Assembly (NCBI RefSeq): GCF_037811135.1
Contig: NZ_CP149130.1
Location: forward strand, 571,001 to 635,000
Length of the DNA: 64,000 nucleotides
Direction of reading: 5' to 3'
Origin: Aeromonas rivipollensis
GTDB lineage: Bacteria; Pseudomonadota; Gammaproteobacteria; Enterobacterales; Aeromonadaceae
Below, in pieces: positions 1 to 64,000 of this stretch. The notes beneath the pieces were generated by a model. That model saw only the letters and a program-made list of their open reading frames with translations. It had not been told where the DNA came from and did no database searches. Numbering within the stretch: position 1 is the stretch's first letter; each line of letters begins with the position of its first letter. Both the position numbers and the translations under genes were made by a program.

Positions 1-125
1 ATTAATGTTTGATAAATCTACTCATTAGTTGATCTCATCGGCGCTTTTTTTGAATATCAGGCGAATGCAGGACAAATAGCCAAAACCCATAGAGAAGTCC
101 GATTGCACTCCTCATAACCACAAAC

Positions 126-138
126 GATAATCGTTATC
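126..138. promoter_or_regulatory. Fur-box-like palindrome
   Basis: GATAATCGTTATC is a 13-base near-palindrome that matches the 7-1-7 Fur core GATAATnATTATC at all but one defined position. It lies 25-40 bases upstream of the small membrane protein gene. The match is seen directly; Fur control is inferred. Confidence 0.45.
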
Positions 139-163
139 GTTTGATTCTGTGGGTAGCATCATC

Positions 164-373
164 ATGATCTGGATAGTGCGGTGTCTCTTGCTGGCAGCCT
201 TGCTGGCGGTGTTGGGCTGGGGTCAGGACAAGGCGTACGGCTTGTGGAGTCTGGGCTTCTTGCTGGCCGCCTGGGTCATGCTGGAGCCCAGGCTGAGGCC
301 GGCGCTGATCCTGCTGCCGGTCGCGGGCATGACGGGGGTCGTCACCCTGCTCTGGCAGCAAAGCTGGCTATAG
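164..373 (+). CDS. small hydrophobic membrane protein, unknown function
   Basis: This is a 69-residue ORF from ATG 164; a GTG at 149 would add five residues. It is almost entirely apolar. Residues about 1-17, 24-40 and 45-66 look like membrane segments broken by short charged turns (GQDK and EPRLRP). I do not recognise a family. No strong ribosome binding site precedes either start. The upstream Fur-box-like palindrome at 126-138 suggests iron-responsive expression. It ends 8 bases from the convergent ComFB-like gene, which limits how far it could extend. It is supported as a gene by its composition and position rather than by homology. Confidence 0.5.
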   Translation: MIWIVRCLLLAALLAVLGWGQDKAYGLWSLGFLLAAWVMLEPRLRPALILLPVAGMTGVVTLLWQQSWL

Positions 374-381
374 GAAAGCGC

Positions 382-648
382 TTAGCGGGATGGAACGGCC
401 TGGATCTTGTCATAGGCCAGGCGCAGTGAGGTCATGACCTTCTGCTCCATCTCGATGCGTTCGTCATCCGTGGTGAAGTAGATCATGTCGACGTTGTGGC
501 GGATGTAGTGGGAAGGAAGCTGGTTGAGTGTCAGGCAGCAGAGATCGGCCAGCTGGTAGGGGGTCAGTCTCTGGTTAAGTCCCTGTTTTTCTATCTCTTT
601 GAGCACCAGATGTTCATAGAAGTTGTGAATGTCGGTATCCAGGATCAT
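382..648 (-). CDS. ComFB-like (late competence development) family protein
   Basis: This is an 88-residue protein. The pattern IHNFYEHLV near the N-terminus, a central CC pair followed by LTLNQLPSHYI, and a C-terminal helix resemble the ComFB family. That family occurs in Firmicutes competence operons and also as orphan genes in gammaproteobacteria, where its role is not established. The start at 648 is chosen because AGGGG lies about 7 bases upstream; a longer in-frame ORF would begin at 693 without a good site. It stands alone, convergent with the small membrane protein and downstream of the tRNA-Leu terminator. No com operon genes are nearby, so a competence role is not supported by context. 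Confidence 0.7.
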   Translation of the reverse strand: MILDTDIHNFYEHLVLKEIEKQGLNQRLTPYQLADLCCLTLNQLPSHYIRHNVDMIYFTTDDERIEMEQKVMTSLRLAYDKIQAVPSR

Positions 649-708
649 GGGAAAACCCCTGTGGTGGTATGGCATCCTCAACAGCATAGCCATGGCAGGG
701 GCAAAAAC

Positions 709-740
709 AAAAGGCCCGTCACTTTCGTGATGGGCCTTTT
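709..740 (-). terminator. terminator of the tRNA-Leu operon
   Basis: The stem GGCCCGTCAC/GTGATGGGCC has a TTTC loop and is flanked by A and T runs on either side. On the minus strand it ends in a T-rich tract, directly downstream of the last tRNA-Leu gene. Confidence 0.8.
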
Positions 741-751
741 TGCATGATGAA

Positions 752-837
752 TGGTGCGAAGAGAGGGACTCGAACCCTCACATCCGTGGGACACTAACAC
801 CTGAAGCTAGCGCGTCTACCAATTCCGCCACCTTCGC
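752..837 (-). tRNA. tRNA-Leu(CAG), array copy 5 (promoter-distal)
   Basis: This is an 86-nt gene on the minus strand ending in encoded CCA. The anticodon stem CTAGC/GTTAG encloses loop TTCAGGT, giving anticodon CAG. It has the long variable arm of a class II tRNA and a GGTTCGAGTCC T-arm. The acceptor is GCGAAGG/CTTCGC. It closely resembles E. coli leuQPV products. It lies directly upstream of the terminator. Confidence 0.96.
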
Positions 838-908
838 ACACTGATTTTCTCCAGCTGGTTTTTAAATGCGGTTGGAGCGCATTGCTCTGTGTTTACATGT
901 CAGAATCA

Positions 909-994
909 TGGTGCGAAGAGAGGGACTCGAACCCTCACACCCGGGGGGCACTAACACCTGAAGCTAGCGCGTCTACCAATTCCGCCACCTTCGC
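909..994 (-). tRNA. tRNA-Leu(CAG), array copy 4
   Basis: This 86-nt copy has the same acceptor, D-arm, CAG anticodon and T-arm as the other copies. The variable arm differs from copies 1, 2 and 5 (CCCCCCGGG instead of CCCACGGAT on the RNA strand). The spacer towards copy 3 is nearly identical to the next spacer in the array. Confidence 0.96.
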
Positions 995-1040
995 ACATTC
1001 GGGTTATCAGTCTGGATTTACATGCTGTCTGATAAAAGCA

Positions 1041-1126
1041 TGGTGCGAAGAGAGGGACTCGAACCCTCACACCCAGGGGGCACTAACACCTGAAGCTAGC
1101 GCGTCTACCAATTCCGCCACCTTCGC
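1041..1126 (-). tRNA. tRNA-Leu(CAG), array copy 3
   Basis: This 86-nt gene has anticodon CAG and an encoded CCA. Its variable arm differs from copy 4 by about one base and differs more from copies 1, 2 and 5. The 46-base spacers on both sides (995-1040 and 1127-1172) are the same apart from about one base. Confidence 0.96.
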
Positions 1127-1172
1127 ACATTCGGGCTATCAGTCTGGATTTACATGCTGTCTGATAAAAGCA

Positions 1173-1258
1173 TGGTGCGAAGAGAGGGACTCGAACCCTC
1201 ACATCCGTGGGACACTAACACCTGAAGCTAGCGCGTCTACCAATTCCGCCACCTTCGC
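1173..1258 (-). tRNA. tRNA-Leu(CAG), array copy 2
   Basis: This 86-nt gene has anticodon CAG. The variable arm is the CCCACGGAT form shared with copies 1 and 5. Confidence 0.96.
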
Positions 1259-1309
1259 ACATTGTCATCAATCTTGTTTTGCATGCCATCGATGAAGCAT
1301 GTTGCAGTA

Positions 1310-1395
1310 TGGTGCGAAGAGAGGGACTCGAACCCTCACATCCGTGGGACACTAACACCTGAAGCTAGCGCGTCTACCAATTCCGCCACCTTCGC
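1310..1395 (-). tRNA. tRNA-Leu(CAG), array copy 1 (promoter-proximal)
   Basis: This 86-nt gene has anticodon CAG and is the first gene transcribed, about 17 bases downstream of the -10 element at 1412-1417. Its sequence appears the same as copy 2 through the mature region. Confidence 0.96.
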
Positions 1396-1411
1396 ATCAC
1401 TGCGGTGGGGG

Positions 1412-1439
1412 ATTCTATAGAGTTTTGGGGGGGCGTCAA
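1412..1439 (-). promoter_or_regulatory. sigma-70 promoter of the tRNA-Leu array
   Basis: On the minus strand, TTGACG (1434-1439) and TAGAAT (1412-1417) are separated by 16 bases. A G/C-rich stretch follows the -10, as in the stringent-control discriminators of stable RNA promoters. The -35 lies inside one arm of a perfect 10-base inverted repeat (1434-1443 with 1461-1470). Confidence 0.75.
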
Positions 1440-1511
1440 CAGCCAAAGGGGACTTTTTTCGCTGTTGACGGATAAAGCCGTATCAAGGGCACAAAACTTC
1501 AGCAATCTGGG

Positions 1512-2972
1512 TCACGCCTGGGCCAGTGCGTCCTGATACATCTGTTCGTACAGAGGGACTGAGTCGGCCCAGTCGAAGCGGCTGTGCATGGCATTTTGCT
1601 GCACGCGGGCAAACTGCTCGGGTTCCTGCAGGTAGTGGAGCAGGCTGCGGCGCATGGCATCGAGCAAGGTGCTGGCGGTAGGATCGTTGAAGCAGAACCC
1701 GGTCGCGTGCTCCGGATCGGCATCCCAGTCCACCACTGTATCCTTCAGTCCGCCGACGGCTCTCACCAGCGGCAGTGTGCCATAGGCCAGGCTGTACATC
1801 TGGTTGAGGCCGCAGGGCTCGAACAGGGAGGGCATCAGGAAGAAATCTGCGCCCGCTTCCACCAGGTGGGCCAGACGGTCATCATAGGCGTTGATGAAGG
1901 CGAACCGGTCGGGATGTTGCTGGGCTATGGTCTGCAACTGGGCGGCGAGGGAGGGATCGCCGGAACCCACTATCACCACCTGCACCTGATGCTGCAAAAA
2001 CTTGTCCAAGGCCGGGATCAGCAAGTGCACCCCTTTCTGCTCGGTCAGACGACACACCATGCCATAGATGGGCAAGTTGCCGACGGGTAGCCCCGTCTCC
2101 TGCTGCAGGGCCCGTTTGCAGGCGTGTTTGCCGGCCAGGTGGTCGGCGTCATAGGTGGCGGGCAGCAGGGGATCGAAGGCGGGATCCCAATCCTGATAGT
2201 CACAGCCGTTGAGAATGCCGCGCAAGTCGCTCGCCCGTTGCTGGAACACGCTGGCCATGCCGTGAGCACCCAGGTGGGTCAGCAGCTCGCTGGCGTAGTT
2301 GGGGCTGACCGCATTGATCTTGTCCGCATAGAGCACACCGCACTTGAGCAGGTTGATGTGGCCGTAGTCGTAGTTGATGCGCTGCTCGTAGTCCTGGATC
2401 TCCGGCACGGCCCAGAACTGCTGGCGATCGAACACCCCCTGGAAGGCCGCATTGTGGATGCTGATGACCGACCGGGTGCGCTGGAAGAAGGGATTGTGAG
2501 CGTGGCGCGTCTTGAGCAGCAGCGGCAGCAGGCCGGTGTGCCAGTCGTTGCAGTGAACTATGTCAGGGGCGAAGTTCAGCTGCTCGCAGGCGTGCAGGGC
2601 CGCCGCCGCCAGGAAGGCGAAACGCTCGCCGTTGTCGGGGTAAGCCTGATTGTTTTCGGCATAGAGCTGGGGCCGCTCGAAATAGGGCGGGCAATCGAGC
2701 AGATAGACGCAGATCCCGTCCAGTTCCAGCTGATAGATGCGATAGCTGATGTCGTCCCGTCCCTGAGGGGTGGGCAACCAGCGCGAGGCGAGAAGAACGG
2801 CCTCATCCCGGCGCTTGAGCGTCTTGTAGAAGGGCAGGATGATGCGAACGTCGTGACCCCCCCGGGCGAGATGCTGCGGCAGGGCCTTGGCCACATCCGC
2901 CAGGCCCCCGGTCTTCACCAGCCCCTCAACCTCAGAGGCGACAAACAGGACTTTCAGTGGGTTAATAGCCAA
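1512..2972 (-). CDS. glgA: glycogen synthase (ADP-glucose)
   Basis: GlgA transfers glucose from ADP-glucose to the non-reducing end of an alpha-1,4-glucan in the cytoplasm. The protein is 486 residues, the normal GlgA length. The N-terminal half (GT5 domain) carries the KTGG substrate loop at residues 20-23. The C-terminal GT-B half carries the SLFEPCGLNQ segment with the conserved Glu and Cys. The start is taken as TTG 2972, because AAGGGAG lies 6 bases upstream and the encoded protein begins AINPLKVLFVASE as in the family; a longer reading frame to 3050 lacks this support. The gene overlaps the end of glgC by 11 bases, so the two are translated as one operon. No branching or debranching enzyme gene lies here. 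Confidence 0.95.
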   Translation of the reverse strand: MAINPLKVLFVASEVEGLVKTGGLADVAKALPQHLARGGHDVRIILPFYKTLKRRDEAVLLASRWLPTPQGRDDISYRIYQLELDGICVYLLDCPPYFERPQLYAENNQAYPDNGERFAFLAAAALHACEQLNFAPDIVHCNDWHTGLLPLLLKTRHAHNPFFQRTRSVISIHNAAFQGVFDRQQFWAVPEIQDYEQRINYDYGHINLLKCGVLYADKINAVSPNYASELLTHLGAHGMASVFQQRASDLRGILNGCDYQDWDPAFDPLLPATYDADHLAGKHACKRALQQETGLPVGNLPIYGMVCRLTEQKGVHLLIPALDKFLQHQVQVVIVGSGDPSLAAQLQTIAQQHPDRFAFINAYDDRLAHLVEAGADFFLMPSLFEPCGLNQMYSLAYGTLPLVRAVGGLKDTVVDWDADPEHATGFCFNDPTASTLLDAMRRSLLHYLQEPEQFARVQQNAMHSRFDWADSVPLYEQMYQDALAQA

Positions 2973-4179
2973 CTCTTGCTCCCTTAGGTACCACGACGAT
3001 TCCGCCTTCGGACACGGTAAATCGCTCTCTGTCATGGTCCAGATTCTCACCGATCACGGTGCCGGGTGCAATTTCAACGTTTTTGTCGATGATGGCGCGT
3101 CGAATTGAGCAGCCTTCACCTATCTTCACATCCCCGAGCAGCACGGATTCGCTGATGTGGCTGCAGGGGCCTATGTTGCAGCGGAAACCCAGGATGGATC
3201 GCTGGATCTGGCTGCCCTGAATGAAGCAACCGCCGGAGATCAGGGAGTTGGCAATCTTGACCTTGCAGTCATCGGTGTCGATGAAGGTGGCGGGGGGCAG
3301 GGGCGGGTAGTGGGTGTGCAGCGGCCACTTGCGATTGTAGAGGGAGAAGGGGGCGTCGTCGGCCACCAGGTCCATGTGCGCCTGCCAATATGAGTCGAGA
3401 GTCCCCACATCGCGCCAGTAGACGTTGGGCTTCTCCCCCGGGATGACGTTGGTACTGTAGTCGTAGACATAGACGGGGGCGCGCGGGAAGAGGCTGGGGA
3501 TGATGTCCTTGCCGAAATCGTGGCTGGAGTTTTCCTCGGCGGCATCGCGCTTGAGCTCGCGGTAGAGCGCCTCTGTCTCGAAGATGTAGTTGCCCATGGA
3601 GACCAGGGCCTGGGTGGGATCCCCGGGGATGGGCTTCGGATGCCTGGGTTTCTCTTCAAAACCTATCATGCGACCCTCCTGATCCACCTCGATCACCCCG
3701 AAGGCGCTCGCCTCCTCGATGGGCATGCGCAGGGCCGCCACGGTCAGGGCGGCGGCCTTCTGCTTGTGGAAGCTCACCATCTGGCTCACGTCCATCTTGT
3801 AGATATGGTCGGAGCCGAAGATGCAGACGTGCTCGGGGTCGGAGATCTCGATGAAGCGCAGGTTCTGGTAGATGGCGTCGGCGGTGCCGTCATACCAGCG
3901 TTTGCCCATTCGCATCTGGGCCGGAATGGGATCGATGAAGCGATCCGTGATGCCGACTATGTTCCAACCCTTCTTCATATGCAGGTAGAGGGACTGGGAC
4001 TTGAACTGGGTGAGCACATAGATGCGCAGGAAGTCGGCGTTGACGAAGTTGTTGAGCACGAAGTCGATCAAACGGTAGCTGCCGCCAAAGGGGACAGAGG
4101 GCTTGCTGCGGGTGGTGGTCAGTGGCTGGAGTCGGGTTCCTTCGCCGCCTGCCAATATCATGGTGAGTATGCCTGCCAT
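2962..4179 (-). CDS. glgC: glucose-1-phosphate adenylyltransferase
   Basis: GlgC makes ADP-glucose from ATP and glucose-1-phosphate, the committed and allosterically controlled step of bacterial glycogen synthesis. The protein is 405 residues. It starts MAGILTMILAGGEGTRL, with the nucleotidyltransferase signature GGEGTRL at 11-17, a central RWYDGTADA-type substrate segment, and a C-terminal left-handed beta-helix (hexapeptide-like) region from about 290. ATG 4179 is chosen because AGGGAG precedes it; an ATG at 4239 lies in the terminator of rsmC. It is the first gene of the glgCA operon. Confidence 0.96.
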   Translation of the reverse strand: MAGILTMILAGGEGTRLQPLTTTRSKPSVPFGGSYRLIDFVLNNFVNADFLRIYVLTQFKSQSLYLHMKKGWNIVGITDRFIDPIPAQMRMGKRWYDGTADAIYQNLRFIEISDPEHVCIFGSDHIYKMDVSQMVSFHKQKAAALTVAALRMPIEEASAFGVIEVDQEGRMIGFEEKPRHPKPIPGDPTQALVSMGNYIFETEALYRELKRDAAEENSSHDFGKDIIPSLFPRAPVYVYDYSTNVIPGEKPNVYWRDVGTLDSYWQAHMDLVADDAPFSLYNRKWPLHTHYPPLPPATFIDTDDCKVKIANSLISGGCFIQGSQIQRSILGFRCNIGPCSHISESVLLGDVKIGEGCSIRRAIIDKNVEIAPGTVIGENLDHDRERFTVSEGGIVVVPKGARVGY

Positions 4180-4230
4180 CGTATTTCTCTCCCTGAATTC
4201 ATACCTTGAAAAGGTTTTCATGTTGCCGCG

Positions 4231-4253
4231 AAAAAACACCCCTAAAGGGGTGG
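4231..4253 (-). terminator. rho-independent terminator of rsmC
   Basis: On the minus strand, the stem CACCCC/GGGGTG with a TTTA-type loop is followed by six T residues. It separates rsmC from the glgCA operon. Confidence 0.85.
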
Positions 4254-4327
4254 TAAACGTTTTCTTGGTACCTTAGCAGATCCCGTCTGGCACTCTCTAC
4301 TTGTTTTATTACAACCGTTGCACTTAT

Positions 4328-5356
4328 TTAGGCTTTGCTCAGATACACCTTGAATTTGCCATCGCCGGCGATCACTTCGGTCAGTTTGAAGTGCGTCTCC
4401 AGTATAGGTTGGTAACGCAGGAAGGCATTGGCGACTATGGTCAGGGCGCCATCGGCGGTCAAAAACTCGGGGGCCCTTGCCAGGAAGGTTTCGGTGGCGG
4501 CATAGAAGGTCTTGAGCCCGGCATGGAAGGGGGGATTCGAGACGATATGTTGGAATCTTTCGGCAATATCGGAGTAGACATCGGAGGCATAGACTCGTCC
4601 CTGCAAGCCGTTGACCGCCAGGGTGCGGCGGCTGGACTCGAGCGCCAGGGCGCTGATGTCCACCATGTTCACCGTCAGTGCCGGGTTGCGTTTGGCCAAG
4701 ATGGAGCCGATGACCCCGGCGCCACAGCCAAAGTCGAGCAGCTTGCCCGTCATGGGAGGGAGGCTTGCCAGCAGCATCTGGCTGCCGAGATCCAGCCCGT
4801 CGGCGCTGAAGACCCCCGGCAGGGCCATGACGGTCAGCTCGGTATCCCCGGCCTTGCACTCATAGCGGCTGAACCAGGCATCCAGCTCGAAGGGGGCGAC
4901 CGGCTTGCCGAGCTCGCCGTGATAGAGGGAGCAGCGGCGGGCGGAGTCGCGTTTGATGGGCTTGTCGCCATAGGGGGCCAGCAGCTTGTCTGCCCCGTTG
5001 ATGCCGCCCCGGTTCTCGCCGGCGAGGAACAGGTCTGCACCGCTTTCCAGCAGCGGCGTCATCATGGCCAGCAGGTATTGCGCCTCGGCCTTGGCCTTGG
5101 GCATCAGCAGCAGCAGGGCATCGAAACGAGGGGCACCGCCGAGCTGGTGATCGAACAGGATGCGCTCACCCAGGGCCGCCTGCTGGCTGAGGAAATAGCA
5201 GTAGTCTGTGGTGAAGACCGTCAGGGAGTCGGCCAGCTCGGCCAGCTGACGAGGGTAATCATCTTCCAGGGCGCCACACACCAATAGCCGTTTGCCGACA
5301 AAGAGGGCTTGATTACGTTCCAGCATCTGGCTGACGGCACTGACAGGACGGCTCAT
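4328..5356 (-). CDS. rsmC: 16S rRNA (guanine-1207-N2)-methyltransferase
   Basis: RsmC methylates N2 of G1207 in 16S rRNA of the small subunit using S-adenosylmethionine. The protein is 342 residues, as in E. coli. It has a degenerate N-terminal methyltransferase-like domain (about 1-165) and an active C-terminal Rossmann domain. The SAM loop DFGCGAG is at 208-214 and the catalytic NPPFH motif at 274-278, typical of N2-guanine methylases. GGAGAG lies 5 bases before ATG 5356. It is a single-gene unit with its own terminator at 4231-4253. Confidence 0.95.
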
Positions 5357-5563
5357 TGGGACTCTCCACGCTTTTTTGGGCGGCCATTATACATGGCCGC
5401 TTTCGCCTTGACATTTATGCTGTGTTCCCGAAATATGCCAAGACACCTTATTTATCCAGAGATGATGCAATGCGGTCATGCGTATCGAAACGAAAGCATA
5501 AACACAGCCTGACATTCGGGCCTGCTGGCGTGCGCGCGTAACCTCTCATCCCTGAGACGATTC

Positions 5564-5598
5564 AAGCCCCGGTAGCGACCCCCGTACCGGGGCTTTTT
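5564..5598 (+). terminator. orphan rho-independent terminator upstream of dapA
   Basis: An 11-base stem AAGCCCCGGTA/TACCGGGGCTT encloses a 10-base loop and runs into a T-rich tail on the plus strand. It ends 36 bases before the dapA ATG. No plus-strand gene precedes it, because rsmC is divergent. It therefore ends either a dapA leader transcript (attenuator) or an unannotated small RNA from 5360-5560. Confidence 0.7.
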
Positions 5599-5634
5599 AT
5601 TGACCAGTCCATCTGTTTAGGAGAAGGAAATCCC

Positions 5635-6507
5635 ATGTTTCAAGGTTCGATAGTTGCCCTGATCACCCCATTTCGACAGGGCCAGCTGGACGAGGCCGCA
5701 CTGGCTCGCCTGGTGGAGTGGCACATAGAGCAGGGGACCCATGGCATAGTGCCGGTCGGTACCACGGGGGAGAGCCCGACCCTGACCCACGACGAGCATT
5801 GCCGGGTGGTGGAGCTGGTGGTCAAGCAGGTGGCGGGACGGGTCCCTGTCATCGCCGGCGCAGGGTCCAACAACCCGGTCGAGGCCATCGAATATACCCG
5901 TTTCGCCGAGCAGATGGGGGCGGATGCCACCCTGCATGTGGCCGGTTACTACAACCGCCCGAATCAGGAAGGTTTGTTCCACCACTTCAAGGCGGTCCAT
6001 GACGCCACCACCAAGCCCATCATCGTCTACAACATCCCGCCCCGCGCCATCGTCGATGTGCAGCCGGCGACCCTGGCCCGCCTGGCCGAGTTGCCGCGTA
6101 TCGCCGGCGTGAAGGATGCCACCGGCGATCTGGCCCGCCCCTGGACCGAACGCCAGCTCATCAAGAAGCCCTTTGCCTGGCTCTCCGGTGAAGACGCCAC
6201 CGCCGTCGCCTACAACATCGGCGGTGGTCAGGGCTGCATCTCGGTGACGGCCAACGTGGCCCCCAAGCTGGTGGCCGAAGTCCAGAACCTGACCCTGGCC
6301 GGCGAGTGGCAAGCCGCCCGCGAGCTGCAGGACAAGCTGATCCCGCTGCATCAGGCCATGTTCGCCGAGCCGAGCCCGGCGGGCGCCAAATACGCGGTCT
6401 CCCTGCTGGGTCTGTGCAGCGAGGAGTGCCGTCTGCCGGTGATGCCGCTGTCTGACGCCACCCGCGAGCGGATCCGCGCCGCCATGCAGGCATTGAATCT
6501 GTTGTAA
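5635..6507 (+). CDS. dapA: 4-hydroxy-tetrahydrodipicolinate synthase
   Basis: DapA condenses pyruvate with L-aspartate semialdehyde, the first dedicated step to diaminopimelate and lysine. The protein is 290 residues and forms a TIM barrel. The Schiff-base lysine is K160 in GVKDATGD, with the catalytic triad residues T43 in VGTTGES, Y106-type tyrosine in GYYNRPN and Y132 in VYNIPPR. These match E. coli K161, T44 and Y133. AGGAGAAGGA lies upstream of ATG 5635. The usual enteric partner bamC does not follow; the next gene is a diguanylate cyclase 95 bases on. An orphan terminator lies just upstream of the ribosome binding site. Confidence 0.97.
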   Translation: MFQGSIVALITPFRQGQLDEAALARLVEWHIEQGTHGIVPVGTTGESPTLTHDEHCRVVELVVKQVAGRVPVIAGAGSNNPVEAIEYTRFAEQMGADATLHVAGYYNRPNQEGLFHHFKAVHDATTKPIIVYNIPPRAIVDVQPATLARLAELPRIAGVKDATGDLARPWTERQLIKKPFAWLSGEDATAVAYNIGGGQGCISVTANVAPKLVAEVQNLTLAGEWQAARELQDKLIPLHQAMFAEPSPAGAKYAVSLLGLCSEECRLPVMPLSDATRERIRAAMQALNLL

Positions 6508-6602
6508 AAACTGGGCTCTGGATCTCGCTTTTGACTGCCAGGTCAATTAATGGCCAGGCTTTGCCGATATACTCGCTTGGATACAACCAAGGATGATTTG
6601 GC

Positions 6603-8243
6603 ATGCAAGAATGGGATCCGGAGCACTTCACCAGTTTTGAACATCTCTGTGAAGTGACCTTGGCCGCGGTCAGAGAAAAGACCGAGGCCGAGCAGATCTA
6701 TCTGTGGCTGCGGGCGCCGACGCCCCAGCTCTACCACTACAGGCCCGAGCAGGGCTTGCTCTGCCTGAGCGCCGATCTGCTTACCTCCCTCGACCTGCCT
6801 CTCCTCTTCATAGAGCGCTCCCTCGATCTCGGCCAGTTGCTGGTGGAGCCCATCGCGCCGACCAGCGCCATCTGGGAGAGCGTCGAGCCTGAGGCCCCGC
6901 GCCTGCGTGCCTGCTTCCCGCTCAAACGCCACAAGGGGCTGGAGGCCGTGGTCTATCTGGAAACCCGGCGCCGCCTCGATCGCCTGCCAAGGCGCCAGCA
7001 GCAGAGCATCCAGCTGCTGATGCACTACCTCGCCGCCGAGCTGGAGAGCCGGCGGCTCGCCGGTCAGGTCGATCTGGAGCGGGATCAGCGGATCCATACC
7101 CAGGCCGACCTCGTCCGCAGCCAGGCCCTGCAGGACTCCTTCCTCAGCATGCTGCAGGCGTTGCACCAGGTGGGGGTCAAGTTGTCGCGCTGTGACAGCG
7201 AGGATCGCCTGCTGCACGATGCCGTGGTGCTGGCGCGCCAGGAGTTGCAGTTCGATCGCATCGCCATCTTCCTGACGGACAGTGAATTCAAGACCATGCA
7301 CGGGACCTGGGGCACCAACGAGGCGGGCGAGCTCATCGACGAGCGCCATTTCATCAGCCCCATTCCGGATCACTCCACGGTGCAGGAGGCGCTGCGCCGC
7401 AAGGACTATGTGCTGGTGCTGGAAGATACCCCGCTCTATTACGAGAAGCAGGAGGTAGGGCGCGGCTGGAATGCCATGGTGTCGCTCTGGGACGGGGGCA
7501 CCCCCATCGGCTGGATCGCCGCCGACAACCTGCTCTGGCGGCGCCCTCTCAAGGCGTATCAAAGCGAGATCTTCAAGCAGTATGCCGCCGTGCTCTCCCA
7601 GCTGCTGATCCGCCAGCGCACCCAGGCGGCGCTCGAGCGTTTCAACCGTGACCTGGAGCTGCGGGTGCAGGAGCGGACCCGGCAGCTGGCCGACACCAAC
7701 CGGGCGCTGGAGGAGGCCAACCGGCGTCTCTCCCTGCTGTCGCTGGAGGATCCCCTGACCGGGATCGCCAACCGCCGTCAATGGGACATCACCATGGAGC
7801 GGGAGTGGGAGCGGGCCCGTCGCCATCAGGGAGTATTGGCGGTGCTGATGATAGATGTGGATGAATTCAAGTCCTACAACGACCACTTCGGCCACGGCAA
7901 GGGGGATCTGTGCCTGCAACGGGTCGCGGCCCTGCTGCAGGAGGCGGAGCGGCGGCGTACCAATCTGGTGGCCCGTTATGGCGGCGAGGAGTTCGTGATC
8001 CTGCTGTGCGCCCCGCAACCCGGGGAGGCGGAGCGGCTGGCGGAGCAGATCCACCAGGGGCTGGAGGCCCTGCAGATACCCCATCCGGCCTCCCGGGTGG
8101 CGGCGACGCTCACCGTCAGCATCGGCTTCAGCTATCTCATCCCCTCTTCGGACAAGGGGTGGCAGACCCTGACGGAGCAGGCGGATCAGGCGCTCTATCA
8201 CGCCAAGTCGCAGGGGCGGGCCTGTACCCTGGCCTATCGCTGA
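6603..8243 (+). CDS. GAF-domain diguanylate cyclase (GGDEF)
   Basis: The protein is 546 residues with no membrane segment, so it is probably cytosolic. The C-terminal third is a GGDEF domain that makes cyclic di-GMP. It starts near 378 (SLEDPLTGIANRRQWD), has the metal-binding DVDEFKSYND segment, and an intact active-site loop GGEEF at 460-464. A GAF-like sensory domain sits at about 185-335, and the region 1-160 looks like a second, weaker GAF fold. A coiled coil (about 340-375) links sensor to catalytic domain. I see no clear RxxD inhibitory site just before GGEEF. AAGGATG lies about 10 bases before the ATG. It is not in an operon with dapA by spacing; the ligand is unknown. Confidence 0.88.
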   Translation: MQEWDPEHFTSFEHLCEVTLAAVREKTEAEQIYLWLRAPTPQLYHYRPEQGLLCLSADLLTSLDLPLLFIERSLDLGQLLVEPIAPTSAIWESVEPEAPRLRACFPLKRHKGLEAVVYLETRRRLDRLPRRQQQSIQLLMHYLAAELESRRLAGQVDLERDQRIHTQADLVRSQALQDSFLSMLQALHQVGVKLSRCDSEDRLLHDAVVLARQELQFDRIAIFLTDSEFKTMHGTWGTNEAGELIDERHFISPIPDHSTVQEALRRKDYVLVLEDTPLYYEKQEVGRGWNAMVSLWDGGTPIGWIAADNLLWRRPLKAYQSEIFKQYAAVLSQLLIRQRTQAALERFNRDLELRVQERTRQLADTNRALEEANRRLSLLSLEDPLTGIANRRQWDITMEREWERARRHQGVLAVLMIDVDEFKSYNDHFGHGKGDLCLQRVAALLQEAERRRTNLVARYGGEEFVILLCAPQPGEAERLAEQIHQGLEALQIPHPASRVAATLTVSIGFSYLIPSSDKGWQTLTEQADQALYHAKSQGRACTLAYR

Positions 8244-8403
8244 CTCGGGCCCGCCTTCTCTGATCTTTGTGGTGGCATCAGGGTGGCGGCCCTCTTCCTC
8301 GGCATAAGTGTGGTCGCAAGCGTTTCTCGCCCCTTGATGCGTGGCGATGAGCCCCGGGTCTGGCTAGAATGGGGGCCCATTTTTCACAGACAGATCCTGC
8401 ACC

Positions 8404-8994
8404 ATGACCCTCTCCGGATTTCAAGGCCTGGTCTTCGACCTCGACGGCACCCTGGTGGACTCCATGCCCCTGCACCTGGCCGCCTGGGAGCATACCGCCC
8501 GCGAGTTTGGCTTTCAGTTCGATGCCGACTGGTTTTATGAGCTGGGTGGCATGCCCAGTCGCAAGATAGCCTTGCTGGTGGCCGAGGTGCAGCAGATAGC
8601 GCTGGATCCGCTGGTGGTGACGCGTTGCAAGACGGAGCACTACGTGGCCAACCTGCACAAGGCGACCCCCTTCCCGGCCATGCTGGATCTGGTCAGGCGC
8701 TATCACGGCCTCATCCCCATGGGCATAGGCACTGGTTCACCCCGCATCAATGCCGAGGCCGTGCTGCGCAATACCGGGCTGGATCGCTACTTCTCCGTGG
8801 TGGTGACCGCCGACGATGTGGAGCTGCACAAACCCCATCCGGATACCTTCCTGCTGGTGGCACAGCGACTCGGGGTCGAGCCTGAGGGTTGTCTGGTGTT
8901 CGAGGACACCGGCATAGGGGCACAGGCCGGTGAGGCCGCGGGCATGCGGGTGTGCATGGTCAAGGAAGGGAAGCCGGTCGGATTGACCTACTGA
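8404..8994 (+). CDS. HAD hydrolase, YqaB/beta-phosphoglucomutase-like phosphatase
   Basis: The protein is 196 residues of the HAD superfamily. Motif I is VFDLDGTLVDS at about 10-20 with nucleophile and acid/base aspartates. Motif II is GIGTGSP near 108. Motif III lysine is in HKPHPDTF near 141. Motif IV is VFEDTGIGAQAG near 165. The order and cap position match the YqaB group (fructose-1-phosphate and related sugar phosphate phosphatases). It is a stand-alone gene; a TAGAAT-like -10 occurs about 35 bases upstream. Exact substrate cannot be read from sequence. Confidence 0.85.
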   Translation: MTLSGFQGLVFDLDGTLVDSMPLHLAAWEHTAREFGFQFDADWFYELGGMPSRKIALLVAEVQQIALDPLVVTRCKTEHYVANLHKATPFPAMLDLVRRYHGLIPMGIGTGSPRINAEAVLRNTGLDRYFSVVVTADDVELHKPHPDTFLLVAQRLGVEPEGCLVFEDTGIGAQAGEAAGMRVCMVKEGKPVGLTY

Positions 8995-9033
8995 GAAAAC
9001 GGGCTGGTCATCGAGGCCGCCTGGGGGAGAAGA

Positions 9034-9071
9034 CCCACTCTCATACGGGACAGGCATGACATGAGAGTGGG
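9034..9071 (-). terminator. hairpin downstream of the Hfq-like gene
   Basis: An 11-base perfect stem CCCACTCTCAT/ATGAGAGTGGG has a 16-base loop and lies 59 bases past the Hfq-like stop codon. The T tract after it is weak (TCTTCTCC). It is therefore a likely but imperfect terminator. Confidence 0.5.
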
Positions 9072-9129
9072 GATGCGCGTCGTCACAGATTGACGCAGCG
9101 GCAAGCTCAGAGCGAGGAGGAGGCGAGCA

Positions 9130-9489
9130 TCACTGCTCGCTGCTACCGCCCTGATTGTCGTCATAACGGCTCGGGCCGCCGTGGGGACGCGGGGCCATGG
9201 AGACCCGTGGCTTGCGGGCGCGCTGGATGCTGACCGCCGGGCGACCTGAGTGCATGGCGATGGTGGAGATCTTGGCCTTGTAGACCAGTTGCTGATTGCC
9301 ATGGGCATCGGTCAACAGCACGCTGTACTGGTCGAAGCCGCTGATGGTCCCCTCCAGCTTGATGCCGCTCACCAGGAAGATGGCGACCTGACTGCGGTTC
9401 TTGCGCAACCAGTTGAGGGCAGAATCTTGCCCGTTCCCAAGAGAGAAGGCCTGCTCGATAGTGGAGTAGCTTGGGGATTCAGTTGTCAT
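9130..9489 (-). CDS. Hfq-like Sm-fold RNA-binding protein (divergent paralogue)
   Basis: The protein is 119 residues. Residues about 20-80 align with Hfq. They include the N-terminal helix (QDSALNWLRKNR, keeping the Q and D of the proximal face), Sm1 (VAIFLVSGIKLEGTISGFDQYSVLL, with GIKL and FDQ) and Sm2 (VYKAKISTI). Hfq normally has YKHAIS, so the conserved histidine is replaced and a lysine moved one place. The loop between Sm1 and Sm2 is two residues longer. The C-terminal tail (about 85-119) is Arg/Pro/Gly-rich. Canonical hfq normally sits beside miaA and hflX, which are absent here, so this is probably a second copy. It has its own promoter at 9524-9552 and a hairpin after it. Family membership is clear; the function is inferred. 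Confidence 0.85.
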   Translation of the reverse strand: MTTESPSYSTIEQAFSLGNGQDSALNWLRKNRSQVAIFLVSGIKLEGTISGFDQYSVLLTDAHGNQQLVYKAKISTIAMHSGRPAVSIQRARKPRVSMAPRPHGGPSRYDDNQGGSSEQ

Positions 9490-9523
9490 AAATTATTGTC
9501 CCGCGGAAAAAAAGTGGCGTTTG

Positions 9524-9552
9524 ATTGTGCTAAATGGTCACAGGCTTGTCAA
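9524..9552 (-). promoter_or_regulatory. predicted promoter of the Hfq-like gene
   Basis: On the minus strand, a perfect -35 TTGACA (9547-9552) lies 17 bases from CACAAT (9524-9529). That places the transcription start about 30 bases before the ATG at 9489. Confidence 0.6.
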
Positions 9553-9813
9553 AGTCATTCTCACCCCGCCGCCAAAGCATCGGTGAACAGGGGCTGATGT
9601 GCATGGGCTTGCGCAAATCTGCAGATAAATATGCCCCTTTTCCCTGGGGCCTGGGTCGAGCGATGCCAACAGGCCCTCTTTCCAGATCGCGCCCCATGCC
9701 CATGTATCTCGCGTCCCTTAAGGCCCTGTACATGAACAGGGCTGGTGGTTAGCGGCGGTGGCTGCAATAATTGGCGCCTCTGGCCGTTCTCGGCCTCATG
9801 CTGGGGTCCTATC
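9553..9813. other. intergenic region between the Hfq-like gene and pqiA
   Basis: I see no convincing gene here. A 7-base stem GCCCTGT/ACAGGGC at 9723-9742 lies just before the pqiA reading frame and has no T tract. The pqiA promoter must lie in this stretch, but I cannot point to good -10 and -35 boxes. A short open frame at 9534-9752 has no start signals or coding character. Confidence 0.4.
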
Positions 9814-11085
9814 TTGTATCCGGTTTCACACCAACACCCAATTACCTATACCCATGACGCGACCGCGTGCGAAGAGTGTGACCTGCTGGTGCCGGCCACC
9901 GCGCTGGCCGTGGGGGAGACGAGCAGTTGTCCCCGTTGCGGTCACACCCTGAGTGCGCACCTGCCGCAACAGGAGCGCAGGCCCATCGCCTATGGCTTTG
10001 CGGCGCTCATCATGTTCGTGCTCTCCAACGCCTTCACCTTCATGTCCTTCTCGGCCAAGGGAGTGGGGCAGGAGATGACCTTCCTGCAGTGCATCACCAC
10101 CCTGGTGGATCAGGGCTATCTGTTTCTGGGGGCCGTGCTGAGCCTGACCCTGATCGGCCTGCCACTGGTCTATATCGGCTCCATCATGCTGGTGCTCTGG
10201 CGGCTCGACAAGGATCTGCACAGCAATGCCCTGCGCTCCCTCGGCCGACTGCTGTGCCGGATCAAACCCTGGCTGATGGTGGATGTCTTCCTCATCGGGG
10301 TGCTCATCTCCCTGGTCAAGCTGATGGGCATGGCGGACGTCAAGATGGGGCTCTCGTTCTGGGCCTTCGTGGGCTACACGGTGCTGCTGATCAAGATGAT
10401 CTCGTCCCTGGACCGGATGTGGTTGTGGCAGCGGCTGTTCGGCCCGACCGAGGCGAGGGAGCTGGATCCCGAGGCCAGTGCCCTGGCGTGCGGGCTGGTG
10501 GGTTGCCACATCTGCGGCGCGCTCAATGACGGCGATGCCCACAGCTGCTCGCGCTGCGGCGATCATCTCCATCACCGCAAACCGGGCGGCCTGAACCGCA
10601 CCTGGGCACTGCTCATCACCTCGGTGATCCTCTATATCCCAGCCAATCTCTATCCCATCATGGACACCGTCTTTCTGGGGGACGACAGCCCCTCGACCAT
10701 CATGGGTGGTGTGGTGTTGCTCTGGGCCATGGGCTCCTACCCCATAGCAGCGGTGATCTTCTTTGCCAGCGTGGTGGTGCCCCTGGTGAAGATACTGGCA
10801 CTGCTGTGGCTCTGCTACATGGTGCAGCGTGGCCGGGTCGGTTCTCCCCTTGGCAAGCTCAAGCTCTATCGCATGACCGAATTTGTGGGACGTTGGTCGA
10901 TGATCGACGTCTTCGTGGTGGCCATATTGGCTGGCCTCATCCGGCTCGATAATCTGATGACCATCTACCCGGGCCCCGCGGCCATTGCTTTTGCCGGGGT
11001 CGTTTTGATCACCATGGTGGCCGCCATGAGTTTCGATTCCCGCCTGATCTGGGATTTACAACAAGGAGAGCGCGAACGTGAGTGA
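9814..11085 (+). CDS. pqiA: paraquat-inducible protein A, membrane subunit of the Pqi lipid transporter
   Basis: PqiA is the inner-membrane partner of the PqiB MCE tunnel, which moves lipids between inner and outer membranes. The protein has two tandem PqiA domains. Each begins with a zinc-ribbon pair (CEECD and CPRCGH near the start; CHICG and CSRCGDH near residue 230-245) followed by four membrane segments. The start is uncertain: there is no in-frame ATG before the first zinc ribbon. TTG 9814 with GGGG upstream is preferred; GTG 9745 would add 23 residues of atypical sequence. It overlaps pqiB by 8 bases, so the three pqi genes form one operon. Confidence 0.9.
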   Translation: MYPVSHQHPITYTHDATACEECDLLVPATALAVGETSSCPRCGHTLSAHLPQQERRPIAYGFAALIMFVLSNAFTFMSFSAKGVGQEMTFLQCITTLVDQGYLFLGAVLSLTLIGLPLVYIGSIMLVLWRLDKDLHSNALRSLGRLLCRIKPWLMVDVFLIGVLISLVKLMGMADVKMGLSFWAFVGYTVLLIKMISSLDRMWLWQRLFGPTEARELDPEASALACGLVGCHICGALNDGDAHSCSRCGDHLHHRKPGGLNRTWALLITSVILYIPANLYPIMDTVFLGDDSPSTIMGGVVLLWAMGSYPIAAVIFFASVVVPLVKILALLWLCYMVQRGRVGSPLGKLKLYRMTEFVGRWSMIDVFVVAILAGLIRLDNLMTIYPGPAAIAFAGVVLITMVAAMSFDSRLIWDLQQGERERE

Positions 11086-12724
11086 GCGTAAGACGAGGTG
11101 GAAACCGGGCTCTGACTTTATGAGCTCGGCCGCCGCTATCTGGATGGTGCCACTGCTGGCGCTGTTCATCGGCGCCTGGATGCTGTTCCAGCACTGGTAT
11201 TCACAAGGCCCCAGTTTCACACTGACGGTCGCCACCGCCGAGGGCATAGTGGCGGGCAAGACGGTGATCCGCTCCCGTGAGGTGGAAGTGGGTCGCATCG
11301 AGGCGGTGGAGCTTAGCGATGACTACAGCCATGCGGTGCTCAAGGCCCGTCTGACCAATGCCGCCGCCGGCATGCTCAAGAAGGACAGCCAGTTCTGGGT
11401 GGTCAAACCCAGGGTCGGGCGGGAAGGGGTGTCGGGTCTTGGCACCCTGCTCTCCGGGGCCTACATCGAACTCGCCCCGGGCAAGAAGGGCAAGGCGCGC
11501 GGTGAATACGCCATGCTGGACAAGCCGCCGCTCGCCTCGGTGGACGCCAAGGGGCTGAGGCTCTCCCTCAGCAGCCGTGATGCGCGTGCACTGGGGATTG
11601 GCTCCCCCATCAGCTATCAGGGCTTCACCATAGGCCAGATAGAGGAGGCCAAGTTCCTGCCCGAGAAGAGCGAGATGCAATACCAGCTCTTCATCAACGC
11701 CCCCTACGACATCCTGGTGAGCAGCAACTCCCGCTTCTGGTTGACGCCGGGCTTCGAGGTCTCCATGAGCAGCGAGGGGATGAAGGTGAAGATGGACTCG
11801 CTGGAGAGTCTGCTGGACGGCGGCATCACCATGGGGCTGCCGCCTGGCTGGACACCCGGTGAGCCTGTCAAGCAGATGGACAGCTTCACCCTGTTCCAGG
11901 ACGAGGCAAGCGTGCTGGCCGGTAGTCTGGATCAGTTCATCGACTACGTCTTCCTGTTCGAGGACAACGTGGGTGGCCTGCACCCCGGGGCGGCGGTGCA
12001 GTACCGCGGCATCCGGGTCGGCACCGTCATCTCTGCCCCCTACCTCATCGACGACAAGGGGGTGCAGATCTTCAAGAGCCGGCAGATCCCCGTGCTGGCT
12101 CGCATCGAGGTACAGCGCCTCTCCCATCGCTACGCCAATGCGGAGCGGGAGCAGTGGCGTGCCCTGTTCAGCAAGCAGTTCAAGGAGGGATTGCGGGCCA
12201 GCCTCAAGACGTCCAGCCTGCTGACCGGGGGCAAGGTGGTGGATCTCAACTTCTATCCGGATGCCCCTGCCTATGAGCCCATCAAGCTGGCAGGCTATCA
12301 GGTGTTCCCGACAGTGCAGGCCGGGCTGGATCAGATAGAGCGCAAGGTGAACCTCATCCTCGACAAGTTCGTCGACATGGACATGGCCACCACGCTGACG
12401 CAGGTGAATACCACCCTGGCGACCCTGGACAAGACCCTCAAGCACATCAAGGCCGTGAGTGCCAATCTGGAGCAGTTCACCGGTCAGCGTTCGACCCAGC
12501 AGTTGCCCGAGTCGCTCAACCAGAGTCTCAAGCAGCTGCAGGAGACTCTGCAGACCTATGATGCCGGTTCCCAGACCAACCAGGAGCTGCGTCAGTCGGT
12601 GCAGTCTCTCAATCAGCTGATGGGGGAGTTGCAACCCCTGGTCCATTCACTGAACGAGCAGCCCAGTTCGCTGATCTTCGACCGCTCCCGTCCCCGGGAC
12701 CCTGAGCCCAAGCGAGGAAAATGA
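11078..12724 (+). CDS. pqiB: intermembrane transport protein PqiB (three MCE domains)
   Basis: PqiB forms a periplasm-spanning hexameric syringe that carries lipids between the membranes. The protein is 548 residues, the usual length. There is one N-terminal membrane anchor (about 18-38), then three MCE/MlaD domains beginning near residues 45, 160 and 290. Each contains the GxxVxxxGxxVGxI-type pattern (GKTVIRSREVEVGRI, GSPISYQGFTIGQI, GAAVQYRGIRVGTV). A long C-terminal helical region (about 430-530) forms the coiled-coil needle. It overlaps pqiA at its start and pqiC by 4 bases at its end. Confidence 0.95.
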   Translation: MSERKTRWKPGSDFMSSAAAIWMVPLLALFIGAWMLFQHWYSQGPSFTLTVATAEGIVAGKTVIRSREVEVGRIEAVELSDDYSHAVLKARLTNAAAGMLKKDSQFWVVKPRVGREGVSGLGTLLSGAYIELAPGKKGKARGEYAMLDKPPLASVDAKGLRLSLSSRDARALGIGSPISYQGFTIGQIEEAKFLPEKSEMQYQLFINAPYDILVSSNSRFWLTPGFEVSMSSEGMKVKMDSLESLLDGGITMGLPPGWTPGEPVKQMDSFTLFQDEASVLAGSLDQFIDYVFLFEDNVGGLHPGAAVQYRGIRVGTVISAPYLIDDKGVQIFKSRQIPVLARIEVQRLSHRYANAEREQWRALFSKQFKEGLRASLKTSSLLTGGKVVDLNFYPDAPAYEPIKLAGYQVFPTVQAGLDQIERKVNLILDKFVDMDMATTLTQVNTTLATLDKTLKHIKAVSANLEQFTGQRSTQQLPESLNQSLKQLQETLQTYDAGSQTNQELRQSVQSLNQLMGELQPLVHSLNEQPSSLIFDRSRPRDPEPKRGK

Positions 12725-13293
12725 TGAAAAAACGGATGATGGCCCTGGCCTTGCTGGGCCTGCTGGCGGGATGCAGCGCCGCCCCGACGGCACTGCACTA
12801 CTACTCGCTGGATGCGGAGATCCCCCAGTCGAACGGCGTCACGGCGCAGCCCCAGCACCAGCTGGTGCTGCGTCCCGTCGTCCTCTCTGGCCAGCTGGAT
12901 CGGATGAGTCTGGTCTATCAGCTGGAGGGCAAGGAGCTGCACTTTGCCGAGTACCATCGCTGGGCGGGGTCGCTGGATGCCCAGCTGAACCAGCTCACCC
13001 TCAATGGCCTCTCCAGCCGGTTGCCGGGCTGGGTAGTGCGCCAGGACGGTGCCCGCAAGGGGCCAGTCCTGAGCATCTCGGTCGAACGCTTCCAGGGACG
13101 GCACGATGGTCGGGCCTTGTTGAGCGGCCGCTGGCGCTTGCTGACGGAGGAGGGGGTGGTGCTGCGGGACGTGCCCTTCCAGCAGGAGCGGGTCTTGCCG
13201 GCCGATGGTTATGGCACCCTGGTCGACGAACTGGGACAGGGTTGGCAGCTACTGCTCGATCAGATAGCGGCGGATGTGCGCACCCGTGGCTGA
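12721..13293 (+). CDS. pqiC: PqiC-type outer-membrane lipoprotein (ABC-type transport auxiliary domain)
   Basis: The protein is 190 residues with a lipoprotein signal. The lipobox LLAGC places the acylated cysteine at residue 18, with S at +2, which favours outer-membrane sorting. The mature part is the ABC-type transport auxiliary (DUF330) fold that docks the PqiB needle at the outer membrane. Its ATG overlaps the pqiB stop. It is the last gene of pqiABC and is followed by a bidirectional terminator. Confidence 0.93.
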   Translation: MMKKRMMALALLGLLAGCSAAPTALHYYSLDAEIPQSNGVTAQPQHQLVLRPVVLSGQLDRMSLVYQLEGKELHFAEYHRWAGSLDAQLNQLTLNGLSSRLPGWVVRQDGARKGPVLSISVERFQGRHDGRALLSGRWRLLTEEGVVLRDVPFQQERVLPADGYGTLVDELGQGWQLLLDQIAADVRTRG

Positions 13294-13305
13294 ACGGGAC
13301 AATGA

Positions 13306-13333
13306 AAAACGGGAGGCCTAGGCCTCCCGTTTT
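13306..13333. terminator. bidirectional terminator between pqiC and ompA
   Basis: AAAACGGGAGGCC pairs with its complement as a near-perfect 28-base palindrome with A and T tails on both sides. It serves the convergent pqiABC and ompA transcripts. Confidence 0.88.
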
Positions 13334-13350
13334 GTTGTCTGACGCTGGGG

Positions 13351-14382
13351 TTATTGCTGAACTTCCGATACCCCTTGTACCTTGACCTCTACCCGGCGAT
13401 CCGGGGCCAGGCAGACGATCAGCTCGCGTCTGGACTGGCTGGTGCAGCTTTCACCCGTGACAGGCGAGCTTTCGCCACGCCCTTCCACGTTGACCTTGCC
13501 GGCAGGCAGTCCCTTGCCAACCAGATAGTCGGCGACTGTCTGTGCGCGCTGCTCGGACAGCTTCTGGTTATAGGCATCGGAGCCGAGGCGGTCGGTATAG
13601 CCGATTACGGTGGCCGAGCCATCCTTGGGTCTGGCTTCCTCTATCTGGGTATAGAGGGTATCCAGCGCCTGACCAGCTTCCGGCTTGAGGGTGGACTTGT
13701 TGAAGTCAAACAGTACATCCGAGCTCAGGGTGAACTGCTTGTCGACCACCACGGGCTCGGGAGCCGGGGCTGGCGCTACGACCGGCATGGCCGGCGGGAC
13801 CTGGCCGAAGCGATAGACGGCGGCCAGCGAGAGCAGGCCGTTGTCCATGCGCAGGCCGGTGTCCTCACGACTGCCGTAAGGGGTGCTGTATTGGTACTCG
13901 AGGCGGGCTGCCCAGTCCAGGTTGAAGGCGTACTCGGCGCCAAGCGCACCGACGAAGGTGAAGTCGTTGTCGTTGTCCAGCTTGTCGCTGCTGGTCCAGC
14001 CGTAACCACCACCGACGCGACCGTAGAGATCCAGATTGTCAGCTACCGGGAAGCCGAGCTTCAGGGTCAGCTGTGCCAGCTGCGCCTCGACATCGTCGTT
14101 GAAGACGGCGCCATTCCGGGTGCCGTTGTATTTGAGCTTGCCAAGGTAGTCGTAACCGAGCTCGATCCCAAGGTTCTGGTTGATCTGGTAACCGGCGAAG
14201 GCACCGGCGCCCACTTCATCGTCATCCTTGTCTTCGGTGGAGATGCTGTTGCTCTCGTCGACGCCGTAGAAGTTGGACCAACCCAGTTTGGCACCGCCAT
14301 ACCAGGTATTGTCTTGTCCGGCTGCCTGAGCGTTGGCCGCAAGCAAGCCTGAAACCAGCAAGGTAATCAGTGTTTTGTTCAT
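13351..14382 (-). CDS. ompA: OmpA-family outer membrane porin
   Basis: The protein is 343 residues. The signal peptide is 1-20 (cleavage after ANAQA). An eight-stranded OmpA barrel follows (about 21-195, beginning DNTWYGGAKLGW). A Pro/Ala hinge lies near 200-215. The C-terminal OmpA/MotB domain has FDFNKSTLKPE and NQKLSEQRA for non-covalent peptidoglycan binding. Two cysteines near the C-terminus (SCTSQSRRELIVC) can form the conserved periplasmic disulphide. ATG 14382 is chosen because AGAGG lies 7 bases upstream and a signal peptide begins there. Many Aeromonas carry two tandem ompA genes; only one is present here. A long AT-rich leader (14383-14637) precedes it, as for ompA mRNAs elsewhere. 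Confidence 0.94.
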   Translation of the reverse strand: MNKTLITLLVSGLLAANAQAAGQDNTWYGGAKLGWSNFYGVDESNSISTEDKDDDEVGAGAFAGYQINQNLGIELGYDYLGKLKYNGTRNGAVFNDDVEAQLAQLTLKLGFPVADNLDLYGRVGGGYGWTSSDKLDNDNDFTFVGALGAEYAFNLDWAARLEYQYSTPYGSREDTGLRMDNGLLSLAAVYRFGQVPPAMPVVAPAPAPEPVVVDKQFTLSSDVLFDFNKSTLKPEAGQALDTLYTQIEEARPKDGSATVIGYTDRLGSDAYNQKLSEQRAQTVADYLVGKGLPAGKVNVEGRGESSPVTGESCTSQSRRELIVCLAPDRRVEVKVQGVSEVQQ

Positions 14383-14637
14383 ATGAAGCCTCTGCAATTT
14401 GTCTGTGGGAGAGATCGAATGGATATCGCCTCGCCTCGTGGGTTGGGCCTTTTTCGAGCCGCAACTCGCTTAAAAGTAGCTCGCTTTTTTAAAATCACAA
14501 GCAACTGATATAAAACATATTGTGATAACAATGTGCACCATAGAGGCGTCGGCTGATGGCGGTGGGGGCATGACCCAATTCTGTGATGGGAGTCATATGA
14601 ATTTTGTCTTATCGTTGTGGGAAACAACTGACTCCAA
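14383..14637 (-). promoter_or_regulatory. ompA promoter and 5' leader region
   Basis: This gene-free region is noticeably more AT-rich than its neighbours, with several TATA-like and TTGTTATC-like stretches around 14480-14530. It must hold the ompA promoter and untranslated leader. I cannot fix the exact -10 and -35 by eye. Confidence 0.4.
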
Positions 14638-14666
14638 TAAAGAGGCCGACGGAAAGTCGGCCTTTT
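14638..14666 (-). terminator. terminator of the acyltransferase gene
   Basis: The stem GGCCGAC/GTCGGCC with a TTTCC-type loop is followed on the minus strand by TCTTTATT. It lies 16 bases past the stop codon. Confidence 0.8.
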
Positions 14667-14681
14667 GCATCTGCCTGCCCA

Positions 14682-15689
14682 TCACTGGGGGATGAACTCG
14701 TACTCCCGTTCGATGAAGGTGGCGGCGCGCTCGCTCAGGGCGGCGTGCACGGCCGTAGTCGGGTGGACCTGATCCCAGAACATCTTGCCTTCACAGTTGA
14801 GCTCGCTGGCGCTGCGGCGAGCCATCGGACTGGCAACGGCCTGAGCTAGCAAGGGGTTGCCGGCGATGGCGAGGCGTTCCTGCGCATTGAAGGGGGCAAG
14901 CTGGCTGTCGGTGGCGGCGCTGCGGGACGAGAACGGCTTCCACACATAGCCGCCGCCGTAGCAGGCGTTTTCTGTGTCGCTCAGACCGAAGTTCTGCGGA
15001 TCCCGCAGCATCTCGGCGAACTGCTTGTCGATCTCGAACAGCTTCACCATGCCGGTAGGGGCCAGCTGGCGTGCCAGATTCAGCAACAGCTCGTTGTGAT
15101 AGCGGGAGACATGGCTGGCCGCCTCCACCACCTTCTGACTGCGGGCCGACGGGTTCTGGCCCAGATCCGGCAGGTTGAACAGCAGGATCTGTTTTGCCCC
15201 ATGGAGCACCATGCGGTTGGCCGAGTCACTGATGACGTCGCGCACCCGCCTGGCGTCCAGCTCGGTATTCCAGCCATAGGCCAGATAGTCGTTGGCGCCG
15301 ACCCAGAGGATCACCAGATCGTCCGGCTTGAAGCTGTCCTTCTCCAGGAACTGGGTGATCTCATAGTCCAGATTGTTGATGACCTGGTACTTGGGGTTCC
15401 AGGAGATCTTGTTGTAGGCCACGGCAGTGGCGCCCCCCTCCGCCTCGTTGACTATTTTCAACCCCGGGAACGGCTGGGTCAGCCGCTCCAGCCAGACGGG
15501 GCCGTTGGAGAAGCGGCCCTGGTAGTAGGGCGGGCTGGAGGGGAGATAACCGCGCATCTTGCCGTACATCTTGCCGGTGTCGGAGAGGCTGTCGCCGAAC
15601 ATCACTATGCGGGAGAAGGGGGGACGCGTCTCGGCGGCATGGGCCGTCAGGGCGAAGAGCCCCAGTAAACACAGAAGCAATTTGTTCAT
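14682..15689 (-). CDS. glycerophospholipid:cholesterol acyltransferase (GCAT), secreted GDSL lipase
   Basis: GCAT is the well-studied Aeromonas extracellular lipase/acyltransferase that hydrolyses membrane phospholipids and transfers the acyl chain to cholesterol. It is a T2SS substrate. The precursor is 335 residues with an 18-residue signal peptide ending AHA. The nucleophile is S34 of the precursor, in FGDSLSD, which equals Ser16 of the mature enzyme. The GANDYL block and the DQVHPT block near the C-terminus supply the oxyanion Asn and the catalytic Asp and His. ATG 15689 is used because the signal peptide begins there; a frame to 15797 is upstream noise. The exe secretion genes that would export it lie elsewhere in this window. 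Confidence 0.95.
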   Translation of the reverse strand: MNKLLLCLLGLFALTAHAAETRPPFSRIVMFGDSLSDTGKMYGKMRGYLPSSPPYYQGRFSNGPVWLERLTQPFPGLKIVNEAEGGATAVAYNKISWNPKYQVINNLDYEITQFLEKDSFKPDDLVILWVGANDYLAYGWNTELDARRVRDVISDSANRMVLHGAKQILLFNLPDLGQNPSARSQKVVEAASHVSRYHNELLLNLARQLAPTGMVKLFEIDKQFAEMLRDPQNFGLSDTENACYGGGYVWKPFSSRSAATDSQLAPFNAQERLAIAGNPLLAQAVASPMARRSASELNCEGKMFWDQVHPTTAVHAALSERAATFIEREYEFIPQ

Positions 15690-15927
15690 CTTGCTGTTCT
15701 CATTGAGTGGATGCAGGCGCTGCCTGCGGGCTGTTCCTCGAAGGCAAGGGGCTGGGGACCCCTGTTGCCAGGCTGAACGGTATCCACTCGAATACAATCT
15801 TGCAGCAAGCCATGAGCATTAAATCGATTGCGGTCACACTGGTCTCCCCTGGATGGGGGAGGCTTCACGTTTGTTTCACGCCAGCCCGGGCAAGATGCCT
15901 GCATACCCCAATGACAGGAGCGTGAAA

Positions 15928-16308
15928 ATGAACAAAGCAAAGGTTATCGGCCTGGTGGCCCTGATGTCCGTCTCTTCTTTCGCCATGGCTGCCTACACTG
16001 GCCCCCAGGAGCAGAACAAGGTCTCGGTCGCGCAGTTGAAAGATGTGGCAGATGATCAGTGGGTGACCCTGGAAGGCAAGCTGGTCAAGCACCTTGGCGG
16101 CGAGAACTACAGCTTCCGCGATGAGAGCGGCGAAGTGGAAGTGGAAGTTGATGGGGACGTGTGGCGCGGCGTCGAAGTGGGCCCGAACGACCTGATCCGC
16201 ATCCGCGGCGAGGTTGACCACAGCTGGAACAAGACAGAGGTAGAGGTCGAGCACCTGGAGAAGGTCGGTGCCGCTCCCCAGAGCAAGGGCGGCTTTATCG
16301 CCAAGTAA
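15928..16308 (+). CDS. YgiW/YdeI-family periplasmic OB-fold stress protein
   Basis: The protein is 126 residues with a 21-residue signal peptide (cleavage after SFAMA), so it is periplasmic. The mature part is a BOF (bacterial OB-fold) domain. It includes VTLEGKLVKHLGGENYSFRDESGEVEVEVD and the ending IRGEVDHSWNKTEVEVEHLEKV. E. coli relatives YgiW and YdeI are linked to peroxide and cationic stress tolerance and bind small cationic molecules. AGGAG lies 8 bases before ATG 15928. It is a single-gene unit with a strong terminator. Confidence 0.88.
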   Translation: MNKAKVIGLVALMSVSSFAMAAYTGPQEQNKVSVAQLKDVADDQWVTLEGKLVKHLGGENYSFRDESGEVEVEVDGDVWRGVEVGPNDLIRIRGEVDHSWNKTEVEVEHLEKVGAAPQSKGGFIAK

Positions 16309-16328
16309 GTTCGCAGACCATGCAGGCA

Positions 16329-16362
16329 GCAAGGGCGCTACATAAGCGCCCTTGCTGTTTTT
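16329..16362 (+). terminator. terminator of the YgiW-like gene
   Basis: The ten-base stem GCAAGGGCGC/GCGCCCTTGC has a TACATAA loop and is followed by TGTTTTT on the plus strand. mltC converges from the other side. Confidence 0.88.
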
Positions 16363-16372
16363 GTGGCTGCCG

Positions 16373-17473
16373 TCAGCCCGCCCGGACGGCGACGGTGCGC
16401 TTGAACCCCTTCTCGGCCTGATTGACCTTGTAGAGGTAGCGACGGGCCTCCGCCTTGGGGTGCTGCTCGGTCAGCACCTGATAGACAGCCTCGGGGGAGA
16501 GCCGGTTGATCATGTCTGGGGCTGCCTTGCGGTTGCTGGAGAAGGTGTTGAGCACCCCTCCTGCACCGCCGTTGTAGGCGGAGATCACCGCATAGCGACG
16601 GGATTGGGGATCCTGGATATCCGCCAGATAGACGGTCTGCAGCAGGTGCAGATAGGCAGTCCCCACGTCTATGTTGTAGGCCGGATTGAACAGATCCTCC
16701 CGGGTTGGCTGACCGTTCCTGCCCTTGACCCGCACATAGACGTCCCGTCCGGCGGTGGCCGGGATCACCTGCATCAGGCCATAGGCATTGGCATGGCTGA
16801 CCGCATAGGGGTTGAAGCTGCTCTCTGTCTTGATCACCGCATAGATCAGGCTCTCGGCGACGCCGTATTTGCGGGAGGCCTCGCGGATGATGCTGGCGTA
16901 CTTGTAGCCGCGCTTGTCCTCATGGTTGGCCACCATGGGGATGTCGACGAAGAAGATGGTGCGAATGCCGAGGGTGCGCTTCTTCATCGCGCTGGCCAGC
17001 AGGTAGTCGGCATAGCGCTCCGCGCGCCAGCCGGAACGGATGGCCTGACCCTGGGTGTCCAGCACCTGGCCATAGAGGAAAGGCTCGCCACCCGGCATGA
17101 TCTCTCTATCCGAATAGAGATCCACTTCCGCCGGATCGTCCGGGGTCAGCAGCGTCTCTATGATGGCTCGGCGCAGGTGGGCGCGGGGATCGATACCCGA
17201 GACAGTCTCCACCATGATGTGGCCGCTGGAGAAGTCGACGTGGGCCCTGCTCTTATATTGATCCGTGTATTTGACGTAGTCAAACTTGCCCGCAAACAGT
17301 GCCTCGCGTCCCCATATCTCGTTCACGTTATGGGAGAGCGCACTGATCATGTGTTCGAAGCCGCGGATGTCCTTGCCGTTGACCAGATCCTCGTCTTCTG
17401 CCCCGGGTTTGGGAGAAGAGGAGCAGGCAGAGAGAAACAGCAGGGCGCACAGCAGCCAAAAAATTCGACCCAT
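16373..17473 (-). CDS. mltC: membrane-bound lytic murein transglycosylase C
   Basis: MltC cleaves the MurNAc-GlcNAc bond of peptidoglycan to leave 1,6-anhydro ends. The protein is 366 residues. The lipobox FLSAC puts the acylated cysteine at residue 17, followed by SSS, consistent with outer-membrane sorting. A DUF3393-type N-terminal domain precedes the SLT domain from about 185. The catalytic glutamate lies in KTESSFNP, with the family motifs GLMQVIP and AYNGGAGG downstream. ATG 17473 gives a proper lipoprotein signal; a frame to 17509 adds a hydrophilic stretch before it. The order mutY-yggX-mltC is the same as in E. coli. Confidence 0.95.
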   Translation of the reverse strand: MGRIFWLLCALLFLSACSSSPKPGAEDEDLVNGKDIRGFEHMISALSHNVNEIWGREALFAGKFDYVKYTDQYKSRAHVDFSSGHIMVETVSGIDPRAHLRRAIIETLLTPDDPAEVDLYSDREIMPGGEPFLYGQVLDTQGQAIRSGWRAERYADYLLASAMKKRTLGIRTIFFVDIPMVANHEDKRGYKYASIIREASRKYGVAESLIYAVIKTESSFNPYAVSHANAYGLMQVIPATAGRDVYVRVKGRNGQPTREDLFNPAYNIDVGTAYLHLLQTVYLADIQDPQSRRYAVISAYNGGAGGVLNTFSSNRKAAPDMINRLSPEAVYQVLTEQHPKAEARRYLYKVNQAEKGFKRTVAVRAG

Positions 17474-17652
17474 AAGATCCTCAAACTGGGCGGTGGGGCC
17501 GCCCGTCACTCATTTGCCTTGAACCAGAAGAGGGCCAGCCGTCGATGGGCACTCAATCTGGATCACGGGGACAACTCATTGGCACCGGGGTGGGAGCCGC
17601 ATGGCCGCAGATGCCGGACTTTGGCACTCTGCGCCCTGCTCGCCGACTCGGT

Positions 17653-17921
17653 TTACTGGCTGGGAGGGGTGTAACCGTCGATGGCCACTTCACCCGCTTC
17701 AAACAGGTAGTTCACCATCTCCTTTTCCAGCAGCTGGCGATGCTCGAGATTCATCATGTTCAGCTTCTTCTCGTTGATCAGCATCACCTGTTTCTTCTGC
17801 CATTCGGTCCAGGCTTCCTTGCTGATGTTGTCGAAGATCCGCTTGCCGAGTTCGCCGGGATAGAGTTGGAAATCCAGGCCAGGACCCTCTTTTTTCAGAC
17901 GCTGGCAAAATACGGTACGGC

Positions 17922-17925
<4 letters not shown>
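17653..17925 (-). CDS. yggX: probable Fe(2+)-trafficking protein YggX
   Basis: The protein is 90 residues, as expected. It starts [27 protein letters not shown] with the single conserved cysteine at position 7. YggX is thought to protect Fe-S clusters from oxidative damage and to help iron movement. The start codon overlaps the mutY stop by 4 bases, giving translational coupling. The pairing with MutY, an Fe-S enzyme, is conserved in gammaproteobacteria. Confidence 0.96.
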
Positions 17926-18995
<1,070 letters not shown>

Positions 18996-19015
18996 GGTGT
19001 TCTCATGTTATTGAT

Positions 19016-19040
19016 TAAAAAGGGGAGCTCTCGGGCTCCC
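19016..19040 (-). terminator. terminator of exeAB
   Basis: The stem GGGAGC/GCTCCC with a CCGAGA loop is followed on the minus strand by CTTTTT. It separates exeB from mutY. Confidence 0.75.
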
Positions 19041-19090
19041 TCTTGAAATGCCGGCCAGGCCCGCAGGCCCGGCTTGCCATTGTGGCTTGC

Positions 19091-19777
19091 TCAGCCGCGC
19101 CAGTCCTGCAGCGCCTTGAGGCTGACATGCTGACCGCCGACCTGCAGGATGATGTAATCCTGGGCGATGGCGACCAGCAGCACCCCGGGGGCGACCTCGC
19201 TGCCCTCGTGCAACTCCCGCCCGTTGAGCACCACGGCGCGTTTGGCCGGGTCGGAGGAGAAGTTGTGGGCGCCATAGGTCAGGGGAGGTACCTGCTGCTT
19301 CAGCGCAGGATCCAGGGCGCTGATCGGCATGGCGCCGGACTGGGGCTGGGCCTGGGGGGCCGTCTCTTCCACCAGCGGGGTGTTGTTGAGGGCCATCATG
19401 ATGCGCTCCGCCAGGCTCTGGGTGCCGTTGCCGGCGGTCGCCGTCGCGGTGGGCGCGGCAGCGGCTTTGGGCTGCACCACGGGTTCTGGCAGGGGCGGGG
19501 GCAGCGGGCGGGTGATCATGGGTCTGGGCTCGACCCGCACGAAGGGGGGCGTCACCACCTCCTTCACCTCGATCTGCTGTTCGATGGGCTTGAGATGATA
19601 GAGGTGCCAGCCATAGTTGGCGGCCGCCCCCATGATCAGGGCAAGGGGTGCCAGCAGCCACCAGATCCAGCGACGGTTCGGCTCCTCCTCCTGGCTCACG
19701 GGCAGGCCCATGAGGGGCATGTGGGGGGTAAACTGGGGCTGATCGGCGCGGCGCAAGGCCTTGAGCAGGGTAGACAT
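19091..19777 (-). CDS. exeB: type II secretion assembly protein ExeB (GspB family)
   Basis: ExeB pairs with ExeA to place and assemble the ExeD secretin in the peptidoglycan and outer membrane. The protein is 228 residues. It has a short cytoplasmic N-terminus (MSTLLKALRRAD), one membrane segment at about 37-56, a long Pro/Ala-rich periplasmic linker (about 75-150), and a compact C-terminal GspB domain (LPPLTYGAHNFSSDPAKRAVVLNG-type fold from about 165, ending VSLKALQDWRG). The start shares one base with the exeA stop (TGATG). It is the second gene of exeAB. Confidence 0.93.
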   Translation of the reverse strand: MSTLLKALRRADQPQFTPHMPLMGLPVSQEEEPNRRWIWWLLAPLALIMGAAANYGWHLYHLKPIEQQIEVKEVVTPPFVRVEPRPMITRPLPPPLPEPVVQPKAAAAPTATATAGNGTQSLAERIMMALNNTPLVEETAPQAQPQSGAMPISALDPALKQQVPPLTYGAHNFSSDPAKRAVVLNGRELHEGSEVAPGVLLVAIAQDYIILQVGGQHVSLKALQDWRG

Positions 19778-21420
19778 CAGGAGTCCTCCTCCACCAGGGA
19801 GGCCATGGCGTCATCCGCCACGGCATCCAGATCGACAGGGGTGCTGGCACGCAGGGATTCATCCTCCAGCCTCGGCATGGGCTCACCTGCCACCACATTC
19901 AGGCGCAGCAGGGTATTGCTGCCGGCGATGCCGTCCGGGGTCAGTCCCTGCTCGCGCTGGAACTGCTGCAGCTTGTTCTTGAGGGTGGCATCGAAGCGGC
20001 TCACCTTGCGATCCGGTTGCTGCATGGCGCGGCTCAGCGCATTGTCCAGCCACTGAACCTGGGTCGCACCGGCATTGCTGCCGATCAGGGTCACCCCGCC
20101 CTTGGGCATGCGCCACAGCAGGGTATAGCTGCCCCCCCAGGCGTCGGAGAGCCACTGCCTGTCCACCTGCCAGCTCTGATTGCCGATGAGCAAGGAGGCC
20201 TTGTCCGGCCCCAGGCTGACCAGGGTGGCATAGTAGAGGCCGCCGGTCTCGTCGGTCAGGCTGATGAGGGCCGGGTGTTGCAGCGCCTGCAGCTGTGCCA
20301 GGGTGGCTTCCCCTTCCTGGCAGCGCAGACCGGCGCGGGGGGCATCGTCACAGGTCGACTCCTCCAGCTCGGTCTGGTAGCCCCACACCTTGTAGAGATT
20401 CTGCATGGCCACACCGGGGTCCAGCGCCTGATTGATGGCGCGGGTCAGCTGCTCCTGCTGCTCAGGGGTGTCATCCACCTTGACCGGCACTTCCACCTTG
20501 ACCAGGGGGCGGGTCGGGAAGACGCCGAAGAACTGCCAGCCCCACCAGCCGGTGGCGACCAGCAGGGCGCCGGCCAGCGCGACCAGCAGACCGGACTGCC
20601 AGGTGCCCTCGTCACGAATGCCGCTTACCTCATAGGCCGACTGACTGATGTCGCCGTGCACTATCTTGTGGCTGCCGCGGGCGAAGGCGGCGATCAGGGC
20701 GCGATCGCAGATGAGGTTGATGAGGCGCGGGATGCCGCCTGAGAGGCGATGCAGGGTCTGGATCGCCTTGGGGGTGAAGATGGGCTGGACGCAGCCCGCC
20801 ACCTGCAGCCGGAAGCGCACATAGGCATCCACGTCCTGATGGGAGAGCGGCAGCAGGTGATAGCGGGCCGTGATGCGCTGGGCCAGCTGGCGCAGCAGGG
20901 GCTGGCGCAGCATCTGTTGCAGCTCCGGCTGGCCGATGAGCACCACCTGCAGCAGCTTCTTCTCGTCTGTCTCCAGATTGGTGAGCAGTCGCAACTGCTC
21001 CAGCACGCCGGGAAGCAGATGCTGGGCTTCATCCACCAGCACCACGCTGCGCTTGCCCGCCGCCAGGTTGGCCAGCAGGTGATCGCGAATGAGATCGAAC
21101 AGCTGCTTGAGGCTGGCCTCCTGGGCATAGGGCAACTGGAACTCGTCACAGATGGCCGCCAGCAGATCCCGCTCGGTCAGGGAAGGATTGAGGATGTAGG
21201 CGATCTCGGTCTCGGCGGGCAACTGCTGGAGCAGGCAGCGGGAGACTGTGGTCTTGCCCGTACCCACTTCCCCCGTCAGCAGCACGAAGCCGCCACCGTC
21301 CTGCAACCCGTAGTTGAGGTGGGCGAGGGCCTCCCCGTGACGTTCGCTCATATAGAGGTATTTGGGGTTGGGCGAGATGGAGAACGGGGGCTCCGACAGA
21401 CCGAAGAACTGTGTGTACAT
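19777..21420 (-). CDS. exeA: type II secretion ATPase/peptidoglycan-binding protein ExeA (GspA)
   Basis: The protein is 547 residues, equal to the described A. hydrophila ExeA. The cytoplasmic AAA domain has Walker A GEVGTGKT at 50-57 and Walker B VVLVDEAQ at 126-133. One membrane segment spans about 277-300. The periplasmic C-terminus ends in a peptidoglycan-binding domain (about 470-525, containing KLQQFQREQGLTPDGIAG). ExeA multimerises on peptidoglycan and is needed for secretin assembly. ATG 21420 is preferred because MYTQFFGLSEPPF is the conserved family start. The frame continues to 21492 without support. Confidence 0.96.
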   Translation of the reverse strand: MYTQFFGLSEPPFSISPNPKYLYMSERHGEALAHLNYGLQDGGGFVLLTGEVGTGKTTVSRCLLQQLPAETEIAYILNPSLTERDLLAAICDEFQLPYAQEASLKQLFDLIRDHLLANLAAGKRSVVLVDEAQHLLPGVLEQLRLLTNLETDEKKLLQVVLIGQPELQQMLRQPLLRQLAQRITARYHLLPLSHQDVDAYVRFRLQVAGCVQPIFTPKAIQTLHRLSGGIPRLINLICDRALIAAFARGSHKIVHGDISQSAYEVSGIRDEGTWQSGLLVALAGALLVATGWWGWQFFGVFPTRPLVKVEVPVKVDDTPEQQEQLTRAINQALDPGVAMQNLYKVWGYQTELEESTCDDAPRAGLRCQEGEATLAQLQALQHPALISLTDETGGLYYATLVSLGPDKASLLIGNQSWQVDRQWLSDAWGGSYTLLWRMPKGGVTLIGSNAGATQVQWLDNALSRAMQQPDRKVSRFDATLKNKLQQFQREQGLTPDGIAGSNTLLRLNVVAGEPMPRLEDESLRASTPVDLDAVADDAMASLVEEDS

Positions 21421-21670
21421 AAGGATCCATTCCATTGTTATGGGCGGCAGGTTAAAGCCTCCCCAGAGGGATGTCAAAGACCCGGACGCCATAAGAGGGG
21501 CATCATAGCCGGTGCCTCAAATGCCGGTGGTGATCGCGCCCGGATTATGGCAATAAGCGGCCATCTTCCGGTGCTTTCTCCCGGGGTGGCGGGCGGGCCT
21601 CTTGCGGGCGCATCGTCTATGACGGCCAAAAGCGGTATCATCGAGGCAGGTTTATCGAGGGAGAGTGCGC

Positions 21671-22909
21671 GTGCAGATTTATCTGGTTGGGGGGGCGGTC
21701 CGTGACCGCCTGTTGGGCTTGCCCCAGGGGGACAGGGACCATCTGGTGGTCGGTGCCACTGTGGAACAGATGCTGAACCTGGGGTTCACCCAGGTCGGCC
21801 GCGACTTTCCGGTGTTTCTCCACCCCAGCACCCAGCAGGAGTACGCCCTGGCGCGCACCGAGCGCAAGCAGGGGCAGGGCTATACCGGCTTCGTCTGCCA
21901 CGCCGCCCCCGAGGTGACGCTCGAACAAGATCTGCTGCGCCGGGATCTCACCATCAACGCCATCGCCGAAGATGAGAGCGGGCAACTGCACGATCCCTAT
22001 GGCGGGCTCCGGGATCTGGAGGCGCGGCTGCTGCGCCACGTCTCCCCGGCCTTCGCCGAGGATCCCCTGCGCATCCTGAGGGTGGCGCGCTTCGCCGCCC
22101 GTTTCCATGAGCAGGGTTTCGTGGTGGCCCCCGAGACCCTGGCCCTGATGCGGGAGATGACCGACGCCGGCGAGCTCGCCCACCTGACCCCGGAGCGGGT
22201 CTGGAAGGAGCTGGAGAAGGTGCTGCTGGGGCAGACCCCCAGGGTCTTCTTCGAGGTATTGCGCGACTGCGGCGCCCTCAAGGCGCTGTTCCCCGAGCTG
22301 GACGCCCTGTTCGGGGTGCCGGCCCCCGCCAAGTGGCACCCTGAGATAGACACCGGCATCCACACCCTGATGGTGCTGGATCAGGCCTGCCAGCGCTCCC
22401 CGGATCTGCCGGTCCGCTTCGCCGCCCTCTGCCACGACTTTGGCAAGGGCCTGACCCCGCCCGCGTTCTGGCCAAGCCACCACGGTCATGGCCAGAAAGG
22501 GTTGCCGCTCATCCGGGATTTCTGCGAGCGGTTCAGGGTGCCGAACGACTGCCGCGACCTGGCCCTGTTGGTGAGCGATCTGCACACCCACATCCACATC
22601 GCCTTCGATCTCAAGCCGCCGACCCTGCTGAAGGTGTTCGACAAGGCGGATGCCTGGCGCAGGCCGGAGCGCTTCGCCCAACTGCTGGACGCCTGCCGCG
22701 CCGACTTCCACGGTCGTACCGGTTTCGAAGAGAAGGTCTACAGCCAGCCGGACTATGTGGCCCAGGCCCTGGCGGCGGCCCAGGCGGTACCGGTCAAGGA
22801 GATAGTGGCGGCGGGCTTCAAGGGGGAGGGGATTCGCGAGCAACTCGCCAAGCGCCGGCTCGATGCCATCAGCCGGGTGCGCGACGAGTGGACCTTTATC
22901 GAGGAATAA
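21671..22909 (+). CDS. cca: multifunctional CCA-adding tRNA nucleotidyltransferase
   Basis: Cca builds or repairs the CCA end of tRNAs. The protein is 412 residues. It has the class II nucleotidyltransferase signature GGAVRD, metal ligands D21 and D23 (DRD), and the RRDLTINAI and [11 protein letters not shown] motifs. An HD phosphohydrolase domain contains CHDFGKG at about residue 255, as in E. coli. GTG 21671 is the start, because GGGAG lies 7 bases upstream and [12 protein letters not shown] is the family start; GTG 21665 would be too close to the ribosome site. It is a single gene, divergent from exeA. Confidence 0.96.
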
Positions 22910-22970
22910 GCGCCTCTGCAGGGTCGATGAGCTAAGCGTCGGCGACCGTTTGAGGCAACGCAGAGGCATA

Positions 22971-23001
22971 AAAAAGCCCGGGTCAGTGACCCGGGCTTTT
23001 T
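22971..23001. terminator. bidirectional terminator between cca and pit
   Basis: A 31-base palindrome AAAAAGCCCGGGTCA / TGACCCGGGCTTTTT serves both convergent genes. Confidence 0.9.
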
Positions 23002-23014
23002 GCTGTGAGGTTGC

Positions 23015-24280
23015 TTAAGAGAAGCAGGCCTGCAGCACGTAGAAGATGGCTATGGCCAGGATGGCGCCGGCGGGCAGGGTGATGACCCAGGAGACCACTA
23101 TGTTGCGCAGCACGCCCAGGTTCAGGGCGGCAATGCCACGGGCCAGACCCACCCCCATCACTGCACCCACCAGGGTCTGAGTGGTGGAGATGGGCAGACC
23201 TGTACCCGAGGCGATCACCACTGTGGCGGCGGTGGCCAGCTGGGCGGCGAAGCCACGGCTCGGAGTCAGGTGGGTGATGCCGGTGCCGACGGTGGCCATC
23301 ACCTTCTCACCCATGGTGGCCAGACCGATGACGATACCTATGCCGCCAAGGGGAAGGATCCACCAGGCGATGTGGGAATTGCCGGTGATCTGGCCGGCAC
23401 TCTCGACTGTGGATACCACGGCGGAGAGCGGGCCTATGGCGTTGGCCACGTCGTTGGAGCCGTGGGCGAAGGCCATGGCACAGGCGGTGATCACCATCAG
23501 GATGCCGAACACCTTCTCCACGTTGGCGAAGTGCATCTTGTTGTCATCCTGCGGGTTGTACTGCTGACCGCGAATGTAGAACCAGCCGCCGATGGAGAGG
23601 GTCACCGAGATGGCGATGGAGAGCAGTATGCCCTCGCCGTCGCTCAGGTGCAGACCGACGTGGGTCAGCCCCTTCTTGATGGTCACCAGACAGATGACCA
23701 GCGCGGTCAGGAACATGTAGAAGGGGACATAGCGCTTGGCGTTGGCCAGCGGGTTGTCGGTGTTGAAGATGAGCTTCTGCACGCTGATGAACATGAAGTA
23801 GGCGATGATGCCCGAGATGGCCGGTGTGACTACCCAGGAGCCGACTATGCCGCCAAACTTGCTCCACTGCACCGCTTCCGGGCCGACACTCACCACGGCG
23901 AAGCCGACGATGGCTCCTATGATGGAGTGGGTGGTGGAGACGGGCCAGCCGAAGTAGGAGGCCAGGATCAGCCAGAGGCCGGCCGCCAGCAGGGAGGCGA
24001 TCATGCCGAGCACCAGCACGTCCGGGGTATTGGCAAAGGCATTGGTATCTATGATGCCGTTGCGGATGGTCGCCGTGACCTCGCCACCGGCCAGATAGGC
24101 ACCGGCGAACTCGAAGATCATGGCGATGATGATCGCCTGACGTATGGTCAGGGATTTGGTGCCGACCGATGTGCCCATGGCGTTGGCGACGTCGTTCGCC
24201 CCTATGCCCCAGGCCATCAAAAAGCCGAACAAGGCCGCCACGAGCACCAGGGTGGTGCCGTAATTTGCGATAATGTCCAT
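23015..24280 (-). CDS. pit: PiT-family inorganic phosphate transporter
   Basis: The protein is 421 residues with about ten membrane segments. It carries the two inverted PiT signature repeats: GANDVANAMGTSVG near residue 27 and GSNDVANAIGPLSA near 275, each followed by the STTHS/STTQT sites. It moves phosphate with cations (Na+ or H+ as metal phosphate). A PhoU-like gene lies 25 bases upstream on the same strand and is presumably co-transcribed. Confidence 0.93.
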   Translation of the reverse strand: MDIIANYGTTLVLVAALFGFLMAWGIGANDVANAMGTSVGTKSLTIRQAIIIAMIFEFAGAYLAGGEVTATIRNGIIDTNAFANTPDVLVLGMIASLLAAGLWLILASYFGWPVSTTHSIIGAIVGFAVVSVGPEAVQWSKFGGIVGSWVVTPAISGIIAYFMFISVQKLIFNTDNPLANAKRYVPFYMFLTALVICLVTIKKGLTHVGLHLSDGEGILLSIAISVTLSIGGWFYIRGQQYNPQDDNKMHFANVEKVFGILMVITACAMAFAHGSNDVANAIGPLSAVVSTVESAGQITGNSHIAWWILPLGGIGIVIGLATMGEKVMATVGTGITHLTPSRGFAAQLATAATVVIASGTGLPISTTQTLVGAVMGVGLARGIAALNLGVLRNIVVSWVITLPAGAILAIAIFYVLQACFS

Positions 24281-24305
24281 TAGTAGTGTTTACCCAGTCA
24301 GTCGA

Positions 24306-24986
24306 TTACGAACGAGCCAGCATCAGTTCCAGACGGGCGCCAACGCGCTCGGCCTGATCAGCCAGGTCACCTACCCATTCGAGGATCTTGTAGAGGAACA
24401 TAACGTCGATCGGATTGTACTTGTGCTCAACGGCTTGCAGCTGTTGGCGCAGCCCGATCTGCATGGTGTCAGTATCGTCCTCGATGAGATCCAGCTGGTG
24501 GATCATCTCGGCAACCATTTCAACTTCACGTCCTTTAAAGCCGGTTTCGAGCAGCTCATCGAGTTCTCCGATGGCTTTTTCGGCTTGGGCGGTCGCATCG
24601 ATACAGCGTTTGAGATAGGCCATGAAATCGGCACGCATCTCGGTGGGGAATTCCATTTTGCGGCCAAGCATGCGGCCGGAAATATCCTTGGCACGGTTGG
24701 CAATCTTGTCCTGTTGTGTCAGCAGTTCCAGCAGATCGGTACGGGCGACCGGCAGAAACAGACCGCGAGGCAGTTTGAGGCGAATTTCGCGTTTGAGAAT
24801 GTCCGCTTCTTTTTCCAGCTGGGCTATCTGTTGCCGGATTTTCTCGGCATCTTCCCAACGGTCTTCGGCAACGGCATCAAAGAAGGGAACCAACTGCTGG
24901 GAGCACTGGTGAACCTTGACGATATGCTTCTGCAGCGGCTTGATGGGGGACTTGGCAAAAAGACCCAAAATAGTATTTACTGGCAT
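24306..24986 (-). CDS. TIGR00153/DUF47 PhoU-like regulator of the Pit transporter
   Basis: The protein is 226 residues and nearly all helical with many acidic residues. The E/DxxxD-type metal-binding pattern of PhoU-like DUF47 proteins appears in QLEKEADILKREIR and HQLDLIEDDTD. Such genes are typically coupled to pit genes and are thought to control phosphate uptake. ATG 24986 is preferred; a TTG at 24992 would add two residues. It is the first gene of the two-gene operon with pit. Confidence 0.88.
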   Translation of the reverse strand: MPVNTILGLFAKSPIKPLQKHIVKVHQCSQQLVPFFDAVAEDRWEDAEKIRQQIAQLEKEADILKREIRLKLPRGLFLPVARTDLLELLTQQDKIANRAKDISGRMLGRKMEFPTEMRADFMAYLKRCIDATAQAEKAIGELDELLETGFKGREVEMVAEMIHQLDLIEDDTDTMQIGLRQQLQAVEHKYNPIDVMFLYKILEWVGDLADQAERVGARLELMLARS

Positions 24987-25155
24987 GGCCAAACCTGTGT
25001 CGGTGAAAAAACACTCGATACGATTTTATGAGGGGCGCAGGATAACCGAACTGTGCCATCAATAAAACCGTGAATTAATCCTTATCTATCGCTGGCATTA
25101 TATCCTCGCGACCCGGATCATGCCCCCCAAAGTTGCCTGCCTGCCCGGAATGACT

Positions 25156-26100
25156 ATGCAAACTGAGATCGAGATAAAGTTTTTCGTCACCAGCAATATT
25201 CAAGAATCTCTCTCCAACTTTCTGAATTCACTTGAAATTATCTCCTCTGAGCAAGCCAGGCTCGGCAATGTCTATTTCGATACGCCCGCTCTGGATCTGC
25301 GTCGGCTCGACATGGGATTGCGGATCCGCCGCAGCGACCATTTTTCCGAGCAGACGATTAAATGTCGGGGCCAGGTGGTCGGCGGGCTGCACGCCAGACC
25401 CGAATACAATGCCCCGGTGAGCGGGGATCTGCCTACCCTGTCCGCCTTCCCTGATGCCATCTGGCCGAGTCTGGCCGTGCGCGACGAGATCCAGTCCAGT
25501 CTGGTGGCCCAATTCAGCACCGATTTCCTGCGCCGTCACTGGCTCATCGCCTTCGAGGGGGCACAGATTGAACTGGCCTGGGATCGGGGGGAGATTGTCG
25601 GTGCCCTGGGGCGCACCGAGATCGACGAGCTGGAGCTGGAGCTCAAGTCCGGCGAGGCGAGGGCCCTGTTCGGGCTGGCCGCGCGGCTGGCGGAGCTGGG
25701 GGGCGTCCGGTTGGGGGCCCAATCCAAGGCGCAGCGGGGCTATCGGCTGGCGGGGCTCGGCAAGCCCCTGACAGCGCAACCCTTGCCGGATGTCGGCGGG
25801 CTAGATGGCAAGGCCTGCATCACGCTCGGCCTGCAGCTCTGGCAGCATCACGAGCAGCTCTGGCTGGAGTGTGGGGGTGAGGAGCGGCCGCTGGCACTGC
25901 AAGGGATGCTGCAGGGCTGTGCCCTGGTGGCCGAGGCTGCCGACACCCTGGCACGGGTGCCAGCCTGGTTGCCCGCTCTTCGGGTGCAGCAGCGCTTGCT
26001 GGCTGAGGCGGAGGAGGCGCGGCTCGGAGCACTGCTGCACGGCGCCGATCTCGTGGGCCTGCAACTGGCCATAGCGGCCTGGTTGCACCTGGATTCTTGA
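25156..26100 (+). CDS. CYTH-domain inorganic triphosphatase, YgiF-like with shortened C-terminus
   Basis: The protein is 314 residues. Its N-terminal CYTH tunnel domain has the ExExK motif at 4-8 (EIEIK) and then GGLHARPEYN, STDFLR and ELELELKSG as in E. coli YgiF. That enzyme hydrolyses inorganic triphosphate. E. coli YgiF is about 430 residues with a CHAD domain after CYTH. Here only about 100 residues follow, with a few histidines (WQHHEQLWLE), so the CHAD part is shortened or replaced. ATG 25156 is preferred, with ATG 25150 possible. It is divergent from the phoU-like gene and ends at a bidirectional terminator. Confidence 0.85.
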   Translation: MQTEIEIKFFVTSNIQESLSNFLNSLEIISSEQARLGNVYFDTPALDLRRLDMGLRIRRSDHFSEQTIKCRGQVVGGLHARPEYNAPVSGDLPTLSAFPDAIWPSLAVRDEIQSSLVAQFSTDFLRRHWLIAFEGAQIELAWDRGEIVGALGRTEIDELELELKSGEARALFGLAARLAELGGVRLGAQSKAQRGYRLAGLGKPLTAQPLPDVGGLDGKACITLGLQLWQHHEQLWLECGGEERPLALQGMLQGCALVAEAADTLARVPAWLPALRVQQRLLAEAEEARLGALLHGADLVGLQLAIAAWLHLDS

Positions 26101-26123
26101 GAGTTCAGGTTTGCACTGAATGA

Positions 26124-26151
26124 AAAAAGGTGAGCCCAGGCTCACCTTTTT
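26124..26151. terminator. bidirectional terminator between the CYTH gene and slyB
   Basis: A 28-base palindrome, AAAAAGGTGAGC / GCTCACCTTTTT with a CCAG loop, serves both convergent genes. Confidence 0.9.
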
Positions 26152-26179
26152 GTTTGCTGATGGAAAGTGCCCGTCAGGC

Positions 26180-26650
26180 TCAGTTCACCACGGCCACGTT
26201 GATGCTGCCATTGCCCTGGGTCATGCGGACCCGGGCGCCGGGCACGAAGGTGGGGCTGGCCTTTTGCACCACGACGATGGATTCGCCATTCTCTTTCTTG
26301 ATCTCGAGCTCGACGCCATCCACCTGGTTGAGCTTGTCACCGGCGGCCTTGCCGGCGGCGGCACCCGCTATGGCCCCCCCGGCCGTGGCGATGTCCTGGC
26401 CTGTGCCGCCGCCGATGGTGCTACCCAGCAGGCCACCGACCACGGCGCCGCCTATGGTGCCGATCAGGGAGTTCTCATCGGCCTGGATCTTCACCGGACG
26501 GGTGGAGACTATGGTGCCGTAGCTGACGGTCTGGACCTGCTTGGCGCGATCCTTGGTGTAGACATCGCCGGAGTAGACGTCGCTGTTGGCACAGCCGGTG
26601 ATGGCGGTGGTGGCGGCCAGCAGGGTGACGAGAGCGATACGTTTCAACAT
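26180..26650 (-). CDS. slyB: outer membrane lipoprotein SlyB (Pcp family)
   Basis: The protein is 156 residues. The lipobox AITGC sets the acylated cysteine at residue 20. A Gly-zipper segment (GGAVVGGLLGSTIGGG and GGAIAGAAAGKAAGD, about 68-108) is the SlyB/17 kDa antigen hallmark and inserts into the outer membrane. In enteric bacteria SlyB is under PhoPQ and helps stabilise the outer membrane; regulation here is not visible. AGGAGG lies just before ATG 26650. Confidence 0.93.
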   Translation of the reverse strand: MLKRIALVTLLAATTAITGCANSDVYSGDVYTKDRAKQVQTVSYGTIVSTRPVKIQADENSLIGTIGGAVVGGLLGSTIGGGTGQDIATAGGAIAGAAAGKAAGDKLNQVDGVELEIKKENGESIVVVQKASPTFVPGARVRMTQGNGSINVAVVN

Positions 26651-26781
26651 GATGGGCCTCCTGGGCGGGCATCGGGTTAATCGGTTTGATGCATTCCACT
26701 CTACGCCAACCGGATTGTGCATTAAACCCGCAAAGTGTAACCAATTATATGACCTGAACGATGGTCAGCCCTCGACACGGG

Positions 26782-27234
26782 TCAGGTCAGGGCCTTTTCC
26801 AGCAGCAGGCGATCCTCCCCGGGGCCGAAATAGCCGGGCTCCTCGGCCAGCAGGGCGTAGCCGAGGCGCAAGTAGAGGCGCTGGGCCGGATTGGCCGGAT
26901 CCACGGTCAGCCTGACTCGTGCCACCTGCAGCTCTGCCAGTGCCTGCTCCACCCGCAGCATCATGCGCTCGGCCAGGCCAAAGCCGCGGGCCTCGGGCCG
27001 CACCGCCAGAGAGAGCAGCCAGCCCTGAGACCGATCCTGACCCAGGCCCCCCAGGGCATAACCCAGCAGCCTGCCCTCCAGCTCCGCCACGATCAGCAAG
27101 GCGGGCCAGAGATCCATGGCCTGACGGAAGAAGAAGGCGGGGTAGACATCCTCCCCGAAGACGTCGGCGTCGATCTGCCAGATGGCGTGCATGTCGGCGT
27201 GGGTGGCAATGCGCAAAACGGGGGACGGCTGCAT
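26782..27234 (-). CDS. GNAT family N-acetyltransferase
   Basis: The protein is 150 residues with a single GNAT fold. Beta4 and motif A read WLLSLAVRPEARGFGLAERMM, with the acetyl-CoA pyrophosphate loop RxxGxG/A-like RGFGLA near residue 83. Motif B (VDPANPAQRLYLRLGY) contains the usual tyrosine near 126. It resembles RimI-like enzymes but the substrate is unknown. It lies 131 bases upstream of slyB on the same strand. Confidence 0.85.
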   Translation of the reverse strand: MQPSPVLRIATHADMHAIWQIDADVFGEDVYPAFFFRQAMDLWPALLIVAELEGRLLGYALGGLGQDRSQGWLLSLAVRPEARGFGLAERMMLRVEQALAELQVARVRLTVDPANPAQRLYLRLGYALLAEEPGYFGPGEDRLLLEKALT

Positions 27235-27388
27235 CTGGGCTCCTGTGGTAGCGGCTGCCGGGGGCAGTCAAAAGAGGGCACAGGGTAGTGGGCCCGTCAG
27301 GCTGATGCAAGCGGGTCTGGTTCGGAGGGCAGGCAGGGGAGATGAACAGATCGCGGCGCCCGGCAGGGAGACATGCCGCTCTGGGGGC

Positions 27389-27416
27389 AAAAAAACAGGG
27401 CCCGCAGGCCCTGTTT
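27389..27416 (-). terminator. terminator of the aminopeptidase gene
   Basis: The stem AAACAGGGCC/GGCCCTGTTT with a 4-base loop is followed by a T run on the minus strand, 26 bases past the stop codon. Confidence 0.85.
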
Positions 27417-27441
27417 CACCGACAACCTCGATGGTCTGCAA

Positions 27442-29244
27442 TCAGATGAGGCGGGTCGCCTGCTCCAGCCAGGCGAGATCCTCGCCCTCCAGCAGCGGGC
27501 TCAGGCGGCGGTAGACCTCGGCATGGTAGTCGTTGATCCAGCGGAACTCGGCCTGACTCAGCAGGCTGCGATCGATGAGGCGGGTATCGAACGGCACATA
27601 GGTCAGCCGTTCGAAGCCCAGCATCGCCAGCTCGCCCACCTGCTCCAGCTCGGTCACCACCACCAGGTTCTCGCAGCGGATGCCGAAGCCGTTTTCCCGG
27701 TAGTAACCAGGTTCGTTGGATAGCACCATGCCCGGCTGCAGGGCCACCAGGCTGCCCTTGGGGGCGATGCGCTGCGGGCCTTCATGCACGCTCAGGAAGT
27801 GGCCGACCCCGTGGCCTGTGCCATGGTCGTAGTTGTAACCGGCCTGCCACAGGGGCATGCGGGCCAGCACGTCGAGCTGGATGCCGGCGGTGCCGCGGGG
27901 GAAGCGGGCCTGATCCAGGGCGATATGGCCCTGCAGCACCCGGGTGAACATGGCCTTGTGCTCGTCGGTGACTTCGCCGACCTTGACGGTGCGGGTGATG
28001 TCGGTGGTGCCGTCCAGATACTGGGCGCCGGAATCCACCAGGTAGATGCTGTCCTGACCGAAGGGGCGCGGGGTGCCGTTGGTGTGACGGTAGTGGCACA
28101 TGGCGGCGTTGGGGCCCAGTGCCGATATGGTGTCAAAGCTCGGCTCGACGTAGTGATCCTGCTCGCGGCGGAAGGCTTCCAGGCGATCGGCCAGGGTGCC
28201 CTCATCCATCTCCTGATAGTCACCGGAGGCGATCAGCCGATCCAGCCAGGCGAGGAAGCGGGTAACGGCGACGCCGTCGCGCAGATGGGCACGCTGCATG
28301 CCGGCCAGCTCCACGGCGTTTTTGCACGCCTTGGGCAGCATGGTCGGATCCTGCCCTGCCACCAGGATGGCGCCAGCCTCTTCCATGGTGAGCTGGGTCC
28401 AGGCGTTGGCGGTGTTGGGGTCGGCCAGCACCTTCTGCTGATCCTCGCCGATGCGTTGCAGCACGTCACCCAGCTTGTCGATGGGGTAGACGGAGACATC
28501 CTGCCCCACGTGGCGGGTGAAGGCGATGCAGTCGATCTTGTCGGTGTCGACGAAGAAATCCATGCTGGTGTTGGCGTAGAGCACCGCAAAGCCCAGCACC
28601 ACCGGCAGCCGCTCCACGTCGCGGCCACGCAGGTTGAGCAGCCAGTTGATGGGCTCGGCCTGGGTCAGCAGTACCGCATCCAGCCCGCGCTTGCGCAGGT
28701 CCGCCGCCAGCAGCTCGCGCTTGGCCTGGCTGGACTGGCCCGCCAGCTCCTCGCTGTAGAGGATGACAGGAGTCTTGGTCGGAGTGGGGCGATCGCTCCA
28801 GTGCAGATCGATGGGGTTCTCTTCGACCCGTACCAGCGTTATGCCGCGCTCGGCCAGGATCGGCTTGGCGCTCAGGTACCAGGCGAGGCTGTGCAGGCGG
28901 GGATCGAAGCCGACCCGGGCGCCGGACGGCAGTTGATCTGCCAGCCACTGGACGTGGGGATCTTCGTTCAGGTGAAGAAACTCAAACAGCCCGGCCGGTG
29001 CCTGCATGCGGGCCTGCACCGTATAACGACCGTCGACGAACAGGGCCGCCCGCTGCGCCAGTATGATGGCGAGGCCGGCGGAGCCGTTGAAACCCGTGAT
29101 CCAGTCCAGACGTTCGGCATAGGCGGGAATGTACTCCCCCAGGTGCTCGTCGTCGTGGGGAACGATGAAGGCGTCCAGTTCCAACGTGGCCAGAGTGGCC
29201 CTGACCTGGGCGACGCGGGTTTCAATAATCTCGAAATGATTCAT
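27442..29244 (-). CDS. M24B aminopeptidase P (Xaa-Pro aminopeptidase, long form)
   Basis: The protein is 600 residues. It has three creatinase-like regions, as in the eukaryotic cytosolic aminopeptidase P rather than the 440-residue E. coli PepP. The C-terminal pita-bread domain carries the metal ligands: D in YLVDSGAQY, D in GTTDITRT, H in GTGHGVGHFLSVHEGP, E in VLSNEPGYY and E in GIRCENLV. It removes N-terminal residues before proline. It is 33 bases downstream of a GntR regulator gene, which probably shares its transcript. The gene ends at its own terminator. Confidence 0.92.
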   Translation of the reverse strand: MNHFEIIETRVAQVRATLATLELDAFIVPHDDEHLGEYIPAYAERLDWITGFNGSAGLAIILAQRAALFVDGRYTVQARMQAPAGLFEFLHLNEDPHVQWLADQLPSGARVGFDPRLHSLAWYLSAKPILAERGITLVRVEENPIDLHWSDRPTPTKTPVILYSEELAGQSSQAKRELLAADLRKRGLDAVLLTQAEPINWLLNLRGRDVERLPVVLGFAVLYANTSMDFFVDTDKIDCIAFTRHVGQDVSVYPIDKLGDVLQRIGEDQQKVLADPNTANAWTQLTMEEAGAILVAGQDPTMLPKACKNAVELAGMQRAHLRDGVAVTRFLAWLDRLIASGDYQEMDEGTLADRLEAFRREQDHYVEPSFDTISALGPNAAMCHYRHTNGTPRPFGQDSIYLVDSGAQYLDGTTDITRTVKVGEVTDEHKAMFTRVLQGHIALDQARFPRGTAGIQLDVLARMPLWQAGYNYDHGTGHGVGHFLSVHEGPQRIAPKGSLVALQPGMVLSNEPGYYRENGFGIRCENLVVVTELEQVGELAMLGFERLTYVPFDTRLIDRSLLSQAEFRWINDYHAEVYRRLSPLLEGEDLAWLEQATRLI

Positions 29245-29277
29245 GTCGTTATTGCCAGATTGTGATGATGTGAGTGT

Positions 29278-29943
29278 TCACTGATGGTGGCCGCTTGCCA
29301 GGATCTGTCGGATCGACTGGCCTGCCGCCTCGATATGTTGCTTGAGCAGGACCACGGCCTCGTGCTTGCGGCGGGCGCGGCACAGCTCCAGCAGGTGGGC
29401 GTGTTCGCGCTCGGCCTTGTCCACGCCACCCTGGGCGAACAGCAGTTCGAAGCGCACGTAGCGATCGCAGCTCAGATTGATCTGGGCGATGAGATCCAGC
29501 GCCTGGGGACGATTGGCGGCCTGATAGAGGGTGGCGTGAAAACGGTGGTTCAACTCGGCCCAGTGCTCGATCTGGGTGCCGGACTCCAGCGCCAGATCAA
29601 ACTGGGCCAGGATGGCTTGCGCCTTGGCGAAGGTCTCCTCCGTCATCAAGTCGACGGCGTGGAACAGGGTATCGGCTTCCAGCAGCGCCCGCAAATAAAA
29701 GAGCTCCTCGATGGCCGAGGCGTCCAGCATGGTGACCACGGCGCCGCGATGGGCCTCGAACTTCACCAGCCCCTGGGCCTCCAGCTGCATCAGCGCCTCC
29801 CGCACCGGAATGCGGCTCACCGCCAGCTCCTTGGCGATGGCGTCCTGGCGCAAGGGGGCGCCAGCGGGAAACTCCCCACGCAATATCCGGCCGCGGAGGT
29901 TCTCCATCACCATCTGGGTTCGGGTCTTGTAGGGTAGGGTCAT
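29278..29943 (-). CDS. GntR/FCD-family transcriptional regulator
   Basis: The protein is 221 residues from ATG 29943 (a frame to 29967 exists). The N-terminal winged helix reads LRGRILRGEFPAGAPLRQDAIAKELAVSRIPVREALMQLEAQGLV, a classic GntR pattern. The C-terminal FCD ligand domain has the metal-binding histidines in HRFHATLY and a further His near HLLEL. Such regulators bind small carboxylic acids. The gene sits directly upstream of the aminopeptidase P gene in the same direction. An AT-rich repeat at 29970-29985 just before it could be its operator. Confidence 0.88.
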   Translation of the reverse strand: MTLPYKTRTQMVMENLRGRILRGEFPAGAPLRQDAIAKELAVSRIPVREALMQLEAQGLVKFEAHRGAVVTMLDASAIEELFYLRALLEADTLFHAVDLMTEETFAKAQAILAQFDLALESGTQIEHWAELNHRFHATLYQAANRPQALDLIAQINLSCDRYVRFELLFAQGGVDKAEREHAHLLELCRARRKHEAVVLLKQHIEAAGQSIRQILASGHHQ

Positions 29944-29969
29944 GCTTGAGTCACGGGCAGGTTGCAAAA

Positions 29970-29985
29970 TTGTATATTGTATAAA
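29970..29985 (-). promoter_or_regulatory. possible -10/operator region of the GntR gene
   Basis: On the minus strand, TATACAAT and ATACAAT form an imperfect direct repeat and resemble both a -10 box and the TTGTATACAA-like half-sites bound by FCD regulators. It lies 27 bases before the ATG. Autoregulation is inferred only from position. Confidence 0.35.
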
Positions 29986-30056
29986 GTTTGGCTGAATCTA
30001 ACGCGCAACCGCCTGCAAGGCAAGGTTTGGCGGGATCCATATGCCGCGTATCGGCC

Positions 30057-30089
30057 AAAAAAATACCGGCCAGCTGGGCTGACCGGTAT
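30057..30089 (-). terminator. terminator of pckA
   Basis: The stem ATACCGG/CCGGTAT with an inner CAG/CTG extension is followed by a run of seven T on the minus strand, 28 bases past the pckA stop. Confidence 0.88.
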
Positions 30090-30116
30090 GGGGTTGTCAT
30101 CTGGACGGGGCGCAGC

Positions 30117-31742
30117 TTACAGCTGCGGACCCGCAGCAACCAGGCGTTTGCCTTCGTCGTTGTCGGTGAAGCGCTCGAAGTTCTTGATGAAGCGCCCTGC
30201 CAGGTCAACCGCCTTGGCGTCCCACTCGGCCTGGTCGGCATAAGTGTCGCGCGGGTCGAGGATGGCCGGGTTCACGCCCGGCAGCGCGGTCGGCACTTCC
30301 AGGTTGAAGATAGGCAGTACCTTGGTCGGCGCCTGCTCGATGGAACCATCCAGGATGGCATCTATGATGGCGCGGGTGTCCTTGATGGAGATGCGCTTGC
30401 CGGTGCCGTTCCAGCCGGTATTCACCAGGTAGGCTTCGGCCCCCGAGGCTTCCATCCGCTTCACCAGCTCCTGACCGTACTTGGTCGGGTGCAGGCTGAG
30501 GAAGGCGGCGCCAAAACAGGAGGAGAAGGTCGGCGTCGGCTCTGTGATGCCGCGCTCGGTACCGGCCAGCTTGGCGGTGAAGCCCGACAGGAAGTGGTAC
30601 TTGGTCTGCTCCTTGGTCAGCTTGGCGACCGGAGGCAGTACCCCGAAGGCGTCGGCTGTCAGGAAGATAACCTTGTTGGCGTGACCCGCCTTGGAGACCG
30701 GCTTGACGATGTTCTCGATGTGATAGATGGGGTAGGAGACCCGGGTGTTCTCGGTCTTGGAGCCATCGTCGAAGTCGATGGTGCCGTCGGCTGCGACCGT
30801 CACGTTCTCCAGCAGGGCGTCGCGACGGATGGCGTTGTAGATGTCCGGCTCGGCTTCCTTGGAGAGCTTGATGGTCTTGGCGTAGCAGCCCCCCTCGAAG
30901 TTGAACACGCCGTGGTCGTCCCAGCCGTGCTCGTCGTCACCGATAAGCTGACGCTTGGGATCGGTGGAGAGGGTGGTCTTGCCGGTACCGGAGAGGCCGA
31001 AGAAGATGGCCACGTCCCCATCCTTGCCCACGTTGGCGGAGCAGTGCATGGAGGCGATGCCGCGCAGGGGCAGGAAGTAGTTCATCATGGAGAACATGCC
31101 CTTCTTCATCTCGCCACCGTACCAGGTGCCACCGATGAGCTGCATCTTCTCTGTCATGTTGAAGGCGACGAAGTTCTCGGAGTTGAGACCCTGCTCCTTC
31201 CAGTTCGGGTTGGTGCACTTGGCACCGTTCATCACCACGAAGTCCGGCTTGAAGGTCTTGAGCTCTTCCTCGCTCGGGCGGATGAACATGTTCTTCACGA
31301 AGTGCGCCTGCCAGGCCACCTCTGTGATGATACGCACCGCCAGGCGGGTGTCCGGGTTGGCGCCGCAGTAGCCATCCACCACGAACAGGCGCTTGCCGGA
31401 GAGCTGTTTGGTCACCAGGGATTTCAGATGTGACCAGACTTCCGGGGTGATTGCCTTGTTATCGTTCTTGCCCTGGTCAGACCACCACACAGTATCCTGG
31501 GTGGTGCCGTCCTTGACGATATATTTATCTTTTGGGGAACGGCCGGTGAAGATGCCGGTGTTGACATTGACGGCACCGAGTTCGGTGACGACGCCACGTT
31601 CGAATCCTTCCAGGTCTGGGCGGGTCTCTTCTGCGAAAAGCTGCTCATAGGAGGGGTTGCGAACGATTTCCTGGCTGTTTTTGATACCGTATTGGTCCAG
31701 CTTCAGTTGTTGGGCCAGGGTGGGTTCTACCACGATAGTCAT
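30117..31742 (-). CDS. pckA: phosphoenolpyruvate carboxykinase (ATP)
   Basis: PckA decarboxylates and phosphorylates oxaloacetate to phosphoenolpyruvate, the entry to gluconeogenesis. The protein is 541 residues. The phosphate-binding loop GLSGTGKT lies near residue 250, with TGRSPKDK and the kinase-2 region (LIGDDEHGW) that binds metal and ATP. AGGAG lies 7 bases before ATG 31742. The order hslR-hslO-pckA is conserved with E. coli, but a terminator (31867-31890) separates hslO from pckA. A perfect 18-base palindrome lies in the pckA promoter region. Confidence 0.97.
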
Positions 31743-31791
31743 TATGTTCTCCTGGGTTCAGAGGTGTGTAGGGTTCTATCTGACGTTCATG

Positions 31792-31809
31792 CTACCACCT
31801 AGGTGGTAG
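31792..31809. promoter_or_regulatory. perfect 18-base palindrome upstream of pckA
   Basis: CTACCACCTAGGTGGTAG is a perfect palindrome 50 bases before the pckA start. On the plus strand it is followed by TTTTT, so it could end transcripts coming towards hslO from pckA. On the minus strand it has no T tail, so there it looks like an operator. It does not resemble CRP, HexR or ArcA sites. Confidence 0.5.
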
Positions 31810-31866
31810 TTTTTAGCGATCGCCATCAAACTTTATAAAATAGGGTATTTTTTTGTTATTTAAGTT

Positions 31867-31890
31867 AAAGGCGGGTTTTGCCCGCCTTTA
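31867..31890 (-). terminator. terminator of hslR-hslO
   Basis: The stem AAAGGCGGG/CCCGCCTTT with a short loop starts right at the hslO stop codon. The T tract on the minus strand is short and mixed (TTTAACTT). Confidence 0.7.
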
Positions 31891-31891
31891 T

Positions 31892-32776
31892 TTAGTGTAA
31901 CTTGTTTGCATCATTACCGGGAGCCCCGCTGAACAGGGTTTCGATGTCTATTCCATCAAATTGGTAGTGAGCGCCGCAGTAATCGCAGTGCATGTCGATC
32001 TTGCCGAGCTCCTGCACCATGGCCACCGCTTCCTCCTTCTCTATCTGCAGCAGAGCCCCTTCGCAGCGAGCGCGGGAACAGGTGCAGCGGAACTCGATCG
32101 CCTGGGGATCGAACACCCGTACCTTGTCCTGATGGTAGAGACGGTAGAGGATCTCTTCGGCCTCCAGACCGAACAGCTCTTCATCCTTGATGGTGCTGGT
32201 GAGCTGGATCAGGTGGTCGAAGTCGGCGCCGTGATCCTCGCTCTGGGCCGGCAGCTCCTGCAGCAGTATGCCGGCGGCGCGGGGCTGCCCCTGGTGGTGG
32301 CCGGTGCGGATCCAGAGTTTGGTGGCGAGTTGCTCGGACTGGGCGAAGTACTGCTCGAGGCAGGCCGCCAGGGTGTCGGCCTCGAGGGCTATGATGCCCT
32401 GATAGCGCTCGCCCTCTTCAGGGGTGATGGTGATCACCAGCTGGCCGTTGCCGATCAGGCTCTGCAGCTTGTCGTCGGTCGGCAGCTCGCCTTCATAGCG
32501 GGCTACACCGCGCAGTTGCTGGTTGTGATCGCCGTTGATTACCGCCAGACGCACCGGGCCGTCCCCTTGCAGCTGCACAGTGATGGAGCCTTCGAACTTG
32601 AGGGTGGCGGTCAGCAGGCTGGTGGCAACCAGCAGTTCGCCCAGCAGTTTCTGTACCTGTACCGGGTAGTTCTGGGCATCGACGATGTGACGATAGGTAC
32701 TATCCAGCTGGACCAGCTCCCCCCGGACTTCGTACTCTTCGAACAGATAGCGATACAGGAGATCTTGGTTACTCAT
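31892..32776 (-). CDS. hslO: Hsp33 redox-regulated chaperone
   Basis: Hsp33 is a holdase activated by oxidation and unfolding. The protein is 294 residues. The zinc-binding switch has cysteines C231, C233 (CTC) and C264, C267 (CDYC), the same spacing as E. coli. Two start codons are adjacent. ATG 32776 has better spacing to AGGA than ATG 32779. It lies about 100 bases downstream of hslR on the same strand. Confidence 0.96.
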
Positions 32777-32881
32777 CATGCTTTCCTAGGGTTTTCTGGG
32801 GGAAAATATAAATACATTGTTAAACAGGTGGTTAGGAACTAATTCCCGCTCCTGCCGTCATAAAGGGGCCACAAGGGCGAG

Positions 32882-33280
32882 TCAGTATTGCTTGACCTTG
32901 ATCAGCTGGCGCCGCTCCTGCTTGTCGGGGCGGCGCTCCGGGCTTGGGGCGAACTGGCTGTTGAAGCGTCTCGCCTCGCTGTTCTGGGCCCGTTTCTTCA
33001 GACTCTCTTCGGTCTCTTCATAGAGCAGTTGAGCCAGGGGGGCGGCCTTGCGCTGCTCGCTGACCTCGAGCACCCGCACCTCCCGTTCGTCCTGGCCCTG
33101 CCAGAAGCGGACGAGGGCGCCGACCTCGACGGCCTTGCCCGGTTTGCTGCGCTGGCCGTTGTAGTGCACCTTGCCGCCGTCGATCTGATCCCGCGCCAGG
33201 CTGCGGGTCTTGTAGAAGCGTGCCGCCCACAGCCACTTGTCGAGGCGGACCTGAGTGCTGTTTTGTGCTGGATTCGACAT
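32882..33280 (-). CDS. hslR: ribosome-associated heat shock protein Hsp15
   Basis: Hsp15 binds free 50S subunits carrying stalled nascent chains and recycles them. The protein is 132 residues. It has an S4 RNA-binding domain (VRLDKWLWAARFYKTRSLARDQIDGGKVHYNGQ region) and a basic C-terminal tail (ERRPDKQERRQLIKV). It is followed by hslO and is divergent from exeC. Confidence 0.95.
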   Translation of the reverse strand: MSNPAQNSTQVRLDKWLWAARFYKTRSLARDQIDGGKVHYNGQRSKPGKAVEVGALVRFWQGQDEREVRVLEVSEQRKAAPLAQLLYEETEESLKKRAQNSEARRFNSQFAPSPERRPDKQERRQLIKVKQY

Positions 33281-33470
33281 GGATCGGCTCCGGGATGGCT
33301 GAAAAGGGAGCCTGATTATACCAGAGGCAGGGCCCGGGATAGAAACAGGGGGAAGCGGGGTGTGACGGAATCTGAATTTTCACAGCTTCATCCCATCCGG
33401 TCGGTTGTCTCTGGGTCCATTGCCGTACACAATAGCCAACCGATTTGGATGCCAGAATATTTTGATAAAG

Positions 33471-34349
33471 ATGACGCTACCGTTCAGGGATGACTTGTTG
33501 AGCTCCCTTCTGGCTCGTTGCAAGTCAGTGCCACTCTCCCGTTTCAACCAGCCTCTGTTCTGGCTGCTGCTGCTGTTGCTGGCCCAGCAGTGCGCCGTGC
33601 TCACCTGGCGTCTGTTCGAGCTGGCCCAGCCATCCCGCAGCGTCCCCTGGCAGCCATCGGTCACCTCGGCCCAGGGCAGTGGTGGCAATCGCCTGGACAT
33701 CGCCAATCTCAGCCGCCTCTCGCTGTTTGGCAAGGCGCAGCAGCCCAAGGGCGACAAGGTGGCAGATGCCGTCGCAGCCGATGCTCCCAAGACCCAGCTC
33801 AATGCCCAGCTCAACGGGGTGCTGGCCAGCACAGAACCAAGCAAGTCCATCGCCATCATCGCCCACAACGGCCTGCAGAACTCCTATGGCATAGGGGATT
33901 ACATCGACGGCACCCAGGCCAGGATCCGTCAGGTGTTTGCCGACAGGGTCATCATCGCCCGGGACGGCCGTGACGAGACCCTGATGCTGGATGGGGAAGA
34001 GTACGGCAAGCCGCTGCCCAAGGTGACGCGGCAGGGGGCCGAGCTCTCCTCCGTTCGCAGCGAGTTGATGAGCAATCCTGGCAAGATCACCGATTATCTC
34101 AATATTTCTCCGGTCCGGGTGGATGGTCGCATGGTCGGCTATCGCCTCAACCCGGGCAGCAATCCTGAAGTGTTCAATCAACTCGGACTGGTCGCCAACG
34201 ATCTGGCGGTCAGCATCAATGGTCTGGATCTGCGGGACAACGCACAGGCCATGCAGGCGATGCAGCAAGTGGCGGGCGCCACGGAAATGACCGTCACCGT
34301 CGAGCGGCAAGGACAGCTCTACGACGTCTATGTCGGCTTGTCAGAATAA
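33471..34349 (+). CDS. exeC: type II secretion inner-membrane protein ExeC (GspC)
   Basis: ExeC links the inner-membrane platform to the secretin. The protein is 292 residues: a short cytoplasmic N-terminus, one membrane segment at about 29-46, the periplasmic homology region (about 85-200, including LNGVLASTEPSKSIAII) that binds secretin N0, and a C-terminal PDZ-like domain (about 210-290). ATG 33471 gives the known ExeC start MTLPFRDDLLSSLLARC. A frame to 33405 has no start signals. The ribosome binding site is weak. It opens the exeC-N operon, divergent from hslR. Confidence 0.95.
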   Translation: MTLPFRDDLLSSLLARCKSVPLSRFNQPLFWLLLLLLAQQCAVLTWRLFELAQPSRSVPWQPSVTSAQGSGGNRLDIANLSRLSLFGKAQQPKGDKVADAVAADAPKTQLNAQLNGVLASTEPSKSIAIIAHNGLQNSYGIGDYIDGTQARIRQVFADRVIIARDGRDETLMLDGEEYGKPLPKVTRQGAELSSVRSELMSNPGKITDYLNISPVRVDGRMVGYRLNPGSNPEVFNQLGLVANDLAVSINGLDLRDNAQAMQAMQQVAGATEMTVTVERQGQLYDVYVGLSE

Positions 34350-34370
34350 TGAATCGGAGTAGCACCAAGA

Positions 34371-36428
34371 ATGATAAATAAAGGGAAGGGCTGGCGTCTG
34401 GCCACGGTGGCGGCAGCCTTGATGATGGCTGGCTCTGCCTGGGCCACCGAGTATTCCGCCAGTTTCAAGAATGCCGACATCGAAGAGTTCATCAACACGG
34501 TCGGCAAGAACCTGAACAAGACCATCATCATAGAGCCCTCGGTGCGCGGCAAGATCAACGTCCGCAGTTACGATCTGCTCAACGAAGACCAGTACTACCA
34601 GTTCTTCCTGAGCGTGCTCGACGTCTATGGCTTCGCCGTGGTGCCCATGAACAACGGCGTGCTCAAGGTGGTGCGCTCCAAGGATGCCAAGACCTCGGCC
34701 ATCCCTGTGGTGGATGACAGCAACCCCGGCGTGGGTGACGAGATGGTGACCCGGGTGGTGCCGGTGCGCAACGTCTCGGTGCGGGAACTCGCCCCCTTGC
34801 TGCGCCAGCTCAACGACAACGCCGGTGGCGGCAACGTGGTCCATTACGAGCCCTCCAACGTGCTGCTCATCACTGGCCGCGCCGCCGTGGTGAATCGTCT
34901 GGTCGAGGTGGTGCGCCGAGTCGACAAGGCGGGTGATCAGGATATGGACGTCATCAAGCTGAAATTCGCCTCCGCCGGCGAGATGGTGCGACTGGTGACC
35001 AACCTCAACAAGGATGGCAGCAATCAGGGGGCCAACGCCTCCCTGCTGCTCTCTCCCAAGGTGGTGGCCGACGAACGTACCAACTCCGTGGTGATCAGCG
35101 GTGAACCCCAGGCTCGTGCCCGCATCATCCAGATGGTGCGCCAGCTCGACCGTGATCTGCAGAGCCAGGGCAACACCCGGGTCTTCTACCTCAAATATGG
35201 CAAGGCCAAGGATCTGGTGGACGTGCTCAAGGGCGTCAGCACCAGCATCGCCGCCGACAAGAAGGGCGGCGGTGCGCCAACCAATACCGGTGGTGGTGCC
35301 AGCATAGGGGGTGGCCAGCTCGCCATCTCCGCCGACGAGACCACCAATGCCCTGGTGATCACCGCCCAGCCTGACGTCATGGCCGAGCTGGAGCAGGTCA
35401 TCGCCAAGCTCGACATCCGCCGCGCCCAGGTGCTGGTGGAGGCGATCATCGTCGAGATCCAGGATGGCGACGGCCTCAACCTCGGGGTGCAGTGGGGCAA
35501 TGCCAATGGCGGCGGCACCCAGTTTACCGATACCGGTCTGCCGATCGGGCCGGCCATCATCGCGGGCAAGGATTACAAGGACAACGGCAACACCGAGGGG
35601 CTCGAGAACCTGCTGGGCAGCTTCAGCGGCATGGCGGCCGGTTTCTACAAGGGGGACTGGGCCATGCTGGTGACGGCGCTCTCCACCAACACCAAGAACG
35701 ACATCCTCTCGACCCCGAGCATAGTCACCATGGACAATAAGGAAGCCTCCTTCAACGTCGGCCAGGAAGTGCCGGTGCAGAGTGGCTCCCAGAGCTCCAC
35801 CACCAGCGATCAGGTGTTCAACACCATAGAGCGCAAGACGGTAGGCACCAAGCTGGTGGTAACGCCCCAGATCAACGAAGGGGATTCGGTACTGCTCAAC
35901 ATCGAGCAGGAGGTCTCCAGCGTGGCCCAGACCCAGGCGGCCGGTACCGCCAACCTGGGGCCCACCTTCGACACCCGTACCGTCAAGAACGCCGTCCTGG
36001 TCAAGAGCGGCGAGACAGTGGTGCTGGGCGGTCTGATGGATGAGCAGACCAAGGAGAAGGTCTCCAAGGTGCCGCTGCTCGGCGACATCCCGGTACTGGG
36101 CTACCTGTTCCGCTCCACCTCCAACACCACGGCCAAGCGCAACCTGATGGTCTTTATCCGGCCGACCATCTTGCGCGATGCCAACGTCTACTCCGGGGTC
36201 TCCAGCAACAAGTACACCCTGTTCCGTGCCGAGCAGCTGGATCGGGCCGCCGAGGAGGGCTATGCCACCTCGCCCCCCCGTCAGGTGCTGCCGGCCTATG
36301 GTCAGGACGTGATGCTCTCCCCCGAGGTGCAAAAGCAGATTGAACTGATGAGGGCCCAGCAGCAGTCCACCGCCACCGGGGCCAGAACCCAGGTGCAGGG
36401 GCAACCCTTCGTGCAGGGTCAACCCTGA
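34371..36428 (+). CDS. exeD: type II secretion secretin ExeD (GspD)
   Basis: ExeD forms the outer-membrane ring through which folded exoproteins leave. The protein is 685 residues with a 25-residue signal peptide (cleavage after GSAWA). The N0 domain starts at about 28 ([17 protein letters not shown]), then come N1-N3 repeats to about 345. A Gly-rich loop (near 300-320) lies in N3. The secretin core follows ([54 protein letters not shown]). The C-terminal region after about 600 is the S-domain. Aeromonas assembles ExeD through ExeAB, encoded at 19-21 kb. Its stop overlaps the exeE start by one base. Confidence 0.97.
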
Positions 36429-37933
36429 TGGCGAGCTACTCACTGGACGGGGTCGCGCAACCGGCGGCACTGCCCGAGCTGCCGTTTGCCTTCGCCCGCA
36501 ACTTCGGGGTGATCCTGACCGAACGCCAGGGCGCCCCCGTGCTGCTCTGCCGCCAGGGGGTGACACCGCAGACCTTGCTGGAGGTGCGCCGGGTGGCGGG
36601 GTGCGCCTTCGCGGTTGAGCAGCTGGGTCATGACGAGTTTGAGACGCTGCTGATGGCCCACTATCAGCGCGACTCCTCCGAGGCGCGCCAGCTGATGGAG
36701 GATCTCGGCAACGAGATGGACTTCTTCGCCCTGGCCGAAGAGCTGCCCCAGAGCGAGGATCTGCTGGACGCCGACGACGACGCCCCCATCATCCGCCTCA
36801 TCAACGCCATGCTGAGCGAGGCGATCAAGGAAGAGGCCTCCGACATCCACATCGAGACCTTCGAACGGGCCCTGGTCATTCGCTTCCGTATCGATGGTGT
36901 GCTGCGGGAAATACTGCGCCCCCATCGCAAGCTCGCCTCTTTGCTGGTGTCGCGCATCAAGGTCATGTCCCGCATGGACATCGCCGAGAAGCGGGTGCCC
37001 CAGGATGGCCGCATCTCATTGCGCATCGGCGGCCGCGCCGTCGACGTGCGGGTCTCCACCATGCCGTCCAGCTACGGCGAGCGGGTGGTACTGCGTCTGC
37101 TCGACAAGAACAACGTGCGCCTCGAGCTCAAGCAGCTCGGCATGACGCTGGCCAATCGCAACATCATCAGCGAGCTCATCCGCAAGCCCCACGGCATCAT
37201 ACTGGTGACGGGCCCGACCGGTTCGGGCAAGTCCACCACCCTCTATGCGGCGCTCTCCGAGATCAACTCCCGGGATCGCAACATTCTCACGGTGGAAGAC
37301 CCCATCGAATATGACCTGGAAGGGGTTGGCCAGACCCAGGTCAACACCAAGGTGGACATGACCTTCGCCAGGGGCCTGCGCGCCATACTGCGTCAGGATC
37401 CGGACGTGGTGATGGTGGGGGAAATCCGTGACCTCGAAACCGCCCAGATCGCGGTGCAGGCATCGCTCACCGGTCACCTGGTGATGTCGACCCTGCACAC
37501 CAACACCGCCATCGGCGCCATCACCCGGATGCGGGACATGGGGATAGAGCCCTTCCTGCTCTCCTCATCCTTGCTGGCGGTGCTGGCCCAGCGGCTGGTG
37601 CGCACCCTCTGCCCGGATTGCCGTGCCCCGCATCCCATCTCGGAGCAGGAGCGGATCGCCATGGGTATAGAGCTGGCGCCGGATCAACAGATGTGGCGCC
37701 CGGTGGGCTGCGAGCAGTGCAACCACACCGGCTATCGCGGCCGGACCGGCATCCACGAGCTGGTGGTGATCGACGAGGCGGTGCGCGAGGCGATTCACAG
37801 TGCCAGCGGCGAGCTGGCCATCGAGCGCCTGATCCGGGGCCATACCCCCAGCATACGCCGCGACGGCATCGACAAGGTGCTCCAGGGGCAGACCAGCCTC
37901 GAAGAGGTGCTGCGCGTGACCCGGGAAGACTAA
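36428..37933 (+). CDS. exeE: type II secretion ATPase ExeE (GspE)
   Basis: ExeE powers pseudopilus growth from the cytoplasm. The protein is 501 residues. The N1E domain binds ExeL. Walker [10 protein letters not shown] is at 262-270. The Asp box, Walker B ([14 protein letters not shown]) and His box follow. The zinc-binding tetracysteine is split as CPDC and CEQC, about 30 residues apart near 400-440. TGATG couples its start to the exeD stop. Confidence 0.97.
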
Positions 37934-37934
37934 G

Positions 37935-39155
37935 ATGGCTGCGTTCGAATACAAGGCCCTCGACCCCAGAGGCAGACAGAAGTCCGGGGTGATGGAGGGG
38001 GACTCCGCCCGTCAGGTGCGCCAGCTGCTGCGCGAGCAGGGGCTGACTCCCCTCGAGGTGAACGAGACCACCGAGAAGGCGAAGCGGGAGGCCAATCGCT
38101 TCGTGCTGTTTCGCCGTGGCGCCTCCACCTCCGAGCTGGCCCTCATCACCCGCCAGCTGGCGACCCTGGTGGGCGCCGGGCTGACCATCGAAGAGGCCCT
38201 CAAGGCGGTGGCCGAGCAGTGCGAGAAGGCTCACCTGCGTAGCCTGGTGGCCACGGTGCGCAGCAAGGTGGTAGAAGGTTACTCGCTGGCCGATTCGCTG
38301 GGCGCCTTCCCCCATGTGTTCGATCAGCTGTTTCGCTCCATGGTGGCGGCCGGCGAGAAGTCCGGTCACCTGGAGAAGGTGCTCAACCGCCTCGCCGACT
38401 ACACCGAGCAGCGCCAGCACATGCGCACCAAGCTGCTGCAGGCGATGATCTACCCCATAGTCCTCACCCTGGTGGCCGTGGGCGTCATCTCCATACTGCT
38501 CACCGCAGTGGTGCCCAAGGTGGTGGCCCAGTTCGAACACATGGGCCAGCAACTGCCCGCCACCACCCGCTTCCTCATCGGTACCAGCGAGTTGATGCAG
38601 CACTACGGCCTCTGGTTCCTGTTGCTGCTGCTGGTGGGCGGTTTTGTCTGGCGCTGGTGGCTCACGGATGCCGGACGGCGCCGCCACTGGCATCAGGTGG
38701 TGCTGCGCCTGCCGGTCATCGGCCGGGTCAGCCGCGGCCTCAACACCGCCCGTTTCGCCCGCACCCTGAGCATCCTCAACGCCAGCGCGGTGCCGCTGCT
38801 GGAGGGGATGAAGATCTCGGGGGAGGTGCTCTCCAACGACTTTGCCCGTCACCGCATCGGCGAGGCGACCGAGCGGGTGCGGGAGGGGACCAGCCTGCGC
38901 AAGGCACTGGATGAAACCAAGATTTTTCCGCCCATGATGCTGCACATGATCGCCTCCGGTGAGCAGAGCGGCGAGCTCGACAGCATGCTGGAGCGGGCGG
39001 CGGACAACCAGGACAGGGAGTTCGAAACCCAGGTGAACATCGCCCTCGGGGTGTTCGAGCCCATGCTGGTGGTCTCCATGGCCGGGGTGGTGCTCTTTAT
39101 CGTGATGTCGATCCTGCAGCCGATCCTGGAGCTCAACAACATGGTGAATTTATAA
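37935..39155 (+). CDS. exeF: type II secretion platform protein ExeF (GspF)
   Basis: The protein is 406 residues. It has two GspF cytoplasmic helical domains (about 70-190 and 275-395), each beginning with a TRQLATLVGAGL-like or ARTLSILNASAVPL-like motif. Membrane segments are near 170-190, 220-240 and 375-398. It forms the core of the inner-membrane platform that contacts ExeE. The start is one base after the exeE stop. Confidence 0.96.
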   Translation: MAAFEYKALDPRGRQKSGVMEGDSARQVRQLLREQGLTPLEVNETTEKAKREANRFVLFRRGASTSELALITRQLATLVGAGLTIEEALKAVAEQCEKAHLRSLVATVRSKVVEGYSLADSLGAFPHVFDQLFRSMVAAGEKSGHLEKVLNRLADYTEQRQHMRTKLLQAMIYPIVLTLVAVGVISILLTAVVPKVVAQFEHMGQQLPATTRFLIGTSELMQHYGLWFLLLLLVGGFVWRWWLTDAGRRRHWHQVVLRLPVIGRVSRGLNTARFARTLSILNASAVPLLEGMKISGEVLSNDFARHRIGEATERVREGTSLRKALDETKIFPPMMLHMIASGEQSGELDSMLERAADNQDREFETQVNIALGVFEPMLVVSMAGVVLFIVMSILQPILELNNMVNL

Positions 39156-39288
39156 GGTTCGGGTCTCTGGATAGGCTTCGTTATTCGAACCCGTAGGTTT
39201 GATTAGCCGGCAGGCGTAATCGAACGATCGCGGTTTAACAATCAATCGTTGGTGGTTCATGCCATCTCATTTCGTTAGGGAGTCAGTC
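39156..39288 (+). promoter_or_regulatory. structured gap between exeF and exeG
   Basis: Two inverted repeats are visible: GGTTCG (39156-39161) with CGAACC (39186-39191), and AACGAT (39223-39228) with ATCGTT (39245-39250). No open frame is credible. Possible roles are an RNA processing or stability element, or an internal promoter for exeG. Confidence 0.4.
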
Positions 39289-39720
39289 ATGCAAAAGCGT
39301 CGTCAATCCGGTTTCACCCTGCTGGAAGTCATGGTGGTCATCGTGATCCTGGGGATCCTGGCCAGCCTGGTGGTGCCCAATCTGATGGGCAACAAGGAGA
39401 AGGCGGATCAACAGAAAGCGGTCTCCGACATAGTGGCGCTGGAAAACGCCCTCGACATGTACAAGCTGGACAACAACCGCTACCCGACCACCGAGCAGGG
39501 GCTGGATGCCCTGGTCAACAAGCCGACAGCGTCGCCCGAGCCACGCAGCTACCGGGAAGGGGGCTACATCAAGCGCCTGCCGCAGGATCCCTGGGGCAAC
39601 CAGTACCAGCTGTTGAGCCCGGGCCAGTTCGGCAAGATCGACATCTTCAGCATGGGGCTGGACGGCGAAGCCGGGACGGATGACGACATCGGCAACTGGA
39701 ACCTGAAGGACTTCCAATAA
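39289..39720 (+). CDS. exeG: major pseudopilin ExeG (GspG)
   Basis: The protein is 143 residues. The class III leader MQKRRQSG is cut before FTLLEVMVVIVILG, with Glu5 of the mature protein present. The mature protein has the C-terminal calcium-binding loop of GspG (MGLDGEAGTDDDIGNW). AGGGAG lies just before ATG 39289. A 133-base gap with inverted repeats separates it from exeF, larger than most other junctions in the operon. That may allow separate control of this most abundant subunit. Confidence 0.97.
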   Translation: MQKRRQSGFTLLEVMVVIVILGILASLVVPNLMGNKEKADQQKAVSDIVALENALDMYKLDNNRYPTTEQGLDALVNKPTASPEPRSYREGGYIKRLPQDPWGNQYQLLSPGQFGKIDIFSMGLDGEAGTDDDIGNWNLKDFQ

Positions 39721-39755
39721 GTGTCTGAGCGCCCGCTGAACCGGATCCTGTGCCC

Positions 39756-40307
39756 ATGAGACGCCATCGTCAGGCGGGTTTCACCCTGCTGGAGGTGTTG
39801 CTGGTCGCCATGTTGATGGGACTGGTGGCCACCGCCGTCGTCCTCAGCATGGGGGGGGCCCGGGGGGACAGGGAGCTCGACAAGCAGGCGCGTCGTCTCA
39901 TGGCGACCCTGCAACAGGCGCAGGAGTATTCGGTGATGGATGGCCGGCTGCTGGGCCTGCGCATCGAGGAGAACGGCTGGCAGTTCATGTCCCGAGCGGC
40001 CAAGGATCGAAAATGGCAGGCACTGACCGGCGACAAGCTGCTGGGGCCTGTGCAACTGCCGGAGGGGATCACCCTGGCCGTCGAGCTGGAGGGGTTCAGC
40101 TGGCGCACCGAGTCGGACGAAAAGAGCGAGCAGGGCCGCGACGAGAAGGAGCGCACGCCCCAGATCTTCATCTTTCCGGGGGGAGAACTCACCCCCTTCG
40201 TGCTGACCCTGAGCCAGCAGGACGAGGATCTGAGCTACCTGCGTACCCTCAAGGGGGACGAGTTCGGTCGCCTCTCCCTGCAAGAAGACGAAGAGGAAGA
40301 AGAGTGA
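39756..40307 (+). CDS. exeH: minor pseudopilin ExeH (GspH)
   Basis: The protein is 183 residues. Leader MRRHRQAG is followed by FTLLEVLLVAMLMGLVATAVV with mature Glu5. The rest matches GspH (EYSVMDGRLLGLRIEENGWQF). It ends in a run of acidic residues (EDEEEEE). ATG 39756 is used; GTG 39750 would add two residues. The stop overlaps exeI by 4 bases. Confidence 0.95.
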   Translation: MRRHRQAGFTLLEVLLVAMLMGLVATAVVLSMGGARGDRELDKQARRLMATLQQAQEYSVMDGRLLGLRIEENGWQFMSRAAKDRKWQALTGDKLLGPVQLPEGITLAVELEGFSWRTESDEKSEQGRDEKERTPQIFIFPGGELTPFVLTLSQQDEDLSYLRTLKGDEFGRLSLQEDEEEEE

Positions 40308-40723
40308 CGGGCACCAGCGCAGGCGGCGAGGGAGTTCGTAGCGTCACCCCGGCGGGCGGGCCCGCCAGGGCGCGCGGCATGACGCTGCTGGAGGTCATGG
40401 TGGCGCTGGCGGTATTTGCCATCGCCGGCCTTGCCGTGATGAAAACCGCCAGCGAGCACCTCTCCGGCCTCAACTACCTGGAGCAGAAGACCCTGGCGAC
40501 CTGGGTGGTGGAAAACCAGCTGGTGCAGCAGAAGCTCGAGGGCAAGTGGCCGGGAGACAGCTGGGTGGAAGGGGACGAGGAGATGGCCGGGCAGACCTGG
40601 TACTGGCGCTATCGTGGCGTCGCCACCAGCGACAGCAACTTCAAGGCCCTGGATGTGGAGGTGCGCACCGCACCCAAGGCAGAGAGCCCGGTGGCCATGA
40701 TGCGGACCTATATCAGCCGATGA
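40304..40723 (+). CDS. exeI: minor pseudopilin ExeI (GspI)
   Basis: The protein is 139 residues from GTG 40304. The prepilin cut is before [17 protein letters not shown], so the start must be upstream of the in-frame ATG at 40378. GTG 40304 is the only good candidate, preceded by GAGGAAGA and overlapping the exeH stop by 4 bases. That gives an unusually long leader of about 25 residues. ExeI is the core of the pseudopilus tip complex with ExeJ and ExeK. Confidence 0.93.
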
Positions 40724-41439
40724 TCCCGAGCAACAGCCGTCTTTCCCGCCACAGTGGCTTTACCCTGCTTGAGATGTTGCTGCGGCCATCGCCCATGTCG
40801 GTGACCTCAGGCCGACGCTCTGTCCGCCAGGCCGGCTTTACCCTGCTTGAGATGCTGGTGGCCATCGCCATCTTCGCCAGCCTCAGCATGGGGGCCTATC
40901 AGGTGCTGCAGGGGGTGCTCACCAGCGACGAGGTGGCCAAGCGCAAGGAGGTTCGCCTCTCCGAGCTGCAGATCGCCTTCAACCTGCTGGAGCGGGACAT
41001 CACCCAGATGGTGCCGCGCAGCGGCCGCATCGACGGCGAGAACAACAAGGTGCTGCTGGCGGCCTCCCGCTTCGGCCAGCAGAGCGATGACTGGGGCATG
41101 GCCTTCATCCGTGGCGGCTGGCTCAATCCGGACGGCATGCTGCCGCGATCCGGCTTGCAGCGGGTGGGCTGGCGACTCAAGGATCAGACCCTGGAGCGGC
41201 TGAGCTACCTCTATCCGGATCCCGCGATCGGCACAGAGCCGCGTATTCAGCCGGTGCTGACCGGGGTGACGGCCCTGCGGCTCTATTTCTACGACAAGGG
41301 CATGTGGAAGGAGGAGTGGACCCAGCGCGACCTGCTGCCCTATGGGCTGGCGGTGGAGCTGGATCTGGCGGATTACGGCACCATTCGTCGCCAGTTCCTG
41401 ATCGGGGCCGGTGGCCAGAGGGCTGAAAATGGTAATTGA
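40720..41439 (+). CDS. exeJ: minor pseudopilin ExeJ (GspJ) with duplicated prepilin leader
   Basis: The open frame from ATG 40720 (overlapping the exeI stop by 4 bases) gives 239 residues and contains two prepilin cleavage motifs, SGFTLLEML at 12-20 and AGFTLLEML at 38-46. Only the second is followed by a proper hydrophobic helix ([17 protein letters not shown]). The first runs into RPSPMS. ATG 40795 would give a standard 214-residue ExeJ with a 14-residue leader. Which start is used is not clear: coupling favours 40720 and domain structure favours 40795. The remainder is typical GspJ ([12 protein letters not shown]). The C-terminal codons are repeated downstream. Confidence 0.9.
40747..40793 (+). 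repeat. tandem duplicate of the exeJ leader, copy 1 (decayed)
   Basis: Matches 40825-40869 with an offset of 78 bases, including 21 identical bases over the FTLLEM codons and a shared GGCCATCGCC. A two-base insertion after the ATG-TTG codons shifts the frame, which destroys the hydrophobic helix in this copy. Confidence 0.85.
40825..40869 (+). repeat. tandem duplicate of the exeJ leader, copy 2 (functional)
   Basis: This is the partner of 40747-40793. It encodes the intact prepilin motif and the start of the membrane helix. Confidence 0.85.
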
Positions 41440-41443
41440 TCGT
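41371..41443 (+). repeat. exeJ 3'/exeK 5' junction repeat, copy 1
   Basis: Encodes the true C-terminus of ExeJ ([15 protein letters not shown] to ENGN and stop) and then an ATG followed by VIDRR codons that resemble an exeK start. It is repeated 97-100 bases downstream. Confidence 0.88.
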
Positions 41444-41467
41444 CGTATCTCCCTGCTCGACATGGAA

Positions 41468-41543
41468 GATAACGGTACCCTTCGTCGTCGCCAGTTCCTG
41501 ATCGGGGCCGGCGGCCAGAGGGCAGAGAATGGCAGCTGATCGC
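41468..41543 (+). repeat. exeJ 3'/exeK 5' junction repeat, copy 2
   Basis: Encodes [16 protein letters not shown] to ENGS and stop in one frame, and the real exeK start (ATG 41529, AADRR) in another. It differs from copy 1 by a CGT insertion and scattered substitutions. The two copies leave a 36-codon mini-ORF at 41429-41539 that starts at the relic exeK ATG and ends inside exeK. Confidence 0.88.
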
Positions 41544-42539
41544 CGCACTAGCCCCGGCCGGCAAGGGGGCATGGCCCTGCTGGTGGTGCTGCTCATTCTG
41601 TCGGTGATGGTGATCATCGCCAGCAACATGAGCGGCCGGTTGCAGCTGGAGCTGCGCCGGACCAGCAACCTCACCATGGGCAAGCAGGCCTGGTGGTATG
41701 CCATGTCGGCGGAGGCACTGGTGATCAAGGTGCTCAACCAGGACTTCAAGGATGACCCCGATGTGGTCAGCCTGGGCCAGAACTGGGCACGGCAGGATGC
41801 CGTCTTCCCGGTGGACGACGGCACCCTGTCCGGGCGGGTGCGGGATCTGCAATCCTGCTTCAACCTCAACAGCCTGAGCCTGGCCCTGAAAGAGGGTGAG
41901 AGCGGCGATGATCTCGATGCGCAGCCCTATCAGTTCAAGGCGTTCCGGGCACTGCTCGAGGCGCTGGAGGTGGATGAGTACGAGGCTGTGCAGCTCACCG
42001 ACGCCATCCGCGACTGGACCGACAAGAATACCCAGCTGGTCTCGAGCAACGGGGCCGAGGATGCCTATTACGAGGGGCTCAATCCCCCCTATCTGGTGGC
42101 GAACCAGTGGTTGCTGGGCACGGACGAATTGCGGGCCCTGCGCGGTGTGAGCAGCGAGCTCTACGCCCGGCTCGCCCCCTATGTGTGCACCCTGCCAAGC
42201 GACAAGCTGGTGGTGAACATCAACACCATCAAGCCGGAGCAGGCGGCCCTGCTGGTGGGGCTCTATCAGGGCAAGATAGGGCTGGACGACGCCAAGCGGG
42301 TACTGACCAACCGCCCCAAGAAGGGGTGGAAGGAGAAGAAGGAGATGACGGATGAGCTGTCGGTACAACCCGGCAGCATCACGGGGCTGGACGGCGCGCT
42401 GGACATCAAGAGCAGCTTCTTCGAGGCCCGTCTGCTGGCCGAGGTGGGTGATGTGCGGGCCCGGCTGGAGACCGTCTTCCAGCGCGGCAAGGACAACAAG
42501 CTGGTGATGCTGCGCCGTCTGAACGACGGTGCCGAATAA
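41529..42539 (+). CDS. exeK: minor pseudopilin ExeK (GspK)
   Basis: The protein is 336 residues, the large pseudopilin that caps the tip. The leader [14 protein letters not shown] is cut before [15 protein letters not shown]. The usual Glu5 is replaced by a valine, as in other GspK proteins. The inserted alpha domain is at about 65-230, with two-part calcium-binding GspK regions. The start region is a tandem copy of upstream sequence. Confidence 0.95.
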
Positions 42540-42655
42540 CAGGGAGATGGCAGGCCTCTGGCCCCCTCTGTCCCGCCCCTTATCTGGACTGCAGCCGACG
42601 GCTGCGGCCCCGCCCATCGACGAGGATGCTGGCGGGCATGGCAGGAGAATTATTT

Positions 42656-43840
42656 GTGAGCGAGAGTCTGGTCATCCGTCTGGGGACCAATGCGCAGCAG
42701 CCGGTGCAATGGCTGGTGTGGTCGACGCAGGAGCAGGAGATCATCGCCTCCGGCACCCTGGCCTCGGCCCATGCCCTGGGTGAGCTGCAGGAGCGTGCCG
42801 GTGGCCGCCCCGTGGTGACCCTAGTGCCCGGCAGCGATCTCATCTTCCGGCGGGTCAGCCTGCCGGGCAAGTACAGCCGTCAGGCCGCGGCGGCGTTGCC
42901 CTATCTGCTCGAGGAGCAGATCGCCTCCGACGTGGACGAGCTGCATCTGGTGGTGCTGGGTCATCAGGGACAGGATGTGGATCTGATGGCGGTGGACAAG
43001 GCGAAGATGCAGGAGTGGCTGGCGTGGCTGCAGCAGGCGGGGCTCAAGACCCTGCAACTGCTGCCGGACGTGCTGGCCCTGCCGCCCGCCGCCGAGGGGT
43101 GGTCTGCATTGCAACTCGGCGCCGAGTGGCTGATCCGCCAGGACCCCGTCCAGGGGATCGTCGCCGACGAGCCGCTGCTGGCCATGCTGCTGGCGGCCCA
43201 GCCCGAACCCGTCACCATCCATAGCCATACCCCGGCTCCCGCCATCGCGGCCGCCAACTGGCAGGCGGCGGATCCCGAGTTGCCCATGCTGCTGCTGGCG
43301 AAGGGAGCGCTGACCTGCCAGGCGAACCTGTTGCAGGGGCCCTATCGACCCCAGACCGAATACGGCCGTTACTGGCTGCAGTGGCGCAAGGTGGCGGTGC
43401 TGGCGGGGATACTGCTGCTGGTCGCCCTGGCCCAGCGCGGGGTGCAGCTCTATCAACTAGCTGAGCAGGACAAGGCCCTCAAGGCCGAGATCCGGCAGGT
43501 CTATACCCGGATCTTCCCGGGGGAGACCCGCATCGTCAACGTCCGCAGCCAGATGAGCCAGCACCTCAAGTCCCTGGGGCAGGCCCCGCAGGGTGGGGTT
43601 CTGCTGCTGCTGACCGAGCTGGCGCCGGTGTTTGCCGAGGTGCCCGGTCTCAAGCCTGAAGTGCTGCGCTTCGACGCGGCCAGGGGCGAGCTCAGGTTGC
43701 AGGTCACGGCCCCCGGTTTCACCGAGATCGAGCGTTTTCGCGAGCTGGCGGGCAAGCGCTTCGAGGTGCAACAGGGTGAGGTGCGAAGCACAGAGGGCAA
43801 GGTGGAAGGGGCGCTGGTGCTGAAGGGGAAATCATCATGA
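42656..43840 (+). CDS. exeL: type II secretion platform protein ExeL (GspL)
   Basis: The protein is 394 residues from GTG 42656, preceded by AGGAG at good spacing. A frame to 42626 exists without support. The N-terminal cytoplasmic domain (about 1-235) has the actin-like fold that recruits ExeE. One membrane segment spans about 245-262 ([14 protein letters not shown]). The periplasmic ferredoxin-like domain follows. It overlaps exeM by 4 bases. Confidence 0.93.
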
Positions 43841-44328
43841 TGGACAAACTGCAAGGCTGGTGGCGTGGCATCAGTCCCCGCGAGCAGCGGCTGGTGGCGG
43901 TAGGGGGTTGTGCCTTGCTGATCGGGCTCTGCTACTGGGTCATCTGGCAACCCGTCGCCAATCGCATCGACGAGCGGCAGCGGCAGGTGGTCAACCAGCA
44001 GCAGACGCTCGCCTGGTTGAAAGAGAAGGGGCAGGAGGTGCTGGCGATGCAGGGGGGGCAAGGCCGCCAGATCGACACCAGCGGTACCCTGGACGGGGTG
44101 GTGAACCGCACCGCCTTCAACCAGAAGATCAAGATAGCCCGGCTGCAACCCCAGGGGCAGGAGCTGCAGGTGTGGATAGACACAGTCCCGTTCGAGGATC
44201 TGCTGCTCTGGCTCGCGACCCTCTCCGATCAGTACGGAGTCCAGGTGCAGATCATTGAGGTGGCCCGGGAGGGGCTGGCGCCCGGCCTGGTCAAGGTCAG
44301 GCGTTTGCAGTTGAGCCGTCCCCAATGA
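43837..44328 (+). CDS. exeM: type II secretion platform protein ExeM (GspM)
   Basis: The protein is 163 residues with a membrane segment at about 20-37 after the SPREQRL motif. A periplasmic coiled coil (about 45-70) precedes a ferredoxin-like domain. It pairs with ExeL, to which it is translationally coupled by the overlap. Confidence 0.94.
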
Positions 44329-44425
44329 CACCAAAAGTACCGAGTGCCGTCCGGTTTTTGGCATGGCGCTCAGTGTTGGCTCCTGGCTTGGCCCGGGCCG
44401 GATCCTTGCAGTCGAGTCCTGTTCT

Positions 44426-45184
44426 ATGAAACAAAAAGTCCTGATCGCCGCCCTGTTTCTGGTGGCCTATCTCGGTTTCCTGCTGGTGACGTTGCCCGCC
44501 ACCCTGGTGGTTCGCCATCTGCCACTGCCCCCCAACCTGGTGCAGCTGGAGGGGGTGAGCGGTACCCTCTGGAGTGGCCAGATTGCCCGGCTGCAATATG
44601 CCAGCGAGTCCCTGACCCAACTGCGCTGGGAGCTCGACGGCTGGTCGCTGCTGCGTCTGGCTCCCGAGGTGTCGGTGCGTTTCGGCGACCGCGCCGGCCT
44701 CAACGGTCAGGGGGTGATCGGCTGGAATGGCGCCGCCTTCGGTCGTGACATCACCCTGAACGCCCCCGCTCCCTGGCTGCTGGCGCGGGTGCCCACACGC
44801 CTGCCCTTCCCCCTGACGGCGGCGGGTCAGCTGCAACTCAAGGTCGATCAGTTCGCCCAGGGCAAGCCCTGGTGTGAGGAGCTCTATGGCAACCTCAACT
44901 GGTATGACGCCCAGGCCGATACCCCGGCGGGCAAGCTGCTGCTGGGGGATCCCGAGCTCAAGCTGACCTGTCTCGATTCCCGTCTGGTGGCTGAGCTCAA
45001 GCAGGGCTCCGAGGCGGTGCAGGTGCAGGGCAAGCTGGAGTTGCAGGCCAATCGCCAGTATCTGTTCCAGGGCACCCTCAAGCCAGGCCCGGCACTGCCG
45101 GATCAGATGAAGCAGGGGCTGCCCTTCCTCGGTCAACCCGACGGTCAGGGCCGCTTCCCGCTGCGCTATCAGGGCAGGATCTGA
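44426..45184 (+). CDS. exeN: type II secretion protein ExeN (GspN)
   Basis: The protein is 252 residues. The N-terminal membrane anchor is at about 5-24. The rest is predicted periplasmic beta-rich GspN sequence (LEGVSGTLWSGQI; WELDGWSLLRLAPE; GNLNWYDAQADTPAG). ExeN is present only in some T2SS and is not always essential. The start is ATG 44426 because the membrane segment follows it; a frame to 44363 is possible. It lies 97 bases after exeM and ends the operon. Confidence 0.92.
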   Translation: MKQKVLIAALFLVAYLGFLLVTLPATLVVRHLPLPPNLVQLEGVSGTLWSGQIARLQYASESLTQLRWELDGWSLLRLAPEVSVRFGDRAGLNGQGVIGWNGAAFGRDITLNAPAPWLLARVPTRLPFPLTAAGQLQLKVDQFAQGKPWCEELYGNLNWYDAQADTPAGKLLLGDPELKLTCLDSRLVAELKQGSEAVQVQGKLELQANRQYLFQGTLKPGPALPDQMKQGLPFLGQPDGQGRFPLRYQGRI

Positions 45185-45201
45185 GGGCGCTGTTCTTGGC
45201 A

Positions 45202-45231
45202 GACCACACCCCGCTTCGGCGGGGTGTGGTC
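45202..45231. terminator. strong hairpin between exeN and the luxR gene
   Basis: A 13-base perfect stem with a TTCG loop sits between convergent exeN and luxR. There is no T tract on either side, so it may act as a 3' stabilising structure or a weak terminator. Confidence 0.6.
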
Positions 45232-45232
45232 G

Positions 45233-46114
45233 TTATGGGGCGGGCGTCTCTGGTACGCCGCTCAGTGGCCTGGTGATGAGGTGGTTCAGAAAGAGGCTGA
45301 ACAGCTCGGCCCGGGAGCCGAGGCGCAGCTTGCCGTAGAGGTGCTTGCGGTGATTCTTCACTGTGCCGCCGCCGATGCCGAGTTCGGCGGCGATGGCTTC
45401 GGTATCCAGCCCCTGCAGCAGCAGGCTCGCCACCTGCCGCTCCCGGCGGGTGAGCCTGTCTCCGCCCACGCTGGTCATCGCCTGCTCCACCGCGGTCTTG
45501 AGGCTGGCGCCGTCCAGGCTTGCCGGTGCGCCGGGCATCGCACTCTTCGCAGCACCATCAGTGGTTCTCGTCGCCGCGCTCTGGGCCAGCAGCGGCTGGC
45601 TCTGGCGCCACTGCTGGCGGCACAGGGAATGCACCAGAGGGAACAAGGCTTCCAGCCTGGCGCGCTCCTTTGGGCGAAGGCTCTGGCGCTTGTCTAGGCG
45701 TCCCAGAAACAGCATCAGGGTGAAACCGTCGCGCACCGGCAGGATCAGCCCCACCTCCTCCTGCCAGCCGGTGGCCTGATAGAAGTGGTGGCGGTATTCG
45801 GGGTCGAGTCGCCCCTTCGACACCTGCGCCAGGGTCCAGACCCCGGCCTCCAGACCCTGTTCCAGCGCCTGCATAAAGGGATCCTGACTGAAGTGGCTGG
45901 TGAGGTAGCGATCGAACAGCAGGGCCCGCTGGTGGCTCAGGTTGTCGTAGAGATAGAGGGGGCGCGGCCCCACCCCGAGCAACAGGGCGCAGTCGAACGC
46001 CACCTGCTGCTGGATGAGGCGCACCAGGGCCGCCGCAAAGGCCGGGCTGTGCAGGGCATCGACGGCGGTGGTCAGGCTCTGGGTCAGCGAGTCTGTGGCG
46101 AGGGACTGGCTCAT
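45233..46114 (-). CDS. LuxR-type HTH transcriptional regulator
   Basis: The protein is 293 residues from ATG 46114. A frame to 46351 runs back through the tyrS start and is unsupported. The C-terminal LuxR helix-turn-helix is complete (LTRRERQVASLLLQGLDTEAIAAELGIGGGTVKNHRKHLYGKL, about 225-270). The N-terminal 200 residues do not match an autoinducer-binding or receiver domain that I recognise. It is divergent from tyrS, with 145 bases between. Confidence 0.83.
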   Translation of the reverse strand: MSQSLATDSLTQSLTTAVDALHSPAFAAALVRLIQQQVAFDCALLLGVGPRPLYLYDNLSHQRALLFDRYLTSHFSQDPFMQALEQGLEAGVWTLAQVSKGRLDPEYRHHFYQATGWQEEVGLILPVRDGFTLMLFLGRLDKRQSLRPKERARLEALFPLVHSLCRQQWRQSQPLLAQSAATRTTDGAAKSAMPGAPASLDGASLKTAVEQAMTSVGGDRLTRRERQVASLLLQGLDTEAIAAELGIGGGTVKNHRKHLYGKLRLGSRAELFSLFLNHLITRPLSGVPETPAP

Positions 46115-46259
46115 GGCGACGGGCTCCGGGTGGCAGGGAGAGGCTCCCCGATATGGACGGGATGCTAGCACGAGAGTGGTAAAACTGTCCCCTGGGGGAC
46201 ATATCCGCCACCAGTCATAGGGGCGAGTATGGCAACTTTCCCCTGCTGTTGGAGACCCC

Positions 46260-47525
46260 ATGATCGACCCCCATTTGCTCACCGACCTGACCGAGCGTGG
46301 CCTGGTGGCCCAGATGTCCGACCCGGCGGCCCTGGCCGCCCACCTCGCCACGGCGCGTACCCTCTACTGCGGCTTCGATCCCACCGCCGGCAGCCTGCAC
46401 ATAGGCCACCTGGTGCCACTCCTGATGCTGCGCCGCTTCCAGCTGGCGGGCCACACCCCTGTGGCCCTGGTGGGCGGAGCCACCGGCCTCATAGGCGATC
46501 CCAGCTTCAAGGCGACCGAGCGCAGCCTCAACAGCGCCGACAGGGTGCAGGGCTGGGTGGCCAGCCTGTCGGCCCAGATCCGGGCGCTGCTGCCCGCGAG
46601 CGAGGGGCTGGCGGCCCCTGTGCTGGTCAACAACGCCGACTGGATGGGGCAGATGTCCGCCCTCGATTTTCTGCGGGACATCGGCAAGCACTTCTCGGTC
46701 AACGCCATGCTGGCCCGCGAATCGGTGCGCCAGCGGCTGGCCCGCCCGGATCAGGGCATCTCGTTCACCGAGTTCTCCTACGCCCTGCTGCAATCCCAGG
46801 ACTTCGCGGTGCTCAACCAGCGCCTCGGCTGCACCCTGCAGATCGGTGGCAACGATCAGTGGGGCAATATCACCAGCGGCATGGATCTCACTCGTCGCCT
46901 CCACCAGACCCAGGTTCATGGCATGACCCTGCCCCTCATCACCAAGGCCGATGGCACCAAGTTCGGCAAGACCGAGGGGGGCGCCATCTGGCTGGATCCG
47001 GCGCTCACCTCGCCCTACGCCTTCCATCAGTTCTGGCTCGGCACCGCGGACGAGGATGTCTACCGCTTCCTGCGCTACTACAGTTTTATGCCGCTCTCCG
47101 AGATCGCCGCGCTGGAGGCGGAAGATGCCCGGCGGCAGGGGCGCAAGCTGGCCCAGCAGGTGCTGGCGGACGAGCTGACGGAACTGGTGCACGGCAAGGG
47201 GGCGCTGGCGGCGGCGCGGCGCATCGGCGAACTGCTGTTCAGTGGCGACGTAGCCCGCCTTGGGGAGAGCGATCTCGCCCAGCTGGCCCAGGATGGCATG
47301 CCGAGCTGCCGTGTTGAGGAGCAAACGGATCTGGTGACCCTGCTGGTGGAGAGCGGTCTGGCGAACTCCAGGCGTATCGCCCGCGAGCTGCTGGGGGCGG
47401 GCGCCATCAGCCTCAACGGCGAGATCCGCCGGGAAGAGCAACTGACGGCGGCCGACCGCTTGTTCGGCCGCTACCTGCTGCTGCGCCGGGGCAAGAAGCA
47501 GTATCACCTGGTGATCTGCTCATGA
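46260..47525 (+). CDS. tyrS: tyrosyl-tRNA synthetase
   Basis: TyrS charges tRNA-Tyr. The protein is 421 residues. The class I HIGH motif is HIGH at 47-50, and KMSKS is represented by KFGKT at 234-238, as in E. coli. The C-terminal S4 domain ([21 protein letters not shown]) is present. All catalytic landmarks are intact. The gene is flanked by regulators rather than by pdxH or other usual neighbours. Whether this is the only tyrS cannot be told from the window. Confidence 0.95.
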
Positions 47526-48425
47526 GGTGGTGAGCGCCTCGATGACATAGTCGAGGAAGTGGCCGACCAGGGCCGACTCGGCCCTGCGCTGGGTGTAGAG
47601 GGCGTAGAAGTGGGCCCCCTTGGGACGGTAGGCGGGCAGCACCTCGCGTACCCTTCCCTCGGCCAGCTCGGCCGCCACCAGATAGCGGGGCAGGAGTGTG
47701 ATCCCCAGCCCCTGGCGCATCGCCTCGTGGATCGCCCTCTTGCTGCTGAACGCCAGCTCGCCCGCTACCTCAACGGGGATTTCACGCCCCTGGTTCAGCA
47801 GGATCCAGCGTTCGTGGCGGCTGTACTCCTGACTGCGGGTGATGAGGCTGTGCTGGTGCAGATCCTGCGGGGTGGCCAGGGGCGGCTGGGCCTCCAGGTA
47901 GGAAGTGCTGGCGCACAGCACCAGATCGTCCACCGCGATGGGGCGCGCCAGGTAGGGCTGGCTGCCAAGCTCTGTGCTGCGAAAGGCCACGTGCAGGTTG
48001 TCGCGCAGCAGGTCGGCGCTGCGGTTGCTGAAGTCGGCGATGAGACGCACCTCCGGGTGGTCGGCACGAAAGCGCAGCAGCACCGGGGTCAGCACCACCT
48101 CGCCCCAGAGATCCGGCGCCGTGATGCGCAGCTCCCCGCACAGGGCCGAGCGGCGGCGTTGCAGCCCGTCCAGCAACTGCTCGTGCAGGGCGATCATCTG
48201 GTCGGCCTGGCGGTAGGCAAGCTCCCCCGCGTCGGTCAGCTGAATCCGGCGGGTGGTGCGGCTCAAGAGCGTGCTGCCGAGGCTCTGCTCCAGGTGGCGC
48301 AGATCCTTGGAGGCCTTGCTCGGGGTGATGCCGAGCAAGGCCGCCGCCGCGGCGAAGGAGCCACAGCGGACGATGGCGACCAGCAGGCGCATCAGATAGA
48401 GGGTGTCGAGCTTGTGGTGGCTCAT
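47520..48425 (-). CDS. LysR-family regulator (CrgA-like)
   Basis: The protein is 301 residues. The N-terminal winged helix ([38 protein letters not shown]) and the ligand domain fit the CrgA/AphB-like branch. It converges on tyrS with a 6-base overlap. It is divergent from an Old Yellow Enzyme gene with 117 bases between, the classic layout for a LysR protein controlling its neighbour. Confidence 0.9.
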
Positions 48426-48542
48426 GAAAGCTCCGCTGATTATGTCTTGTCAGGAATGAATGTCTTGCTTGTTTGCCAGATTATATCCTGATTGTCCAGG
48501 TTTATAGTGGCGGCCATTCCATTGCGATCCCGGGAGAGGGCG

Positions 48543-49649
48543 ATGAACAAGGCACTTGGCGACAGCTTCCACTTCGAGCGGGCCGGTCTGCGGCTCAAGA
48601 ACCGGGCCGTGCTGGCCCCATTGACCCACAACATGAGCGGCGCCGGGGGAGATCCTGCCCAGGCCGAACTCGACTGGCTGGCGCGTTGCGCCCGCGGCGG
48701 CTTCGGCCTGCTCATCGCCGCCGCCACCCAGGTGCAGCCAGGCGGGCGCTGCTGGGCCGGTCAGCCGGCCCTGATGACAGACGCCCAGCAGCAGGCCTTC
48801 ACGGCCCTGGCCGAGAGTGCGCGGCAGGCGGGGGCGCTGGCGGTGGTACAACTGCATCACGGCGGGCTGCGGGCCCTGCCCGAACTGAACGACGGGGCGC
48901 CGGTCGGCCCGTGCGAGCTGGCGCCGGGCGGGCGCTATCCCCTCGGGGTCAAGGGGCTGACGGAGGAGGGGATACTGACGCTGATCGAGGCCTTCGTGCG
49001 CGCCGCCGAGCGGGCCCAGGCCGCCGGTCTGCACGGGGTCGAGCTGCACGGGGCCCACAACTTCCTGCTCTGCAACTTCCTCAACCCCCTGCACAACCGG
49101 CGCACCGACCGCTGGGGTGGCAGCCTGGCCAACCGGGCGCGGATCCTGGTGGAGATAGTGCGCGGCATCCGTGCCCGCCTGCCTCGCGACTTTCTGGTCG
49201 GGGTGCGCCTCTCCCCCGAGAGCTATGCCCATATCCAGGGCATAGCGCTGCCCCACCAGCTGGCGGTGGCGCGCCTGCTGGCAGACGAGGGGATCGACTA
49301 TCTGCACTTCTCCATGGGGGACAGCTTCAAGGTGGTGGCAGGGGATCCCGAGGGGGGCGCCCTGCTGGAGGCGGTAAGGGTCGGGCTGGGGGGGCGGGTG
49401 CCGCTCATGGTGGCGGGCAAGATCCACGACGGCGCCTCGGCCGGTCGGGCGCTGTGCGGCGGCGCCGATCTAGTGGCGGTGGGCACGGCGGCCCTCGGCA
49501 ACCCGGACTGGATGGAGCGAGTGAGTCGCGGCCAGCCCCTGCATGCGGCCCCCTTCACGGCGGCGCGCCTCACGGAGGTCGGCTTCACCGCGAGCGCCCT
49601 CGACTACTTGGCTGGCATGGGGGTACTGGCCCCGCGGGATGCGGCCTGA
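48543..49649 (+). CDS. Old Yellow Enzyme-family NADH:flavin oxidoreductase
   Basis: The protein is 368 residues from ATG 48543 (GGGAGAGGG just upstream). It is an FMN TIM barrel. Landmarks include LAPLTHNM near the N-terminus, VQLHHGG, the ELHGAHNFLLCNFLNP and NRRTDRWGGS block, and the phosphate-binding ADLVAVGTAALGNPDW near the C-terminus. OYEs reduce activated alkenes. It is probably controlled by the divergent LysR gene. A LysE-family remnant begins 10 bases downstream, suggesting the ancestral unit was OYE plus exporter. Confidence 0.9.
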   Translation: MNKALGDSFHFERAGLRLKNRAVLAPLTHNMSGAGGDPAQAELDWLARCARGGFGLLIAAATQVQPGGRCWAGQPALMTDAQQQAFTALAESARQAGALAVVQLHHGGLRALPELNDGAPVGPCELAPGGRYPLGVKGLTEEGILTLIEAFVRAAERAQAAGLHGVELHGAHNFLLCNFLNPLHNRRTDRWGGSLANRARILVEIVRGIRARLPRDFLVGVRLSPESYAHIQGIALPHQLAVARLLADEGIDYLHFSMGDSFKVVAGDPEGGALLEAVRVGLGGRVPLMVAGKIHDGASAGRALCGGADLVAVGTAALGNPDWMERVSRGQPLHAAPFTAARLTEVGFTASALDYLAGMGVLAPRDAA

Positions 49650-49659
49650 GGGAGTCCTC

Positions 49660-49734
49660 ATGAGCGAGTGGACCCTGCAGCTGATGTTTATCCCGACCTT
49701 CTTTCTCATCGCGGTCTCCCCGGCCTTTGCATGA
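49660..49734 (+). pseudogene. remnant of a LysE/RhtB-family exporter gene
   Basis: An ATG with GGGAG upstream opens a 24-codon frame ending at a stop. The encoded MSEWTLQLMFIPTFFLIAV and SP match the first membrane helix of LysE-family exporters, which continues as SPGLCM. A one-base deletion in a C run (CCCC where CCCCC would keep the frame) turns this into SPAFA and stop. Beyond that only about two codons remain before a terminator hairpin, so the rest of the gene is deleted. Confidence 0.75.
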
Positions 49735-49739
49735 TGCGA

Positions 49740-49764
49740 CAAGGCCCTCGTGAAGAGGGCCTTG
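49740..49764. terminator. hairpin between the lysE remnant and yrfG
   Basis: The stem CAAGGCCCTC/GAGGGCCTTG with a 5-base loop sits just past the yrfG stop codon. T tracts are weak. Confidence 0.6.
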
Positions 49765-49770
49765 AGCGTG

Positions 49771-50439
49771 TCATGCACCGAGGGGCAGCAGGTCCGCGTA
49801 GTCGTCGAGCGCCGGGAAGTGCTGGAAGGTGAGTGGCGGCATCTGGCTGTCGGGGTGGCGGATGCCGAGCTGGTGGGCGATGCCAAATTCGGCCGAGGCG
49901 GCCAGGATCCGCTCGCTGTCATCGATGAACAGGGTGCGGGCCGGATCGAATGCCAGCCGAGCGGCCAGCGCCTGCCAGCAGTGCTGGCTCTCCTTCGACC
50001 AGCCCAGCTCATGGGTGCTCACCATGAGATCCAGATGCCCGGCAAGGCCGAGGCGCGCATCCTTCACCGACAGGCTGGCGGGATGGGCGTTGGTAAAGAG
50101 CACCAGCTGCTTGCCCGCAGCCCGCAGGGCGGCCAGGAAGGGGATGACGTTGGGCCGCCACTGGATCTTCTCCAGGATCTCCTGCTTGAGGGCGCGGATG
50201 TCGAGCTCGAGCGTCTGGCTCCAGTAATCGACGCAGTACCAGTCGAGGGTGCCGCTGACGGCCTGATAGCGGGCCTCGATCTGCGCCTTGGCGTCGGCCA
50301 GCGGCAGGCCGAGGCGCGCGGCGTAGCGTTCGGGCACCAGCTGCTGCCAGAGGTGGCTGTCAAAATGAAGGTCGATCAGGGTGCCATCCATGTCGAGCAG
50401 AACTGTGTCTATCTGGTGCCAGGGCAGTGGGGTGGGCAT
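49771..50439 (-). CDS. yrfG: GMP/IMP nucleotidase YrfG (HAD family)
   Basis: The protein is 222 residues. HAD motif I is TVLLDMDGTLIDL. Motif II is LVLFTNAHP. Motif III/IV is in KESQHCW and TLFIDDSERIL. Line-by-line resemblance to E. coli YrfG is clear (DWYCVDYWSQ, HLDLMVSTH, HPALDDY-like ending). YrfG dephosphorylates GMP and IMP. In E. coli it lies next to hslR-hslO-pckA; here about 16 kb of other genes lie between. Confidence 0.93.
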   Translation of the reverse strand: MPTPLPWHQIDTVLLDMDGTLIDLHFDSHLWQQLVPERYAARLGLPLADAKAQIEARYQAVSGTLDWYCVDYWSQTLELDIRALKQEILEKIQWRPNVIPFLAALRAAGKQLVLFTNAHPASLSVKDARLGLAGHLDLMVSTHELGWSKESQHCWQALAARLAFDPARTLFIDDSERILAASAEFGIAHQLGIRHPDSQMPPLTFQHFPALDDYADLLPLGA

Positions 50440-50585
50440 GGGGCCTCTTTGTGTCGGACGGGGTGGGGAAAACGGGGCGCATTATAACGGATTTTTCAGG
50501 CACCTTTCCGGCCCTTGCCCCGTGGTGTTCCCTTGGGGAGTCGTTTACTCTTGAAGCACTCTTTTTTAACGAGCAGTCAGCCCCG

Positions 50586-51194
50586 ATGAGTGACCCCCAC
50601 AAGTGCAAACCCGAACATATCCGCGTCGAGGCCATGGCCCATGACAAGCGCAAGCCGGAGATCATCAAGGCCGAGCTGGTGGCCGAGAGTCGGCTGTTCA
50701 AGGTGGAATCCCTGCATCTGAAATTCAGCAACGGGGAGGAGCGGGTCTACGAGCGGATGCGCGGCGGCAACAGAGGCGCCGTCATGGTGGTGCCTCTGTT
50801 CGACGCCCACACCCTGCTGCTGGTGCGCGAATACGCGGCAGGCACTCACTCCTACGAGCTGGGCTTCCCCAAGGGGCTGATCGATCCCGGCGAAGACGCC
50901 TTCGAGGCGGGTAACCGGGAGCTGATGGAGGAGGCGGGCTTCGGGGCCCGTGACCTCGTTCCCCTCAAGCAGGTCTCCCTGGCCCCCGGCTATTTTTCCA
51001 GCCGGATGGACATACTGCTGGCGCGGGATCTCTACCCGGAGCAGCGGATCGGCGATGAGCCCGAGCCCCTCGAGGTGATCCCCTGGCCCCTCAATCGCAT
51101 CGACGAATTGCTGGCGCGACCCGACTTCACAGAGTCGCGCAGCATCAGTGCCCTGCTGCTGGCCAGCAAATGGCTGGCGGAGCAGGAAGGCTAG
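50586..51194 (+). CDS. nudE: ADP compounds hydrolase NudE
   Basis: NudE cleaves ADP-ribose, NADH and Ap3A. The Nudix box is intact (GLIDPGEDAFEAGNRELMEEAGFG, following G-x5-E-x7-RE-x2-EE-x-G). ATG 50586 gives 202 residues. ATG 50634 gives 186, which is the E. coli length, but the spacing to a ribosome site is worse. It is divergent from yrfG and 41 bases before cysQ on the same strand. Confidence 0.93.
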   Translation: MSDPHKCKPEHIRVEAMAHDKRKPEIIKAELVAESRLFKVESLHLKFSNGEERVYERMRGGNRGAVMVVPLFDAHTLLLVREYAAGTHSYELGFPKGLIDPGEDAFEAGNRELMEEAGFGARDLVPLKQVSLAPGYFSSRMDILLARDLYPEQRIGDEPEPLEVIPWPLNRIDELLARPDFTESRSISALLLASKWLAEQEG

Positions 51195-51235
51195 CCCAAG
51201 CCTGGGCAAAGGTAATAAAAACAGAGGATAACAAG

Positions 51236-52048
51236 ATGCAGGAGTTGTTGGCCTGGATACCTGGGGTCAAGGAGATAGCCCGCGAAGCGGGGCGTATCCT
51301 TCACGAAATCTATCACGGCGGTCAGTTCGAGCGTCAGCTGAAGGAGGATGCGACCCCGGTCACCAGTGCCGATCTTGCTGCCGATGCCTACCTCAAGCAG
51401 GCGCTGTCGGCGCTCACCCCCCATGTGCCCGTGCTGACCGAAGAGGCGGCCGATGTGCCCTTCAGCCAGCGTGCCAACTGGCGGCAATACTGGCTGGTGG
51501 ATCCCCTGGACGGCACCGGCGAGTTCATCGCCGGCAGCGGTGACTTCGCCACCCTGATCGCCCTGGTGCAGGACAATGTCCCCGTGCTCGGCGTCATCTA
51601 TGCCCCCGAGGCCGACGTGCTCTACTGGGCGGTGCGCGGCCACGGCGCCTTCAAGGAGGTGAACGGCGAGGTGCATCCCATCAGCGCCATGCACCACGAG
51701 CACGATCAGCCCGACTCCCTGGTGGTGGCCATCAGCCGCCGCCAGAAACTGGAGAACCTGACCCGCCGCCTCAACCCGGCCATCAACTACGAGCTGATCC
51801 CGCTCGGCTCCAGCTCCCTCAAGTCCTGCTTGGTGGCGGAAGGGGCGGCAGACTGCTACGTGCGGCTCGGCCCCACCGGCGAGTGGGACACCGCCGCCGC
51901 CCAGTGCATCGTCGAGGCGGCGGGAGGGCGTATCCTCAGCCTGGCGTTGCAGCCGCTCAGCTACAACGAAACGGAGTCGCTGGAGAACCCTGACTTCATA
52001 GTGATGGGGGACCCGGATCTCGACTGGGGCAAGATCCTGACTCACTGA
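51236..52048 (+). CDS. cysQ: 3'(2'),5'-bisphosphate nucleotidase
   Basis: CysQ degrades 3'-phosphoadenosine 5'-phosphate, clearing the by-product of sulphate reduction and sulphotransfer. The protein is 270 residues of the inositol monophosphatase fold. Metal ligands are in the TEE segment near residue 65, VDPLDGTGEF near 85, and EWDTAAAQCIVEAAGG near 220. AGAGG lies before ATG 51236. It is probably co-transcribed with nudE. Confidence 0.96.
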   Translation: MQELLAWIPGVKEIAREAGRILHEIYHGGQFERQLKEDATPVTSADLAADAYLKQALSALTPHVPVLTEEAADVPFSQRANWRQYWLVDPLDGTGEFIAGSGDFATLIALVQDNVPVLGVIYAPEADVLYWAVRGHGAFKEVNGEVHPISAMHHEHDQPDSLVVAISRRQKLENLTRRLNPAINYELIPLGSSSLKSCLVAEGAADCYVRLGPTGEWDTAAAQCIVEAAGGRILSLALQPLSYNETESLENPDFIVMGDPDLDWGKILTH

Positions 52049-52074
52049 GCCGGTTGAAATGCAGCCGAATCATC

Positions 52075-52104
52075 CAATCAGGCGGCCTCGTGGTCGCCTG
52101 ATTG
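52075..52104 (+). terminator. hairpin terminator after cysQ
   Basis: The ten-base stem CAATCAGGCG/CGCCTGATTG lies 27 bases past the cysQ stop. Only a few T follow. Confidence 0.65.
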
Positions 52105-52460
52105 CTTGGTGTGATCCGCTGGCTTTTCGCGGCATATTCAGGGGTATTCGCTACTTTAATGGATTGCTGTAGTGGATCATCACAGCCAAACCCAAAGTGC
52201 TGGCATCTATTTTCAGGTAATTCTAAAAAACCCGCATCGGTCGAAATAAAAAATCGACCAATAGTTATATTTTGGTTTTATATTTCGATAAATTGCCTGT
52301 TTAAAGGTTTATAAGAACAGGGTGGGCTGGGAATCACGCCCAATCTCACTGGCTGAACCGAGCTTTGCCAGTGAGATCTGCCAACCTCCATTTTTGAGAA
52401 TTAAATGCTAAAGGAGCACAATATTCTTAGATTTTAATACTATATATAAGTGGTTTATCA
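52105..52460 (+). promoter_or_regulatory. AT-rich promoter/leader region of the amino acid permease
   Basis: This 356-base stretch is much richer in A+T than the rest of the window, especially 52200-52315 and 52390-52455. It holds a 10-base inverted repeat at 52344-52376 (TCTCACTGGC/GCCAGTGAGA) and a smaller GGGC/GCCC pair just before it. A 70-codon frame at 52102-52314 has no start site or coding features and is not called. The composition suits an H-NS-bound promoter and a structured leader. Confidence 0.5.
52344..52376 (+). promoter_or_regulatory. inverted repeat in the permease leader
   Basis: The arms TCTCACTGGC and GCCAGTGAGA are perfect, with 13 bases between. It lies 85 bases before the permease ATG and has no T tract, so it is an RNA structure or operator rather than a terminator. 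Confidence 0.5.
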
Positions 52461-53729
52461 ATGAGTTCATCTGCAGAGGTCTCCCGGGAGTTATCCGGTT
52501 CCCACTCCACCACTGCCAGCACCGGCTGGCGTCGTCACGATACCCACTGGGTCATCAGCCTGTTTGGCACCGCCGTTGGCGCTGGCATCCTCTTCCTGCC
52601 CATCAACCTGGGTCTGGGGGGCATCTGGCCCCTCGTCATAGTCGCAGTGCTGGCCGGCCCCATGACCTTCCTGGCCCATCGCGGGCTGGCGCGCTTCGTG
52701 CTTTCTTCCTCCCGCCCCCACGCCGACTTCACCGAGGTAGCGGAGGAGCACTTCGGCAAGATGGCCGGTCGCCTCATCTCGGCGCTCTACTTCCTCTCCA
52801 TCTTCCCTATCCTGCTCATCTACGGCGTCGGGCTGACCAATACGGTGGAGAGCTTCATGATCAACCAGCTCGGCATGGATGCCCCGAACCGGGTGATGCT
52901 CTCCGGCCTGCTGGTGTTCGCCATGATCGCCGTGATGATGGCGGGGGAGAAGGCGATGCTGCGGGCCTTTGCCTTCATGGTCTACCCCCTGGCGGCCATT
53001 CTGGCGGCGCTCTCCTGCTATTTGATCCCCCAGTGGCACTGGCCGGAGGCGACCGCCTTCGAGGGGACCAGCTTCCTCAACACCGTCTGGCTGGCGCTGC
53101 CGGTGACGGTGTTCGCCTTCAGCCACGCCGCTGCCATCTCCGGCTTTGCCAACGTGCAGCGCCGTGAATATGGCGAGCAGGCGGAGGCCAAGAGCGGCCT
53201 GATCCTGCGCAACACCACAGTGATGCTGGTGGGCTTCGTGCTCTTCTTCGTCTTCTCCTGCGTGCTGAGCCTCTCGCCAGCCCAGCTGGCCGAGGCCAAG
53301 GCCCAGAACGTCTCGGTGCTCTCCTATCTTGCCAACATCACCGACAACCCCGTGATAGTGACGCTGGGGCCGCTCATCGCCTTCATCGCCATCAGCTCCT
53401 CCTTCCTCGGCCACTTCCTCGGGGCCCGCGAGAGCCTCAAGAGCCTGATCGCCAAGCCCACCGGCCTGCCGCTGGCCAAGGCGGACAAGCTCGGCATCGC
53501 CCTGATGTTCTTCGCCATCTGGGGAGCGGCTGTGATCAACCCCGGCATCCTCGGCCTGATGGAGACCCTCTCCGGCCCCGTCATCGCCATGATCCTCTTC
53601 ATCATGCCGGTGGTGGCCATCTACAAGGTGGAGGCGCTGGCCCGCTTCCGCCAGGGCTGGGTGAACGGCTTTATCCTGCTGACCGGCTCGCTCTCGGTCT
53701 CGGCCCTGGTCTTCAGCCTGCTGAAGTAA
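52461..53729 (+). CDS. HAAAP-family serine/threonine-type amino acid permease
   Basis: The protein is 422 residues with about eleven membrane helices. The first helix region WVISLFGTAVGAGILFLPINLG is the HAAAP/SdaC signature, and HAAAISGFANVQRREYG and FLGHFLGARES follow. It resembles SdaC/TdcC-like H+ symporters for serine or threonine. No deaminase gene lies next to it, so the substrate is inferred from family only. The ribosome site is weak. Confidence 0.85.
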   Translation: MSSSAEVSRELSGSHSTTASTGWRRHDTHWVISLFGTAVGAGILFLPINLGLGGIWPLVIVAVLAGPMTFLAHRGLARFVLSSSRPHADFTEVAEEHFGKMAGRLISALYFLSIFPILLIYGVGLTNTVESFMINQLGMDAPNRVMLSGLLVFAMIAVMMAGEKAMLRAFAFMVYPLAAILAALSCYLIPQWHWPEATAFEGTSFLNTVWLALPVTVFAFSHAAAISGFANVQRREYGEQAEAKSGLILRNTTVMLVGFVLFFVFSCVLSLSPAQLAEAKAQNVSVLSYLANITDNPVIVTLGPLIAFIAISSSFLGHFLGARESLKSLIAKPTGLPLAKADKLGIALMFFAIWGAAVINPGILGLMETLSGPVIAMILFIMPVVAIYKVEALARFRQGWVNGFILLTGSLSVSALVFSLLK

Positions 53730-53745
53730 CAGCGGCGCTGCGGCC

Positions 53746-53785
53746 AAAAAAGAAGAGGCGACCCTTGGGTCGCCTCTTCTTTTTT
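53746..53785. terminator. bidirectional terminator between the permease gene and csaA
   Basis: A 40-base near-perfect palindrome has A6 and T6 tails and a 2-base centre. Confidence 0.92.
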
Positions 53786-53801
53786 CATGGGGTACAGGGC
53801 C

Positions 53802-54140
53802 TCAGCCCAGCTTGGCGCCGTTCTCCACCGCCTGCTCCGGGATGGCCATCACCACGGCGCCATCGGCCCGGTAGAAGCCGGTCAGCAGAAACTCCGACTG
53901 TATGGGGCCTATCTGCTTGGCCGGGAAGTTCACCACCGCCACTATCTGACGCCCCACCAGATCCTCCGGCTGATAGAGATCCGTGATCTGGGCGCTGCTC
54001 TTGCGTACCCCGAGCTCAGGGCCGAAATCCGCCCATACCTTGTAGGCGGGTTTGCGCGCCTCGGGGAAGGGCTCGACCCGCACCAGGGTGCCCACTCTCA
54101 GCTCCACCATCTCGAACTGCTGCCAGCTTATGGTCTGCAT
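53802..54140 (-). CDS. csaA: CsaA/YgjH-like tRNA-binding domain protein
   Basis: The protein is 112 residues and consists of one EMAP-II/tRNA-binding OB domain ([50 protein letters not shown]). B. subtilis CsaA is a chaperone-like export factor and E. coli YgjH binds tRNA; the physiological role is open. AGGAGGAG precedes ATG 54140. Confidence 0.9.
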
Positions 54141-54224
54141 CTTGGCTCCTCCTTTCACACACCTTGCATTGGCCCCAGCATGCCTCGAAACGACAGCCCC
54201 TGTCTTCGGCAAGGGGCCGGACTG

Positions 54225-54995
54225 TTATGGCTGCGGGCCGTTTTGCTGGCGCCAGCGCGACGGGGTCAGCCCCGTCTCGGTCAGGAAGCGCTCGGCGAAG
54301 GCCCCCTGATCCTGATAGCCGCAGCGGCTGGCCACCTCGCCGATGGGCAGGGCACTGTGGGCCAGCAGGGTGCGTGCCAGCGCCATGCGCCGCCCGCGGA
54401 TGTAGTGGGAGGCGCTCATGCCGAACTGCTGGCGAAAGGCGTGCTTGAACTGGCTCTGGCCGAGGCAGGCAACAGCGGCGAGCCGCCCGTTGCCAAGGGG
54501 CTCGGCGAGGTGGGCCTCGATGTGGCGCTGCACTCTTGTCATGCGCGGAGCCAGGGTTGGGCCCATGCCCTGACCCTGGGCCAGGAGGCTCAGCCAGATC
54601 TGCTCCATGCCGGCCACATGACGACCCTGGCGCACCATCTGATGCAGGAAGGCGAGGTAGTGGCGCTGGGGCTCGTCCAGCGGGATGAAGGGGCGCTCGC
54701 CGAGGGGCGCGGGCAGCCAGTGGCTCTCCTGCACCAGGAAGGAGAGCGCCGGGTCGGCGGCGTAGTCGTGACGTTCACCCGGGGCTATGACGCAGGCAAA
54801 GCCAGGGGCGAGGCGGCGCCCCTGGCCCTGCACCTCGATCTCGAGGGGGCCGTCCAGGGGGATCACCAGCTGGGCGAAGTCGTGGCTGTGGCTGCTGATG
54901 TCGCTCTGGTAGTGGCGCAGGCTGAACGGGCAGGGGGCGGATAGGGATGACGCGGCACCGGGCCGCGTCATCGAAGAGGGGGGATTATGTGCCAT
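54225..54995 (-). CDS. AraC-family transcriptional regulator
   Basis: The protein is 256 residues. The N-terminal cupin segment (DFAQLVIPLDGPLEIEVQGQGRRLAPGFACVIAPGERHDY) is followed by two helix-turn-helix motifs (LAAVACLGQSQFKHAFRQQFG and IGEVASRCGYQDQGAFAERFLTETGLTPSRWR). It sits 12 bases downstream of metJ on the same strand, but nothing ties it to methionine. The target is unknown. Confidence 0.88.
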   Translation of the reverse strand: MAHNPPSSMTRPGAASSLSAPCPFSLRHYQSDISSHSHDFAQLVIPLDGPLEIEVQGQGRRLAPGFACVIAPGERHDYAADPALSFLVQESHWLPAPLGERPFIPLDEPQRHYLAFLHQMVRQGRHVAGMEQIWLSLLAQGQGMGPTLAPRMTRVQRHIEAHLAEPLGNGRLAAVACLGQSQFKHAFRQQFGMSASHYIRGRRMALARTLLAHSALPIGEVASRCGYQDQGAFAERFLTETGLTPSRWRQQNGPQP

Positions 54996-55006
54996 GGGCC
55001 ACCGTA

Positions 55007-55330
55007 TTACTCGGCGTCGAAATCTTCGATCTCTTTGCCCAGCGCCTCCATGATGGCGCGCGCCTCGGCGGGGACGCTGTCCGGATGATCCTTGCGCAGA
55101 TCGTCGTCACAGGGCAGCGGTTGACCGGTGAATGCGTGCAGGAAGGCCTCACAGAGCAGCTCGCTGTTGGTCGCATGACGCAGGTTGTTCACCTGGCGAC
55201 GGGTGCGCTCATCGGTCAACACCTTCAGCACCTTGAGCGGGATCGAGACGGTAATCTTCTTGACCTGTTCGCTCTTCTTGCCGTGCTCCGCATAGGGGCT
55301 GACGTAGTCGCCGTTCCACTCTGTACCCAT
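55007..55330 (-). CDS. metJ: methionine repressor MetJ
   Basis: MetJ represses methionine genes with S-adenosylmethionine as corepressor. The protein is 107 residues. The ribbon-helix-helix segment [40 protein letters not shown] is almost identical to E. coli. It is divergent from metBL, with MetJ boxes in between at 55404-55435, so it controls both directions. Confidence 0.97.
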
Positions 55331-55403
55331 GTTCCACCTGTTCTCGTTTGGCCGTGAGCGCGGATTTTAACCCTTAAGGAATTCAATGGCAATCCAACAG
55401 CAA

Positions 55404-55435
55404 AGCCATTTAGACGTCTAGAAGTGTTGACGGCT
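55404..55435. promoter_or_regulatory. four tandem MetJ boxes
   Basis: Consecutive 8-base units AGCCATTT, AGACGTCT, AGAAGTGT and TGACGGCT match the met box consensus AGACGTCT at about 5, 8, 6 and 6 positions. They lie between divergent metJ and metB and should bind a cooperative MetJ array. Confidence 0.88.
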
Positions 55436-55525
55436 TTTTTGAGGTGGCGTAAGGTGGTTCACCATAGGCCAGCAATGGCAGGATAGCCGTGGCAGAGGCA
55501 CAGCGGCCATCGTCCAGAGACACTT

Positions 55526-55602
55526 CAAGGAGAGCGGAAATGACCCACAAGGCCACCCTGGCGGTACGTTGTATCGGACATAGAGACAGATCAACTGCAC
55601 AG
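55526..55602 (+). repeat. decayed tandem copy of the metB ribosome site and first codons
   Basis: Bases from 55526 repeat the metB start region (from 55612) at an offset of 85-86 bases. The ribosome site AAGGAGAG and the codons for HKATLAVR are nearly identical; after that the copy drifts and shifts frame. GAGACAGA and GCAC are still recognisable near 55582-55600. Confidence 0.85.
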
Positions 55603-55635
55603 TCACAGCGCCAAGGAGAGCATCATGAGTCATAA
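55540..55635 (+). CDS. 31-codon upstream ORF (metB leader relic)
   Basis: ATG 55540 has a full ribosome site (AAGGAGAG, about 7 bases away). It encodes MTHKATLAVRCIG and then unrelated residues, and its stop at 55633-55635 lies just inside metB (start 55625). The overlap allows translational coupling to metB. It arose by duplication of the metB start. It may simply be a relic, but it has what it needs to be translated. Confidence 0.45.
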   Translation: MTHKATLAVRCIGHRDRSTAQSQRQGEHHES

Positions 55636-56803
55636 GGCCACCCTGGCGGTACGCACCGGGATTGAGACAGACACACAGCACGGTGCCGTTGTGCCCCCCA
55701 TCTACCTCTCCAGCAACTACACCTTTGCCGACTTTGGCGAGCCCCGTCAATACGATTATGCCCGCTCCGGCAACCCGACCCGCACCAATCTGGCGGACGC
55801 GCTGGCGGCCCTGGAAGGGGGCGCCGGCGCCGTGGTGACCGGCACCGGCATGGGAGCCGTCCATCTGGTGACCACGGCCCTGCTCAAGGCGGGGGATCTG
55901 CTGATCGCCCCCCACGACTGCTACGGCGGTACCTGGCGCCTGTTCGAGTATCTGGCGGCCAAGGGCCACTACAGGGTCCAGTTCGTCGATCAGGGGGATG
56001 AAGCCGCGCTCGCCGAGGCCCTGGCGCAGCAACCGGCCCTGGTGTGGGTGGAGACCCCCTCCAACCCGCTGCTGCGGGTGGTGGACGTGGCCGCCATCGC
56101 CGCCGCCTCCCATGAGGTGGGTGCCAAGGTGGTGGTGGACAACACCTTCCTCTCCCCGCTGCTGCAACAGCCGCTGGCCCTCGGCGCCGATGTGGTGGTG
56201 CACTCCACCACCAAGTACATCAACGGCCACTCCGACGTGGTGGGCGGGGTAGCGATCGCCAAGGAGCAGACGCTGGCCGACTCCCTGGTGTGGTGGGCCA
56301 ACTGTCTGGGGCTCACCTCCGGCGCCTTCGATTCCTACCTCACCCTGCGTGGCCTGCGCACCCTGGCGCCGCGCCTGCGTGCCCATCAGGAGAACACGGA
56401 CAGGATCCTGGCCTTCCTGCAACAGCAGCCGCTGGTCAAAAAAATCTATCACCCCAGCCTGCCAAGCCACCCGGGCCACGAGATTGCGCGCCGTCAACAG
56501 TCCGGCTTCGGCGCCATGCTAAGTTTTGAACTCGATTGCAACGAGACGGGGCTGCGCGCCTTCCTCGCGGCGCTGCGGCTGTTCTCGGTGGCGGAGTCCC
56601 TCGGCGGGGTGGAGAGTCTGGTGGCCCATCCGGCCAGCATGACCCACAGGGCCATGACTCCGGCGGCGCAGCAGGCGGCGGGCATCAGCGCCCAGTTGCT
56701 GCGCCTCTCTGTGGGCATAGAACACGGTGAAGACCTGGTGGCCGATCTGGCTCAAGGCTTTGAACAGGCGCAGTTGGCACAACAGGCAGAACAGGTGAAG
56801 TAA
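55625..56803 (+). CDS. metB: cystathionine gamma-synthase
   Basis: MetB joins O-succinylhomoserine with cysteine to give cystathionine. The protein is 392 residues. The PLP lysine is K197 in VHSTTKYINGHSD, equivalent to E. coli K198, and SGNPTR and ETPSNPLL motifs are present. AAGGAGAG precedes ATG 55625. The stop overlaps metL by one base (TAATG). Transcription crosses the MetJ boxes and a duplicated start region. Confidence 0.96.
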   Translation: MSHKATLAVRTGIETDTQHGAVVPPIYLSSNYTFADFGEPRQYDYARSGNPTRTNLADALAALEGGAGAVVTGTGMGAVHLVTTALLKAGDLLIAPHDCYGGTWRLFEYLAAKGHYRVQFVDQGDEAALAEALAQQPALVWVETPSNPLLRVVDVAAIAAASHEVGAKVVVDNTFLSPLLQQPLALGADVVVHSTTKYINGHSDVVGGVAIAKEQTLADSLVWWANCLGLTSGAFDSYLTLRGLRTLAPRLRAHQENTDRILAFLQQQPLVKKIYHPSLPSHPGHEIARRQQSGFGAMLSFELDCNETGLRAFLAALRLFSVAESLGGVESLVAHPASMTHRAMTPAAQQAAGISAQLLRLSVGIEHGEDLVADLAQGFEQAQLAQQAEQVK

Positions 56804-59271
56804 TGGAACAGCAACAACAAGGAGAGAGTGCGGTGACGGCAGAGAGAGCCTTGAAGCGGCGTCATGTGCACAAGTTTGGCGGCAGCAGTCTGGCGGATCC
56901 TGTCTGCTATCGCCGGGTCGCCAGCATTCTCGAACAGCAGGCCGAGCAGCAGGGCGGGGGCAGAGAGCTGGTGGTGGTCTCCGCCGCCGGCAAGACCACC
57001 AACCGGCTGATCCAGCTGGTGGAGCTGGCCGAGGCGGGTGACGAGGCCGCGGGCGAAGCCATCACTGCCCTGCACGCCTACCAGCAGAGTCTGATCGACG
57101 GCCTGCTGGAGGGGGAGTTGCTGCTCGACTTGAGCAAGCAGCTGACCGACGACATGCAGCAGATCGCCAAGACCCTGGAAGGGCAGTTTGATCGCTTCGA
57201 GCGCAACGGCCTGCTGGCCTTTGGCGAGGTGTGGTCGGCACGCCTGCTGGCCGCCCTGCTCAGCAGCCGTGGCGACAAGGCCATCTGGCTCGACGCCCGC
57301 AGCTTCCTGCGCGCCGAGGATGGCGCCCTGGTCAAGGTGGATGCCGCCATCTCCGGCGAGCTGCTTAAGGCGCGTCTGGCGGAGCACCCCGGCCGCATAG
57401 TGGTGACCGGCTTCATCGCCGCCGACATGGAAGGAAGATCTTTGCTGCTCGGCCGCAACGGCTCCGACTACAGCGCCAGCCTCTTGGCCGCCCTGGCGGA
57501 CGGGGAGTCCACCACCATCTGGAGCGACGTGGCCGGTGTCTACAGCGCGGATCCGCGCCGGGTGAAGGAGGCGCGCCTGCTGGAGCGCCTGAGTCTGGCG
57601 GAGGCCAACGAGCTGGCCCGCCTCGGCTCCTCCGTGCTCCATTCCCGTACTTTGCAACCCGTGGCCGACAGCCGCCAGCGCCTCACCCTGCGCTGCAGCT
57701 ACAACCCGGACGAGGGCTGCACCCACATACTGCGCCGGGCACCGCGCTCCGGCGGGGCGCGCATCGTCTCCTCGGTGGATCAGATAGCCCTCATCGAACT
57801 CAAGGTGCTGCCCCAGACAGGTTATGAGCAGACGGTGGCCGCCATCGAGGCCCATCTTACCCGTCATCGCCTCAACCCGCTCACCCTGCAGCGTCAGCCG
57901 GATCGGCGGGTGCTGCGCCTGGCCTACACCCTGGAAGTGGCGGAAGGGGCCTTCGAGATACTGCGCGACTTCCAGCTGCAGGGCAGCTTCACCGGTCTCA
58001 TCCAGAAAGAGGGATTCAGTCTGGTGGCCCTGGTGGGGGCTGGCGTGACCGACAACGCCGAGCAGTGTCACCGCTTCTATCAGCTGCTGGCGGATCAGCC
58101 GCTGGAGTTCGTGCAGGTGGCCAGAGACGGCCTGAGTCTGGTGGCCGTGGTGCGCCAGGTGGTGCTGGAGCCCCTGCTCATCGCCCTGCACAGCGCCCTG
58201 TTCAGCCGCCCGACCCGGGTCGGTCTGGTGGTGTTCGGCAAGGGCAATATCGGCGGTCACTGGCTGGCGCTTTACGCCCGCGAGAAGGCGCGGCTCGAGC
58301 ACGAGCTCAATCTGGCGCTCACCCTCTACGGGGTGTTCAGCTCGGAAGGGGGTCTGCTGGACGAGGAGGGGCTGGATCCCCTCAAGGTGCGTGACAACTT
58401 CAATCCCAGGCCGCTGATCTGGCCGGAACTGCTCTCCCAGCTGGAGCAGCACGGTTTCGATGCCCTGATAGCGCTGGACATGACCGCCAGCGAGACGGTG
58501 AGCCGCTACTACCCGGACTTCGCCCAGCTCGGCTGCCACATCATCGCCGCCAACAAGTTTGCCGGTGCCGCCGACAGCGAGTTCTACCAGCGCATCAAGC
58601 AGAGCTGCCGCGATCATCAGGTGCAGTGGCGTTACAACGCCACAGTGGGGGCCGGGCTGCCCATCCAGTCCAGCATCCAGATGCTGCGCCAGAGTGGCGA
58701 CCACATCCAGGGGGTCTCCGGCATCTTCTCCGGCACCCTCTCCTGGCTGTTCCAGCAATATGACGGCACGCGCCCCTTCTCCGAGCTGGTGGACGAGGCC
58801 TGGCAGCACGGCCTGACCGAGCCGGATCCCCGCGAGGATCTCTCCGGCCAGGACGTGCGCAGGAAGCTGCTCATTCTGGCGCGGGAGGCGGGCTTCGAGC
58901 TCGACTCCGCCGACATCGAGCTGGAGAACCTGGTGCCCGTCTCCCTGCGCAAGGTGAGCACGGATCAGTTCATGGACAGGCTGAAAGATCTGGATGATCC
59001 CATCCAGACCGCCTTCGAGGGGGCCCGCCGGGTCGGCAAGGTGCTGCGCTACGTCGCCCGCTTCGAGCACGACGGCAAGGCGCGGGTCGGACTGGAGACC
59101 CTGGAGCCCCACCACCCGTTCGCCAACTTGCTGCCCTGTGACAACGTGTTCGCCATCGAGAGCGACAGCTATCGCACCAACCCCCTGGTCATTCAGGGGC
59201 CGGGGGCGGGCCGGGAAGTGACGGCCGCCGCCATTCAGTACGATCTGTGGCAGATCTGCGCCAGCCTCTAA
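56803..59271 (+). CDS. metL: bifunctional aspartokinase/homoserine dehydrogenase II
   Basis: MetL catalyses the first and third steps from aspartate to homoserine for methionine. The protein is 822 residues. The kinase domain begins VHKFGGSSLADP near residue 22 and has GRNGSDYSASLLAA near 225. The ACT-like linker lies at about 320-455. The dehydrogenase Rossmann loop VVFGKGNIGG is near 475, with FSGTLSWLF and the DVRRKLLILAREAG segment later. Coupled to metB by overlap. It shares regulation with metB through MetJ. Confidence 0.96.
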   Translation: MEQQQQGESAVTAERALKRRHVHKFGGSSLADPVCYRRVASILEQQAEQQGGGRELVVVSAAGKTTNRLIQLVELAEAGDEAAGEAITALHAYQQSLIDGLLEGELLLDLSKQLTDDMQQIAKTLEGQFDRFERNGLLAFGEVWSARLLAALLSSRGDKAIWLDARSFLRAEDGALVKVDAAISGELLKARLAEHPGRIVVTGFIAADMEGRSLLLGRNGSDYSASLLAALADGESTTIWSDVAGVYSADPRRVKEARLLERLSLAEANELARLGSSVLHSRTLQPVADSRQRLTLRCSYNPDEGCTHILRRAPRSGGARIVSSVDQIALIELKVLPQTGYEQTVAAIEAHLTRHRLNPLTLQRQPDRRVLRLAYTLEVAEGAFEILRDFQLQGSFTGLIQKEGFSLVALVGAGVTDNAEQCHRFYQLLADQPLEFVQVARDGLSLVAVVRQVVLEPLLIALHSALFSRPTRVGLVVFGKGNIGGHWLALYAREKARLEHELNLALTLYGVFSSEGGLLDEEGLDPLKVRDNFNPRPLIWPELLSQLEQHGFDALIALDMTASETVSRYYPDFAQLGCHIIAANKFAGAADSEFYQRIKQSCRDHQVQWRYNATVGAGLPIQSSIQMLRQSGDHIQGVSGIFSGTLSWLFQQYDGTRPFSELVDEAWQHGLTEPDPREDLSGQDVRRKLLILAREAGFELDSADIELENLVPVSLRKVSTDQFMDRLKDLDDPIQTAFEGARRVGKVLRYVARFEHDGKARVGLETLEPHHPFANLLPCDNVFAIESDSYRTNPLVIQGPGAGREVTAAAIQYDLWQICASL

Positions 59272-59292
59272 GAGCCTGGTGGATGACACAAA

Positions 59293-59318
59293 GAAGAGGC
59301 GCCCCTGGGCGCCTCTTC
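59293..59318. terminator. bidirectional terminator between metL and lrgB
   Basis: The stem GAAGAGGCGCCC/GGGCGCCTCTTC with a CT centre lies 20 bases past the metL stop and just past the end of convergent lrgB. Confidence 0.8.
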
Positions 59319-59338
59319 TCGTTGGTGGTCACAATGCC

Positions 59339-60028
59339 TTACCAGAACAGCTTGCCCAGCAGGGGGGCGAGCAGCACTGTGGCCATGCCGGCTATCATCA
59401 TCACCATGCTGGAGACCACCCCCTCCTCGTTGCCCATCTGATAGGCCCGGGCCGTGCCAGCCCCGTGGGCCGAGGCGCCAAAACCCGCCCCCTTGCCGAG
59501 GCGGCTGCGGATGGCGAGCACCGTCAGCACGCTCTCCCCCACCGCCATGCCGATCACCCCGGTCAGCACCACGAACAGAGCGGTGAGATCGGCGTTGCCG
59601 CCCACAGATCGGGTCGCCTCCACCGCGAAGGGTGTGGTGATGGATCTCATGGCCATGCTGCGCTGCAGCAGCTCGGAGAGGTTCAACCAGCGGGCCAGCA
59701 GCACAGTGCTGCCCACCGCCATCACCACCGAGGTCACCACCCCCACCGACAGGGAGAGCCAGTGGCGGCGCATCAGCGCGCGGTTCTCGTAGACCGGCAC
59801 CGCGAAGGCGACGGTGGCCGGGCCCAGCAGCCAGAGCAGCCAGTGGGATTCGGCCATGTAGTCCTGATAGGGGATGTGGAACAGCACCACCACCGCCACC
59901 AGCAGGGCAGGGGCCAGCAGCAGCGGCATCAGGGGCAGGATGCGCTTCTTGCCATAGAGCCACTTGCTGGCGTAGTAGAACAGCAGGGTGAGGGCGAAGC
60001 AGAGCAGGCCGAGCAGGGTGTCAGACAT
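59339..60028 (-). CDS. lrgB: LrgB/CidB-family membrane protein
   Basis: The protein is 229 residues with about six membrane helices. The family landmark SMAMRSITTPFAVEATRSVGG (broken over 120-145) and GNEEGVVSSMVMMIAG near the C-terminus are present. LrgB/CidB partner with LrgA/CidA in holin-like control of murein hydrolases and pyruvate transport. It overlaps lrgA by 8 bases. Confidence 0.92.
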   Translation of the reverse strand: MSDTLLGLLCFALTLLFYYASKWLYGKKRILPLMPLLLAPALLVAVVVLFHIPYQDYMAESHWLLWLLGPATVAFAVPVYENRALMRRHWLSLSVGVVTSVVMAVGSTVLLARWLNLSELLQRSMAMRSITTPFAVEATRSVGGNADLTALFVVLTGVIGMAVGESVLTVLAIRSRLGKGAGFGASAHGAGTARAYQMGNEEGVVSSMVMMIAGMATVLLAPLLGKLFW

Positions 60029-60422
60029 GGCGGCGACTCCGGCGGGCCAGCTTCAGCTCCAGGCGATAGACCCTGTCCACCACCAGGGCCGTGGTGCCCA
60101 GCACCAGAGTGGTGCTGATCAGCAAGACCAGCATGATGCGCCACCCCTCCTGCAACAGCAGATCCTGATAGTTGACCACGGCCACCACGGCGGGCACGAA
60201 GAACAGCAGCATCTCCGCCAGCAGCCAGCGGGCACCTGCGCTGAACCACTGGGCCTTGACTACCCCGAGAAGGATGCAGATGAGCAGCAGCAACATGCCG
60301 GTAAGGTTGGCGGGCAGGGGCAGGTGGAAGGTGCGTACCGCTGTGTCGGCCAGCAGCCAGATGGCCGCCAGCAGGGCGATTTGGAAGGGGGTTTGCAACC
60401 AGCGAAGGCAGAAGGCTTTCAT
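60021..60422 (-). CDS. lrgA: LrgA/CidA-family holin-like protein
   Basis: The protein is 133 residues with four membrane helices, starting after a short basic end. Landmarks are LPLPANLTGMLLLLICILLG and LLAEMLLFFVPAVVAVVNY. The tail is Arg-rich (RLELKLARRSRRHV). It is the first gene of lrgAB and divergent from a CidR-like regulator. Confidence 0.92.
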   Translation of the reverse strand: MKAFCLRWLQTPFQIALLAAIWLLADTAVRTFHLPLPANLTGMLLLLICILLGVVKAQWFSAGARWLLAEMLLFFVPAVVAVVNYQDLLLQEGWRIMLVLLISTTLVLGTTALVVDRVYRLELKLARRSRRHV

Positions 60423-60502
60423 GATGGGCGTCTTTCTGTGAACCTGGTCACAGTATAAGGGTGGGCCAAACCTGCAAAAAATGAATTTAAATTATGAAAA
60501 AT

Positions 60503-60517
60503 ATGCCAAATTGGCAT
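60503..60517. promoter_or_regulatory. 15-base palindrome between lrgA and the LysR regulator
   Basis: ATGCCAAATTGGCAT is a perfect 7-1-7 palindrome lying 81 bases upstream of lrgA and 31 bases upstream of the LysR gene start. A further TTGGC half-site follows. It fits a LysR-type operator for the divergent pair. Confidence 0.55.
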
Positions 60518-60547
60518 TATTTGGCGATCACCCCAGACGAGCGTCCC

Positions 60548-61432
60548 ATGGATATCCGAGCCCTGCGTTACTTTGTCGAACTGGTGCGTGAGAAGAGCTT
60601 CACCCGCGCCTCAGAGAAGCTGTTCGTCACCCAGCCCACCATCAGCAAGATGATCCGCAACATGGAGGAGGAGCTGGGCCAGCCCCTGCTCAATCGGGAG
60701 GGGCACAGTTTCACCCTGACCGACAGCGGCCAGGTGCTGTTTGCCCGTGGCCAGCTGATCCTGGCCCAGATGCAGCAGCTGGAGGCGGAGCTCGCGGATC
60801 TGCAGAGCCTGCAGCACGGGCGCCTGGCGCTGGGCATACCGCCCATGGTGGGTCACGTCTATGCGGATCTCATCCGTGCCTACCGTAGCCGCTACCCCAA
60901 GGTGGAGCTCTCCATAGTGGAGTACGGCGGGCGCCGCATCGAGCAGGCGGTGCTGGAGGGGGAGCTGGATCTCGCCATCACCATGCTGCCGACCAAGGAA
61001 GAGGGAGCCCTGAGCACCCTGGAGCTGGATCGTTATCCCATCCAGGTGGTGCTGCCTGACCAGCCCCGCTGGCGGGCGTGTGCCGAGATCCGGCTGGCGG
61101 ATCTGCAGGAGGAGCCTTTCCTGCTCTACACCCAGGCCTTCACCCTGAGCGAGCGGCTGGAGCAGGCCTGCCAGCAGGCGGGCTTTACCCCCCAGGTGGC
61201 GGCGCGCAGCAGCCAGTGGGATTTTCTCACCGCCATGGTGCGCAGCGGCATGGGGGTCGCCTTCCTGCCCGAGCCCATCTGCCGGCGGCTGACCCCGGAC
61301 GGCCTGGTGTTGAGGCCCTTGATGCCGGAGCTAAGCTGGCGTCTCGGAGTGATCTGGCCGAGTCGGCGCTACCTCTCCCGCACCGCCGAGGCCTGGCTCG
61401 CCCTGTGTCGCGAGCAGGGGGGGCGTGGCTAG
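60548..61432 (+). CDS. LysR-family regulator (CidR/YwbI-like)
   Basis: The protein is 294 residues from ATG 60548 (MDIRALRYFVELVREKSFTRASEKLFVTQPTISKMIRNMEEELG). It is the archetypal LysR helix-turn-helix, followed by a ligand domain. In B. subtilis and S. aureus, CidR-type LysR proteins activate cidAB/lrgAB in response to acetate or pyruvate. The divergent placement next to lrgAB supports the same role here. A frame to 60494 is unsupported. Confidence 0.9.
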   Translation: MDIRALRYFVELVREKSFTRASEKLFVTQPTISKMIRNMEEELGQPLLNREGHSFTLTDSGQVLFARGQLILAQMQQLEAELADLQSLQHGRLALGIPPMVGHVYADLIRAYRSRYPKVELSIVEYGGRRIEQAVLEGELDLAITMLPTKEEGALSTLELDRYPIQVVLPDQPRWRACAEIRLADLQEEPFLLYTQAFTLSERLEQACQQAGFTPQVAARSSQWDFLTAMVRSGMGVAFLPEPICRRLTPDGLVLRPLMPELSWRLGVIWPSRRYLSRTAEAWLALCREQGGRG

Positions 61433-61435
61433 GCG

Positions 61436-62347
61436 CTACTTGCCGACCCTGTCCGCCTTGTCGTGGGGAGGCATGCCGAAGGCATCCCGGGCCGGATCAT
61501 AGAGATAGGATCTGTAGTCGCTTCCCTCGCCGGGCAGATGGGGGTTGTTCAGCCTGAACAGCTGGCGCGAGGCAAGTTGGGTGAACGCCAGGGAAGGTTG
61601 GAAATGCTGGCGCCAGAGCCGCTTGAGGGAACCGTCCTGCCAGGCCAGCCGCAGGCCGAGCTGGATGCGCTCGCGCTCCTTGTGGTAGGTGGCATGACTG
61701 TAGAAGGCGTGGATCAGCGGGTAGAAGAGGGCCACATGGGGATCGACGGTGAGGGTCGGCAGCCTGGGGTGGTGAGTCTCCCACTCCGCCAGTATCTCGT
61801 TGGCGCCGCGACAGAAGAGATCGACCCTGCCACGGGCCACCATGCGAAACAGCGACTCGTAGTTGTCCACCTCCTGCACCTGGAAGCCGTTGTGGCGCAG
61901 GATGTCGGCATCCTGCCACCCCTTGCCACTCCCCTGACTGAACGCCTGAAGCTGGGCCAGGGTACGGACCCCGGCCAGCGCCTCAGCACGGTCGGCGCCG
62001 ACGAAGCAGACCCGGTAACCGAGAATGCCGAGATCGATGGGGAAGGGGATCAGGCTGACCTTGGGGTGAGGCGTCTTCTGGGGCCAGTTGTCGACGATGA
62101 AGAGGGCATTCTTGCCCGCTTTTTGCACCTCGAGCCGCATCCGCGCCTTGTTCATCTTGAGGGAGTCACGCAGCTCGTAGTCGCCATATTGCTGGCGGGT
62201 CTTCTCCAGTGCCAGCCGCATCGCCTCCCGGTAGTAGTCCATGCGGGCATCCTGTTCGTTTTCCGGGCTGAGCAGGGTAAATCGGGTGGCCGCCATCGGG
62301 CAGGAGGAGAGGGAGAGCGTGAGGAGCAGGAGCAGGAGTCGATACAT
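61436..62347 (-). CDS. periplasmic solute-binding-like protein, function unknown
   Basis: The protein is 303 residues with a signal peptide (about 1-19, ending SCPMA). The mature part resembles family-3-type solute-binding proteins (Venus flytrap). Landmarks are ALEKTRQQYGDYELR near the start, RVCFVGADRAEALAGVRTLAQLQAF mid-chain and QEVDNYESLFRMVARGRVDLFCRGANEI. The last is the usual bound-ligand loop region. No transporter genes are adjacent. It may be a sensor or an orphan binding protein. A TATAAT-type -10 is at 62379-62384. Confidence 0.75.
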   Translation of the reverse strand: MYRLLLLLLTLSLSSCPMAATRFTLLSPENEQDARMDYYREAMRLALEKTRQQYGDYELRDSLKMNKARMRLEVQKAGKNALFIVDNWPQKTPHPKVSLIPFPIDLGILGYRVCFVGADRAEALAGVRTLAQLQAFSQGSGKGWQDADILRHNGFQVQEVDNYESLFRMVARGRVDLFCRGANEILAEWETHHPRLPTLTVDPHVALFYPLIHAFYSHATYHKERERIQLGLRLAWQDGSLKRLWRQHFQPSLAFTQLASRQLFRLNNPHLPGEGSDYRSYLYDPARDAFGMPPHDKADRVGK

Positions 62348-62378
62348 CTTGGCCGGGTTCTACAACGGGATTGTGCCC

Positions 62379-62384
62379 ATTATA
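62379..62384 (-). promoter_or_regulatory. -10 box of the solute-binding-like gene
   Basis: On the minus strand TATAAT is exact and lies 32 bases before the ATG at 62347. The -35 is poor and would fall inside the degenerate repeat array. Confidence 0.5.
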
Positions 62385-62394
62385 GTTCGGTGCC

Positions 62395-62645
62395 CCACCG
62401 GCGACACAGCGCTAATGGCCCCCGGCTCCTCTGACCTCTATGCCTGGCCTCAGACGGCTTTTGTCAGCGAACCCCATTGGCGACACAGTGCGCTTGTTGG
62501 GCCCGGACGCCTCTGACTTCTGGGCCTGGCCTCAGACGGCATTTATCTGCGACCTCAACAGGCAGCAGAGTGTGATGATGGGGCCCGGGCTCTGCTGGCC
62601 TAACCTCAGACCGATTCCATCAGAGTGCCCAGCTGGCGACACAGC
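62395..62645. repeat. three-plus degenerate tandem repeats derived from the MocR gene 3' end
   Basis: The units carry GGCGACACAG (or its variant GGCAGCAGAG) at 62400, 62479, 62561 and 62635, so they are about 74-82 bases long. GCCTGGCCTCAGACGGC also recurs near 62442, 62524 and, altered, 62594. The last unit overlaps the final codons of the MocR gene (QLCRQLGTLMESV), so the array is made of copies of that gene's 3' end plus about 40 downstream bases. It separates the MocR gene from the binding-protein gene. Confidence 0.82.
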
Positions 62646-64000
62646 TGGCGCAGGGTCTGGTTGTCGAGGCAGCCGAAGCCGAGCAACCAGCCCTCCCGGG
62701 TAGGAGGGGCGAGGTGGAACTGGCGCAGGGGGCGCAGCCCCAACCCCCGGGCATTGGCCGCCTCGGTCCAGCGGGCCTCGCCCCCGGCAGGAAGCAGCAC
62801 GGCGCACTGCAGCCCGGCGCCGCTGTGGATGGGGGTGAGCCTGGGGCAGTGCTCGGCCAGCTCGGCCAGCAGCAGATCCCTCCGGCTCTGGTAGAGGAGG
62901 CGGCTCTGGCGCAGGTGGGTGGCGAAGTAGCCGGCGCGGATGAAGTCCGCGGTGACCGCCTGCTGCAGCTGGTTGCTGTGGCCGTCGACGGCGGCGCGGG
63001 CCCGGCTGAAGGCCTCCATCAGGGGGCGCGGCAAGACCAGGTAGGCGAGGCGCAAGGAACCAAACAGCACCTTGCTGAAGGTCCCCACATAGAGGACGCG
63101 CCCCTGGCCATCCAGCCCCTGCAAGGCGGGGAGTGGCCGCTGATCGTACTGGTACTCCCCGTCGTAGTCGTCCTCCAGGATCCAGGCTCCGCGCCGTTCG
63201 GCCTCCGCCAGCAGAGCCATGCGGCGCGGCAGGCTCATGGGGACGCCCAGGGGGTACTGGTGGGCCGGGGTGCAGTAGATGAGCCTGGGGCTGGGGTGTT
63301 CACCGGCAGGGTTGAGCCCCTCCTCGTCCACCGGCACCGGGTGGATGCGGGCGCCGGCGCTCTCCATGGCGGTACGGGCGCCGGGATAACCCGGATCCTC
63401 CACCCAGACGGTGTCACCGGCATCGATGAGCAGCTGGGTCGCCAGCAATATGCCCTGCTGGGAGCTGGTGAGGATCAGGATCTGCTCCGGTTCGCACACC
63501 ACGCCCCGCGACTGCACCAGGTAGCTGCTGATGGCGGCGCGAAGCTCCCCCAACCCCTGGGGATCCCCGTAATTCATCCAGTCGCTGGCCCCCTGGCGCC
63601 ACTGCTGCTGCATCAGGCGACCCCAGAGCGCCTGGGGAAAGAGGCGGGGATCCGGCTGGCTGGAGGCAAAGGAGTTGCCCACCTCTGGCACCTCGTGGCA
63701 GGCCCCCCCTTGTGCCATCTCCTGACCGCGGCGAGAAAGCCCCGCCGCCGACTGGGCCGGGCGCGGCGCGGGGCGCACCGCCGCCAGGGCGACGAAGCTG
63801 CCGGCACCCACCTTGCGCACCAGATACCCCTCCGCCTCCAGCCGGCCATAGGCCAGCTCCACTGTGCTGCGGGAGACGCCGAGATCCCGGGCCAGCATGC
63901 GGCTGGCCGGCAGCCTGCCGTGCAGCGGCAGATGGCCCGCCAGTATGGCCTCCCGCAGGGTACGTACCAGCTGCTCATGGAGCGGCAGCTCGCCGTGTTG
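62606..64000 (-). CDS. MocR/GntR-type regulator with aminotransferase domain (partial, cut by window edge)
   Basis: The C-terminal 430 residues are a PLP aminotransferase-like domain. The PLP lysine is expected in YVGTFSKVLFGSLRLAYLV. The winged helix continues upstream in frame to the window end (GHLPLHGRLPASRMLARDLGVSRSTVELAYGRLEAEGYLV), so the true start lies beyond 64000 and an internal ATG at 63898 is not the start. MocR proteins such as PdxR and GabR control PLP, GABA or taurine genes. The target is not visible. Confidence 0.9.
   Translation of the reverse strand, partial: QHGELPLHEQLVRTLREAILAGHLPLHGRLPASRMLARDLGVSRSTVELAYGRLEAEGYLVRKVGAGSFVALAAVRPAPRPAQSAAGLSRRGQEMAQGGACHEVPEVGNSFASSQPDPRLFPQALWGRLMQQQWRQGASDWMNYGDPQGLGELRAAISSYLVQSRGVVCEPEQILILTSSQQGILLATQLLIDAGDTVWVEDPGYPGARTAMESAGARIHPVPVDEEGLNPAGEHPSPRLIYCTPAHQYPLGVPMSLPRRMALLAEAERRGAWILEDDYDGEYQYDQRPLPALQGLDGQGRVLYVGTFSKVLFGSLRLAYLVLPRPLMEAFSRARAAVDGHSNQLQQAVTADFIRAGYFATHLRQSRLLYQSRRDLLLAELAEHCPRLTPIHSGAGLQCAVLLPAGGEARWTEAANARGLGLRPLRQFHLAPPTREGWLLGFGCLDNQTLRQLCRQLGTLMESV

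Follow-up and report, generated by a model that had tools for sequence, protein, structure and literature searches.

A 119-residue protein encoded in the 64,000-nt stretch of Aeromonas rivipollensis DNA analysed here (the window) is a true second copy of Hfq and belongs to a conserved, residue-defined subfamily, Hfq2, whose restriction to Aeromonadales is well supported by our sequence comparisons, if not proven. Our preferred reading, held with equal measures of belief and doubt, is that Hfq2 may form a separate Sm ring that would bind RNA mainly through its distal face and capture the 3′ ends of small RNAs (sRNAs) weakly. Cai et al. reportedly described an ‘Hfq2’ of Aeromonas hydrophila in 2019 (J Proteomics 195:1–10), and this is very probably the same gene, since every one of the 37 genomes scanned from the window's genus contains two Hfq-like matches and no more. 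The existence of the gene is thus very probably known already, and what merits testing is the subfamily, conserved and recognizable by its residues, with its likely split of function. In our searches of the open literature, subscription papers excluded, none of the listed titles and abstract openings dealt with a second Hfq found throughout Aeromonadales, with its signature or with its synteny; the terms ‘hfq2’ and ‘Aeromonas hydrophila’ occur together in two further articles (PMC6854023, PMC7660227), and a strain-validation primer pair given in an A. veronii hfq study (PMC8652118) matched none of the loci compared with it.

The gene, its parts and its relevant neighbours are as follows.

9130..9489, minus strand: hfq2, an open reading frame with an ATG start for the 119-residue divergent Hfq/Sm protein

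9430..9489, minus strand: N-terminal extension (residues 1–20) with motif QAFSxGNG and a predicted extra helix at residues 11–17

9259..9282, minus strand: Sm2 motif YKAKISTI (residues 70–77), canonical YKHA being replaced by YK[A/D]K

9130..9252, minus strand: tail and stop codon, a basic first part followed by an acidic tip, modelled at low confidence (pLDDT 55–61)

9490..9523, minus strand: presumed short leader, containing CGCGGGACAATAA(T/C)TT before the ATG, a stretch invariant in 12/12 Aeromonas except at the marked base

9524..9552, minus strand: sigma70-type promoter TTGACA-17-CACAAT, with TTGACA at 9552 and a 17-nt spacer

8404..8994, plus strand: HAD-type phosphatase convergent with hfq2 (PF13419, 107.9 bits), a neighbour in both families

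G000:C1:865471-865656, elsewhere in the genome: canonical hfq, between the miaA and hflX open reading frames

The open reading frame is real and falls within the wide-sense Hfq family by profile score, at 74.9 bits for TIGR02383 (cut-off 61.7) and 80.8 bits for PF17209 (cut-off 27); its protein is 100% identical to that of A. rivipollensis G78. The monomer model has an N-terminal helix and a five-strand Sm barrel; homology and this model together show the Sm fold, which canonical Hfq shares in a VIA-align comparison. From the letters of this DNA, the original prediction had described an Sm1 pattern, GIKLEGTISGFDQ, an Sm2-like YKAKISTI, an N-terminal QD, a conserved arginine helix and the loss of the canonical YKHAIS histidine. 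All are present: the helix ends in RKNR (residues 29–32), and the histidine is replaced by alanine. Relative to the canonical proteobacterial Hfq of E. coli and P. aeruginosa (TIGR02383, PRK00395), the protein shares the Sm fold, Gln8, Gly29, Lys31, Gln52, Tyr55, Lys56 and Thr61, but its score against the Hfq equivalog NF001602/PRK00395 is 70.6 bits, below the 95-bit cut-off, its His57 motif is lost, and its neighbours are the HAD phosphatase and pqiABC rather than miaA and hflX.

That canonical gene is present in the same genome. The 4.55-Mb single contig contains exactly two PF17209 matches, and the second, at 102.8 bits, is a canonical Hfq flanked by miaA and hflX, which we named from their sequence rather than by family scan. 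The gene at 9130–9489 is therefore a true second copy, as had been proposed together with a search for hfq beside miaA, and the candidate explanation that Hfq2 is the sole Hfq of the genome is ruled out by this second match. In our tree, the canonical protein clusters with Hfqs from elsewhere in its order, and of the 70 Aeromonadaceae genomes that have Hfq2, 69 contain a further Hfq match.

The subfamily is best described by its residues. We tallied 156 distinct frames, of which 59 are YKAK (22 from Aeromonas loci), 18 YKDK, 67 YKHA and 12 other; positions follow what we take to be the E. coli numbering, with an assumed assignment of residues to faces, and were mapped onto Hfq2 by alignment. 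Because the groups are defined by the Sm2 motif, they give no independent count at positions 57 and 58, where 40 of 42 Hfq2 sequences from family f3, selected through the profile without regard to the motif, have A or D followed by K. This family is very probably Succinivibrionaceae. Gln8, Phe at 25, Gly29, Lys31, Gln52, Lys56 and Thr61 are each found in 77/77 YK[AD]K frames; Tyr55 is kept as well, and position 42 is aromatic (Tyr or Phe). Against this background, a set of changes is fixed or nearly so: Ala at 11 in 77/77 (Phe in 63/67 of the YKHA group), Trp in place of Ala at 14 in 76/77, and Glu at 33 in 77/77 (Gln in 61/67). The β4–β5 loop has seven residues in 77/77, whereas the 67 distinct YKHA-type Hfqs have five in 47, six in 15, seven in four and ten in one, so the reported two-residue insertion between Sm1 and Sm2 is correct relative to most of them. 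The changes Q33E, F11A with A14W, and A58K and the predicted extra helix were absent from the original prediction, whose observations were right, if understated in scope, and whose interpretation, altered RNA specificity or mixed rings with Hfq, is partly supported.

Position 43 bears on the second half of that interpretation. It is Ser, Cys or Thr in 77/77 YK[AD]K frames, against Val in 47/67 and Cys, Ser or Thr in 17/67 of the YKHA group, and it has changed together with the contact residue His57 (H57A/D). In the available part of a P. aeruginosa Hfq study, Tyr55 stacks on His57 at the subunit contact and a triple mutant bearing V43R is monomeric (PMC9228748). Hfq2 subunits could join canonical Hfq in mixed hexamers, modulating the proximal face or tail of the latter, as both Hfq-fold proteins are encoded in the same cells. 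The joint change of contact positions could equally favour separate rings, and we regard mixed hexamers as unlikely, third in our ranking.

The proximal side bears on whether Hfq2 is a full sRNA chaperone. His57 is placed to meet the sRNA 3′-hydroxyl, according to an excerpt of one study (PMC5379935), and in an excerpt of another, E. coli H57A retains 66.5% of wild-type DsrA binding and 72.7% of RNA I binding, compared with 24.4% and 36.1% for K56A (PMC11012335). Given the modest loss in H57A, the proximal pocket is probably weakened or altered, and not abolished, by the histidine change by itself. Hfq2 might still serve as a full chaperone for its own sRNA subset or growth conditions and differ little from Hfq in mechanism, a reading to which this modest loss, the retained Gln8, Lys56 and aromatic residue at 42, and the basic RKNR patch of Aeromonas all lend weight. 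A redundant copy would not be expected to show the fixed changes at 11, 14, 33, 57 and 58, and the YKDK sub-branch has kept the gene with no basic residue at position 16 or 17 (0/18 each), where the YKAK group has R or K in 55/59 and 47/59, respectively. We consider the full-chaperone reading improbable, albeit the foremost of the rivals. In the 18 tallied frames of the YKDK branch, which belongs to f3, positions 16–17 are acidic or uncharged, and in several frames of this branch the open reading extends well beyond the core on both sides.

The N terminus also differs. Residues Q13, A14, F15, S16, G18, N19 and G20 are invariant in a 14-row alignment, and the motif drifts in the YKDK branch. 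The predicted helix at residues 11–17 lies in a block of the model that scores well (mean pLDDT 93); in a second look with VIA-align, the rows mostly begin at residues 16–19 and hardly probe this helix, and we therefore make no claim of a new fold for it. A conserved motif and a predicted helix just before the first Hfq helix, together with the loss of charge at 16–17 in the YKDK branch, would suit a protein that has left Hfq-type RNA regulation and works chiefly by way of a different partner, be it protein or DNA, docked on the remodelled side. Gly29, Lys31, Gln52, Lys56 and Thr61 are nevertheless invariant in 77/77, and this reading appears very improbable, the last of the four.

The C-terminal tail is probably disordered, judging by the model. 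The tail noted in the original prediction as Arg/Pro/Gly-rich and 35 residues long does exist and is closer to 40 residues, with 7 K/R and 3 D/E; the tail of the canonical Hfq of this genome has 1 K/R and 4 D/E. Across Aeromonas, 14 Hfq2 tails have 7–8 K/R and 3 D/E, and 13 canonical tails have 1 K/R and 4–5 D/E. Outside this genus, the six Hfq2 tails read are almost charge-neutral (K+R/D+E of 5/4, 5/3, 8/7, 10/9, 7/6 and 8/6), so the argument from the tail holds for Aeromonas only.

These features are the ground for the preferred reading of a separate, mainly distal-face ring. The distal face appears mostly kept in the alignment, except for Q33E, which we take to be a distal-face position, and, in the YKDK branch, I30V and L32F. 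Hfq2 subunits would form their own ring, the largely intact distal face would bind A-rich (ARN-type) RNA and, in Aeromonas, the basic tail would bind extra RNA. Such a ring would be poor at seizing U-rich sRNA 3′ ends because His57 has been lost, position 58 is Lys and a helix is added before the first Hfq helix; we infer the placement of this helix, of Trp14/Ala11, of Lys58 and of the Aeromonas tail. Hfq2 would be chiefly a post-transcriptional regulator that binds mRNA, or an accessory Hfq, and less the principal sRNA matchmaker; canonical Hfq is still present for that task. We count against this reading that E. coli H57A keeps much of its RNA binding, that Lys56 and Gln8 are kept and that some other Hfqs also lack His57, and Q33E may instead weaken the distal face. 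A stronger version, which we put forward tentatively and with doubt prevailing, is that an Aeromonadales-wide Hfq offshoot gave up the sRNA side, through a remodelled 3′-end pocket, the added helix and, in one branch, the loss of charge at 16–17, and kept the mRNA (distal) side, yielding a dedicated mRNA-binding Sm ring beside Hfq and insulated from it. If true, this would be a natural separation of Hfq's two functions within one genome. In canonical Hfq, a single ring performs several tasks through its various faces, and a second, independently conserved ring with some faces kept and others changed would let these tasks be separated naturally in Aeromonas and Succinivibrionaceae; work on RNA regulation in Aeromonas that assumes one Hfq may be incomplete.

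Two known systems invite comparison. Burkholderia Hfq2 is likewise a lineage-wide second Hfq beside a normal one with a variable C-terminal part, but, in the accessible portion of its description, it is a betaproteobacterial protein of 175–216 residues with a Gly-rich C-terminal extension, and its place in the published tree is near Hfqs of Methylobacter, Methylomonas, Methylococcus and some Legionella (PMC7074383); the present protein has 119 residues and a tail of about 40, without that long extension. The P. aeruginosa Hfq mutants H57A and H57T (PDB 3m4g, 3inz), as titled, also lack His57 and have solved structures, but they are laboratory-made, and 3m4g reads YKAAIST over only 82 residues, with Ala kept at 58. 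Unlike canonical Hfq, Hfq2 combines the loss of His57 with Lys at 58, the changes at 11, 14 and 33, a longer loop, a predicted extra N-terminal helix and, in Aeromonas, a basic tail.

Hfq2 is nearly universal in the family of the window. A strong Hfq2 match occurs in 70/75 Aeromonadaceae genomes: 37/37 of the window's genus, 23/23 of genus g3, 9/11 of g5, 1/3 of g4 and 0/1 of g2. Among the five misses, four genomes are 63–87% complete (G061, G062, G068, G072) and G037 is complete. When 295 genomes of the order were scanned with PF17209, two matches were seen in genomes of f1 and f3; elsewhere, they occurred in one f15 genome (G131, the second match at 22.7 bits, under the cut-off) and one f12 genome (G321). 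NCBI taxonomy places Aeromonadaceae and Succinivibrionaceae together in Aeromonadales. With the Hfq2 profile, 42 of 56 f3 genomes have at least two matches, four have one and ten have none. The single match is canonical in G101, G737 and G745, and in G729 (59% complete) it starts like a canonical one. The 42 f3 Hfq2 sequences comprise 13 YKAK, 27 YKDK, one SKTR (L228) and one that ends after YK (L229). L228, from genome G122, is aberrant, with QE for QD, RIRLEG for GIKLEG and ISKTRISTI for YKAKISTI, and keeps a basic residue at 58; its genome also has a canonical Hfq (L091). The ten f3 genomes without a match are all of genus g94 (G712–G719, G317, G333), in which the Hfq2 profile is unmatched in 10/10 genomes, 8/10 of them at least 90% complete, and a PF17209 scan of two found no Hfq match either, an apparent loss of both Hfqs. 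G730, also of f3, has three Hfq matches, two canonical (L155, L161) and one of YKDK type (L176), which together could reflect contamination of the assembly.

Beyond these families, the Hfq2 profile reaches at best 72.9 bits in 369 class-level genomes and 71.1 bits in 299 phylum-level genomes (overlapping draws, the window's own genome excluded). Hfq2 sequences themselves span scores of 63.6 (G076) to 205 bits, so score by itself does not separate the most diverged members, and loci were read directly: 19 from the class scan, 23 new ones from the phylum scan, and the second copies of 13 genomes with several copies, which include, G000 apart, all 11 genomes where the class scan gave more than one match. 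From thirteen more phylum-scan genomes with two matches, L182, L183 and L191 were read; single-match genomes were read from the top of the lists. None of the readable loci outside f1 and f3 has A or D followed by K at 57–58 (L174 left out, L173 cut short). L182, L183 and L191 (f226, another class of the phylum) are single frames with two tandem Hfq domains of YKHA type, the second reading YKHAVS, and Ser stands at 57 in three phylum-scan Hfqs (L178, L185, L189) and one second copy elsewhere (L165).

The site of the gene is conserved as well. We assessed synteny by BLAST of the window neighbours at E 1e-6. At the 30 Aeromonas loci (L033–L062), pqiABC lies upstream in 30/30 and HAD downstream in 27/30, the exceptions being L057 (2.6 kb of downstream sequence), L058 and L060. 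HAD is present in 4/6 of L063–L068, L064 and L066 ending soon after hfq2. The 20 loci of g3 and g5, from 32 genomes with Hfq2, have dapA downstream in 20/20 and HAD in 10/20, and pqiABC was not found there at the same threshold. In f3, HAD occurs at 23 of 30 loci of 2–3.3 kb (42 in all), and dapA is present at the longer L068, the sole f3 locus where it could be checked. As HAD proteins are common, it is the shared position and convergent orientation that constitute the evidence.

The phylogeny of both copies, suggested with the original prediction, separates them. In a tree of 101 rows and 60 columns, 37 Hfq2 rows form one clade apart from canonical Hfq (support 100/95), with the YKDK rows nested within the YKAK rows; the columns are few, the branches long and the bootstrap unsettled, so the tree does not identify the Hfq from which this clade derives. 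Most simply, these sequences suggest that Hfq2 arose once, before Aeromonadaceae and Succinivibrionaceae split, and stayed at one chromosomal site. A recent acquisition or mobile origin was considered and rejected: 75 of 76 records in a plasmid search are below 60% identity, the remaining one (95–99%) being a 4.9-Mb A. caviae record that we take, from its size, as a chromosome, and 6/6 phage matches are also below 60%. By a simple Nei–Gojobori count over residues 1–79, 91 pairs of 14 Aeromonas hfq2 genes give a median dN of 0.011 (mean 0.0093) and a median dS of 0.695. The corresponding values for 78 pairs of 13 canonical hfq genes, from a different strain set, are 0 (mean 0.0012) and 0.407. 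Low dN relative to dS thus indicates tight constraint on Hfq2, if weaker than that on Hfq.

Conservation also speaks for the promoter. Its first hexamer is perfect, as the original prediction stated; the second, CACAAT, matches at only 4/6 positions, and one such site in a scan of 8900–9900 against a mean of 0.4 in shuffles is unremarkable by itself. We therefore base the promoter on its conservation across relatives and not on the match in the window scan. Both hexamers are invariant in 12/12 aligned Aeromonas, in the conserved form TTTGACA-17-CACAATCA, and the same promoter, its spacer 17–18 nt long, precedes the gene in 23 of the 28 distinct leaders from Aeromonadaceae: 6 of Aeromonas, 16 of g3 and that of L063, whose second hexamer is CAAAAT. 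It was absent from 5 Tolumonas-type leaders and was not seen by eye in 12 f3 leaders. Between promoter and start codon, 11 of the 16 g3 leaders (L069–L088 except L080–L083) are A-rich with 4–5 ARN triplets, which single-base shuffles reach in 0.8–9%, and they are a possible self-binding site of Hfq2. The 6 Aeromonas leaders have only two ARN triplets, which 34–47% of shuffles reach, and do not stand above shuffled sequence. In the gap between the convergent HAD gene and hfq2, a hairpin of 12–13 pairs lies at 9034–9071 without a U-run (z −2.71 for a 121-nt stretch). An Rfam scan of the window returned five tRNAs only, tandem genes of 83 nt each at 755–1395 on the minus strand, scoring 50.7 bits each.
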